Origin: Erysipelotrichaceae bacterium
Lineage (GTDB): Bacteria > Bacillota_I > Bacilli_A > Erysipelotrichales > Coprobacillaceae
Direction: 5' to 3'
DNA length: 41,164 nucleotides
NCBI GenBank assembly: GCA_021201315.1
Contig: JAJQFG010000106.1
Location: 1-41,164 of the forward strand
Shown here one piece after another: positions 1 through 41,164 of the stretch. The notes under the pieces were generated by a model. The model was not told where the DNA came from. It searched no databases and saw only the letters and a program-made list of their open reading frames with translations. A program made the position numbers and the translations under genes. Positions within the stretch are counted from its first letter, which is position 1; each line of letters begins with the position of its first letter.

Positions 1-117
1 TTGAAAACATTCAACCTTGGGGGATTCAGCCTATATGATTCTGTTAAACATCCGAAAATAAAAAATATCGAAGATTATACAGTTTTAACGTGCTTGTTTA
101 ATCTTGAATATATATAA
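1..117 (+). CDS. Possible 3' end of a truncated upstream gene
   Basis: Frame 1 is open from the first base of the window to a TAA at 115-117, giving 38 residues. I do not recognise the sequence and there is no ribosome binding site before any internal start. It could be the tail of a gene cut by the window edge or chance reading frame. No terminator hairpin follows it. Confidence 0.22.
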   Translation: MKTFNLGGFSLYDSVKHPKIKNIEDYTVLTCLFNLEYI

Positions 118-175
118 CATGTTAAGGTAGAAAAAAATATAGAAATCAGTTAAAATATATCTTGAGGTGAGACTT

Positions 176-1060
176 ATGGAAATAAGAACATTACAATATT
201 TTTTAATGGTTGCTAGAGAAGAAAATATTACTCGTGCAGCTGAGCAATTGCATATTGGACAACCAACACTTTCACGACAACTGATGCAACTAGAAGATGA
301 GGTAGGGCAGCAATTACTCATACGTGGAAAACGTAAAGTAGAATTAACAGAAGCAGGTATGCTTCTCAGAAGGAGAGCTGAAGAAATTATCAGCTTAGTC
401 GATAAAACAGAAAAAGAACTTTGGAGTGATCAAGAAGAGTTAAGTGGGCAAATCAATATTGGAGCTGGTCAATTTAGTGCTGTTGATATTATGCTGCCGA
501 AAGTGATTTCATCATTTTCTAAGGCTCATCCCTTAGTTACATATGATATTTATACAGGTAATGCTGATTTGGTTAAAGAGAGACTTGATCAAGGACTGTT
601 AGACTTTGGTATTTTGGTAGAACCTGTAGAAATAGAAAAATATGATTTTATTCGTTTGCCATATAAGGAAACCTGGGGATTAGTTGTATCCAAGAATAAT
701 CCATTATCTCGTAAGAAATATATAACATCTCAAGATCTTATTGGAACACCTTTGGCTTTGCCTAATCGTACGGCAGTTCAGAGTGAGTTTACAAGTTGGT
801 ACCATGATGATTATAACAAACTTCAAATCATAGCATCTGGTAATTTTATAACGAATATGATTTCTTTAATAGAAGCAGATATATGTTGTGGTATCAGTGT
901 TCAAGGTGCCTTCAATCAACATGCCATGAATACAATTTGCATTGTTCCACTTTATCCTGAGCTTTCTACTGGAACGGTGATTGTTTGGAAAAAGCATCAA
1001 AGTATGTCCGCATTAATGCAACAATTTGTAAAAGAAATTAACAATGCTTTAAATGAATGA
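176..1060 (+). CDS. LysR-family transcriptional regulator
   Basis: This 294-residue DNA-binding regulator has the full LysR length. Residues 1-60 are the winged helix-turn-helix (MEIRTLQYFLMVARE, then ITRAAEQLHIGQPTLSRQ), and residues from about 90 form the periplasmic-binding-protein-like effector domain. A GTG at 167 is in frame, but GAGGTG at 164-169 overlaps it and is correctly spaced for the ATG at 176, so I use 176. The gene ends at a hairpin-T-run shared with the next operon. Its targets are not shown; LysR proteins often control neighbouring genes, and the reductase/carrier genes downstream are candidates. The effector is unknown. Confidence 0.93.
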   Translation: MEIRTLQYFLMVAREENITRAAEQLHIGQPTLSRQLMQLEDEVGQQLLIRGKRKVELTEAGMLLRRRAEEIISLVDKTEKELWSDQEELSGQINIGAGQFSAVDIMLPKVISSFSKAHPLVTYDIYTGNADLVKERLDQGLLDFGILVEPVEIEKYDFIRLPYKETWGLVVSKNNPLSRKKYITSQDLIGTPLALPNRTAVQSEFTSWYHDDYNKLQIIASGNFITNMISLIEADICCGISVQGAFNQHAMNTICIVPLYPELSTGTVIVWKKHQSMSALMQQFVKEINNALNE

Positions 1061-1105
1061 TAAATAATGAATAATAAGCATTAGACATTATAATAAAATA
1101 GATTT

Positions 1106-1140
1106 AAAATGTAGATGTAAAGATAACATCTACATTTTTT
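1106..1140 (+). terminator. Intrinsic terminator or attenuator between lysR and merR-like gene
   Basis: The arms 1106-1118 and 1126-1138 pair perfectly over 13 bp around a 7-base loop and run into a T stretch ending at 1140. The ribosome binding site of the next gene begins at 1143, so no promoter fits between hairpin and gene. The hairpin ends lysR transcripts and may also attenuate the next operon. Confidence 0.75.
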
Positions 1141-1153
1141 ATAGGAGGACATG

Positions 1154-1465
1154 ATGAATGATAAAGAACTTTTAAAAGTCTGTTGTATTGAACCTACAAA
1201 ACTACAAAGATATATTCAATCTGGTATTTTAAATAAACATGATATTAATGAAAATGATATTTGTCTTATCACAACTTTAGAAAGTATAGGATTTTCTATA
1301 TCAATGATAAAGGTATATATGGATAATTATCATGATCACAACAATGAATCGTGTTTACAAATGTTACAGAAACAAAGAAATACTATTTTAAATAATATTC
1401 ATGATATACAAAAAAATGTAGATAGTATTAATGAATTAATGATACAAATTAAGGAGGATGCATAA
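1154..1465 (+). CDS. MerR-like transcriptional regulator
   Basis: This small protein (103 aa) starts with a helix-turn-helix of MerR type: a first helix, a second helix with LQRYIQSGIL, then the wing and a GFSISMIKVYM segment matching the MerR position of GFSLEEI. The C-terminal half is a predicted coiled-coil dimerisation helix. No cysteine-rich metal site or large effector domain follows, so it is of minimal length. AGGAGG at 1143-1148 suits the second of two adjacent ATG codons (1154). It is the first gene of an operon with a CMD-family protein and an aldo-keto reductase, and probably regulates it. Assignment to MerR rests on pattern only. Confidence 0.72.
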   Translation: MNDKELLKVCCIEPTKLQRYIQSGILNKHDINENDICLITTLESIGFSISMIKVYMDNYHDHNNESCLQMLQKQRNTILNNIHDIQKNVDSINELMIQIKEDA

Positions 1466-1466
1466 A

Positions 1467-2180
1467 ATGAGAGAAAAAGCACAGGAATTATTTAATGAAT
1501 TACATGATGAAACGATTTTGGATAATGACAAAGATTTAAGAAATATTATGATACCTTATATTTATGGTGATGTTTATCATCATGGATCTTTGGATTTGAA
1601 ATTAAGGGAATTGATTTTAATAGTTGTTAATACAACCAATCATACTTTAACTGCTTTAGAAGAACATGTTGGAGCTGGTTTAAAAGCAGGATTAACAATG
1701 ATTGAAATTAAGGAAGCTATTTATCAATGTACACCTTATATTGGCTTAGGAAAAGTACAAGATGCTTTAGAATTAATCAATGAAGAAGTTCCATCACAAG
1801 CTACAGTTAATGAAGATACTAGATTTGATAAAGGTTTAGAAACTCAAATATCTATTTTTGGTGAAGGTATTAAAGATAATCATAAAAATGCTCCTAAAGA
1901 ATTAAAACATATTCAAGATTATTTATCAGCTTATTGTTTTGGTGATTTTTATACTAGAGATGGATTAAAATTACAAACAAGGGAATTATTAACATTTGTA
2001 ATGCTTTCTACATTAGGTGGATGTGAAAATCAGTTGAGAAGTCATGTGGCTGGTAATTTAGCAGTTGGAAATACTAGAGAAGTATTGATTGAAACAATTA
2101 CACAATGTCAACCTTATATTGGTTTCCCTAGAACATTGAATGCTATTAATATTATTAATGAAGTAGCTAAGGAGGATTAG
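1467..2180 (+). CDS. Carboxymuconolactone decarboxylase-family protein, two-domain
   Basis: At 237 aa the protein contains two tandem CMD (AhpD-like) repeats, at about residues 15-105 and 130-230. Each has an LRELI/TRELL helix followed by an HV-AG-L-G segment. The second repeat keeps the GGCENQLRSHV cysteine/histidine site. The first has TNHTLTALEEHV in its place and lacks the cysteine. Members act as peroxidase partners or as gamma-carboxymuconolactone decarboxylases; here a thiol-redox or uncharacterised role is likely. The ATG at 1458 overlaps the merR-like stop region, but AAGGAGG at 1451-1457 fits ATG 1467. The aldo-keto reductase gene follows after 3 bases, so the two are probably translated from one message. 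Confidence 0.85.
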   Translation: MREKAQELFNELHDETILDNDKDLRNIMIPYIYGDVYHHGSLDLKLRELILIVVNTTNHTLTALEEHVGAGLKAGLTMIEIKEAIYQCTPYIGLGKVQDALELINEEVPSQATVNEDTRFDKGLETQISIFGEGIKDNHKNAPKELKHIQDYLSAYCFGDFYTRDGLKLQTRELLTFVMLSTLGGCENQLRSHVAGNLAVGNTREVLIETITQCQPYIGFPRTLNAINIINEVAKED

Positions 2181-2183
2181 AAA

Positions 2184-3050
2184 GTGGAATATGTAACATT
2201 AAGTAATGGTTTACAAATGCCTATCGTTGGGTTTGGTGTATTTAGAGTACCAGATAAAAAAGAATGTGAAGAATCTGTTTATCAAGCCATTAAAGCAGGT
2301 TATCGTTTGATTGATACAGCATCTGCTTATACTAATGAAGATGCTGTAGGCAATGCTGTTAGACGTGCTATTAGCGAGGGTATATGTACAAGAGAGGATT
2401 TATTTATTACATCAAAGCTTTGGGTACAAGATATGGTAAATGAAGAAACTGCTAAAGCAGGTATAGAATTATCGTTAAAAACAAGTGGTTTAGAATATTT
2501 AGACTTGTATTTGTTGCATCAATCTTTTGGTGATTACTTTGCAGCATGGCGATCTATGGAAGAAGCTTATGATCAAGGATTACTTAAAGCTATAGGTGTT
2601 TCTAATTTTTATCCAAATATTTTAACAAACTTTTGTGAAACTGTTAGAATCAAACCAATGGTTAATCAAGTTGAACTTCATCCATATTACACACAAGAAG
2701 GGGCATTAGAAACCATGAAATATTATGATGTCATTCCTGAAGCATGGGCACCACTTGGTGGAGGAAGATACAATCCATTTGATGATGAAATGCTTAAAGG
2801 TATAGCTGCTAAATATAATAAAACAGTGGTACAAGTATTGTTAAGATGGAATATTCAAAGAGGTGTTGTTGTTATTCCTAAATCAACACATGTAGAAAGA
2901 ATTAAAGAAAATATAGATGTTTTTGATTTTAATTTAAATGAGGATGAAATGAAACAAATTGCTTCTTTAGATAAAGGTTACACAGGTAGTCGTGCTAAGC
3001 ATTTTGATCCTGAATTTGTTAGAAATTGTTTGAGTCAAAAATATCATTAG
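2184..3050 (+). CDS. Aldo/keto reductase
   Basis: This cytoplasmic NAD(P)H-dependent carbonyl reductase of 288 aa is a (beta/alpha)8 barrel. Visible family motifs are LIDTASAYTNE (catalytic Asp and Tyr), FITSKLW (catalytic Lys), DLYLLHQ (catalytic His), IGVSNF, NQVELHPYYTQ and VVIPKSTHVERIKEN for the cofactor phosphate. The sequence resembles the 2,5-diketogluconate reductase group, but the substrate cannot be read from it. The start is GTG with AAGGAGG at 2169-2175, eight bases upstream. It closes the operon with the MerR-like and CMD-family genes, and a terminator overlaps its stop codon. Confidence 0.93.
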   Translation: MEYVTLSNGLQMPIVGFGVFRVPDKKECEESVYQAIKAGYRLIDTASAYTNEDAVGNAVRRAISEGICTREDLFITSKLWVQDMVNEETAKAGIELSLKTSGLEYLDLYLLHQSFGDYFAAWRSMEEAYDQGLLKAIGVSNFYPNILTNFCETVRIKPMVNQVELHPYYTQEGALETMKYYDVIPEAWAPLGGGRYNPFDDEMLKGIAAKYNKTVVQVLLRWNIQRGVVVIPKSTHVERIKENIDVFDFNLNEDEMKQIASLDKGYTGSRAKHFDPEFVRNCLSQKYH

Positions 3051-3075
3051 AATCCATTATGGATTCTTTTTTCTT
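3049..3075 (+). terminator. Intrinsic terminator of the reductase operon
   Basis: A 7-bp perfect stem (3049-3055 with 3061-3067) and a 5-base loop are followed by a T-rich tract. It overlaps the last base pair of the aldo-keto reductase stop codon. Confidence 0.8.
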
Positions 3076-3121
3076 GTTTCATAACCCTATTTTGATGTAT
3101 ATTATAGGTGGAGATGAATTT

Positions 3122-4066
3122 ATGGAGAGTTTAGTTTTTAGTTTAAATGCAACAGTACCTGTTTTTTTATTGATGGTACTTGGTATGATATTTAAAAAAA
3201 TTGGTTGGATTAGTGATTCTTTTGCTAGTCAAATGAATAAGTTTGTGTTTTTAGTACCTTTACCAGTTTTGGTTTTTGAAGATTTAGCGACTGTTGATTT
3301 TGTGGAAGCATGGGATGTTAAATTTGTAGCATTTTGTTTTATTGCAACATTATTAAGTATTACTATTGCTATTATTATTTCTTTTTTACTACATGATCGA
3401 AGTATTCAAGGTGAATTTGTACAAGTATCTTATCGTAGCTCTGCTGCATTATTAGGAGTTGCTTTAATTCAAAATATTTATGGACAATCAGTGATGGGAC
3501 CATTGATGATTATTGGCAGTGTACCTTTATATAATATTATGGCTGTTGTTGTATTATCATTCTTTCAACCAAGTAGAAGAAAAATTGATGCTAAAGTCAT
3601 TAAACAAACCTTAAAGGGTATTATAACCAATCCTATCATTATTGCCATTATTGTGGGTATTTTATGGTCATTATTAAAAATACCTATGCCTACTATATTA
3701 AGTAAAACAATTACCTATGTAGGTAATTTAGCAACACCTATGGGATTAATGGCTATGGGAGCAAGCTTTAATTTTAAACAGGCTATTAATAAAGTCAAAC
3801 CATCTATAATTGCAACCTTTATGAAACTAATTGGTTTTGCTACTGTGTTTTTACCTATCGCAATTCTATTAGAATTCAGAAGTGAACAATTAGTAGCTAT
3901 TCTTATTATGCTAGGTTCAGCATCTACTGTATCTTGTTATGTTATGGCTAAAAATATGGGACATGAGGGTGTTTTAACATCAAGTGTCGTGATGTTAACA
4001 ACATTATTAAGTGGTTTTTCTATTACTTTTTGGTTGTTCGTTCTTAGAAGCTTAGCATTTATATAG
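3122..4066 (+). CDS. AEC-family (auxin efflux carrier-like) transporter
   Basis: This integral membrane carrier (314 aa) has about ten hydrophobic segments in two halves separated by a short charged linker near residue 150 (QPSRRKIDAKVIKQ). Bacterial AEC proteins move organic acids such as malate or malonate. The N-terminal VPVFLLMVLGMIFKKIGWI and late GNLATPMGLMAMGASF segments are typical. The reading frame extends upstream to 3026, but that part overlaps the terminator of the previous operon, and AGGTGGAG at 3106-3113 supports ATG 3122. A promoter (TTGTTT at 3074, TATATT near 3098) may lie in the short gap. A terminator follows at 4121. Confidence 0.88.
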   Translation: MESLVFSLNATVPVFLLMVLGMIFKKIGWISDSFASQMNKFVFLVPLPVLVFEDLATVDFVEAWDVKFVAFCFIATLLSITIAIIISFLLHDRSIQGEFVQVSYRSSAALLGVALIQNIYGQSVMGPLMIIGSVPLYNIMAVVVLSFFQPSRRKIDAKVIKQTLKGIITNPIIIAIIVGILWSLLKIPMPTILSKTITYVGNLATPMGLMAMGASFNFKQAINKVKPSIIATFMKLIGFATVFLPIAILLEFRSEQLVAILIMLGSASTVSCYVMAKNMGHEGVLTSSVVMLTTLLSGFSITFWLFVLRSLAFI

Positions 4067-4120
4067 AATTTTGTAAAAATATTTAGCAATTTCCGATATC
4101 TATGTCTATGATTTTTGTAA

Positions 4121-4144
4121 AAAGCATTTTCAAATGCTTTTTTT
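4121..4144 (+). terminator. Intrinsic terminator of the AEC gene
   Basis: The stem pairs 4121-4129 with 4132-4140 (9 bp, minimal loop) and is followed by four further T residues. Confidence 0.8.
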
Positions 4145-4170
4145 GTATTCTCTTTTTTATGATATTTTTA

Positions 4171-4176
4171 TATAAT
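4171..4176 (+). promoter_or_regulatory. -10 element for the small-protein pair
   Basis: A perfect TATAAT lies 29 bases before the first small ORF and just after the AEC terminator. The -35 region is poor (TTCTCT at the 17-base position), so the promoter is likely but not certain. Confidence 0.5.
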
Positions 4177-4204
4177 GCAGTCGTCAAATGAAGGAGGTAA
4201 TCAT

Positions 4205-4354
4205 ATGACAAAACAAGAAATTATTCAAAAAGCAAAAGAATCTTATAAAAAGTACTTTAAAGATGTAGAACCTACAGTAGAAAGTATTGATAGACATGAT
4301 GTAGTCTTAGATGTTCATAAATTAGAAAGCGAAATCGCTGCAATGGTAAAATAA
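4205..4354 (+). CDS. Small protein of unknown family, copy 1 (49 aa)
   Basis: I do not recognise this family. The 49-residue protein is charged and mostly helical, with no signal peptide or membrane segment. Its core ESYKKYFKDV, later RHDVVLD and a closing K-LESE segment recur in the gene 13 bases downstream, so the two are paralogues from a tandem duplication. AAGGAGG at 4191-4197 sits 7 bases before the ATG, an optimal site implying good expression. The pair has its own -10 element and terminator, so it forms an independent two-gene unit. Confidence 0.82.
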   Translation: MTKQEIIQKAKESYKKYFKDVEPTVESIDRHDVVLDVHKLESEIAAMVK

Positions 4355-4367
4355 GGAGGATATTAAA

Positions 4368-4520
4368 ATGACAGTAAAAGAAATTACAAAAAATGCACAA
4401 GAATCTTATAGTAAATATTTTAAAGATATTCAATCAGTAGATGAATCAGTATATAGAAATGATGTTGTATTAGATAGTAAAAAAATCAAACAACAAATCA
4501 ATCAGATGAAACGTGCTTAA
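4368..4520 (+). CDS. Small protein of unknown family, copy 2 (50 aa)
   Basis: This is the second copy of the tandem small-protein pair. It has ESYSKYFKDI and RNDVVLD at the same spacing as copy 1, while the third base of many codons and the tail (QINQMKRA) differ. Conservation at protein level with divergent DNA argues that both are translated. AAGGAGG lies immediately after the copy 1 stop codon, suggesting coupled translation. The predicted pI is higher than that of copy 1 because of the lysine-rich tail. The function is unknown; a partner-binding or regulatory helix is one possibility. The terminator hairpin overlaps the stop codon. Confidence 0.82.
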   Translation: MTVKEITKNAQESYSKYFKDIQSVDESVYRNDVVLDSKKIKQQINQMKRA

Positions 4521-4532
4521 GCACGTTTTTTT
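4509..4532 (+). terminator. Intrinsic terminator of the small-protein pair
   Basis: An 8-bp stem (4509-4516 with 4521-4528) closes the TTAA loop that contains most of the copy 2 stop codon, followed by a T run. Confidence 0.85.
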
Positions 4533-4533
4533 C

Positions 4534-4562
4534 TTTACAAATAAAATGTTTGGGTATAAACT
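4534..4562 (+). promoter_or_regulatory. Promoter of the methionine aminopeptidase gene
   Basis: TTTACA at 4534-4539 is followed after 17 bases by TAAACT (4557-4562); a TATAAA starts two bases earlier. Just downstream, 4565-4572 and 4577-4584 form an 8-bp hairpin with a GTAA loop that ends at the ribosome binding site and could tune translation. Confidence 0.5.
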
Positions 4563-4597
4563 ATAAATTAGCGTAAGCTAATTTGGAAGGTGAAAGA

Positions 4598-5470
4598 ATG
4601 AAGAAAATTGGAAGAAATGATGCTTGCTGGTGTGGTAGTGGAAAAAAATATAAAAAATGCCATCAAAGATTTGATGAACATTTAAAACAATTACAACAAC
4701 AAGGTTATGTTTTACCAAAACATAAAATGATAAAAAATGAACAACAAATTCAAGGAATAAGAGATGCTGCTGTTGTTAATAATGGATTATTAGATTATAT
4801 TGAACAAAATATTCATGCAGGAATGACAACTGAAGATATAGATATACTTACATGTCAGTTTTTAAAAGAACATGATGCTACAAGTGCTGATTTAAATTAT
4901 CAAGGATATCCTAAAAGTATCTGTACTTCTGTTAATGATGAAGTTTGTCATGGTATTCCTAGTGTTGATGTAGTGTTAAAAGATGGAGATATTATCAATG
5001 TAGATGCAACAAGTTGCTATAAAGGATATTATGCTGATGCTTCACGTATGTTTATGATTGGTGAAGTGAGTGATGAGGCAAAGAGGCTTGTTGAAGTAAC
5101 GAGAGAATGCTTGTATAAAGGTATTGAAGCGATTAAACCATACGAAAGCACATTAAATGATATAGGCAGGGCTATTCAAAAACATGCAGAGAGTAATGGT
5201 TATAGTGTTGTCAGGGAATTCTGTGGTCATGGTGTTGGCTTAAGTATGCATGAAGATCCATATGTATTACATTATGATCCAGGTTATAAAACAGAGGTTC
5301 TGGTTCCTGGTATGGTGATTACGATTGAACCTATGATTAATCAAGGTAAACGTAATATTCATATTGGTGAAAATGAATGGACAGCTTATACGGACGATGG
5401 TAAGTTGTCAGCACAATGGGAACATACGTTATTGGTGACTGAAACAGGAGTGGAAATTATCTCAAAATAA
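4598..5470 (+). CDS. map: Methionine aminopeptidase type I with N-terminal SEC-C motif
   Basis: This 290-aa cytoplasmic metalloprotease removes the initiator methionine from new proteins. Residues 5-22 are a SEC-C zinc motif (GRNDACWCGSGKKYKKCH) that can bind ribosomes or zinc. The rest is the pita-bread fold: metal ligands appear in DGDIINVDATS, YYADASRMF, FCGHGVGLSMHEDP, TIEPMI and QWEHTLLV, i.e. the usual Asp, Asp, His, Glu, Glu set. The frame is open from a TTG at 4583, but GGAAGGTGA at 4585-4592 supports ATG 4598. The gene stands alone between its own promoter and a terminator. The SEC-C form may be a second map paralogue; another map gene in the ribosomal-protein cluster is usual. Confidence 0.93.
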   Translation: MKKIGRNDACWCGSGKKYKKCHQRFDEHLKQLQQQGYVLPKHKMIKNEQQIQGIRDAAVVNNGLLDYIEQNIHAGMTTEDIDILTCQFLKEHDATSADLNYQGYPKSICTSVNDEVCHGIPSVDVVLKDGDIINVDATSCYKGYYADASRMFMIGEVSDEAKRLVEVTRECLYKGIEAIKPYESTLNDIGRAIQKHAESNGYSVVREFCGHGVGLSMHEDPYVLHYDPGYKTEVLVPGMVITIEPMINQGKRNIHIGENEWTAYTDDGKLSAQWEHTLLVTETGVEIISK

Positions 5471-5493
5471 AATGAGACTTATGTCTCATTTTT
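5470..5493 (+). terminator. Intrinsic terminator of map
   Basis: A 9-bp stem (5470-5478 with 5483-5491) overlaps the map stop codon and ends in a T run. Confidence 0.82.
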
Positions 5494-5581
5494 GCTTGGT
5501 GTATATTAACATAATTTTGTTGAAACAAACATATCATGAATTGTGATGATATGTTTATAAAAATATTTATAATTGGAGTAA

Positions 5582-5681
5582 TTGTTTCAATTATTATTGA
5601 TTTGATAATATAAAAAATAAGAGATGATAGACTTTGATGAGAGGGGTATATTATTGAAAAGGAATCATCTCTTATTTTTAT
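5582..5681 (+). ncRNA. Candidate small RNA with long hairpin, possibly carrying a hydrophobic mini-ORF
   Basis: The 340-base gap between map and the Mrp gene holds TTGTTT at 5582-5587, an 18-base spacer and TATAAT-like TAATAT at 5606-5611. Directly after it lies a perfect 16-bp inverted repeat, 5613-5628 with 5664-5679, around a 35-base loop. The predicted transcript is about 60 nt ending in a T-rich 3' arm. The loop contains GAGAGGGG and a TTG at 5654 opening a 17-codon frame to 5707 that encodes a strongly hydrophobic tail (LLFLFLYCIICY), reminiscent of small membrane peptides. Also seen are an inverted repeat at 5527-5556 and the pair TTGAAACAA (5520) / TTGTTTCAA (5582). Nothing else in the gap looks coding. 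Confidence 0.42.
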
Positions 5682-5832
5682 TTCTTTACTGTATTATATG
5701 TTATTGATGTGTATTTTTTGTGTATTTTATATATATTTATCAAAAATATGTTTTGAAACATTACAAACGTTAAATATGTGTTTTAAAAAATAAAAAAATA
5801 GTGTACAATACCTTGGAAGGAGAAACGAGTGT

Positions 5833-6594
5833 ATGTTAAAACAATTTGAAGCGGAATTAAATAAAAATTCAAAAATAAACAAAGTAATTGGTGTTGTAAG
5901 TGGTAAAGGTGGTGTAGGTAAATCATCTTTAACATCTTTACTTGCTGTACAAAAACAAAGAGAAGGATATAAAGTTGGCATTTTAGATGGAGATATCACT
6001 GGTGCTTCTATTGCTACAACTTTTGGGCTTGGTCATGAACAAGTTTATTCAAGCAATGAAGAAATATTTCCACCTGAATCAGAAAATGGTATTGAAGTAA
6101 TGTCTATGCATTTATTACTTGAAAATCCTGAAGATCCTGTTATTTGGAGAGGTCCTATTTTAGCTGATATTATTAAACAATTTTATCGTGATGTCCATTG
6201 GGGAGAATTGGACTATTTATTTGTGGATATGCCTCCAGGAACAGGTGATGTTCCATTAACAATTTTCCAATCATTACCATTAGATGGTATTGTCATTGTG
6301 GCTAGTCCTCAGGAATTAGTGGGTTTGATTGTTTCTAAAGCTATTAATATGGCTAATCAAATGGATATTCCTATTTTAGGTTTGGTAGAAAATATGAGTT
6401 ATGTGATTTGTCCAGATTGTGGTAAGAAGATTTTTGTCTTTGGTAAGAGCCATGTGGATGAAGTTGCTGAAAAATACAATTTGCCAGTACTTGCTAAGAT
6501 TCCTTTTGATAGCTCTTTGGCGCAATTATCAGATCAAGGGGCTATTGAAGCATATAATGCTGATTGGTTTGATGAATTTAAACTAGATATTTAA
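5833..6594 (+). CDS. Mrp/NBP35-family P-loop ATPase (Fe-S cluster carrier)
   Basis: This cytosolic ATPase of the ApbC/Mrp type carries and delivers Fe-S clusters to apoproteins. It has 253 aa. Residues 20-32 are the deviant Walker A (GVVSGKGGVGKSS), LDGDITGASI is switch I, and FVDMPPGTGDVPLT is the Walker B/switch II segment. A C-terminal CPDCG motif supplies the cluster-bridging cysteines of the homodimer. The family's N-terminal MIP18 domain is absent; only about 16 residues precede the P-loop. AAGGAG at 5817-5822 supports the ATG. It converges on luxS across a shared terminator. Fe-S supply suits an organism with a hydrogenase, but no genetic link is shown. Confidence 0.9.
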   Translation: MLKQFEAELNKNSKINKVIGVVSGKGGVGKSSLTSLLAVQKQREGYKVGILDGDITGASIATTFGLGHEQVYSSNEEIFPPESENGIEVMSMHLLLENPEDPVIWRGPILADIIKQFYRDVHWGELDYLFVDMPPGTGDVPLTIFQSLPLDGIVIVASPQELVGLIVSKAINMANQMDIPILGLVENMSYVICPDCGKKIFVFGKSHVDEVAEKYNLPVLAKIPFDSSLAQLSDQGAIEAYNADWFDEFKLDI

Positions 6595-6620
6595 AAGGTC
6601 AGATTTGCATCTGACCTTTT
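6593..6620. terminator. Bidirectional terminator between mrp and luxS
   Basis: A perfect 12-bp stem (6593-6604 with 6609-6620) with loop TTGC is flanked by A and T runs and serves both convergent genes. It overlaps both stop regions. Confidence 0.88.
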
Positions 6621-7065
6621 ATAACAAATGATATTCATATTCCCAAGAAGCCTCTAAATAAAACCGAGCAGCCTGTTTAGCCTTATCTAAATTCATATAT
6701 GTATAGTTACCACATTCCTCTATCTTTGCTCCTGGAATTTCATCATTCCATTTCGCAATTTGTTCATACATATCTTTGACAATCTTTTTAACTGTATCAA
6801 AATCTAAATCTCTTGTGAGTAGATAAAATCCAGTCATGCATCCCATAGGTCCAAAATAAATAATATGATCTTTATAATCACCATTACGAAGTAGGGTTGC
6901 GCCAATATGTTCAATTGTATGTGCAGCCATAGGATCTAGTGGTGTATCAACATTTGGCTGGGTCATTCTAATATCATATGTTGTAATATCACCATCAATT
7001 CTAGAAATATAAATGCCTTTCTTTAATTTTGTATGATCAACACTAAAACTTGTAATTCTTTCCAT
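6619..7065 (-). CDS. luxS: S-ribosylhomocysteine lyase LuxS
   Basis: LuxS cleaves S-ribosylhomocysteine to homocysteine and the autoinducer-2 precursor DPD in the activated methyl cycle. The protein is 148 aa in the form used here. The metal site is HTIEH (His49, His53) with Cys118 in EECGNYTY. The catalytic Cys76 sits in FGPMGCMTGFYL. A longer frame begins with GTG at 7074, but that codon lies in the GAGGTG ribosome binding site; the ATG at 7065 is better spaced than the adjacent one at 7068. It is monocistronic; no pfs/mtnN is adjacent. AI-2 production is a family property, not proof of signalling here. Confidence 0.96.
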   Translation of the reverse strand: MERITSFSVDHTKLKKGIYISRIDGDITTYDIRMTQPNVDTPLDPMAAHTIEHIGATLLRNGDYKDHIIYFGPMGCMTGFYLLTRDLDFDTVKKIVKDMYEQIAKWNDEIPGAKIEECGNYTYMNLDKAKQAARFYLEASWEYEYHLL

Positions 7066-7100
7066 CATCTTCACCTCAAAGTTATTATATCAGATAATTA

Positions 7101-7129
7101 TTGTTTTGACAAAAAGCATCAGTTATAAT
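7101..7129 (+). promoter_or_regulatory. Promoter of the Mrr-like nuclease gene
   Basis: TTGTTT at 7101-7106 and a perfect TATAAT at 7124-7129 are separated by 17 bases. The predicted start near 7136 leaves a leader of about 10 bases with only GGTGAT before the ATG. Confidence 0.65.
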
Positions 7130-7144
7130 AGTTTCGGTGATATT

Positions 7145-7822
7145 ATGAAAATCATTTTTAAAATTATATGTATTCCTTTTAAGATTATAGGTTTTATATT
7201 AAAGAAATTATTTGGTTTTATTTTTGGCTGGATAAGCGAATTAGATGATCATATGACTGGTGAAGAGTTTGAACAATATGTAGCTGAAATATTAAAATAT
7301 AATGGTTATAAGAATATCGAACTTACAAAGCATACAGGTGATTATGGTATTGATATTTTAGCGGATTATGAAGGATATAGTTATGCCATTCAATGTAAGA
7401 TGTATCATAAGCCAGTTGGTATTGCAGCTATCCAACAAGCTTATGCAGGTTATATTTATTACAATTGTGATTATCCAGTAGTAGTAACCAATGACAGATT
7501 TACATCTGCTGCTATTGATTTGGCAGAAACAAATGATGTTATCTTATGGGATGGTAAGTATTTAGAAAAGATGCGTAAACGTGCAAATCGTCATAGTTTG
7601 TTTCATCACTATAAAGAAGATGAAGAAAAGGAAACTAAAAATATTGATATTGATCCAGAGATTAAACAATTACTTAAGGATAATGGCTTTGCCAGTATTG
7701 ATTTATTAATATCTTATATGCATATAAGTGAAGATGAGGCTCGATATATATTAGATGATTTAGAATTTTATGGTTATATTTCTAGTGAGGATGAGTATGG
7801 CATTAGAGAAATTTTCTTTTAA
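7145..7822 (+). CDS. Membrane-anchored Mrr-like restriction endonuclease-fold protein
   Basis: Domains in order: residues 1-30 are a lysine-punctuated hydrophobic N-terminus (MKIIFKIICIPFKIIGFILK), likely a membrane anchor. Residues 36-150 are an Mrr-cat PD-(D/E)XK nuclease domain with GEEFEQYVAEIL, the acidic GDYGIDILAD and the AIQCKMY active-site lysine strand. Residues 170-225 are a small winged-helix domain (IDLLISYMHISEDEARYILDDLEFYG) like the FtsK gamma domain. Related proteins cleave modified or foreign DNA, but the membrane-bound forms are uncharacterised. TTG at 7106 is in frame but lies within the promoter, so ATG 7145 is used. No methylase or second restriction subunit is adjacent. 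Length is 225 aa. Confidence 0.85.
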   Translation: MKIIFKIICIPFKIIGFILKKLFGFIFGWISELDDHMTGEEFEQYVAEILKYNGYKNIELTKHTGDYGIDILADYEGYSYAIQCKMYHKPVGIAAIQQAYAGYIYYNCDYPVVVTNDRFTSAAIDLAETNDVILWDGKYLEKMRKRANRHSLFHHYKEDEEKETKNIDIDPEIKQLLKDNGFASIDLLISYMHISEDEARYILDDLEFYGYISSEDEYGIREIFF

Positions 7823-7919
7823 AAATACCATACTTTTAAAAACTTTTCCTAGTTTTTCGTTTTGAAAGAGTTTTCATTTAAAAAAATCAACAAAAAATGT
7901 GATAAAAACAAATAAAATA

Positions 7920-7951
7920 TCAATTTTTTCTAGATTTCATGAAAAAATTGA
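7920..7951. repeat. AT-rich inverted repeat before the first RNA gene
   Basis: The arms 7920-7930 and 7941-7951 are perfect 11-bp inverted copies around a 10-base spacer and end next to the TATAAT at 7953-7958. It may be an operator or the terminator of the nuclease gene; its loop lies in the -35 region of the RNA promoter. The preceding 7823-7919 shows only A/T runs and no gene. Confidence 0.5.
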
Positions 7952-7952
7952 A

Positions 7953-8142
7953 TATAATGATAATTGTCCAAAGGACAATTAAGTATATCATATAATATCT
8001 TCGATATACGTTTCAGCAAAAACTAAAAGTTCATTTATTCATGACAATTATTAAGGTCAGCAGCTTAATAAGATATGTCAGCAGATATCAGTCATGAAAA
8101 AGCAGAGTACGATATAATTCAGGGGGTCGTACTTTTCTTTTT
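7953..8142 (+). ncRNA. Candidate structured RNA with three-way junction and terminator
   Basis: TATAAT at 7953-7958 predicts a start near 7964. Helices follow in order. The first hairpin pairs 7962-7969 with 7973-7980, and the second pairs 7983-7989 with 8003-8009. An outer stem pairs 8039-8045 with 8091-8097 and encloses two further hairpins, 8048-8054/8065-8071 and 8072-8076/8085-8089. Both enclosed loops carry GTCAGCAG. A terminator stem, 8106-8112 with 8127-8133, is followed by T-rich DNA. All helices are perfect or nearly so. No ORF with a ribosome binding site runs through it. The length, about 175 nt, fits a regulatory RNA; I do not recognise a known class. A 6S single-hairpin fold does not match. 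Confidence 0.62.
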
Positions 8143-8219
8143 GTTTTGTGTTTATTTTTGCTGTATTTATTGGTTATCCTATATGTCATATTTTGAATTT
8201 CTGCAAGTAATAAAGTTTA

Positions 8220-8337
8220 TGGTATAATAACAAGGCGTATTAAAAATATCATTTTGGCGAATTCACTTACGCCCAATTGTCTTAGAAAAGCAGGGTGACA
8301 ATTGGACGTGGTACTCTTCGCTTGTTTTAATAGAACG
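8220..8337 (+). ncRNA. Candidate second structured RNA, single long hairpin with central bubble
   Basis: An extended -10 (TGGTATAAT, 8220-8228) precedes a region that folds on itself. The helices are 8238-8245 with 8325-8332, GCGAA 8257-8261 with TTCGC 8317-8321, and the 9-bp 8273-8281 with 8297-8305 closing a 15-base loop. Between the last two lies a symmetrical 11 x 11 base internal loop. Helix-bubble-helix resembles 6S RNA, but at about 100 nt it is too short and has no clear terminator. It may alternatively be a 5' leader of the decayed gene that starts near 8364. The stretch 8143-8219 between the two RNAs holds only T-rich sequence. Confidence 0.45.
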
Positions 8338-8363
8338 TATGACCTTAAGAAAAGTTAAATGTT

Positions 8364-8848
8364 GAAAGTTCATCATTAGAACCAACTTTATTAGAAAGAA
8401 TTTATGAACATTTAAAGAAAATAAATGACATTAAAAATAAAGATAATAGTGATATTCATGATTGGTTGAATGAACTTATGAATGATTTTACAAGACTTAA
8501 TAAAACTATCAGGATTATATTAAAACATTAAATAGTGCCAAAGCTGAAGAACTGATGAAAACTGAAGCTTTCTTGTTATTTAAAGACAAACTTATCAATT
8601 ATTTACGAACGTTTATTATGGCAATGCAAGTAACTGGAACGAAAATATCACAGAAGAAGACATGCAGCCATTATTTATAGCAGCCACTGATTATTAAATG
8701 TCTATCATCTAAACGTCAAAAAATACTTTCTCATATCCAAAATCCAATATTAAGAAATATTTCTCAAACTATTTTTAAAACCAATATGTTCGCTTATCAA
8801 GAAGGTTTTATTGAAGAATATCAAAAATCTCTTATGAATTTTTCATAA
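8364..8848 (+). pseudogene. Decayed gene, first part resembling DUF2397 (Wadjet type II JetA-like)
   Basis: Three reading frames each carry coding-like sequence with this genome's codon use. Frame A runs 8364-8531 (LEPTLLERIYEHLKKIND, ending in DWLNELMNDFTRLNK). Frame B starts at 8504 (NYQDYIKTLNSAKAEELMK, then AFLLFKDKLINYLRTFIMAMQ) and is stopped by TAG at 8678 but continues to TAA 8846-8848. Frame C, 8644-8697, carries NITEEDMQPLFIAATDY. One extra A in the A4 at 8502-8505 would join frames A and B. The pattern around EELM-TEAFL-FKD-LI-YL matches my memory of DUF2397 proteins; the tail is unrecognised. No start codon with a ribosome site remains. No partner genes of a Wadjet system are present. 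Confidence 0.5.
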
Positions 8849-8864
8849 GAGATTCATTTTTTTT
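8826..8864 (+). terminator. Strong intrinsic terminator after the decayed gene
   Basis: A perfect 13-bp stem (8826-8838 with 8842-8854), 3-base loop and a run of eight T residues. It overlaps the last frame's stop codon, showing where the ancestral gene ended. Confidence 0.9.
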
Positions 8865-8865
8865 G

Positions 8866-8894
8866 TTGAAATTGTTTTAATATTAGTGTATACT
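8866..8894 (+). promoter_or_regulatory. Promoter of the tRNA-Gly gene
   Basis: TTGAAA at 8866-8871 and TATACT at 8889-8894 are separated by 17 bases, giving a start near 8901, about 13 bases before the tRNA. Confidence 0.75.
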
Positions 8895-8913
8895 AATTCT
8901 TGTCACAAAACTT

Positions 8914-8985
8914 GCCGCATTCGTATATTGGTTATTACGTCGCCTTGCCAAGGCGAAAAGGTGGGTTCGATTCCCACATGTGGCT
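8914..8985 (+). tRNA. tRNA-Gly (anticodon GCC)
   Basis: The 72-base cloverleaf has a 7-bp acceptor stem (8914-8920 with 8978-8984, one G-U), a short D arm with TTGG in its loop, a perfect 5-bp anticodon stem around TTGCCAA (anticodon GCC at 8947-8949), a 4-base variable loop, and a GTGGG/CCCAC T stem with loop TTCGATT. The D stem ends in a T-T mismatch. CCA is not encoded; a T run follows at once. It is a lone tRNA and no integrase or att repeat flanks it. Confidence 0.93.
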
Positions 8986-9000
8986 TTTTTTATTTACCTA

Positions 9001-9030
9001 AAAAGGGATTGAAATTCATCAATCCCTTTT
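9001..9030. terminator. Bidirectional terminator between tRNA and ABC permease
   Basis: A perfect 12-bp stem (9001-9012 with 9019-9030) with a 6-base loop follows the minus-strand permease gene and overlaps its stop codon. Confidence 0.8.
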
Positions 9031-10219
9031 ATAATGGTAAATCTTTTCTTTTAAATCTTACAATACCCGCAATATAACAAACGACTGCAATCGCTAATAA
9101 AACGCCTAATTTCCAAATAAATGTATCATCAACACTACTTGTACCAATAGTGGAAATGGCATCAATATCAAATAAACCAAAAATCGTTAAATTATTAAAT
9201 ATTGATAATTCTTCTACACCCATACCAGTACTAACTAGGTTATCTGATCCAAATAAACCAATAAGTGAAGCTAAGAAAAACCAAACTGTCAGTCCTCCAC
9301 CAAAAGCCATTGAATCTCTGGAAAGTGATGCAAAACAACTTCCTACATAGCATATTCCAGCAATCGCTTCACTTAACAAATACATTCCTAGATAACTGAC
9401 AATAATTCTTGTGACTTCAACTTCTTCATAAATAATAAATGAAGAAATAACTCTAGCAGTACATGTACATGCAATCATCAAAAATGGTGCAACAATGAGA
9501 TAAACTGCATGCGTAATCGCTACTGCATTACGATTTGTAGGGGTTGATAAAACAAAAGCTATAGAGCCACTATCGACTTGATTAACCACTAAAGAATTCG
9601 CTACAACAACTAAGAATATTAACATAGGAAGGATACCCATAATTGTAAAATACATTGTAGACAATAATGATGTCATATCCATATTACTCATATTACTAAT
9701 CAAATCGGATGAAACGCCCATTGTTTCAAACATGGTATCCATCATGTCCTCAACATCTAAATCCTCACCACTAAAACATCCTTGCACAGAACCTAAAGCA
9801 TAAACATATTCAAATTCATGAACATATGTGTCAATAGAAACATCAGATGTTTCAAGTTCAGTGATTATTGCATTTAAGTCATCAATACTTAAATCCATAT
9901 CACTTTGAGCATTTGTAAAATCAAATACTGTTTCATATAATGTCATATCATCATTGTTTACAAAATCATCATATGATAATTCGGTGCCCATAGCTTCATT
10001 ATATGATGCCATAATATATAAATAAGAATAAAAATCTGTTTGGGCATCAGTAACATCTTCGCCACCATCGCCACTACCCATCATACTACTAGCATAATTG
10101 ATAACCACACTCATTAAACACATCACTAAAGTAATAATAATCATTAACACAAGATTAGATTTTATATCCTGTAATATTAATGGCTTAGAAAAGAATTTGG
10201 TTGTTTTGTTTTCATCCAT
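9029..10219 (-). CDS. ABC-2 type exporter permease with acidic extracytoplasmic domain
   Basis: This membrane subunit (396 aa) works with the two ATPases encoded just upstream. After one transmembrane helix at residues 20-42 there is an unusually Asp/Glu-rich region of about 140 residues, probably outside the membrane. Five further hydrophobic helices follow, the first around residue 195 (TMYFTIMGILPMLIFLVVV), and the polypeptide ends in RFKRKDLPL. ABC-2 exporters move drugs, peptides or lipids; the substrate is not evident. The ATG at 10219 has GGAGG nine bases upstream; the in-frame extension to 10243 lies inside the upstream ATPase gene. It overlaps that gene by 8 bases, implying translational coupling. 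Confidence 0.83.
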   Translation of the reverse strand: MDENKTTKFFSKPLILQDIKSNLVLMIIITLVMCLMSVVINYASSMMGSGDGGEDVTDAQTDFYSYLYIMASYNEAMGTELSYDDFVNNDDMTLYETVFDFTNAQSDMDLSIDDLNAIITELETSDVSIDTYVHEFEYVYALGSVQGCFSGEDLDVEDMMDTMFETMGVSSDLISNMSNMDMTSLLSTMYFTIMGILPMLIFLVVVANSLVVNQVDSGSIAFVLSTPTNRNAVAITHAVYLIVAPFLMIACTCTARVISSFIIYEEVEVTRIIVSYLGMYLLSEAIAGICYVGSCFASLSRDSMAFGGGLTVWFFLASLIGLFGSDNLVSTGMGVEELSIFNNLTIFGLFDIDAISTIGTSSVDDTFIWKLGVLLAIAVVCYIAGIVRFKRKDLPL

Positions 10220-11117
10220 TGATTTGAACCTCCTTATAAACATTGGTGAAATAATCTTCTAAAGTTAAATGTTGCTCTTCTAATGATTGAATATTGTATA
10301 AACTAAGATTATTAAATAATTCAGATAATTGATCTTTAGAAATATCTATACTACATTGCATATTGTTTTTAGCAGATATTCTTACATTATCGTAGAGTTT
10401 TATAAAATGATTAAAATCGTCTTGTTTATTAAATTTTATGGTAAATGTTTTTAAATTTCCATTTTTTAATTGATTGATATCAACAATATCAATAACATGA
10501 CCATCTTTAATAATTGCTGCCTTATCACAAACAGTTTCTATTTCACTAAATATATGTGAAGACATAAAGATTGTTTTTCTTTGTTTCTTTTCTTCTAGCA
10601 TCAAATCAATAAAAGTATTACGCATAAGTGGATCTAGTCCAGTAGTAGGTTCATCTAATATTAATATATCTTTATGACCCATTAAAGCAGCAACAATGGC
10701 TGTTTTTTGTTTCATACCTTTAGACATTCTTTTTAAATCAGCGGTTGGATCTAATTGCAGCATTGAGATAAGCTTATTCATATAAGTATAATCTTTGATA
10801 TTTAAATAATCAGCTTGTAGTTTTAAAAACTCACTACCAGTACCTACTCCTGGAAAAGCAATCTCCCCTGGAATATAACTCACATGATTTTTTATTAGTG
10901 TTGCATCTTTCCAACAATCATAACCTAAAATATAACAATCACCATTTGTTGGTTTAACAAATCCCATTAAATTTCTTATAGTTGTGGTTTTACCAGCACC
11001 ATTGATACCAATATAACCCCAAACTTCACCTTGATTAATTGTAAGATCAATATCAAAAATACCTCTATCATGTCCATAATCTTTAGTCAAATGATTGATT
11101 TGAATAGTTGGAGTCAT
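10212..11117 (-). CDS. ABC transporter ATP-binding protein (second of pair)
   Basis: This 301-aa ATPase powers the neighbouring permease. Walker A is GYIGINGAGKTTTIRNL, the signature region reads LKRMSKGMKQKTAIVAALMG (S-K-G-M in place of LSGGQ, common in this subfamily), Walker B is DILILDEPTTGLDP, and the H-loop is MSSHIFSE. About 80 C-terminal residues form the extra domain found in drug- and antibiotic-export ATPases. It starts with ATG on the same base that ends the upstream ATPase gene (ATG at 11117) with GGAGGTG upstream. It shares near-identical DYGH(D/N)RG at the N-terminus with the upstream ATPase, so the pair probably arose by duplication and may act as a heterodimer. Confidence 0.9.
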   Translation of the reverse strand: MTPTIQINHLTKDYGHDRGIFDIDLTINQGEVWGYIGINGAGKTTTIRNLMGFVKPTNGDCYILGYDCWKDATLIKNHVSYIPGEIAFPGVGTGSEFLKLQADYLNIKDYTYMNKLISMLQLDPTADLKRMSKGMKQKTAIVAALMGHKDILILDEPTTGLDPLMRNTFIDLMLEEKKQRKTIFMSSHIFSEIETVCDKAAIIKDGHVIDIVDINQLKNGNLKTFTIKFNKQDDFNHFIKLYDNVRISAKNNMQCSIDISKDQLSELFNNLSLYNIQSLEEQHLTLEDYFTNVYKEVQING

Positions 11118-12028
11118 TATTGCACCTCCTCAAAAGTATTCTTATTTTCATAGAATTGCATGAAATAATCTTCTAATGAGAATGGTATTTCATTAAAATC
11201 AATAATATTTAGTTGTGTTAAATCTTGAATTAATGGATTGATTTGTTGATTATTAATATACACTTCTATTAGTAATTGATTCTCATTCACTAATGCTTCA
11301 CGATAATGCTTGCTTCTAAAAGCATCCATATTTGCTTTATCTTTAAAAACAATTTGATAAATACTATCACGCTGATCTTTTAACTCTTCTGCAACAAATA
11401 TAGAAGCTATACGACCATCTTTAATAATTGCTATACGATCACAAGTTGCATCAACTTCACTAAAAATATGAGATGAAAGAAAAATTGTTTTACCTCGTTT
11501 CTTTTCTTCTAAAACATAATCAATAAATGTTTGTTGCATCACTGGATCTAATCCACTTGTTGGTTCATCCAATATCAAAATATCAGGATCATGCATAAAT
11601 GCATTCACAACAGCTAATTTTCTTTTAACACCTAAACTCATACGTTTAATTGATTGACGAGGGTTAAAATCAAATTTTTCAATCAACATTTTTAGGTAAC
11701 TATCATCTTTCAAATGACGCATTTCAAACATCATTTTTAAGAAAGCATCACCTCTCATGTTTTCTGGTAATTCTACTTCACCAGGTAAATAACCAACCGT
11801 ATTTTTTATCTTGTCAGCATTTTTAAAACACTCTAAACCTAGTATTTCACAATTTCCTTCCTGAGGTTTAGAAAACCCCATTAAATGTCTAATTGTTGTA
11901 GTTTTACCAGCACCATTAGGGCCTAAGAAACCAAAACATTCACCTTTATTTACTTGAATACAAACATCAAAAACACCACGATTATGACCATAATCCTTGG
12001 TAAGATGAGAAATGTTTATATCATTCAA
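11117..12028 (-). CDS. ABC transporter ATP-binding protein (first of pair)
   Basis: This is the promoter-proximal ATPase of the exporter operon, 303 aa from a TTG start. Walker A is GFLGPNGAGKTTTIRHL, signature KRMSLGVKRKLAVVNAF, Walker B DILILDEPTSGLDP, H-loop LSSHIFSE. Like its partner it lacks a canonical LSGGQ. The frame also opens with GTG at 12037, but that codon touches the ribosome binding site; TTG at 12026-12028 is eight bases from GGAGG and is preferred. The operon is transcribed away from the TetR-family gene from an overlapping promoter region and is probably repressed by it. Confidence 0.88.
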   Translation of the reverse strand: MNDINISHLTKDYGHNRGVFDVCIQVNKGECFGFLGPNGAGKTTTIRHLMGFSKPQEGNCEILGLECFKNADKIKNTVGYLPGEVELPENMRGDAFLKMMFEMRHLKDDSYLKMLIEKFDFNPRQSIKRMSLGVKRKLAVVNAFMHDPDILILDEPTSGLDPVMQQTFIDYVLEEKKRGKTIFLSSHIFSEVDATCDRIAIIKDGRIASIFVAEELKDQRDSIYQIVFKDKANMDAFRSKHYREALVNENQLLIEVYINNQQINPLIQDLTQLNIIDFNEIPFSLEDYFMQFYENKNTFEEVQ

Positions 12029-12044
12029 GTTTGACACCTCCTTA

Positions 12045-12073
12045 TTGTTTTTGACAACACTATGTTGTATAAT
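12045..12073 (+). promoter_or_regulatory. tetR promoter with operator in the spacer
   Basis: TTGTTT at 12045-12050 and TATAAT at 12068-12073 have a 17-base spacer. The spacer is nearly filled by the palindrome ACAAC-ACTAT-GTTGT (12054-12068), the usual position for a TetR-family operator. Confidence 0.65.
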
Positions 12074-12076
12074 GAT

Positions 12077-12105
12077 ATTATCATTTATAAAATTTTTTTA
12101 AACAA
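12077..12105 (-). promoter_or_regulatory. Divergent promoter of the ABC exporter operon
   Basis: On the minus strand TTGTTT (12100-12105) and GATAAT (12077-12082) are 17 bases apart. A second ACAACA/TGTGTTG imperfect inverted repeat (12102-12125) covers its -35. The predicted start near 12070 lies at the first operator. Confidence 0.55.
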
Positions 12106-12133
12106 CATTTCTTAATAATGTGTTGGAGGTATT

Positions 12134-12676
12134 ATGCAAACAAAAGATAAAATAAAACATGCGTTTTGGGAAACGCTAAAAAATAATGATAATATAGATA
12201 ATATTACAGTTAAAGAAGTTACCTCAATAGCTCATATTAATCGTAGTACATTTTATAATTATTACTTTGATATGAATGATTTAATTAGTGAAGTAGAAGA
12301 CGAGGTTATAGATAGATTAATGGAAAATGTGACTAATTATCTAAACGATAATGAATTAACGCTTGAATCCTGGACGCAACTATTTAAACATCTTTTTTTA
12401 GAATATGAAGATAATATTTATTTTTTACTCATAAAAAATAATGATGTCCGTTTATATCATAAATTAAGATCGAAATTTATTCCATTAATGACATCATCTG
12501 GTCTTATCAAAAATGATATTGAACATTTAGACTATCTCATAGCTTTTATGTTTAATTCTATCTCTGGATTACTTATTCATTGGTATGAAAATGATAAAGA
12601 TATATCAACTGATGAATTACTTGATTTACTTACAAATCTTTTTAAAAATGGTTTTTTATTCATATATGAACGATGA
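12134..12676 (+). CDS. TetR/AcrR-family transcriptional repressor
   Basis: The 180-aa protein has an N-terminal TetR helix-turn-helix: KDKIKHAFWETLK, then ITVKEVTSIAHINRSTFYNYYFD (residues 22-45). The helical C-terminal part, about residues 60-175, is the ligand and dimerisation domain; it is of the short TetR_C type seen in DhaS-like regulators. GGAGG lies 5 bases before the ATG. It is divergent from the exporter operon and two ACAACA-type inverted repeats lie between them, so autoregulation plus repression of the exporter is the natural reading. The ligand is probably an exported toxic compound. Confidence 0.88.
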   Translation: MQTKDKIKHAFWETLKNNDNIDNITVKEVTSIAHINRSTFYNYYFDMNDLISEVEDEVIDRLMENVTNYLNDNELTLESWTQLFKHLFLEYEDNIYFLLIKNNDVRLYHKLRSKFIPLMTSSGLIKNDIEHLDYLIAFMFNSISGLLIHWYENDKDISTDELLDLLTNLFKNGFLFIYER

Positions 12677-12790
12677 TTTGAAATGATCCATAAAGCTTTT
12701 ACAAAAAATTAAATTTTTTACAAAAATAAAAAGAAATTTGGAACTTTCTGACATATATAAATAGTAGGAGTGTTTTTATACTCCCATTTA

Positions 12791-12816
12791 AGCAATCAAT
12801 ACTGATTGCTTTTTAT
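12791..12816 (+). terminator. Intrinsic terminator downstream of tetR
   Basis: The stem 12791-12798 with 12803-12810 (8 bp, loop ATAC) precedes a T run. A weaker hairpin with GGAGT/ACTCC arms lies 8 bases before it. The rest of the gap from 12677 to 12940 is A/T-rich without a supportable gene. Confidence 0.75.
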
Positions 12817-12943
12817 TTTTAAGAAAGGAAAAGTGTTGAACAAAATAAATTATAACATTGTAAGGCGATAAGAATTTAAAATAAAAGAAAACATTTCATT
12901 GGATTAGGACAATAATTAATTATTACTAAATTGATAAAAACTC

Positions 12944-12972
12944 TTTTCAATGATAAACAATTATGCTATAAT
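12944..12972 (+). promoter_or_regulatory. Histidine operon promoter
   Basis: TTTTCA at 12944-12949, a 17-base spacer, and TATAAT at 12967-12972 preceded by TGC (extended -10). The 13-mer ATTATGCTATAAT is identical in the hydrogenase operon promoter at 19895-19907. Confidence 0.72.
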
Positions 12973-12994
12973 CGTAAAAAATGAGGTGGGACTT

Positions 12995-13048
12995 ATGAAA
13001 AACACAAATTTAAATAGACAATTTCATCACCATCATTGGAACACTTAG
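12995..13048 (+). CDS. His operon leader peptide (17 aa, four consecutive His codons)
   Basis: The peptide reads MKNTNLNRQFHHHHWNT. GAGGTGGG at 12983-12990 is a strong ribosome binding site correctly placed before the ATG. Four His codons in a row (CAT CAC CAT CAT, 13025-13036) form the stalling site of a ribosome-mediated attenuator. When charged tRNA-His is scarce the ribosome pauses here and changes folding of the downstream leader. The ORF lies 22 bases after the promoter and about 70 bases before the terminator, as expected. No T-box elements are needed to explain the leader. Confidence 0.9.
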   Translation: MKNTNLNRQFHHHHWNT

Positions 13049-13062
13049 GGTTATATCTATAT

Positions 13063-13148
13063 AGATACAGCCCATTTTCAAGTATATATATTTGGGTGTA
13101 TCTGATGACTTAAGAATAGTGGACGGGTCATTAGGACTCGTCTTTTTT
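13063..13148 (+). promoter_or_regulatory. His operon attenuator
   Basis: Three helices are visible. A long hairpin pairs 13063-13074 with 13093-13103 (one bulged G). A terminator pairs 13122-13129 with 13135-13142 (8 bp, one G-U, five-base loop) and has T residues at 13143-13148. A competing antiterminator pairs TGATGAC (13103-13109) with GTCATTA (13127-13133), which would break the terminator. The exact rule linking ribosome position at the His codons to the choice is inferred. Confidence 0.78.
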
Positions 13149-13166
13149 GTTAGAAAGGGGAAAGTT

Positions 13167-14135
13167 ATGGAAGAGGTTAAATATTTGATACCAGAAGAAA
13201 GTATTGATGCGATTATGAGTAATGTTTCATCGCTAAGAGAAATAGAAAGTGATTTACGTCATGTGTTTGTAGATCATGGCTATTTAGAAGTATTGATGCC
13301 TTCTTTTGAATATGCTGATTTATATAGTGATATGGATATTGGTATTGAAGAAGAAAAGATGTTTCAATATATAAATTATGAAGGTAAGCGTGTGGCTTTA
13401 CGTACCGATTTTACAGTGCCTTTAGCCCGTATGTATTGTGCACAAAAAGAAACGGATGTGAAAAGATATTGTTATTTTGGTAAAGTATATCGCAAGGAGA
13501 AACGTCATAAAGGAAGAAGCAGCGAATTCTTTCAGGCAGGGATTGAACTTATAGGACAAGCTGGTTTTGAAGGTGATTTGGAATGCTTGAATATTATTCA
13601 ACAAACAGCAGATTATCTTAAATTGAAGAATATTAAAATCGAAATTAGTTCAGCTAGATTTTATCATCGTTTATGTGATATTGTTGGTGATAGGTCTTTT
13701 GTGGATATTTTAAAAAGACGTGATTTGTCTGATTTAAAAAAATTAATGGAACATAAGGATTTACCAGATTCTTTAAAAAAATTAATATTAGATTTACCAA
13801 GAAGTTTTGGTGATATTCGAATGTTAGATAAAATGATAGAAGAGATTGAAGATGAACAATTAAAAGATGCTTTAATAGAACTCAAAGAATTGTATGAACA
13901 TTTAGATATAAAAAAGAATTTAAGCTTTGATTTAGCAATGACTCCTAGTATGAAATACTATACAGGTGTGATGATTAAGGGTTATTCTCCTTATAGTGCC
14001 GAAACAATTATTAATGGTGGAAGATATGATAAGTTAATGCATCATTTTGATAGGAATGTACCTGCTATAGGATTTAGTTATGATTTATCACATATTCTAA
14101 GAGCATTAGAGAAGGAGGAAGAGGATAATGATTAA
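13167..14135 (+). CDS. hisZ: ATP phosphoribosyltransferase regulatory subunit HisZ
   Basis: HisZ is a catalytically dead histidyl-tRNA synthetase paralogue that forms a hetero-octamer with short HisG and confers histidine feedback control. The class II synthetase core is visible: the [10 protein letters not shown] segment, [11 protein letters not shown] (motif 2 region), [28 protein letters not shown], and the late [13 protein letters not shown] and PAIGFSYDL. At 322 aa it lacks the anticodon-binding domain of true HisRS. The frame extends upstream to 13092 through the attenuator, but AAAGGGGA just before ATG 13167 marks the real start. hisG overlaps its end by 8 bases. Confidence 0.93.
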
Positions 14136-14757
14136 AATAGCTATTACAAAAGGACGTATTGAAAAACAAGTATGTCAAATGTTAGCAGCTAAGGGATTTG
14201 ACATGGATCCAATTATTCATAAAGATAGAGAATTACTGATTGAAACCAGTGATGGCTTATCTATGATTTTTGCGAAAGCCAATGATGTTTTAACCTTCCT
14301 AGAACATGGTATTGTTGATGTTGGATTTGTTGGTAAAGATACTTTAGAAGATAGTGACTTTCATGATTATTATGAGATGTTGGATTTAGAGATTGGAAAA
14401 TGTTATTTTGCAGTAGCAGCTTATCCTGAATATAAAGATAAAGAGTTTCATAGACGTAAACGTATTGCTTCTAAATATACGAATGTGGCTAAGAAATATT
14501 TTAATGATAAACATGAAGATGTTGAGATTATTAAATTAGAGGGTTCAGTAGAATTAGGACCAGTGGTTGGTTTATCTGATGCGATTGTGGATATTGTAGA
14601 AACAGGATCAACACTTAAGGCTAATGGTTTAGAAGTGATTGAAAAGATTAGTGATATTTCAACAAAGATGATAGTTAATAAGGTTAGTTTAAAGTTTAAA
14701 AAAGATGAGATATTTGCTTTGATTGATGCATTGAAAGGAGAAGAGGAAGATGCTTAA
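14128..14757 (+). CDS. hisG: ATP phosphoribosyltransferase catalytic subunit, short form
   Basis: HisG joins ATP and PRPP in the first step of histidine synthesis. At 209 aa it is the short form lacking the C-terminal regulatory domain, consistent with the hisZ next to it. Motifs include [36 protein letters not shown] and the PRPP-binding [42 protein letters not shown] inside the hisZ end gives the ribosome site. It overlaps hisD by 8 bases. Confidence 0.96.
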
Positions 14758-16048
14758 AAGATTGGATTTTAAAGGAAGTTATGAAGATATTGCAGTGAAG
14801 TTTAAGACAAGAAAAGAAGATGTTTCTAAACAGGTTAATGATACAGTTTTAGATATTATTGAAGATGTTAAGGTTAACGGGGATAAAGCTTTAATGAAGT
14901 ATTGTCGTCAATTTGATGGCTTTAAGATTAATGATCCTAAGGATTTTATAACGACTAAACAGGAAATTTTAGATGGTGTTTCTGAAGTAGGAACTGATTT
15001 TATAAGAATACTTGAAAGAACAAAAGATCAATTAATTGATTTTCATCAAAATCAAGTCGATAAATCGTGGTCAATGTATAAAGAAAATGGTGTGATGATG
15101 GGACAAATTGTAAGAGGACTAGAAAATGTGGCTTTATATGTGCCAGGTGGAACAGCTACATATCCTTCAACGGTCATGATGAATGCAATTCCTGCAAAAC
15201 TTGCTGGGGTTAAAAACTTAGTGATTATTACTCCAGTTAAAGGTGATGGTAAAGTCAATCCAACGATTTTAGCAGCTGCTTATGTATGCGGTATTGAAAA
15301 AATCTATAAAGTTGGAGGTGCTCAAGGTGTTGCAGCAGTAGCTTATGGGACAAATACGATTCCTCATGTCGATAAAATAGTTGGTCCTGGTAATATCTAT
15401 GTAGCTACAGCTAAAAAATGTTGTTATGGCGTAGTGGATATTGACATGGTGGCTGGTCCAAGTGAAATATTAATTGTGGCAGATGAAAATGCTAATCCAA
15501 AATATGTGGCTGCAGATTTAATGAGTCAGGCTGAACATGATAAACTTGCAAGTGCTATTTTAGTAACAACTTCGCAAGAACTTGTATCAAAAGTAGAAGA
15601 AGAACTAGACAAGCAAATGGCAACATTGCCTAGAAAAGAAATTATTCAATCATCATTGGATAATTATGGTGGTGCTATTATTGTTGATGATATCAAGGAA
15701 GCCTTTGATGTATCTAATTATCTAGCTCCAGAACACTTAGAAGTATTAGTGGATAATCCTATCAATTGTTTACCACTTATCAAAAATGCAGGTTCTATTT
15801 TCTTAGGTGAATATTCTCCTGAACCATTAGGCGATTATATGTCAGGAACAAACCATGTTTTACCAACAGGAGGAACAGCTAAATTCTATAGTGCATTGGG
15901 TGTTTATGATTTTGTGAAATATTCTTCTTATAGTTATTATCCTAAAAATGTCTTATCAACATTTAAAGATGATGTTATGAAATTTGCACATTTAGAAGGT
16001 TTAGATGCACATGCTAATAGTATTGGTGTACGCTTTGAGGAGGAATAA
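14750..16048 (+). CDS. hisD: Histidinol dehydrogenase
   Basis: HisD carries out the last two NAD-dependent oxidations, L-histidinol to L-histidine. The protein has the standard length of 432 aa. Family segments seen are [65 protein letters not shown], the zinc-binding MSQAEHD, and the APEHLEV and [19 protein letters not shown] region. It begins within hisG and is followed by hisB after 2 bases. Confidence 0.97.
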
Positions 16049-16050
16049 CC

Positions 16051-16638
16051 ATGCGTTTGAGTACGATTGAAAGAAATACCAAAGAAACTAAGATAAAAAT
16101 GACTCTTAATTTGGATGGAACAGGCAATTGCCAAATAGATACTGGTGTTGGTTTTATGGATCATATGTTAGAATTATTTGCTTTTCATAGTGGTTTTGAT
16201 TTAGAAGTAACATGTGATGGAGATTTAAAGGTGGATAGTCATCATAGTGTTGAAGATATAGGTATTGTGCTTGGAGAGTGTATTAAAGAAGCATTAGGAG
16301 ATAAAAAGGGTATTACACGTTATGGTGCTTTTACCATTCCAATGGATGAAGCTTTAGTAACAACACATTTAGATTTAAGTGGTCGACCTTATTTGATTTA
16401 CAACGCAACACTTCCAACAGCAATACTTGGAAACTATGAAACGGAAATGACCAAAGAATTCTTTAAGGCTGTGAGTGATCATGCTTTAATGACGCTTCAT
16501 ATTAATGAACATTATGGGGAAAACACGCATCATATTATTGAAGCGATGTTTAAAAGTTTTGGCCGTGCTTTAAAAGAAGCCTGTGCCATTGATGAAAAGA
16601 ATAAGGATAAGGTTGTTTCATCAAAAGGTGTCTTATAA
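16051..16638 (+). CDS. hisB: Imidazoleglycerol-phosphate dehydratase
   Basis: HisB converts imidazole glycerol phosphate to imidazole acetol phosphate using manganese. At 195 aa it is the monofunctional enzyme without the N-terminal phosphatase domain of enterobacterial HisB. Metal-site motifs are GVGFMDHMLELFAFHSGFD, DSHHSVEDIGIVLG, and NEHYGENTHHIIEAMFKSFGRAL. The separate histidinol phosphatase is encoded at 29474-30268. GAGGAGG precedes the ATG by a few bases. Confidence 0.97.
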   Translation: MRLSTIERNTKETKIKMTLNLDGTGNCQIDTGVGFMDHMLELFAFHSGFDLEVTCDGDLKVDSHHSVEDIGIVLGECIKEALGDKKGITRYGAFTIPMDEALVTTHLDLSGRPYLIYNATLPTAILGNYETEMTKEFFKAVSDHALMTLHINEHYGENTHHIIEAMFKSFGRALKEACAIDEKNKDKVVSSKGVL

Positions 16639-16653
16639 AAAGGAGGGGTGATC

Positions 16654-17259
16654 ATGGTTGTTATTATTGATTATAATGTGGGAAATTTGATGAGTGTGCA
16701 AAATGCCTTTAAGCGCATTGGAGTTGAAGCTATTGTTAGTCGTGATCATGATATTATTAGACAAGCTAAGGGTATTGTGCTACCTGGTGTTGGAACATTT
16801 CCCGTGGCTATGGAAAACTTACAAAAGTTTGATTTAATCGATATACTTAATGAAAAAAAAGATGCTGGTATTCCAATACTTGGTATTTGTTTAGGTATGC
16901 AAATTCTTTTTGAAAAAGGTTATGAAATACGTCCAACTGATGGTTTAGGATTTTTACATGGTGAAGTCAAACTCATGGAAGTGGATGATAAGATACCTCA
17001 TATGGGTTGGAATGAACTTGTTTTCAATCAAGAACATCCATTACTTCAAAACATTCAAGAAAAAGATTATGTCTATTTTGTGCATTCTTATGCTGCATTA
17101 CCTGTTGATGATGAACTCATAGCTTATGCAGATTATGGAGGTAAACATATTACGGCTTTGGCAGCTAAAGATAATGTCATGGGATGCCAATTTCATCCTG
17201 AAAAAAGTGGCGCTGTAGGAAAACAAATATTATTAGCTTTTAAGGAGATGATTGTATGA
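16654..17259 (+). CDS. hisH: Imidazole glycerol phosphate synthase glutaminase subunit
   Basis: HisH supplies ammonia from glutamine to HisF. The class I glutamine amidotransferase triad is complete: Cys in GICLGMQILFE, and His and Glu in GCQFHPEKSG. It begins VVIIDYNVGNLMSVQ as in the family. A GTG at 16648 is in frame but touches the AAGGAGGGG ribosome site, so ATG 16654 is used (201 aa). It overlaps hisA by 4 bases. Confidence 0.96.
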   Translation: MVVIIDYNVGNLMSVQNAFKRIGVEAIVSRDHDIIRQAKGIVLPGVGTFPVAMENLQKFDLIDILNEKKDAGIPILGICLGMQILFEKGYEIRPTDGLGFLHGEVKLMEVDDKIPHMGWNELVFNQEHPLLQNIQEKDYVYFVHSYAALPVDDELIAYADYGGKHITALAAKDNVMGCQFHPEKSGAVGKQILLAFKEMIV

Positions 17260-17993
17260 AACTTATACCAGCAATTGATTTAAAAGATGGACAAGCTGTT
17301 CGTCTTTATAAAGGTGATTATAATCAAAAGAAAGTTTATTCATCAACTCCTGAAGAGATTGCTTTAAACTTTGAGAAAATGGGAGCTGATTATCTTCATG
17401 TTGTTGATTTAGATGGGGCTAAAGAAGGTACAACAACGAATCTTGAAACGATTAAAAAAATTCGAAAAGCCATTTCTATACCAATGGAATTAGGTGGTGG
17501 TATTCGTAATATGGAAACAGTCGATCTTTATTTATCTGAAGTTGGTATTGATCGTGTTATACTTGGAACTGCTGCTATTGAAAATCCTGAATTTTTAAAA
17601 GAAGCTTTATATAAATATGGACCGAAACGAATTGTTGTAGGTGTTGATATTAAAGATGGTTATGTTAAAACAGCAGGCTGGTTAGTAGATAGTCAGACAT
17701 ACTATTTGGATTTTATTAAAGAATTAGAAAGTATCGGTATTACAACAATTGTTTGTACTGATATTTCTAAAGATGGGACATTACAAGGACCAAACTTTGA
17801 TATATATGAAACCATACATCAAAATAGTAAGATTCAATTTGTAGTATCTGGTGGGGTTAAAGATGCTAAAGATATTTATAAAGTCAATGAACTTGGTTAT
17901 TATGGATGTATTGTTGGTAAAGCTTATTATGAGGGAAAAATAGATTTGAAAGAGGTGATTGCATGCTTGCAAAAAGAATCATCCCCTGCTTAG
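17256..17993 (+). CDS. hisA: ProFAR isomerase HisA
   Basis: HisA isomerises phosphoribosyl-formimino-AICAR-phosphate, the fourth step. The 245-aa half-barrel duplication shows the catalytic Asp in [15 protein letters not shown], the phosphate site [25 protein letters not shown] and the second catalytic Asp in [17 protein letters not shown]. Its 3' end overlaps hisF by 31 bases, a long overlap that makes coupled translation likely. Confidence 0.97.
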
Positions 17994-18730
17994 ATATTAA
18001 GGATGGCAAGGTTGTCAAAGGCGTTAACTTTGTAGGCTTAAAAGATGTTGGCGATCCGATTGAAATAGCTAAGCGTTATGATGAACAATGTGCGGATGAA
18101 GTTGTATTTTTGGATATTACGGCCACTTATGAAAACAGAGATATTATTAAAGATTTGATTCAAAGAGGCGCTAGTGAATTATCGATTCCATTAACAGTTG
18201 GTGGAGGTATTAGAACCATTGATGATTTTCGAATGATTTTATCAAGTGGTGCTGATAAAGTATCAGTCAATTCAGCTGCTATAAAAAATCCACAGCTTAT
18301 TAAAGAAGCATCGGATGAATTTGGAGTACAGTGTGTTGTGGTTGCCATTGATGCTAAGCAAAGAGAAGATAAAAGTGGGTATGATGTCTATATTGCAGGA
18401 GGCAGAATCAATACAGGCTTAGATCTTATCGAATGGGTGAAACAATGTGAAGAATTAGGCGCAGGTGAAATCTTATTAACATCTATGGATAAAGATGGTA
18501 CCAGAGATGGCTTTGATATAGATATGTTAAATGCGGTTATTGACGTTGTTTCCATTCCTGTTATTGCCAGTGGGGGCTGTGGTGGCAAGGAAGATATTGT
18601 CGAAGCTTTTGAAAAAACCAATTGTGATGCAGCACTAGCAGCTTCATTATTCCACTATGGTGAAGCAACTATCGATGAAGTCAAAGAATTATGTAAAGAA
18701 CATCATATACCAGTAAGGAGAAATAATTAA
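17963..18730 (+). CDS. hisF: Imidazole glycerol phosphate synthase cyclase subunit
   Basis: HisF forms imidazole glycerol phosphate and AICAR with ammonia from HisH. The 255-aa barrel has [19 protein letters not shown] with the catalytic Asp, [40 protein letters not shown] with the second catalytic Asp, and [10 protein letters not shown]. The start lies inside hisA behind AAAGAGGTG. Its stop shares a base with the hisIE start (TAATG). Confidence 0.97.
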
Positions 18731-19374
18731 TGAGACCAGATTTTGAGAAAGGCAATGGCTTAGTACCAGCCATTGTCCAAGACTATCAAACAAAACAAGT
18801 ATTAATGCTAGCTTATGTCAACGAAGAAGCATATGATAAAATGCTAGAAACTAAAGAAACCTATTATTGGTCAAGATCACGTCAAGAATTATGGCATAAG
18901 GGTGAAACATCAGGACATTTTCAATATATTAAAGGCATGTATTTGGATTGTGACGTAGATACATTATTAATATATGTTGAACAAATAGGTGCAGCCTGTC
19001 ATACAGGTTCTTATTCATGCTTTTTTAATGAAATATTGCCTTATAAGTTTAATGATACAATCTTTCATGAGCTCTATGATGTGATTAAAGATAGAGACAT
19101 TCATCCTATAGAGAAATCTTATACCAATTATCTTTTAAATGAAGGCGTTGATAAGATTTGTAAAAAAGTGGGTGAAGAAGCAAGTGAAACGATTATTGCT
19201 GCTAAAAATGATAATAAAGATGAGCTTATTGGTGAAATAAGTGATCTTTTCTATCATGTATTTGTATTAATGTACAATCAAGGTGTAACCGTAGAAGATA
19301 TCGAAAATAAGCTTGCTCAAAGGCATCGAATATCAGGTAATAAAAAAGATTTTCATACACGTGGTGACTATTAA
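18730..19374 (+). CDS. hisI: Bifunctional PR-AMP cyclohydrolase / PR-ATP pyrophosphatase
   Basis: This fusion performs the second and third steps. Residues 1-105 are the HisI cyclohydrolase with [17 protein letters not shown] and the zinc-site motifs DCDVDTLL and [11 protein letters not shown]. Residues about 115-200 are the HisE pyrophosphohydrolase with [16 protein letters not shown] and [16 protein letters not shown]. Total length 214 aa. It is the last biosynthetic gene of the operon; its stop overlaps the GNAT start by one base. Confidence 0.96.
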
Positions 19375-19811
19375 TGATCCAATATCGTAAAGCTACTATC
19401 AATGATTTAGAACTATTAGTGAGTATTCGAAAAAGAGATATGATGATGTTTTCATCACTACCTTTAACAGATGAAGTTATCATCAATATTAGAAACTTTT
19501 ATAAAAACAAACTTGAAAATCATGAAATATTAACATTATTAGGTTACGATAAAGATATGCTTATATCAACAGCCACTATCTACTATTACCATATACTACC
19601 TAGCTGTTCTATTCCTAGAGGCTTAGTAGGACAAATCAGTAATGTTTGGGTTGATGATCAATATCGTCGTCAAGGCATAGCAACAAAGATGCTACAATAT
19701 CTAGAAGATTATAGTGATGTGAATATGATTTGTTTAAATAGTTCTACCAATGAATTATATGAAAAACTAGGATATAAGTTAAAGGATAATTATTTTGTGA
19801 AGAGTGTCTAG
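19374..19811 (+). CDS. GNAT-family N-acetyltransferase
   Basis: An acetyl-CoA-dependent acetyltransferase of 145 aa. It opens IQYRKATINDLELLVSIRK and carries the core motif A, GQISNVWVDDQYRRQGIATKMLQYLED, which binds the CoA pyrophosphate. The substrate is unknown. Its ATG overlaps the hisIE stop (TAATG), so it is co-translated with the histidine genes, but nothing in the protein ties it to histidine. The operon terminator overlaps its stop codon. Confidence 0.9.
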   Translation: MIQYRKATINDLELLVSIRKRDMMMFSSLPLTDEVIINIRNFYKNKLENHEILTLLGYDKDMLISTATIYYYHILPSCSIPRGLVGQISNVWVDDQYRRQGIATKMLQYLEDYSDVNMICLNSSTNELYEKLGYKLKDNYFVKSV

Positions 19812-19826
19812 GGACATTCTTTTTTA
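19801..19826 (+). terminator. Terminator of the histidine operon
   Basis: The stem 19801-19808 with 19813-19820 (8 bp, one G-U) encloses the GNAT stop codon and is followed by a T run. Confidence 0.82.
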
Positions 19827-19878
19827 TAAAATATTAAGATAATAATTTCACAAAATATTGAAATAACCTACATTTTTA

Positions 19879-19907
19879 TTTGAAGTGTTGGTTTATTATG
19901 CTATAAT
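19879..19907 (+). promoter_or_regulatory. Promoter of the hydrogenase operon
   Basis: TATAAT at 19902-19907 has TGC directly before it, giving an extended -10. The -35 is TTTGAA (17-base spacer). A 9-bp hairpin with arms CGTGTATAT/ATATATACG follows in the 60-base leader, ending before the AAAGGAG ribosome site. Confidence 0.7.
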
Positions 19908-19967
19908 GAGACGTGTATATGGTTATATCTTTTATAATATATACGAATGAAAGGAGAATGAGGAAAA

Positions 19968-20453
19968 ATGTTGAAACAAGAGTATTTAGATAGAATTGAT
20001 GCAATTGTTGAAAAACATAAAGACGAAAAAGGTCCTATTAAATTAATGCTTCATGAAATTCAAGATGAATTAGGATATATCCCATTTGAAGCAATGCAGA
20101 AAATGTCTGAAACACTTCAAGTTCCAATGTCAAAAATTTATGGTGTCGTGACGTTCTATTCACAATTTACAACTGAGCCAAAAGGAAAACATGTTATTTC
20201 AGTATGCTTAGGAACTGCATGTTATGTTAATGGTTCACAAACGATTTTGGATCTTTTATCAGAAATGACAGGTTGTGCAGTTAATTCAACAAGTGAGGAC
20301 GGATTGTTTTCTATTGATGCTACACGTTGTGTTGGTGCATGTGGCTTAGCACCAGTTGTAAGTGTGGATGGTACAGTATTCGGCTGTAAAAAACAACTTG
20401 AAGAATTAAAAATGCTTGTCTTAGATTATAAGAAGGAAGAATCTGTTGCATGA
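19968..20453 (+). CDS. hydC: HydC/NuoE-like [2Fe-2S] subunit of bifurcating hydrogenase
   Basis: This thioredoxin-fold [2Fe-2S] protein is the small subunit of an NADH/ferredoxin-linked [FeFe] hydrogenase. At 161 aa it has the helical N-terminal domain (VEKHKDEKGPIKLMLHEIQDELGYIP) and four cluster cysteines, Cys80 and Cys85 in CLGTAC and Cys121 and Cys125 in CVGAC. It is the first gene after the operon promoter. The downstream order, with regulatory genes placed before hydB and hydA, differs from the compact hydCBA arrangement. The next gene overlaps by 4 bases. Confidence 0.92.
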   Translation: MLKQEYLDRIDAIVEKHKDEKGPIKLMLHEIQDELGYIPFEAMQKMSETLQVPMSKIYGVVTFYSQFTTEPKGKHVISVCLGTACYVNGSQTILDLLSEMTGCAVNSTSEDGLFSIDATRCVGACGLAPVVSVDGTVFGCKKQLEELKMLVLDYKKEESVA

Positions 20454-20809
20454 AATTAAAAGAAATTATTGATACAGTTTCTGCAAAAGAAATATATATT
20501 GATGATCCTCGTGTTTATGATATTGATTTTAACGATGCTTTTGGTACTGATTTAATGAGCGATGCTTTATGTACATTACGTGATAGTGATGAAACATCAT
20601 TACTTATATCAGGTTTAGCTAATATGCAATTATTTCATACAGCGAATACTTTGGATTTGCCTGTGGTTTTAATAGTTAGAGGCAAAAATGTTGATGATTA
20701 CATGATTAATGGTGCTAAAATGGGTGGCGTTAGTATTTTATCAACAGATTATTCGATGTATGAAACATGTGGTTTGTTGTATGAAGCAGGACTAGGTAAA
20801 CATGCTTAA
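20450..20809 (+). CDS. DRTGG-like domain protein (first copy)
   Basis: This 119-aa protein resembles stand-alone DRTGG domains that accompany clostridial hydrogenase genes. It has an alternating alpha/beta pattern with SLLISGLANMQLFHTANTL and a VVLIVRGKNVDDYMINGAKMGGVSILST segment. The domain is known as a regulatory part of CBS/HPr-kinase-like and pta-like proteins; its ligand here is unknown. It overlaps the neighbours by 4 and 8 bases. A second, shorter relative lies at 22378-22704. The family call is from memory of pattern and context. Confidence 0.65.
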   Translation: MKLKEIIDTVSAKEIYIDDPRVYDIDFNDAFGTDLMSDALCTLRDSDETSLLISGLANMQLFHTANTLDLPVVLIVRGKNVDDYMINGAKMGGVSILSTDYSMYETCGLLYEAGLGKHA

Positions 20810-21212
20810 ACAATATGATGTTAAAAAAGATAGCTATGAGACTGCTGGATATGCTTCTTATGATATTAAAAGTATATTAAAAACTATAGGTATTAATCCT
20901 AAGGTTTTAAAACGTATATCTATTGCCTGCTATGAAGCAGAGATTAATCTCGTCATTCATTCGGACGGTGGAACCATTACTTTTGAAATTAATGAAGATG
21001 ATGGAAGTGTTACACTTTGTTTTGATGATGTTGGACCAGGTATTCCTAACATCGAAAAAGCTTTGACACCTGGCTATTCTACAGCTTCTAATAAAGCAAG
21101 GGAATTTGGCTTTGGTGCAGGCATGGGACTAGATAATATGAAAAATTGTGCTACAACATTTGATATTCAATCATCTAAAGAAGGTACACATTTAAGGATG
21201 ACTTTTGTATGA
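20802..21212 (+). CDS. RsbW/RsbT-like ATP-binding (anti-sigma-type) kinase domain
   Basis: A GHKL ATPase domain protein of 136 aa with the N box EAEINLVIHS, G1 box DDVGPGIPNIEKALTPGYST and G2 box GFGAGMGLDNM. The fold is that of serine-kinase anti-sigma factors and the RsbT switch kinase. No anti-anti-sigma (STAS) partner or sigma factor is in the window, so its target may be one of the Fe-S or DRTGG proteins beside it. It overlaps both neighbours. Confidence 0.85.
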   Translation: MLKQYDVKKDSYETAGYASYDIKSILKTIGINPKVLKRISIACYEAEINLVIHSDGGTITFEINEDDGSVTLCFDDVGPGIPNIEKALTPGYSTASNKAREFGFGAGMGLDNMKNCATTFDIQSSKEGTHLRMTFV

Positions 21213-22381
21213 CATCCGTTATTAGTTGGTCAGCAAGCAGTTGTCAAGGCTGTATTAAGTGTTTGAAAGCATGTCCTGTAGAAGCTATATCCATTGTTAA
21301 TCGTAAAGTACAAATTGATGAAGAAAAATGTATTCATTGTGATATATGTATGCGTACTTGCCCATCCCATGTTTTAAGGGTCAATGGTTGTCATATTTCT
21401 GATACTTTAGGTGAACATGAATATAATGTGGTTTTAGTACCTACAAGTATATTATCAGAGATGAAATCGTTTACAGAGTTTCAGCAAGTCTGTTTAGCTA
21501 TCAAAAAATTAGGCTTTGATGAAGTAGCTGAATATAGTGATATAGAAGGTTATCTCTATCATCAGGCTTTGATCGATAGTAGTAAACAAGAGGGTGTATG
21601 GTTGACATCTTTTTGTCCAACCATTAATCAATTAATAGAAAAACATTATCCAACTTTGTTTGATCAAATTATTCCTTATGAATATCCTGTAGAAGTAGCT
21701 GCTAAGCTTATTCGTAAACGTTATAAGGATAAAAATGTTGGCATTTATTCATTATGTGAATGTGTAGGTAAGATGCTACTTGCTAAAAAACCATTTGGTA
21801 ATGAAGAATCCAATATAGATTATGCTTTAAGTATTTCTCATGTTTTTCCGAAGATTAATCATTTAAAGAATGAAGATACTTTAGATATTGATATTAATAA
21901 ATATGGGGTTAAAAGTGTAGTCAGTCAAACATATAGTGATCATCATAAGTCATTAGTTAAGATTGATGGTTTGAATCAAGCTAAGCATTTTTTGAATTTA
22001 TTGGAGTTTGATAATTTAGAAAATGTGGATTTAGGGGCTTTATATGCTTGTTATGAAGGATGTATTGGTGGTTATTATCTATGGTCTAATCCTTATGATG
22101 GTGGCTATCATTTGGAAAATATGATGGATAATTATCAACAGGATATTGTTCATTTAAATAAAGAGGACTATCTCTTAGATAGAGAATTAGATTTAAAAGA
22201 TCAAAAATCGATGAAAGAACGTATTGCTTGGGTTAAAAGAATTAATGCAATATTAGATACTTTACCACAATTTGATTGTGGCGCTTGTGGGTTTGCGAAT
22301 TGTCGTAGTTTAGCAGAAAATGTTGAAAAAGGTTTAGTAAGTGTTGATACGTGTCGTGTCAGAAAAGGTGGTCAATCATGA
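21209..22381 (+). CDS. Fe-S protein with degenerate [FeFe]-hydrogenase-like domain, possible sensor
   Basis: Residues 13-60 form a 2x[4Fe-4S] ferredoxin domain (CQGCIKCLKACP, then CIHCDICMRTCP). Residues 70-325 resemble the hydrogenase large-subunit C-terminal domain but with altered H-cluster loops: LTSFCPT for TSCSPGW, LCECVGK for MPCVAKK, and ACYEGCIGG for GCPGGCINGGG. Residues 350-385 are a further Fe-S motif, CGACGFANCRSLAENVEKG plus a later Cys. At 390 aa the missing catalytic residues suggest a cluster-bearing sensor or scaffold and not a hydrogen-producing enzyme. It sits between ATPase and DRTGG genes, overlapping both by 4 bases. Confidence 0.82.
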   Translation: MTSVISWSASSCQGCIKCLKACPVEAISIVNRKVQIDEEKCIHCDICMRTCPSHVLRVNGCHISDTLGEHEYNVVLVPTSILSEMKSFTEFQQVCLAIKKLGFDEVAEYSDIEGYLYHQALIDSSKQEGVWLTSFCPTINQLIEKHYPTLFDQIIPYEYPVEVAAKLIRKRYKDKNVGIYSLCECVGKMLLAKKPFGNEESNIDYALSISHVFPKINHLKNEDTLDIDINKYGVKSVVSQTYSDHHKSLVKIDGLNQAKHFLNLLEFDNLENVDLGALYACYEGCIGGYYLWSNPYDGGYHLENMMDNYQQDIVHLNKEDYLLDRELDLKDQKSMKERIAWVKRINAILDTLPQFDCGACGFANCRSLAENVEKGLVSVDTCRVRKGGQS

Positions 22382-22704
22382 TTTTAAAGGATTTTATTAA
22401 AGAAGTTCATTTAGAAACTTGTAATGACGTAGAATTATCAAATGATGTGAATGATATTTATATTGGTGATTTATTGAGCTTTGTGATGGCTAATGGTCAA
22501 GAAGGAGCATTGTGGTTGACTGTTCAAAAGCATGTGAATGTTGTTGCTGTGGCATCTCTACTTGATTTTGCAGGCATTGTTTTTGTTGAAGGTGTAGAAC
22601 CTGATGTACAAACAATAGAAAAAGCAACTCAAGAAAACATACCACTTCTTAAAAGCTCATTATCTAGTTATGAACTCGTAAAGGAAATTATTCATGTTTT
22701 ATGA
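22378..22704 (+). CDS. DRTGG-like domain protein (second copy)
   Basis: At 108 aa this protein shares the layout of the product at 20450-20809: an LKDFIKEV start like LKEIIDTV, then an acidic linker, a strand-rich core (EGALWLTVQKHVNVVAVASLLD) and a final alpha/beta segment (NIPLLKSSLSSYELVKEII). The start at 22378 overlaps the preceding stop (ATGA); the frame open from 22351 lies inside the upstream gene. Its ligand is unknown. It may pair with the other DRTGG-like protein. Confidence 0.62.
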   Translation: MILKDFIKEVHLETCNDVELSNDVNDIYIGDLLSFVMANGQEGALWLTVQKHVNVVAVASLLDFAGIVFVEGVEPDVQTIEKATQENIPLLKSSLSSYELVKEIIHVL

Positions 22705-23389
22705 TTTGCATATTCATTCAGCTCTGTCACCTTGTGCAGATGATGATATGACTATCAATAATATTGTGAATATGGCTTATATTAAAGAATTAGATATGAT
22801 AGCGATATCTGATCATAATTCAGTGAAACAGCTTTATCATTTGAATCAAGTTGCTAAAGATAAGGTCAAATATATTTATGCGGTAGAAATTCAAACCAGA
22901 GAAGAAGTCCATGTTTTAGGTTATTTTTTACATGATGCTTCACTAGATGCTATTCAAGCTTTTTTGGATGAATATCTTATTGAAGAACCTAATGATGATA
23001 TTTATTTTGGACATCAATATATTTTAAATGAAATGGATGAAATTATTGGCATAGAAGATCGCTTGTTATTAAAATCTTTAGATTTATTATTACCTGATGT
23101 AATACAACATATTCATGATTTAGGTGGCGTAGCTGTATTAGCACATGTGATGGCAAGACGCTTTTCAGTAATGAATATTTATTATTATATTGATGAGAAA
23201 TGGGATTTTGATGGTTTTGAAATAACAGATGATGCTCAATATGATGTATTGGTGAATCAATTTCCATTTTTAAAAGATAAAGTTTGTTTATTTAATAGTG
23301 ATGCTCATAATTTATTTGATATAAGTGAACCAATTCATGAAATAGATGAAGATGTATTTTATTCAATGTGGAGGAAACGTTATGGATGA
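22694..23389 (+). CDS. PHP-domain metal-dependent phosphoesterase
   Basis: The PHP fold of 231 aa has the metal-binding motifs YDLHIHSALSPCADDDMT, ISDHNSV, AVEIQTREEVHVLGYF, VLAHVM and NSDAHNL. It is distinct from the HisJ-type phosphatase further downstream and closer to the TrpH/YciV group of PHP proteins acting on nucleotides. In this cluster a nucleotide signal or a dephosphorylation role is conceivable. It overlaps its neighbours by 11 and 8 bases. Confidence 0.85.
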   Translation: MFYDLHIHSALSPCADDDMTINNIVNMAYIKELDMIAISDHNSVKQLYHLNQVAKDKVKYIYAVEIQTREEVHVLGYFLHDASLDAIQAFLDEYLIEEPNDDIYFGHQYILNEMDEIIGIEDRLLLKSLDLLLPDVIQHIHDLGGVAVLAHVMARRFSVMNIYYYIDEKWDFDGFEITDDAQYDVLVNQFPFLKDKVCLFNSDAHNLFDISEPIHEIDEDVFYSMWRKRYG

Positions 23390-23924
23390 GTTATCTTTGT
23401 ATATATTAGATATTGCTTATAATTCTATTAGAGCCAATGCTAAACATATAACTATTAAAATTATTGATAGTATCAAAGATAATATCATTCAAATCACAAT
23501 TATTGATGATGGCATAGGTATGAGTGAAGAAATGGTGAATAAGGTTATTGATCCATTCTATACAACACGTACAACAAGAAAAGTTGGTTTGGGTATACCG
23601 ATGCTTAAACAAAATGCAGAATTAACAGGTGGATATTTAAACATTACATCTAAAGAAAATGTTGGTACGACAATTGATGTGACATTTATTAAAGATAATA
23701 TAGATACACCAGTGATGGGAGATCTCATAGAGAGTCTGTTAACATTAATACAAGCGGATGAAAGTATTGATTATTATTTTGAATATACAAGTGATGAAGG
23801 AAACTTTATATTAGATACAAATGAAATGAAAGAAATATTAGGTGAGGTTCCCATTAATGAACCTGAAGTCCTATTATGGATAAAAGACTATATGAAGGAG
23901 GGTCTTTATGAAATCATTAGATGA
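23382..23924 (+). CDS. Histidine-kinase-like ATPase (HATPase_c) protein
   Basis: The GHKL ATPase domain shows N box LDIAYNSIRANAKHITI, G1 IDDGIGM, F box IDPFYTTRTTRKV and G2 GLGIPMLKQNAELTGG. There is no sensor, no phospho-accepting His domain and no response regulator nearby. After the domain 50 residues form an extra C-terminal part. Length 180 aa from ATG 23382, which has GTGGAGG upstream; the frame open from 23346 lies within the PHP gene. It may phosphorylate a protein of this cluster or act by ATP binding alone. Confidence 0.83.
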   Translation: MDELSLYILDIAYNSIRANAKHITIKIIDSIKDNIIQITIIDDGIGMSEEMVNKVIDPFYTTRTTRKVGLGIPMLKQNAELTGGYLNITSKENVGTTIDVTFIKDNIDTPVMGDLIESLLTLIQADESIDYYFEYTSDEGNFILDTNEMKEILGEVPINEPEVLLWIKDYMKEGLYEIIR

Positions 23925-24276
23925 TTTAAAGAAGATTAGAGCAACTGCTCAAAATAGAATGACAATGCGTTTAGATGAAGATCATCAATATCGTGTTGTT
24001 GTAGGGATGGCAACTTGTGGTATTGCTGCAGGGGCTAGACCAGTTTTAAATACTTTAGTTGAAGAAGTCGCTAAACAAAAATTACCTGTATCTGTTTTAC
24101 AAACAGGTTGTATTGGTATGTGTACTTTAGAGCCAATTGTAGAAGTATTTGATAAAGATAACAATAAGACTACTTATGTTTTAGTTGATTCTAAAAAAGC
24201 AAAAGATATTGTAGAACGTCATTTAAAACATAATGAAGTTATTGAAGAATATACAGTTGGACAATATAAGAATTAG
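23908..24276 (+). CDS. Thioredoxin-like (2Fe-2S) ferredoxin domain protein
   Basis: A 122-aa thioredoxin-like protein of the NuoE/NuoF-N type. It keeps MATCGIAAGARPVL, with one Cys where the classical motif has two, and TGCIGMCTLEPIV with two more. The fourth classical cysteine is missing, so cluster binding may be altered. Members are regular neighbours of hydB in this type of operon and probably relay electrons or sense redox state. It overlaps the HATPase gene by 17 bases and precedes hydB by 11 bases. Confidence 0.83.
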   Translation: MKSLDDLKKIRATAQNRMTMRLDEDHQYRVVVGMATCGIAAGARPVLNTLVEEVAKQKLPVSVLQTGCIGMCTLEPIVEVFDKDNNKTTYVLVDSKKAKDIVERHLKHNEVIEEYTVGQYKN

Positions 24277-24287
24277 GAGGATCTGGC

Positions 24288-26081
24288 ATGGAAAGAATTC
24301 AAGTATTGGTTTGTGCTGGGACAGGATGTACAATAGGTAATTCAGGTGAATTAATTACGGCATTCGAAGAGGAAATCAAGGCTTTAGGATTAGAGAATGA
24401 AGTTAGTGTACTTAGAACTGGCTGCTTAGGTTTATGTGGTGTAGGACCTAATGTATCTATTTACCCTGACAATATTATTTATAAGAGTGTTAAGGTGGAA
24501 GATGTTAAAGAAATTGTTATGGAACATTTCTATAAAGGTCGTCCCGTAGAACGTTTAATGCTTAATGAATCTGATAAAGAAACTAAAGAAATACATGATA
24601 TTAATCATACCAAATTCTATGAAAAGCAAAAACGTATTGCTTTACATAACTGTGGTGTGATTGATCCTGAAAACATCGAAGAATATATTGCTACAGATGG
24701 GTATTTTGCTTTAGCTAAAGCTTTAACAGAAATGACACCAGAAGAAGTTGTTGCAGAAGTTAAAAAGAGTGGTTTAAGAGGTCGTGGTGGAGGAGGATTC
24801 CCTACGGGTCTTAAATGGGAAATGTGTGCAAGAGAAGAAGAAAAAGAAAAATATGTTATTTGTAATGCTGATGAAGGAGATCCTGGAGCATTCATGGATC
24901 GTTCTGTTCTAGAAGGTAATCCTCATAGTGTATTAGAAGCTATGGAAATAGCTGGATATGCCATTGGTGCAAGTTATGGTTATATTTATATTCGTGCAGA
25001 ATATCCAATTGCCGTAGAACGTTTAAAACATGCCATTGCTCAAGCTAAGGAAATGGGCTTATTAGGTGAAAATATTTTAGGTACTGGCTTTAATTTTGAT
25101 ATTGAAATTCGATTAGGCGCTGGAGCCTTTGTCTGTGGTGAAGAAACTGCCTTGATTCAATCTATTGAAGGTGAAAGAGGTATGCCAAAACCAAAACCAC
25201 CATATCCTGCTCATAAAGGTGTATGGGGTAAACCAACAATTATCAATAACGTAGAAACATATGCTAATATTGCCCAAATCATTATGAATGGTGCAGATTG
25301 GTTTAGAAGTATTGGTACGGAAAGCTCACCTGGAACAAAAGTATTTGCTTTAGGAGGTAAAATTACCAATACTGGTTTGGTTGAGGTTCCAATGGGAACA
25401 ACTTTACGTGAAATCATTTATGAGATTGGTGGAGGATGTCCAAATCGTAAGAAATTTAAAGCTGTTCAAACTGGTGGACCATCAGGTGGATGTTTGACAG
25501 AAGCTCAATTAGATACACCAATTGGTTTTGATGAACTTGTTAAATTAGGATCTATGATGGGTTCTGGTGGTATGATTGTACTTGATGAAGATAATTGTAT
25601 GGTTGACGTTGCCAGATTTTATATGGATTTTATTGTTGATGAATCTTGTGGTAAATGTTCACCTTGTCGTATTGGTACAAAACGTATGTTAGAATTATTA
25701 GAGACAATCTGTAATGGTGAAGGCACAATGGAAACATTGGACGAACTTGAAACATTAGCACATACAATCAAAGACACAGCATTATGTGGTTTAGGTCAAT
25801 CTGCACCAAATCCAGTTTTATCAACTTTATCTCAATTTAGAGATGAATATATTGCTCATATTGTTGACAAAAAATGTCCTGCTGGTGTTTGTAAAGCCTT
25901 ATTATCTTATGAAATTGATCCTGATAAATGTCGTAAATGTGGTCTTTGTGCAAGACAATGTCCTGCTAATGCCATTGATGGTGTATTAGGAAAAGTACCT
26001 TATGCTATTGATCAAAGTAAATGTATTAAATGTGGTAACTGTATGAGTGCATGTCACTTTAATGTTATTTCAAGAAAGTAG
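24288..26081 (+). CDS. hydB: HydB: NuoF-like flavoprotein subunit of bifurcating [FeFe] hydrogenase
   Basis: HydB is the NAD(P)H-oxidising flavin subunit that couples hydrogen, ferredoxin and pyridine nucleotide. The 597-aa order is: thioredoxin-like [2Fe-2S] domain (CAGTGCTIGNS, TGCLGLCGVGP) at residues 1-95; NuoF FMN/NADH core with SGLRGRGGGGFPTGLKW, CNADEGDPGAFMDR and GAGAFVCGEETALI to about 380; SLBB region; [4Fe-4S] motif ESCGKCSPCRIGTKRM near 450; and two C-terminal [4Fe-4S] ferredoxin motifs, CRKCGLCARQC and CIKCGNCMSAC. All cluster motifs are intact. AGGAGG precedes the ATG. Confidence 0.96.
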   Translation: MERIQVLVCAGTGCTIGNSGELITAFEEEIKALGLENEVSVLRTGCLGLCGVGPNVSIYPDNIIYKSVKVEDVKEIVMEHFYKGRPVERLMLNESDKETKEIHDINHTKFYEKQKRIALHNCGVIDPENIEEYIATDGYFALAKALTEMTPEEVVAEVKKSGLRGRGGGGFPTGLKWEMCAREEEKEKYVICNADEGDPGAFMDRSVLEGNPHSVLEAMEIAGYAIGASYGYIYIRAEYPIAVERLKHAIAQAKEMGLLGENILGTGFNFDIEIRLGAGAFVCGEETALIQSIEGERGMPKPKPPYPAHKGVWGKPTIINNVETYANIAQIIMNGADWFRSIGTESSPGTKVFALGGKITNTGLVEVPMGTTLREIIYEIGGGCPNRKKFKAVQTGGPSGGCLTEAQLDTPIGFDELVKLGSMMGSGGMIVLDEDNCMVDVARFYMDFIVDESCGKCSPCRIGTKRMLELLETICNGEGTMETLDELETLAHTIKDTALCGLGQSAPNPVLSTLSQFRDEYIAHIVDKKCPAGVCKALLSYEIDPDKCRKCGLCARQCPANAIDGVLGKVPYAIDQSKCIKCGNCMSACHFNVISRK

Positions 26082-26090
26082 GTGTGAAAC

Positions 26091-27839
26091 ATGGGAAAAA
26101 TTAAAGTTACTATTAATAATCGCGTTGTCGAAACTTACGAAGGAAAAACAATTCTAGAAGTGGCAAGAGAAAATGGTATTCATATTCCTACATTATGTTA
26201 CCTAAAGAATTATACAGGTACAGGAGCTTGCCGTGTTTGTCAGGTAGAGGTTGAAGGAGCAAGAAGCTTATGTGCTGCTTGTGTTTATCCAGTAAGAGAT
26301 GGTATGGTTGTTAAAACAAATTCTCAACGTGCATTAGAAGCGAGAAGACAAGTTGTTGAACTGATTGTATCTAATCACTCAAAGGATTGCTTATCATGTA
26401 TTAGAAATACAAATTGTGAATTACAAAGATTATGCCAGGAATTAGGTGTTAGAGAAGATGCCTATAAAGGTGAAAAGACACCTCAAACATACGATGATTT
26501 TTCTTCAGGCGTGGTAAGAAATACTTCTAAATGTATTTTATGTGGAAGATGTATTGCCGCATGTGAAAAGCATCAAGGTTTAGGCATCTTAGGATTTATG
26601 GATCGTGGTTTCAAGACAAAAGTTGGTCCAGTTTATGATAAGAGCTTAAAAGATGTGAATTGTATGCAATGTGGTCAATGTATTAATGTATGTCCAGTTG
26701 GAGCACTTCATGAAAAAGAAGAAATTGATAATGTCATTGAAGCATTGAATGATCCTACAAAACATGTTGTTGTCCAAACTGCACCAGCTGTTAGAGCATC
26801 ATTAGGTGAAGAATTTGGTATGCCTATTGGAACACGTGTTACAGGTAAGATGGTCGCTGCTTTAAAATTATTAGGTTTTGATAAAGTTTATGATACAAAC
26901 TTTGGTGCAGACTTAACCATCATGGAAGAAGGCTATGAATTTATTGATCGTCTTGAAAATGGTGGTGTTCTACCAATGATTACATCTTGTTCTCCAGGAT
27001 GGATTAACTATTGTGAAAAAGAATATCCTGATATCTTAGATCATTTATCATCATGTAAATCACCTCATATGATGTTAGGGGCAATGATTAAATCACATTA
27101 TGCTGAAGTCAATAACATTGATCCTAAAGACATTTATGTTGTATCAATCATGCCTTGTGTCGCTAAAAAAGGTGAAAAAGAGCGTGATCAAATGATTACA
27201 GATGGTATGAAAGATGTTGATGCAGTACTTACTACAAGAGAATTAGGTAAGCTTATCAAAATGTTTGGTGTTGACTTTGTCAACTTAAAAGATGAAGAAT
27301 TTGATCAAGATTTATTTGGTGAATATACTGGTGCTGGTGTTATCTTTGGTGCTAGTGGTGGTGTTATGGAAGCAGCATTACGTACGGTTGTTGATGTATT
27401 AAGTGGGGATAGTCTAGATTATATTGAATATTATTCAGTTAGAGGTCAAAGAGGTCTCAAAGAAGCCAAAGTCACTATTGGTGATCAGACTATTTATGTA
27501 GCGGTAGCTCATAGTATGACAATTGCTAAACCATTATTAGATGAAATTCGCGCAGGTACTTCTAAATATCAATTCATTGAAATCATGGGATGTCCTGGAG
27601 GATGTATCAATGGCGGTGGACAATCATATGTCAGTGCACAAGTAAGAAATAGTGGTTTTGATCATCGTGCTGCTCGTGCTAATGCTTTATATGATGAAGA
27701 TCGTGCAATGCCAGTGAGAAAATCTCACGAAAACACACAAATCCAACAATTATATGCTGATTACTTAGGTTCACCTAATAGTGAAAAAGCACATCATTTG
27801 TTGCACACAACTTATGCAAAGAGAGATAAATATCAATAA
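26091..27839 (+). CDS. hydA: HydA: catalytic [FeFe] hydrogenase subunit (group A)
   Basis: HydA reduces protons or oxidises hydrogen at the H-cluster. The 582-aa order is: [2Fe-2S] plant-type domain with CRVCQVEV and CAACV; the His-Cys3 [4Fe-4S] motif NHSKDCLSCIRNTNCELQ; two [4Fe-4S] motifs CILCGRCIAACEK and CMQCGQCINVCPVGA; then the H-domain with L1 TSCSPGWINYCEKEYP, L2 MPCVAKKGEKER and L3 MGCPGGCINGGGQ; and a small-subunit-like C-terminus RKSHENTQIQQLY. All four H-cluster cysteines are present. No HydE, HydF or HydG maturases are in the window. hydB ends 9 bases upstream. Confidence 0.98.
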   Translation: MGKIKVTINNRVVETYEGKTILEVARENGIHIPTLCYLKNYTGTGACRVCQVEVEGARSLCAACVYPVRDGMVVKTNSQRALEARRQVVELIVSNHSKDCLSCIRNTNCELQRLCQELGVREDAYKGEKTPQTYDDFSSGVVRNTSKCILCGRCIAACEKHQGLGILGFMDRGFKTKVGPVYDKSLKDVNCMQCGQCINVCPVGALHEKEEIDNVIEALNDPTKHVVVQTAPAVRASLGEEFGMPIGTRVTGKMVAALKLLGFDKVYDTNFGADLTIMEEGYEFIDRLENGGVLPMITSCSPGWINYCEKEYPDILDHLSSCKSPHMMLGAMIKSHYAEVNNIDPKDIYVVSIMPCVAKKGEKERDQMITDGMKDVDAVLTTRELGKLIKMFGVDFVNLKDEEFDQDLFGEYTGAGVIFGASGGVMEAALRTVVDVLSGDSLDYIEYYSVRGQRGLKEAKVTIGDQTIYVAVAHSMTIAKPLLDEIRAGTSKYQFIEIMGCPGGCINGGGQSYVSAQVRNSGFDHRAARANALYDEDRAMPVRKSHENTQIQQLYADYLGSPNSEKAHHLLHTTYAKRDKYQ

Positions 27840-27850
27840 GGAGATTTTAT

Positions 27851-28741
27851 ATGAAAAAGATTTTTAAATATTTACTATGTTTGATGATGGCTATTACTGT
27901 AGTGGGATGCAGTTCTTCTACAGTAGAAGATGGTTCTAGTACTGTTAAGATTTTATGTCCTACAGGTGCCCCTTCATTAGCTTTCGTTGATAGCTATAGT
28001 GATATTATTGCAGAGGGGTCAATTGATTTCGTTGATGGTAGTGATCAATTACAAGCTGAACTAGCAAAAGATGATAGTGAATATGATATTATTGTTGCTC
28101 CTATTAATGTAGGTGCTACGTTAATGAGCAAGGATTCTACAAGTTATAAATTAAAAGCTGTTATTACTTGGGGTAATTTATATTTAGTTGGGACTAGCGA
28201 AGATGCTTTAAATGAAGAAGGCGAAATAGCTTTATTTGGTGAAGGTGCTGTTCCACAAAAAATATATGAAACAGTAAGCATTGAAACTTCATTAACACCT
28301 ACTTACTATCAATCTGGAACACTAGTGCAGGAACAATTATTAGCTGGCAATGTAGAAGTTGGTTTGCTTGCTGAACCACTTGCAACTGCTACAATTGCCA
28401 AAGCTTCTCAATCAGGTATCACTTTATCAATCATCAAAGATTTACAAGATGAATATGGAGGAGGATATCCTCAAGCTGCTATCTTCATGAAAGATGGAAC
28501 TAATTATGATACTTTATTTGAATCTATTGATGAATTTACAAATGGTGATTATGCTAATCTAGAAGCTGATTTAGAAGAAATTGGTGTTGATACTTTGGGC
28601 CTTCCAAGTGTTGAAATTGTTGTTAAATCAATCGAAAGACAAAATGTTCATTACACTGAAGCCAGTGAATGTACGGATGAAATCACAGAATTCTTAAAAC
28701 TTTATGACATCGAATTTAGTGAAGACATGCTTGTTTCATGA
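27851..28741 (+). CDS. ABC transporter substrate-binding lipoprotein
   Basis: A surface lipoprotein of 296 aa with a signal peptide MKKIFKYLLCLMMAITVVGC and lipobox VVGC at residues 16-20. The mature part is a periplasmic-binding-protein type II fold with VKILCPTGAPSLAFVDSY, VGLLAEPLATATI and a C-terminal helical tail, similar to NMT1/TauA/SsuA-type binding proteins. The ligand is not identifiable. It follows hydA by 11 bases behind AAGGAG and overlaps the permease by 4, so it is in the same transcription unit as the hydrogenase genes unless attenuated. Confidence 0.87.
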   Translation: MKKIFKYLLCLMMAITVVGCSSSTVEDGSSTVKILCPTGAPSLAFVDSYSDIIAEGSIDFVDGSDQLQAELAKDDSEYDIIVAPINVGATLMSKDSTSYKLKAVITWGNLYLVGTSEDALNEEGEIALFGEGAVPQKIYETVSIETSLTPTYYQSGTLVQEQLLAGNVEVGLLAEPLATATIAKASQSGITLSIIKDLQDEYGGGYPQAAIFMKDGTNYDTLFESIDEFTNGDYANLEADLEEIGVDTLGLPSVEIVVKSIERQNVHYTEASECTDEITEFLKLYDIEFSEDMLVS

Positions 28742-29463
28742 AAAAGAAATGTCTAACTTGTTTTATACTTATCGTATTATGGCAAATGACTTCCCTTATC
28801 GTCGATAAGGAAGTCATTTTGCCTTTTCCCTACGATGTCTTTTTAAGAATGCTTGATTATCTTACAATTTCATCATTTTACGTATCAGTCTTTTCGACAT
28901 TGTTGAGAATTTTTATTAGTTTTATGTTAGCTATGCTTATTGGTGTTTCTTTAGGGATATGTGCTGGATTAAATCATCATGTTTATGAGTTATTGGAACC
29001 TATTATGGCATTGCTTCAAACGATACCACAAATTGGTTATATATTGATATTATTGGTTTGGCTGAATAGTTTACAAGCTTTAATTACTATTGTTATGCTG
29101 ATGATTTTACCAATATTTTATCATAATACTGTCAGTGGTATTCAACATATAGATCGTGACCTTAAAAATGTTATTACACTTTATCATCATTCTTTATTTT
29201 TTAATTTACGTTATGCTTATTTACCTCTTATTAGTGGTTATTTAGCCTCTGCAGTATCTTCTGCTTTACCTATGGCTTTTAAAGTAGGAGTTATGGCAGA
29301 AATATTTGTATCGTCAAGACAAGGTATTGGTAAATTATTATATAATGCAAGAGTGAATTTTGATATGACAAGTATTTTTGCACTTATTTTATGGATGGTT
29401 GTATTACTCATGCTTATTAATTTGATAACTGATATTATTATCAAGAATTTAAACAATAAATAG
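28738..29463 (+). CDS. ABC transporter permease (SsuC/TauC-like)
   Basis: An inner-membrane subunit of 241 aa with about six transmembrane helices and a BPD-type cytoplasmic loop after TIPQIGYILILLVWLN, ending in the late GIGKLLYNARVNFDM segment. It forms a transporter with the lipoprotein encoded just before, but no ATPase gene accompanies the pair in this window; the ATPase must be elsewhere or shared. The start overlaps the lipoprotein stop (ATGA). A 20-bp hairpin covers codons 15-29 and may reduce expression relative to the lipoprotein. Confidence 0.87.
   Translation: MKKKCLTCFILIVLWQMTSLIVDKEVILPFPYDVFLRMLDYLTISSFYVSVFSTLLRIFISFMLAMLIGVSLGICAGLNHHVYELLEPIMALLQTIPQIGYILILLVWLNSLQALITIVMLMILPIFYHNTVSGIQHIDRDLKNVITLYHHSLFFNLRYAYLPLISGYLASAVSSALPMAFKVGVMAEIFVSSRQGIGKLLYNARVNFDMTSIFALILWMVVLLMLINLITDIIIKNLNNK
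28781..28823 (+). repeat. Long near-perfect hairpin inside the permease coding region
   Basis: The arms 28781-28800 and 28804-28823 pair along about 19 bp with one bulge on each side and a 3-base GTC loop. It lies 40 bases after the permease start. A T-rich stretch follows in the same reading frame. It could be an attenuator or an mRNA-stabilising 3' end for the upstream lipoprotein message. Confidence 0.8.
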
Positions 29464-29473
29464 GAGGATTATC

Positions 29474-30268
29474 ATGAGAAAAATAGATTATCATATGCAT
29501 ACAAAATTTTCAGCTGATAGTGATGCAAATCCTAGAGAACATATTGAACAGGCTATTCAACTTGGTTTAGATGAAATATGTTTTACTGATCATCGTGATT
29601 TTGACTATCCTGAAATGCCTTTTGAATTAGATACAATATCTTATTTTAAAGAACTTAATGCATTAAAAGAAGAATATAAACATCATATAACAATAAAGAT
29701 TGGCTTAGAAATGGGACTAGATTTAGATTATATAGATGAAATTAATGCTTTTGTTAATGCAAATCCTTATGATTTTGTCATTGGCTCTATTCATGTCATT
29801 CATCAAACAGAGTTTTATGAGCCAGCACTTTATTTTAAAAACAAAACCAAAGAACAGGCTCATAAAGAATTTTTTGAAAATACTTTAGAATGTGTAAAAA
29901 CATTTGATTGTTTTAATATATTAGGACATATGGATTATATATGCCGCTATGGACCTTATAACGATACATCAGTTAATCATAGTTTATACCAGGATATCAT
30001 TGATGAAATATTTAAGATACTTATTTCTAAAAATAAAGGTATTGAAGTTAATACTTCTGGATATAGTTTAAGAGGTAACTGTGGTTTTCCAAATTTTGAA
30101 CAGGTACAACGTTACTATGATTTAGGTGGTCGTATTATTATTGTTGGTACAGATAGTCATACTAGTGATCGTGTTGGTGAGCATGTTGAAGATGTTATTG
30201 AGGAATATCAACGTATTGGCTTTGATGATGTATCAACTTTCACAAAAAGAAATAGAGATATCTTATAA
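29474..30268 (+). CDS. hisJ: Histidinol-phosphatase, PHP family (HisJ type)
   Basis: This enzyme removes phosphate from histidinol phosphate in histidine synthesis and fills the gap in the his operon, whose hisB lacks a phosphatase domain. It is 264 aa. PHP motifs are DYHMHTKFSADSD, CFTDHRDFDYP, KIGLEMGLD, VIGSIHVIH, LGHMDYICRYGPYN and VGTDSHTSDRVGEH. AGGAGG precedes the ATG by 6 bases. It follows the ABC permease by 10 bases, so it may be co-transcribed from upstream. The symbol hisK is also used for this family. Confidence 0.9.
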   Translation: MRKIDYHMHTKFSADSDANPREHIEQAIQLGLDEICFTDHRDFDYPEMPFELDTISYFKELNALKEEYKHHITIKIGLEMGLDLDYIDEINAFVNANPYDFVIGSIHVIHQTEFYEPALYFKNKTKEQAHKEFFENTLECVKTFDCFNILGHMDYICRYGPYNDTSVNHSLYQDIIDEIFKILISKNKGIEVNTSGYSLRGNCGFPNFEQVQRYYDLGGRIIIVGTDSHTSDRVGEHVEDVIEEYQRIGFDDVSTFTKRNRDIL

Positions 30269-30272
30269 ACTA

Positions 30273-30281
30273 TGATATAAT
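30273..30281 (+). promoter_or_regulatory. Extended -10 promoter before the 116-aa gene
   Basis: TGATATAAT at 30273-30281 is a TG-type extended -10 with no good -35. The ATG lies 21 bases on. Confidence 0.45.
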
Positions 30282-30301
30282 CATTGAGCGGAGGTTACAA
30301 C

Positions 30302-30652
30302 ATGACTTATTATACAAAAAAAGATATTGAAAATTTAAAGGGCTATGATGATGAGTACTATGTCCCTAATGCTTTGTTTGATACGATGGAATATAAATTG
30401 GTACGTTTAGAAGTGAAATGGGGATTTGTAGCATTATTAAATGCATTATTACAAAGTCCTTTATATGATAATGATGGTAATGGGTATATTAAAGATGACA
30501 ATCCATCAACCATTGAAATATTAAAGAATTTAGCTCATAAAGCTGTCAATCAAGAAAAAATGGATGGTTATATTAGTGAATTAGAAGAATCAGGCCTTCT
30601 AGAAAGAAATGGTCGTAATATTTATCTAAAGAAGATTAATACTATATTTTAG
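30302..30652 (+). CDS. Hypothetical protein, possible winged helix (116 aa)
   Basis: I do not recognise this protein. The N-terminal half is a charged segment with YVPNALFDTMEYKLVRLEVKWGFVALLNALL, and the C-terminal half (PSTIEILKNLAHKAVNQEKMDGYISELEESGLLER) looks like a winged-helix recognition pattern, with some resemblance to N-terminal domains of phage replisome organisers. No catalytic motif, membrane helix or signal peptide is visible. GGAGG precedes ATG 30302; the frame open from 30284 runs through the leader. It is followed by the CDF transporter after 8 bases, so it may regulate or simply precede it. Confidence 0.72.
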   Translation: MTYYTKKDIENLKGYDDEYYVPNALFDTMEYKLVRLEVKWGFVALLNALLQSPLYDNDGNGYIKDDNPSTIEILKNLAHKAVNQEKMDGYISELEESGLLERNGRNIYLKKINTIF

Positions 30653-30660
30653 GTGATATC

Positions 30661-31770
30661 ATGTTTGATATTCTTGTAAAAAGATTTATAAACAATTATG
30701 AAGATATAGAATCTATAGAAGTAAGAGAACACTATGGAACATTATGTAGTATTTTATCTATTATTTGTAATGGTATTATGGTTGTATTCAAATTATTATT
30801 TGGATATATCACTGGTTCAGTGGCAATTTTGGCAGATGGTTTTAATAATTTATCAGATATGGGAAGTAATCTTGCTTCCTTATTTGGTTTTAAATTAGCG
30901 AGTAAGCATCCTGATAGTGAACATCCTTATGGTCATGGCCGTTATGAATATATTATGGGTTTAGTTATATCATTTTTGATATTAATGGTGGCATTCACTT
31001 CATTAAAAGATTCTATCGTAAAGATATTTTATCCTGAATCTTTAACTTTTACAATTAATGCAGTCATTGTATTAATTGTATCTATATTTATGAAACTATG
31101 GATGGCATCATTTAATAAAACAGCAGGAAATAAGATTCAATCATCAACCTTATTAGCAGCTTCTCAAGACAGTCTCAATGATGTACTGACCACATCAGCA
31201 TCACTTATTTCGCTATGTTTATGCTTAGTCACTGATTTACCAGTTGATGGTATTATTGGTACAATTGTATCTATTATTGTCTTAAAATCTGGTATTGATA
31301 TATTTAAAGATACTGTTGATCCATTACTTGGTAAAGCACCTGATCCTGATCTTGTAAATGAAATCAAAGATTTTGTCATGTCTTATGAAGTGGTTCAGGG
31401 TATTCACGATTTAATGATGCACGATTATGGCCCTGGTAGAAAATATTTGACACTCCACGTAGAAGTGAATAGTAAAGAAGATATTATGTATATTCATGAT
31501 TGTATTGATCACATTGAAAGAGATATACTAAAAAAATATCATATTCTTACAACAATTCATATGGATCCTCTAGATTTAGATGATCCACTCACTAATGAAC
31601 TAAAAGAAAAAGTCACTGAGGTTGTTAAAAATATTGATATTAAATATAGTATTCATGATTTTCGCATTGTGTCTGGACCTACGCATACCAATCTTATTTT
31701 TGATGTGCTCGTTCCTTCGGAAGATGAAATATCGCATGCGTTTTTAAAAAACTTATTAATGATGATGTAA
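30661..31770 (+). CDS. Cation diffusion facilitator transporter, interrupted near its C-terminus
   Basis: CDF transporters export divalent metals such as zinc, iron or manganese in exchange for protons. The 369 residues before the stop contain the membrane domain with GSVAILADGFNNLSDMGSN (metal site A) and QDSLNDVLTTSASLIS (second site), the HPYGHGRYEY-type motif, and two cytoplasmic ferredoxin-like repeats. The second repeat is cut: the frame reads LKNLLMMM and stops at 31768-31770. The expected sequence resumes one base back at 31752 and runs to TAG 31824-31826. The cause is an A6 run at 31746-31751 in A-AAA-AAC context (see next entry). Confidence 0.88.
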   Translation: MFDILVKRFINNYEDIESIEVREHYGTLCSILSIICNGIMVVFKLLFGYITGSVAILADGFNNLSDMGSNLASLFGFKLASKHPDSEHPYGHGRYEYIMGLVISFLILMVAFTSLKDSIVKIFYPESLTFTINAVIVLIVSIFMKLWMASFNKTAGNKIQSSTLLAASQDSLNDVLTTSASLISLCLCLVTDLPVDGIIGTIVSIIVLKSGIDIFKDTVDPLLGKAPDPDLVNEIKDFVMSYEVVQGIHDLMMHDYGPGRKYLTLHVEVNSKEDIMYIHDCIDHIERDILKKYHILTTIHMDPLDLDDPLTNELKEKVTEVVKNIDIKYSIHDFRIVSGPTHTNLIFDVLVPSEDEISHAFLKNLLMMM

Positions 31771-31826
31771 AAAAGATAAATCAAACCTTTGATTGTGTTA
31801 TCCAAGTCGATCATGGAGCACTTTAG
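31746..31826 (+). other. Displaced -1-frame tail of the CDF gene at an A-AAA-AAC run
   Basis: From the slippery heptamer A-AAA-AAC (31746-31752, in the right phase for -1 slippage) the -1 frame continues with LINDDVKKINQTFDCVIQVD to TAG 31824-31826, which matches a normal CDF tail with VIQVDHG. The terminator hairpin begins exactly at this second stop and not at the zero-frame one. One more A would restore the frame. Either the ribosome slips here, the gene is mutated, or the base was lost in sequencing. Confidence 0.78.
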
Positions 31827-31852
31827 ATATTCAGTAATTGAATATCTTTTTA
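31825..31852 (+). terminator. Terminator of the CDF gene
   Basis: The stem 31825-31832 with 31840-31847 (8 bp perfect, 7-base loop) is followed by T residues. Confidence 0.8.
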
Positions 31853-31889
31853 TATATGTTAAAATAACTATAAAGAAAAGGAGTCATGT

Positions 31890-32483
31890 ATGTTTAATTT
31901 AATAAAAGGAGCAAAGATTGAAAACAATGATGTGTTAAAAGAAGGCTATCGATTGCTAAGAAAAAATCATATTGAAGCAGTTGTGGAAACGCATCATATT
32001 ATGATATTAATGGAACAATTTATTCGTAGATTTGAAAATGAAACATTTTTTATATTTATAGAAGTTCCTACTTCATTAGATGATGAAGAAAAATATGATG
32101 ATGGATATTTACATAAAGATGTATATTTTATGAAAAAATTGTCAGCTGATGAAGTGAGTGGTATTTTTTATCTCTTTGAAGACATACTTTTAAATGATGG
32201 ATTAAGTAGCTTTGGTGTTGCCTTTGATCATGGACAAATAGGAAAATCTAAATGTAATATGGTTGATGTTTATCATCGCAATGCTAGTGATTTTAGAGAT
32301 ATTTTTGAAAATAATAATATTTATGAAGATAATCAGATGATAACACCTCGCGAGTTGATTAATGAAAATAATCAAGGATTATGTTTTTTGTATGAAGATA
32401 ATGATGGCAAAAATATTTATGATGTTGTTGAAAGTTTAAAGGGATTTGGCTTATATAAGTTTGAAACAAAGAGGGATGTGTAG
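31890..32483 (+). CDS. Hypothetical protein (197 aa)
   Basis: I cannot assign a family with certainty; it might belong to the DUF3885-like group of small stand-alone proteins, but this is weak memory. It is an acidic soluble alpha/beta protein with FENETFFIFIEVPTSLDDEE, GYLHKDVYFMKKLSADEVSGIFYLFEDILLNDGLSSFGVAFD, and a C-terminal LCFLYEDNDGKNIYDVV. No signal peptide or transmembrane helix. An AAAGGAG ribosome site precedes the ATG. It overlaps the next gene by one base (TAGTG), so the two are likely co-translated. Confidence 0.8.
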   Translation: MFNLIKGAKIENNDVLKEGYRLLRKNHIEAVVETHHIMILMEQFIRRFENETFFIFIEVPTSLDDEEKYDDGYLHKDVYFMKKLSADEVSGIFYLFEDILLNDGLSSFGVAFDHGQIGKSKCNMVDVYHRNASDFRDIFENNNIYEDNQMITPRELINENNQGLCFLYEDNDGKNIYDVVESLKGFGLYKFETKRDV

Positions 32484-33271
32484 TGCTTATGAATGTCACT
32501 TGGTATGGAACAGCTTCAATTTTGATTGAAACGGAGGACGCTTCATTATTATTTGATCCTTACATGAAATATTTGCCTAAAAATGTTGAATCATCAGAAG
32601 TTAAGCAGCAACGACAAATGATATTTCAAAAACAAAATCATATATTGATCACTCATGGTCATTTAGATCATTTATCTAGTATTAATGAATTATATCATGA
32701 TATCAATTGTCAGATATATCTAACAAAAACTCCTTATCATACATTATCTTCACAAGGATTTTCTAAGGATAAATTATATCTTATAAAGCCAAACGATATC
32801 TTAAAATTCAACCATACAACAGTAAAAGTATATCAAGGAAAACATATTCAATTTGATAAAGGTATGGTAAAAGAATTATTACTAAGTAAACAGACATGGT
32901 TACAACTTCCTAGAGCACTTCATTTATGTTTTATGAATTTTCAATATAAGGAAAATGGGGAAACATTGTTTTATGAAATAGAATCAAATGAAAAGCGTAT
33001 ACAATTAATGGGTAGTGCTGATTTAGATGATAATGTTGATTATCCTATCAATTCCGATGCATTAATACTACCACATCAAGGTCGAAGTGATATTGATCAA
33101 CATAATCAAAGAGTCATCAATATGTTAAAACCCAAAAGAGTATTATTAGATCACTATGATAATGCTTTTCCACCTATTAGTAGTGATGTAGAAGTTGATG
33201 ATTTTTGTAACAAAATGAAAAAAGTGCCAACAGAAAAACTTATAGAAGGAAAAACAATCACTATAACATGA
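32483..33271 (+). CDS. MBL-fold metallo-hydrolase
   Basis: The metallo-beta-lactamase-fold protein of 262 aa has NVTWYGTASILIETEDASLLFDPY at its N-terminus and the metal motif ITHGHLDHLSSI (HxHxDH). Later ligands are less obvious; LILPHQGRSDID and LDHYDNAFPP are candidates for the third and fourth metal positions. It resembles the UlaG-like/Zn-dependent hydrolases of unknown substrate. GTG 32483 has GAGGG at 7 bases; ATG 32489 is an alternative start two codons on. The upstream gene ends on the first base of the GTG. Confidence 0.82.
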   Translation: MLMNVTWYGTASILIETEDASLLFDPYMKYLPKNVESSEVKQQRQMIFQKQNHILITHGHLDHLSSINELYHDINCQIYLTKTPYHTLSSQGFSKDKLYLIKPNDILKFNHTTVKVYQGKHIQFDKGMVKELLLSKQTWLQLPRALHLCFMNFQYKENGETLFYEIESNEKRIQLMGSADLDDNVDYPINSDALILPHQGRSDIDQHNQRVINMLKPKRVLLDHYDNAFPPISSDVEVDDFCNKMKKVPTEKLIEGKTITIT

Positions 33272-33300
33272 CACATTCTCGCTTTATGTCATGTTATTTT
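33264..33300 (+). terminator. Intrinsic terminator of the MBL gene
   Basis: A 10-bp perfect stem, 33264-33273 with 33287-33296, holds the stop codon in its 5' arm and is followed by T residues. Confidence 0.8.
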
Positions 33301-33338
33301 TATGATTAATTTGATATTTTAAAGGTGGGAGGAAGATT

Positions 33339-33902
33339 ATGGATCAAAAGAAAATAGGTGAATTTTTAAAGAAATTACGTAAAGAAAAAAATCTAACACA
33401 GGAACAATTGGCAGAGCATTTTAATGTTTCTGATCGTTCTGTCTCAAGATGGGAGAATGGTTATAATATGCCAGATTTAAGTATGTTGGTTGAATTATCA
33501 CAATTTTATAATGTAGATATGAGTGAAATTATTAATGGAGAAAGGAAAAGTGAGATGTTGAACGATGAAAGAACGCAATTGATAAGCGATTATGCTGAAA
33601 ATGAAAGAGAAGTATTACTTAAAAGAATGAGAATGATTAGTATTGTTGGAACAATCGCTATGATTATGTTATTTGTGATGATGATTATGGATAATACAAC
33701 ATTACCTATATTCGATTATGTTATGGGCTTGTTTTATGGCATAGCTTTTGGTGCTTTATTAGTAAGTGTTTTATACACGACTGGTATTATATTAAGTATT
33801 AGAAAATATGAAAATCAAAGAAAATATATGAAAATAATAGGAGTGATATGTATTATTATAAGTATTGTTTGTTTTTTAGTAGCTATTTTAGCTTCATTTT
33901 GA
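33339..33902 (+). CDS. XRE-family helix-turn-helix regulator with membrane C-terminus
   Basis: Residues 1-60 are an XRE DNA-binding domain (KIGEFLKKLRKEKNLTQEQLAEHFNVSDRSVSRWENG). A linker rich in charged residues leads to three hydrophobic helices at about residues 100-187, so this 187-aa regulator is membrane-tethered. Such proteins are common in Bacillota, where the target is often near; no obvious one-gene target lies next to it. The ribosome site is GGTGGGAGGAAG. Confidence 0.9.
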   Translation: MDQKKIGEFLKKLRKEKNLTQEQLAEHFNVSDRSVSRWENGYNMPDLSMLVELSQFYNVDMSEIINGERKSEMLNDERTQLISDYAENEREVLLKRMRMISIVGTIAMIMLFVMMIMDNTTLPIFDYVMGLFYGIAFGALLVSVLYTTGIILSIRKYENQRKYMKIIGVICIIISIVCFLVAILASF

Positions 33903-33904
33903 TG

Positions 33905-33933
33905 TTGTTGGAGGAATAGAAGTTTGATATAAT
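33905..33933 (+). promoter_or_regulatory. Promoter of the amidohydrolase gene
   Basis: TTGTTG at 33905-33910, a 17-base spacer and TATAAT at 33928-33933 preceded by TGA (extended -10). It lies directly after the XRE gene stop. Confidence 0.7.
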
Positions 33934-33954
33934 CTCTAAGTAAGAGGGATGATT

Positions 33955-35070
33955 ATGGATCAATTAAAAAAATGGCGTAGAGATTTGCATCAAATTCCAG
34001 AATTAGGAATGAAGGAATATCAAACTTCAGCTTATATACGAAATGAACTAGATAAGATGGGTTATCAATGGGAAAGTATTGTAGAAACAGGGACAATTGT
34101 ATTTATTGATTATGGTAAAGAAAAAACAATTGCTTTTAGAAGTGATATTGATGCTTTACCGATTGAAGAAAATAATGATATTGATTATAAATCGAAACAT
34201 GAGGGGTGTATGCATGCTTGTGGGCATGATGGTCATATAAGTGCCTTGTTAGGTTTTGCAAAGCACCTTAAAGAACATCATTATGTTTTTAATCATAATA
34301 TACTTTTAATCTTCCAGCCTGCTGAAGAAACCATCGCAGCTGCTAGATTTATCGTTGAAGCTGGTATTTTTGATAAATATAATGTAAAAGCTATATTTGG
34401 AATGCATTTAATGCCTGACGTAGATGAAGGTGTTATTGCTTGTAAAAACGGTTCTTTAATGGCTTTATGTGGCGATGTTAATGTGACTATTGTAGGAAAA
34501 GATGCACATGCTGGTGAACCTCAAAAGGGTATAGATAGTATTGCGATTGCTTGTGATCTAATAGGACAATATCAAAATATGATAGCTCGAAGAATCACGC
34601 GTTTTTCTCCAGTACTGTTAAATATTGGAAAAATAGGAGGCGGTACTTCAGGAAATTGCATTGCCTCTACAACAAAAATAGAAGGGACGCTTCGTTGTTT
34701 TGACGAAAAACTCTATGAAAAGATTGTTGGATATATATTGGATATTCATCATGGTTTAGAAAAAACATATCATTGTCAAATTATATGGAATCCACCTCCA
34801 GTCAATCCTCCTGTTATCAATGATAATCATTTATATAACCAATTTAAAAATATTGTAGAAGATAATTATATAGAACTTAGTGATCCTTTGATGATGTCAG
34901 AAGATTTCTCTTATTATCAAAAAGCTATTCCTGGATTGTTCTTCTTTCTAGGAACAAAATGTAAAGAATATCAGAGTGGATTACATACCAATACTTTTAA
35001 CTTTCGTGAAGAAGTACTAGAAAAAGCTATTCGTATGTATATGTTAATTGTTCAAAATATAATAGTGTAA
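33955..35070 (+). CDS. M20-family amidohydrolase (hippurate hydrolase-like)
   Basis: This zinc-dependent peptidase/aminoacylase (371 aa) cleaves N-acyl amino acids or related amides. Family motifs: LHQIPELGMKEYQT, FRSDIDALPIEE, CMHACGHDGHISALLG (metal-binding His and Asp), QPAEETIAAARFIVEAG (catalytic Glu), GMHLMPDVDEG, the dimerisation-domain segment and GLHTNTFNF with the final metal His. The frame also opens at ATG 33949, but AGAGGG ends one base before it and fits 33955. It converges on aroE with a shared terminator. Confidence 0.92.
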   Translation: MDQLKKWRRDLHQIPELGMKEYQTSAYIRNELDKMGYQWESIVETGTIVFIDYGKEKTIAFRSDIDALPIEENNDIDYKSKHEGCMHACGHDGHISALLGFAKHLKEHHYVFNHNILLIFQPAEETIAAARFIVEAGIFDKYNVKAIFGMHLMPDVDEGVIACKNGSLMALCGDVNVTIVGKDAHAGEPQKGIDSIAIACDLIGQYQNMIARRITRFSPVLLNIGKIGGGTSGNCIASTTKIEGTLRCFDEKLYEKIVGYILDIHHGLEKTYHCQIIWNPPPVNPPVINDNHLYNQFKNIVEDNYIELSDPLMMSEDFSYYQKAIPGLFFFLGTKCKEYQSGLHTNTFNFREEVLEKAIRMYMLIVQNIIV

Positions 35071-35076
35071 CTAAAA

Positions 35077-35102
35077 AAATTAGGATATTCCTAATTCTTT
35101 TT
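35077..35102. terminator. Bidirectional terminator between amidohydrolase and aroE
   Basis: An AATTAGGA/TCCTAATT stem (35078-35085 with 35089-35096) flanked by A and T runs. It lies within the last codons of aroE and serves both convergent genes. Confidence 0.82.
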
Positions 35103-35949
35103 TGACTACATCTATTGGCATATCTTCACCAGTCCATAATTTAAATGCTTCTGCACCTTGATAAAGCATCATACCTATACCATTTAAGATTTGACATCCT
35201 AATGTTTTAGCTTGTTTTAGTAATTCGGTTTCTTCAGGTGAATAGATAACATCATATACGATAATATCTTTATTAAGATAATTAATATTAGGTAAAACCA
35301 TCTGTCCTTGAAGATTTCCCATACCTACATTTGTCGCATTGACAAACAAAACACTTTCATCTATTTCTCTTTTCAAAGCATCATGATCATCTAGATCATA
35401 TAAAGTCGCATGACAAGATGTATTATTATTGATTTTTTGGACATTTTCTTCTCCTCTTATGAAGAAGTCATCTTTACGATTGAAGATGGATATTTCTTTG
35501 ACCCCATCCCATGCTGCTTGGATGCATATCGCGGTAGCGGCCCCACCCACACCTACGACAGTTATTTTTTTGTTGATAATATCTATATTCTTTTCTTTTA
35601 AAGAATGCATAAAGCCTGTGCCATCTGTAATAGTTCCAGTAAATATTCCATTATCATTAATGACTGTATTAACAGCACCACACATTTTGGCTACTGGAGT
35701 AATTTTATCTAAATATTGGACAATAGGTGCTTTGTTAGGCATTGAAACATTCCAGCCTCTGACCTTCATAGCTTTTAAACCTTTAACAGTATCTTCTAAT
35801 TCATCCTTACCAACTTCAAAAACCAAATATACATAATCTAAACCTAATGCTTCAAAAGCAGCATTATGCATAGCTGGTGATTTTGAATGTCTAATTGGCG
35901 TAGCGATTAAACCTATTAATTCTGTATGACCAGTAATTTTTCTACTCAT
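35080..35949 (-). CDS. aroE: Shikimate/quinate 5-dehydrogenase
   Basis: AroE reduces 3-dehydroshikimate to shikimate with NAD(P)H in the aromatic amino acid pathway. Of 289 aa, residues 5-100 are the substrate domain with IGLIATPIRHSKSPAMHNAAF and GWNVSMPNKAPIVQYLD with the catalytic Lys. Residues 105-240 are the Rossmann domain (TVVGVGGAATAICIQAAWDG). INATNVGMG and MLYQGAEAFKLWTG follow. AAGGAGG supports ATG 35949; the frame open from 35976 is a leader extension. It is a lone gene in this window, away from other aro genes, and may be the quinate/shikimate-type paralogue YdiB. Confidence 0.92.
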   Translation of the reverse strand: MSRKITGHTELIGLIATPIRHSKSPAMHNAAFEALGLDYVYLVFEVGKDELEDTVKGLKAMKVRGWNVSMPNKAPIVQYLDKITPVAKMCGAVNTVINDNGIFTGTITDGTGFMHSLKEKNIDIINKKITVVGVGGAATAICIQAAWDGVKEISIFNRKDDFFIRGEENVQKINNNTSCHATLYDLDDHDALKREIDESVLFVNATNVGMGNLQGQMVLPNINYLNKDIIVYDVIYSPEETELLKQAKTLGCQILNGIGMMLYQGAEAFKLWTGEDMPIDVVKKELGIS

Positions 35950-36028
35950 AATATTCCTCCTTGTAAAAACAATCATATCATAAAACTAAAAAAATGCAAA
36001 AAAGTATTTCATTATTTATAATTTTCAG

Positions 36029-36034
36029 TATAAT
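36029..36034 (+). promoter_or_regulatory. -10 of the first SAM hydrolase gene
   Basis: TATAAT at 36029-36034 lies 31 bases before the ATG; the -35 region (ATTTCA) is weak. AAGGAGG follows at 36051-36057. Confidence 0.5.
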
Positions 36035-36065
36035 TGATGTGGTTAGTTTTAAGGAGGTTTTAAAA

Positions 36066-36902
36066 ATGAGACCGCTTATTTTACAGACAGATTTTGGCAC
36101 ATCCGATGGTGCTGTAAGTGCCATGTATGGCGTTGCTTATAGTGTCGACGAAAATCTAAGAATTTTTGATTTAACACATGATATTCAACCATATAATATA
36201 TGGGAAGCATCATATCGTTTGATTCAAACGGTTAATTATTGGAAAGAGGGCAGTGTTTTTGTATCAGTTGTTGATCCTGGTGTTGGGTCCAATAGAAAAA
36301 GTGTGGTTGTAAAAACGGCTGGTGGACAATACATTGTGACTCCAGATAATGGCACATTAACACATATGAAAAAGATTATTGGAATTGTAGAAGCTAGGGA
36401 AATTGATGAATCAGTGAATCGTTTACCTAATTCTGGAGAAAGCTATACATTTCATGGTCGAGATATATATGCATATACTGGAGCTAGGCTTGCCAGTGGT
36501 GTGATTGATTATGAAGGTGTTGGGCCATTAATTAATGTGGATGATATTGTTGAATTAAAGACAATTGCTCCTAAAAAAGAAGGAGATATGATATCAGGAA
36601 CAATCGATGTTTTAGATATACGTTTTGGTAGCTTATGGACAAATATTCCTAGAACTTTATTTAAGGAATTGAATGTTCAATTTGGAGATTATTTAGAAAT
36701 AAGTATTGAACATGAGCATCGTATTGCTTATAAAAATATGATTGTTTATGCTCGTAGCTTTGCAGATGTTTCAACAGGTGAGACATTATTATATACAAAT
36801 AGTTTGGATCATATGGCAGTTGCTATTAATCAAGGAAGTTTTGCAAAAGCATATAATGTAGGCACTGGTACAAGCTGGAAGATTTCTATTAAGAAGATTT
36901 AA
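36066..36902 (+). CDS. SAM hydroxide adenosyltransferase (DUF62), copy 1
   Basis: This cytosolic enzyme hydrolyses S-adenosylmethionine to adenosine and methionine with a water-derived hydroxide. The 278-aa protein keeps the triad typical of the family: Asp70 in VSVVDPGVGSNRKS, Arg77 in the same segment, and His130 in FHGRD, with TPDNGTLT between. It is not a halogenase, because the fluorinase-specific loop is absent. ATG 36066 has AAGGAGG; the frame open from 35994 precedes the promoter. A terminator overlaps its end, so it is separated from the ECF genes, which carry the second copy. Confidence 0.93.
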   Translation: MRPLILQTDFGTSDGAVSAMYGVAYSVDENLRIFDLTHDIQPYNIWEASYRLIQTVNYWKEGSVFVSVVDPGVGSNRKSVVVKTAGGQYIVTPDNGTLTHMKKIIGIVEAREIDESVNRLPNSGESYTFHGRDIYAYTGARLASGVIDYEGVGPLINVDDIVELKTIAPKKEGDMISGTIDVLDIRFGSLWTNIPRTLFKELNVQFGDYLEISIEHEHRIAYKNMIVYARSFADVSTGETLLYTNSLDHMAVAINQGSFAKAYNVGTGTSWKISIKKI

Positions 36903-36916
36903 AAAATCTTCTTTTT
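36891..36916 (+). terminator. Terminator of the first SAM hydrolase gene
   Basis: The 10-bp stem 36891-36900 with 36904-36913 contains the last codons and is followed by T residues. Confidence 0.82.
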
Positions 36917-36926
36917 ATAATATTTG

Positions 36927-36972
36927 TTGACAAATCAATGGAAAGATGTATAATCACCTATATCCTATAGGT
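36927..36972 (+). promoter_or_regulatory. Promoter P1 of the ECF operon with operator-like palindrome
   Basis: TTGACA at 36927-36932, a 16-base spacer and TATAAT at 36949-36954. The palindrome ACCTATA-TCC-TATAGGT (36956-36972) spans the expected start site, the place where a repressor would act. Confidence 0.7.
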
Positions 36973-37063
36973 AAACTAGATAATAATTATTTATCATTGA
37001 TTTAGAAAATATATAAATAATTGAATGAATTATTATGATTTATATAAACTGAATCGATATTTG

Positions 37064-37110
37064 TTGACAAAAGGGTGATAAAACAATATTATAGAAATGT
37101 CCTATAAGGA
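37064..37110 (+). promoter_or_regulatory. Promoter P2 of the ECF operon with related palindrome
   Basis: TTGACA at 37064-37069, a 17-base spacer and TATTAT at 37087-37092. TCCTATAAGGA at 37100-37110 sits at about the same place as the P1 palindrome and shares TCCTATA. The 90 bases between the promoters are A/T-rich with a 7-bp AATAATT/AATTATT hairpin and no gene. No known riboswitch fold is recognised. Confidence 0.7.
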
Positions 37111-37136
37111 TAAATAAAAAGAGAGAGGTTTGTTTT

Positions 37137-37716
37137 ATGAGTAAAAAAAACGACTTTACAGAAATTTATTGGTGTTTGGAACACACAAACAATTGTTGGT
37201 GTTGCCATTGGCGCAGCTTTATTTGGTGTTTTGATGAACTATGGTTCAATAAAAGTTTTCACTAACACAAGTTTAACAACTGCGATGATTGTTCCTGTTA
37301 TTGTTGGTGGTTTATTTGGACCTTTACCTGCAGCATGTGCAGCTGGTATTGGCAATGTAATTGCTGATTTAATTGGTGGCTGGGGATTCTGGTTTGACTG
37401 GTCTATTGGTAATGCATGTTTAGGTTTATTTGTTGGTGCTTTACCATTATATGGTGCTTATATTGAAGATGGTATTTTTGATGTAAAACATATGATTATT
37501 TATGCTATTTTATGTGTAGTTGGATGTGGGATTTCATTTGGTTTAGTTACACCATTGTTTACCGTACTTTTCTATGGTGGTGAATTATCAATTACATTAA
37601 TTCAATCTGCTGTAAGTTCTGTATCTAATATTATAGTTTTATTAGTTATTGGTATTCCAGTATTAAAAGTTTTAGCAAATCGTAATAAGCGTGGCCAAAA
37701 TTTAAAAGCTGAATAA
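37137..37716 (+). CDS. ECF transporter S component, frame interrupted at an A8 run
   Basis: The membrane S component binds the vitamin-like substrate of an ECF importer. From ATG 37137 (AGAGAGG upstream) the start MSKK runs into eight A residues at 37143-37150. With seven A residues the frame continues TTLQKFIGVWNTQTIVGVA and then the clear S-domain: MNYGSIKVFTNTSLTTAMIVP and FGPLPAACAAGIGNVIADLIGG, with about six helices. In the sequence as read the ATG frame stops at 37263-37265, while the open S-domain frame has its first ATG only at 37231, deleting the first helix. I therefore list the whole gene. The family resembles UPF0397-type S components; the substrate is unknown. Confidence 0.8.
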
Positions 37717-39416
37717 TGAAACCAGTTATAGAATTTAAGGATTTTAGCTTTAGATATAAATCACAAACTGAAGATACATTAAAACATATTGATTTAACAA
37801 TCTACGAAGGCGAAAAAGTGTTGATTACAGGTCCATCTGGTTGTGGAAAATCAACACTTTCTTCTTGTATTAATGGCCTTATTCCATTTTCTTTTGATGG
37901 AGAGATCAAGGGTAGTTGTAAAATTGATGGTATTGAAGTTAAAGATGCCAGTATTTTCCAAATGAGTAGTCGTGTTGGAACTGTTTTACAGGATTCTGAT
38001 GCACAATTCGTTGGTTTATCAGTAGGTGAAGATATCGCATATGCCTTGGAAAATGACAACATGCCACGCGTCGAAATGCTTCCACGTGTATATGAGTCTG
38101 CAAAAATTGTAGATATGCATAACTTCCTTGAACAAGTTCCTTATGATTTGAGCGGGGGACAAAAACAAAGAGTCGCATTAGCAGGTATTATGCATGATGA
38201 TGTGAAAATATTATTGTTTGATGAACCATTAGCAGCATTGGATCCAATGATGGGTAATTTTGCAATTGATTTGATTGATAGAATACATAATGATTATAAT
38301 AAGACAATTATTATTATTGAACATCGTATTGAAGATGTTTTATATCGTAATATTGATCGCATTATTTTAATGAAAGATGGTACGATACTTGCAGATATGA
38401 CACCTGATGAATTACTTGTTAGTGATTTACTTAAAGAAAATGGTGTTAGAGAACCTCTTTATATTACAGCATTAAAGAATGCAGGTTGCAAGTTAGAAAG
38501 TCATGATATTAGTAATGTTTTTGATATGGATTTAACTCCATATAAAGATAGAGTTATTGCTAATTTTAATGAATCAAAGGTGCATCATGAAATCAAGAAA
38601 AATGAAGTTATTATCGATGTACAGGATGTATCATTTGGCTATGATTCACGTAATAAAGTATTAAATAATGTAAGTTTTCAAGTTACTAGAGGAGAAAAAA
38701 TTGCTATAGTAGGTAAAAATGGTGCTGGTAAAAGTACTATCGCAAAATTACTTTGTGGTATTATTCGTCCTAATAGTGGCCATATATTATTAAATGATGA
38801 AGATTATATGCAATTTTCTATCAAGGAAATTGGTGAGAAGGTTGGATATGTTATGCAAAATCCAAATCAAATGATTGTTAAAGATATGATTAAAGATGAG
38901 GTTGGATTAGGCTTATCTTTACGTAATAAATCAGAAGCTGAAATCGAAGAAAAAGTGAATGATACATTAAAAATGTGTAATTTATATCCAATGCGTAATT
39001 GGCCTATTTCTGCATTAAGTTATGGTCAAAAGAAACGTGTAACCATTGCTTCTATTTTGGCTATGGATCCTGAAGTTATTATTTTAGATGAACCTACAGC
39101 TGGTCAGGATTATCGTGTATATACAGAAATTATGACCTTCTTAGAAAAATTGAATAAAGATTTTGGTATTACTATTTTATTTATTACTCATGATATGCAT
39201 TTAGCTATTGAATATACTGATCGTGCAATTGTCTTTACGGATGGTGAATGCATTGGTGATGATAGTGTATTTAAGATTTTAGGCGATGCCGATATTATTG
39301 AAAGAGCCCATTTAAAAGAAACATCATTATTTACTTTATCTAAACGATTAGGATTACCTAGTGATGAATTTACAGAGTATTTTATAGAATATGAAAGGAT
39401 GAATCGCCATGAATAA
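37716..39416 (+). CDS. ECF transporter fused ATPase subunits (EcfA-EcfA')
   Basis: Two ABC ATPase domains in one 566-aa chain. Domain 1 (residues 1-230) has ITGPSGCGKSTLSS, LSGGQKQRVALAG and ILLFDEPLAALDP. Domain 2 (residues about 300-530) has IVGKNGAGKSTIAK, LSYGQKKRVTIAS with Tyr for Gly, and VIILDEPTAGQD. It drives the ECF complex by ATP hydrolysis. The start overlaps the S-component stop by one base (TAATG); the end overlaps the T component by 8 bases. This is the usual fused group II arrangement like YkoD. Confidence 0.94.
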   Translation: MKPVIEFKDFSFRYKSQTEDTLKHIDLTIYEGEKVLITGPSGCGKSTLSSCINGLIPFSFDGEIKGSCKIDGIEVKDASIFQMSSRVGTVLQDSDAQFVGLSVGEDIAYALENDNMPRVEMLPRVYESAKIVDMHNFLEQVPYDLSGGQKQRVALAGIMHDDVKILLFDEPLAALDPMMGNFAIDLIDRIHNDYNKTIIIIEHRIEDVLYRNIDRIILMKDGTILADMTPDELLVSDLLKENGVREPLYITALKNAGCKLESHDISNVFDMDLTPYKDRVIANFNESKVHHEIKKNEVIIDVQDVSFGYDSRNKVLNNVSFQVTRGEKIAIVGKNGAGKSTIAKLLCGIIRPNSGHILLNDEDYMQFSIKEIGEKVGYVMQNPNQMIVKDMIKDEVGLGLSLRNKSEAEIEEKVNDTLKMCNLYPMRNWPISALSYGQKKRVTIASILAMDPEVIILDEPTAGQDYRVYTEIMTFLEKLNKDFGITILFITHDMHLAIEYTDRAIVFTDGECIGDDSVFKILGDADIIERAHLKETSLFTLSKRLGLPSDEFTEYFIEYERMNRHE

Positions 39417-40251
39417 TTTTATTATCAATTTAGTTCCTGGAGAAACATTCTTGCATAAGCTTTCAGGAACAACAAAAGTTCGCTTGTTCTTTGTATTAGT
39501 TATTTATTTAGTTATGACTTTTGATTTAAGACTTACTTTACCAGTATTTATTTTAAGTATTATTGGTTTAATATCTCTTAAGCCAAAATTCAAATCATTT
39601 TCTTATATTATTGGATTTGTGGTCATTATGAATCTGGTTAATATCATCTTATATTTTTTAGCAAATCCTCATACAGGTTCTGCTTACATTAATTCTGAAA
39701 CTGTTTTGTTTCAGCTGAATAGTTATTTTGTTTTTACAGCAGAAACATTATGGTATTTAGGATGTCGTTTCTTTAAGATGATTACTACATTCTTAGTTTC
39801 ATTGACATTTATTTTATCTATTACACCTAGTGAATTTGCAGCTGGATTATATGCATGTCATGTTCCATATAAAGTTTGTACAATTGTAGAAATGGCTTTT
39901 AGATATATTCCAGATATTGCTAGAGATTATAAAAATATTCAAATTTCTATGCAAGCAAGAGGTGTAGAATTAGATCCTAAAAAAGCAGGTTTATTTTCAC
40001 GTGTAAAGCAGAATATTATGATTCTTATACCTTTAATTATTACTTCTTTTGATCGTATTGGTAATATTTCAAATGCGATGGATTTAAGAGGATTTGGTAA
40101 GGGTAAGAAAAGAAGTTATTATTCAGAACATGAAGAAACACCTAACGATAAGAAAGTCAAAATTGTTTATTGTGTTTTAGCTGTATTTGTAGTAGCATAT
40201 GTTATCGGTCGTGCGGTATTCCATATTCCACAAATTTGGTATCCGTTTTGA
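39409..40251 (+). CDS. ECF transporter T component (CbiQ/EcfT family)
   Basis: The transmembrane coupling subunit of 280 aa has about five hydrophobic helices and two Ala-Arg-Gly-type coupling motifs, SMQARGVELDPKK and AMDLRGFGKG, that contact the ATPases. The C-terminus has a final helix (VYCVLAVFVVAYVIG). It begins inside the ATPase gene. Together with the fused ATPases and the upstream S component it forms a dedicated (group I type) importer, since the S gene is in the same operon. Confidence 0.93.
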   Translation: MNNFIINLVPGETFLHKLSGTTKVRLFFVLVIYLVMTFDLRLTLPVFILSIIGLISLKPKFKSFSYIIGFVVIMNLVNIILYFLANPHTGSAYINSETVLFQLNSYFVFTAETLWYLGCRFFKMITTFLVSLTFILSITPSEFAAGLYACHVPYKVCTIVEMAFRYIPDIARDYKNIQISMQARGVELDPKKAGLFSRVKQNIMILIPLIITSFDRIGNISNAMDLRGFGKGKKRSYYSEHEETPNDKKVKIVYCVLAVFVVAYVIGRAVFHIPQIWYPF

Positions 40252-40262
40252 GGAGGTAATTT

Positions 40263-41144
40263 ATGAAACCATGTATAGTATGGCAAACAGATTTTAGTTT
40301 GGATTGGCCTTTTGTCGCAACTATGAAGGGAGTATGCAAGCAAATTGATGATACTTTAGATATTATAGATAGTTCACATACGATTGATAAGTTTAATATA
40401 TTAGAAGCAAGTCAGCAGCTTGATTATGTTGAACCGTTCTATCCTAAAGGAACCATTTATGTTTCTGTTGTAGACCCAGGGGTTGGAACAAATAGAAAAG
40501 CTTCAGTTGCTAAATTAAAAGATGGTAATTATGTAATAACACCAGATAATGGAACTTTAACACATCTTTTTTATCACGTAGGCATTGAAGAAATTCGTGA
40601 AATTGATTCTTCTTTACGTTATCAAGGTACAGAAAATGTTTCGGTTTTTCATGGTCGAGATATCTTCGCCTATGTTGCTGCTAAACTTGCCAGTCAACAA
40701 ATAATATATGAAGAAACAGGAAATATTTACCCTGTGGATGATATTGTATTATTGGATTATCAATATCTTCGTTCTGATGTTAAAACTTCTAATATTGATG
40801 GTATTGTATCTAATGTGTCTGATCCTTTTGGTAGTATTGTTTTTAATGTCTTAACTGAAGATTTTAAAAGAGTTGGTTATCAAGAAGGTGAATATGTGCA
40901 TATAACTTTAGCTTATCAAAATAATATATATTTTGATGAAGATGTTCTTTATGAAAAATCATTTGGATTTGTAGAAATAGGAAAACCTATACTTTTTAAT
41001 GCATCTTCAAATTATATGTCATTAGGTTTAAACCAAGCTAGCTTTAAAGATAGATATAAAGTTCATGCAGGCATGGATTATAAGGTCCATATAAGTAAAG
41101 CATCAAATCATGAAGTGATTTTGTCAAGTAGACAATTTAAATAA
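40263..41144 (+). CDS. SAM hydroxide adenosyltransferase (DUF62), copy 2
   Basis: The second DUF62 paralogue of 293 aa is part of the ECF operon, 11 bases after the T component with GAGGAGG upstream. It keeps Asp71 in VSVVDPGVGTNRKA, Arg78, His130 in FHGRD, and TPDNGTLT, so both copies look active. It differs from copy 1 in the N-terminal MKPCIVWQTDFSLDWP (copy 1 has LQTDFGTSDG) and in a longer C-terminal tail. The two probably arose by duplication and now act with the importer. The stop at 41142-41144 lies 20 bases before the window end, so no terminator can be seen. Confidence 0.93.
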   Translation: MKPCIVWQTDFSLDWPFVATMKGVCKQIDDTLDIIDSSHTIDKFNILEASQQLDYVEPFYPKGTIYVSVVDPGVGTNRKASVAKLKDGNYVITPDNGTLTHLFYHVGIEEIREIDSSLRYQGTENVSVFHGRDIFAYVAAKLASQQIIYEETGNIYPVDDIVLLDYQYLRSDVKTSNIDGIVSNVSDPFGSIVFNVLTEDFKRVGYQEGEYVHITLAYQNNIYFDEDVLYEKSFGFVEIGKPILFNASSNYMSLGLNQASFKDRYKVHAGMDYKVHISKASNHEVILSSRQFK

Positions 41145-41164
41145 TTAAAATGATTTGCTATTCT

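Follow-up and report, generated by a model that had tools for sequence, protein, structure and literature searches.

A stand-alone structured RNA with two CAGCAG loops and a candidate CcpA-type promoter in an Erysipelotrichaceae bacterium and its relatives

The closest described systems are two stand-alone small RNAs (sRNAs) that are controlled by CcpA. In Bacillus subtilis, RosA (S345) acts as a sponge for the sRNA RoxS (PMC8216469), and is repressed via a cre box located at its start site (-1 to +12). In Staphylococcus aureus, RsaI (RsaOG) has both mRNAs and other sRNAs as pairing partners (PMC9266662), and is repressed by CcpA in glucose. CcpA-controlled stand-alone sRNAs and sponges therefore exist in the phylum; however, both of these examples are repressed. 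Two further classes invite comparison by their form. 6S RNA is a stand-alone RNA of about 180 nt folded into a long rod with a central bubble, while the titrating RNAs of the CsrB/RsmZ type carry repeated identical hairpin loops, with GGA present in multiple loops.

The DNA analysed here, referred to as the window, is a stretch of 41,164 nucleotides from an Erysipelotrichaceae bacterium. Positions 7962-8142 of its plus strand are confirmed to be a real stand-alone structured RNA gene of about 180 nt that is absent from Rfam 15. The gene and its upstream region are made up of the following features.

7823-7836, plus strand: upstream box AAATACCATACTTT (AAATAYSRTAYTTT in homologues), 26 nt 5' of the cre-like box
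7863-7876, plus strand: cre-like box TGAAAGAGTTTTCA, a candidate CcpA site (pattern TGNAANNGNTTWCA, conserved spacing)
7898-7911, plus strand: conserved A-rich box TGTGATAAAAACAA (TTGATAAAATCAA in several homologues), from the upstream alignment
7953-7958, plus strand: -10 box TATAAT; the -35 is poor in the window's genus (CTAGAT, 7930-7935)
7962-7980, plus strand: helix P1 (AATTGTCC-AAA-GGACAATT) at the predicted 5' end of the RNA, from fold and covariation
7983-8009, plus strand: helix P2 (GTATATC/GATATAC), its long loop rich in A+U; other genera show compensatory replacement of A-U by G-C
8013-8018, plus strand: third motif copy UCAGCA, unpaired or weakly structured, from the genus comparison
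8038-8098, plus strand: three-way junction with outer stem 8038-8045/8091-8098, from fold and covariation
8048-8071, plus strand: hairpin A, stem 8048-8055/8064-8071, loop 8056-8063 GTCAGCAG
8072-8089, plus strand: hairpin B, stem 8072-8076/8085-8089, loop 8077-8084 GTCAGCAG
8097-8142, plus strand: terminator hairpin with a G-rich loop (AUUCAGGGGG) and a U tract, from the minimum free energy (MFE) fold and homologues

The MFE of 7953-8142 is -46.1 kcal/mol, compared with -25.1 +/- 3.5 for dinucleotide shuffles (z -5.97; 0 of 200 shuffles as good), and the fold reaches a z of about -6.5 in two homologues from another genus. The outer stem and the two hairpins with identical loops, which the original prediction had proposed, are all found in the computed fold. 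The stretch was also described as lacking reading frames, and none of at least 60 aa lies within 7953-8142. The proposed promoter and terminator held up in part: a TATAAT box and a terminator hairpin in the MFE fold are present, but the -35 is poor and neither element is reported by mechanical scans. The promoter scan passes over TATAAT at 7953-7958; homologues have TTGCNN at the -35 position. The strict terminator scan skips the hairpin because its loop is long, and the hairpin is stronger in other genera. Its G-rich loop is found in every genus except g14. The third motif copy, UCAGCA, is present in genera g1, g6, g7, g12, and g19, is replaced by GAAGCA or AAAGCA in g17, and is missing from g14. 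Two congeners deviate: in G003 (L003 1501-1690, minus strand) the 5' arm of the terminator is nine bases short, and in G002 the RNA sequence diverges close to the contig end. Both are metagenome assemblies, and these deviations may be errors.

The RNA is carried by 14 genomes from seven genera, one copy in each, out of 20 genera of the family that were seen. When the window RNA was used as a blastn query, three congeners gave close copies and one other genus of the family gave traces; a copy from another genus, used in turn as the query, reached further genera. A MAFFT alignment of the window with the other genera misplaces hairpin B, and a covariance model built from other genera was used instead. 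This model, R1, consists of eight sequences from four other genera, with the window's genus left out. It finds the window copy at E 6e-8, as the sole match in its genome, and adds two more genera. Outside the family, no copy was found among 316 genomes of the order (E 0.01) or among 395 genomes of the class (E 0.001), in searches whose large-scale filters are stricter, so that weak relatives may escape. Weak matches in g4 and g18 were discarded, since they do not have the features of the RNA and, in g18, lie inside a coding gene.

In the alignment of the 14 members, 92.4% of the cells are paired, and 22 of the 38 pairs have changes on both sides. The covariation proposed as a check of the original prediction amounts to 63 compensatory cells, which is above the 21 +/- 4 obtained with shuffles and the 3-10 obtained when the partner columns are shifted by one to three positions. 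Covariation is seen in every helix of the three-way junction: in hairpin A, six of the eight pairs have changes on both sides and 98% of the cells are paired, while the values for hairpin B are five of six and 100%. Because the alignment was fitted to the covariance model, these counts lean towards structure, and it is the variants of the hairpin arms that display covariation directly. The arms of hairpin A read CTGTTAGA/TCTAACAG, TTATTAAG/CTTAATAA, CTATTGGT/ACCAATAG, and CTTAATGGG/CCCATTAAG in different genera, around a loop that is nearly constant. Within the window's genus, hairpin B changes from GATAT/ATATC to GGTAT/ATACC. A+T-rich intergenic DNA can suggest a fold by chance, and the region is indeed low in G+C; however, with z values of -6 in several members, detection across genera, and the covariation that refutes it, a chance fold has virtually no likelihood here.

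The original prediction had described the RNA as unrecognised, and comparison with catalogued classes bears this out. With Rfam 15 at gathering and at relaxed thresholds, no family is found at the site, and only a tRNA passes within the window. The best sub-threshold match at the site is the CpoB_ybgF thermometer, at 24 bits compared with the 51 needed. Rfam likewise gives no match over the cut-off in nine homologous loci of other genomes. Identity with 6S RNA was considered and rejected: a match to RF00013 over the cut-off lies on another contig of the same genome (G000:C51:41124-41286), and the long rod of 6S RNA is not seen in the window RNA. RsaI differs in size from the window RNA, which matches no Rfam family, and has a different fold. 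No sequence relation between RosA and the window RNA is known. The RNA family is thus new, while CcpA-controlled stand-alone sRNAs as such are already known. In the literature, no paper was found that joins CcpA, small RNAs, and Erysipelotrichaceae, or that names such a CAGCAG loop.

No feature of the RNA is better conserved across the seven genera than its repeated loops. On the plus strand of the window there are 525 ungapped hairpins with 8-nt loops, and hairpins A and B are the sole pair within 100 nt that have identical loops; such a twin set of 8-nt loops (GTCAGCAG) has no counterpart elsewhere in the window. Across genera, the invariant core consists of the three-way junction and the two loops, nearly always of 8 nt and of the form NNCAGCAG. 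Each loop has two variable nucleotides at the 5' side, followed by six nucleotides, CAGCAG, that lie against the 3' strand of the stem. Both loops end in CAGCAG in 13 of the 14 members, the 14th having AGCAGCAG/AAGCAGCA. The variants encountered (GTCAGCAG, GGCAGCAG, AACAGCAG, AGCAGCAG, and AAGCAGCA) are all 8 nt long and run up to the stem's 3' strand. An A-A mismatch opens the loop of hairpin A to 10 nt in G027 and G031.

Such twin loops recall the CsrB/RsmZ type, and one reading is that the RNA titrates a message-repressing RNA-binding protein, probably a dimeric one, with CAGCAG replacing GGA. This reading, which we consider rather doubtful, is favoured by near-identical loops that hardly vary in size, that are carried by rigid, covarying stems and are equally spaced in all genera, and by a loop sequence that outlasts every stem sequence. 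However, the NNCAGCAG loops lack GGA, each RNA has no more than two good copies whereas known titrating RNAs tend to carry more, and the RNA does not match any Rfam family. To our knowledge, no bacterial protein recognises CAGCAG, which also counts against titration.

The same loops could, together with the G-rich terminator loop, sequester an sRNA that has CUGCUG or C-rich loops, just as RosA sequesters RoxS. The loop layout, a six-nucleotide seed preceded by two unpaired nucleotides, resembles the geometry of kissing loops, which counts for a sponge. The RNA also resembles RosA (PMC8216469) in being a stand-alone RNA with a candidate sponge role and with control by CcpA, the last of which is only predicted for the window RNA. 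Since no partner sRNA has been identified, such a role is unlikely.

The upstream region suggests how the RNA might be controlled. About 130 nt are conserved despite differing neighbour genes. The cre pattern TGNAANNGNTTWCA occurs at two sites in the window compared with 0.54 expected. Across carriers the cre-like box reads TGTAAGAGTTTACA or a variant of it, and in the window it deviates at the central C of the consensus. The distance from the cre centre to TATAAT is 83 nt in the window (from the coordinates 7863 and 7953) and in eight homologues, and 82 nt in a ninth. The upstream box, the 26-nt gap, and the cre-like box keep constant spacing upstream of the RNA in 13 of the 14 carriers. Elsewhere, this pair of boxes is found once behind cinA in the window's genome and once in G019, and it is absent from the 12 genomes that were searched without yielding the RNA and whose genera lack it.

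Those cre boxes that lie upstream of the -35 go with activation in B. subtilis, where ackA is fully activated only if another conserved sequence is present upstream of the ackA cre (PMC3463425). The box located 5' of the cre-like box in the window resembles this ackA element. While RosA has its cre at the start site, the cre-like box of the window RNA is about 95 nt upstream, and this position predicts activation in preferred sugars, by analogy with B. subtilis. We infer that the window RNA is under CcpA control, probably as an activated gene, via the predicted cre at 7863-7876. A CcpA-like LacI-family protein is encoded in all 26 genomes searched, with no match reaching the curated NCBIfam cut-off. 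At 21462-21475 the window has a better cre-like box (TGAAATCGTTTACA), which lies inside the frame that encodes an iron-sulfur hydrogenase-type protein.

The unit stands alone, running from promoter-like to terminator-like elements with no coding gene, which is the layout of a trans-acting sRNA. Taken together, the conserved twin loops with their rigid stems, the stand-alone layout, and the predicted catabolite-type control are in keeping with a regulator that acts in trans. Our preferred reading, put forward tentatively, is a trans-acting sRNA of about 180 nt, predicted to be activated by CcpA, whose CAGCAG loops may pair with mRNAs bearing CUGCUG or with another sRNA. The RNA would be transcribed from the upstream-regulated promoter to the intrinsic terminator, and a CcpA-like protein would bind the box at 7863-7876 and activate transcription when preferred sugars abound. 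The two rigid hairpins of the three-way junction would then present the six-nucleotide seed CAGCAG in their 8-nt loops, and these seeds would pair with CUGCUG on mRNAs or on another sRNA. The unpaired UCAGCA and the G-rich terminator loop might assist pairing in most genera.

A search for complements of the loops at ribosome sites, suggested along with the original prediction, did not bear fruit: scans for the CTGCTG pattern revealed no convincing or common target. Upstream of SD-like sites, CTGCTG occurs at about 4.8 per Mb in genomes with the RNA and 5.0 per Mb in genomes without it, hence with no excess. It is common after start codons, but there it often represents conserved Ala-Ala codons, for example in LAAG and CAAG motifs. 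A PTS EIIB gene was examined as a candidate target and rejected because its Ala codons are not conserved, varying between RNA-bearing genomes. Given these negative scans, base pairing is favoured only moderately over protein binding by the loops, the two functions that the original prediction had suggested.

A broader reading is possible but doubtful, namely that the three-way junction with two 8-nt CAGCAG loops represents a new RNA architecture, a catabolite-switched, two-headed reader of one partner. If this is true, the partner would be either RNA (an sRNA or a motif repeated in an mRNA) or protein (a dimeric RNA-binding protein new to Firmicutes). The near-invariant twin loops offer a defined handle for finding it, and the fixed cre-like promoter layout leads to a sharp prediction, glucose-dependent expression. 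The RNA would join the few sRNAs known to be under catabolite control in low-G+C Gram-positive bacteria, in a family of gut-type bacteria for which the literature search found no RNA biology.

The genomic setting varies between genera. Where the flanks were read (g17, g12, and g14), the RNA adjoins cinA. In g17 and g12 it precedes a convergent LysR gene and purA, and the 3' end of the LysR gene also follows the RNA in g19, g6, and g7. A structured RNA followed by a terminator hairpin might be a cis-acting leader or riboswitch of the next gene. This is very improbable, however, as the next gene is either the convergent LysR gene (g17, g12) or, in g14, a GntR gene with its own RBS, and the window strand has no intact gene downstream of the RNA before a tRNA. 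Moreover, in the window's genus the RNA lies elsewhere, behind a gene for an Mrr-type nuclease, with its promoter region intact. That gene, at 7145-7822 of the window, codes for a stand-alone protein that has a hydrophobic N-terminus and a restriction endonuclease domain of the Mrr type (PF04471, E 1.6e-26).

In the window's genome, cinA is on another contig, where a shortened copy of the box and cre is kept (L134, G000:C24:7766-7798). This suggests that in the window's genus the RNA gene either changed place or was duplicated, with loss at cinA. No CAGCAG twin hairpin was found downstream of cinA at 12 further loci (11 RNA-less genomes and the window's genome). The boxes at L134 stand before a 68-aa ORF, a homologue of which adjoins the RNA in G014.

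Two other observations concern the window downstream of the RNA. Positions 8232-8347 may contain a second structured stretch, with a hairpin CCAATTGTC...GACAATTGG exposing AAAAGCAGGG; its fold z is only -2.1, and it has no Rfam match. Positions 8350-8850 contain what is left of a Wadjet JetA (DUF2397) gene broken by frameshifts, a piece of which (NYQDYIKTLNSAKAEELMKTEAFLLFKDKL...) matches PADLOC JetA2 at E 1.7e-21, with a query that is approximate upstream of that piece.
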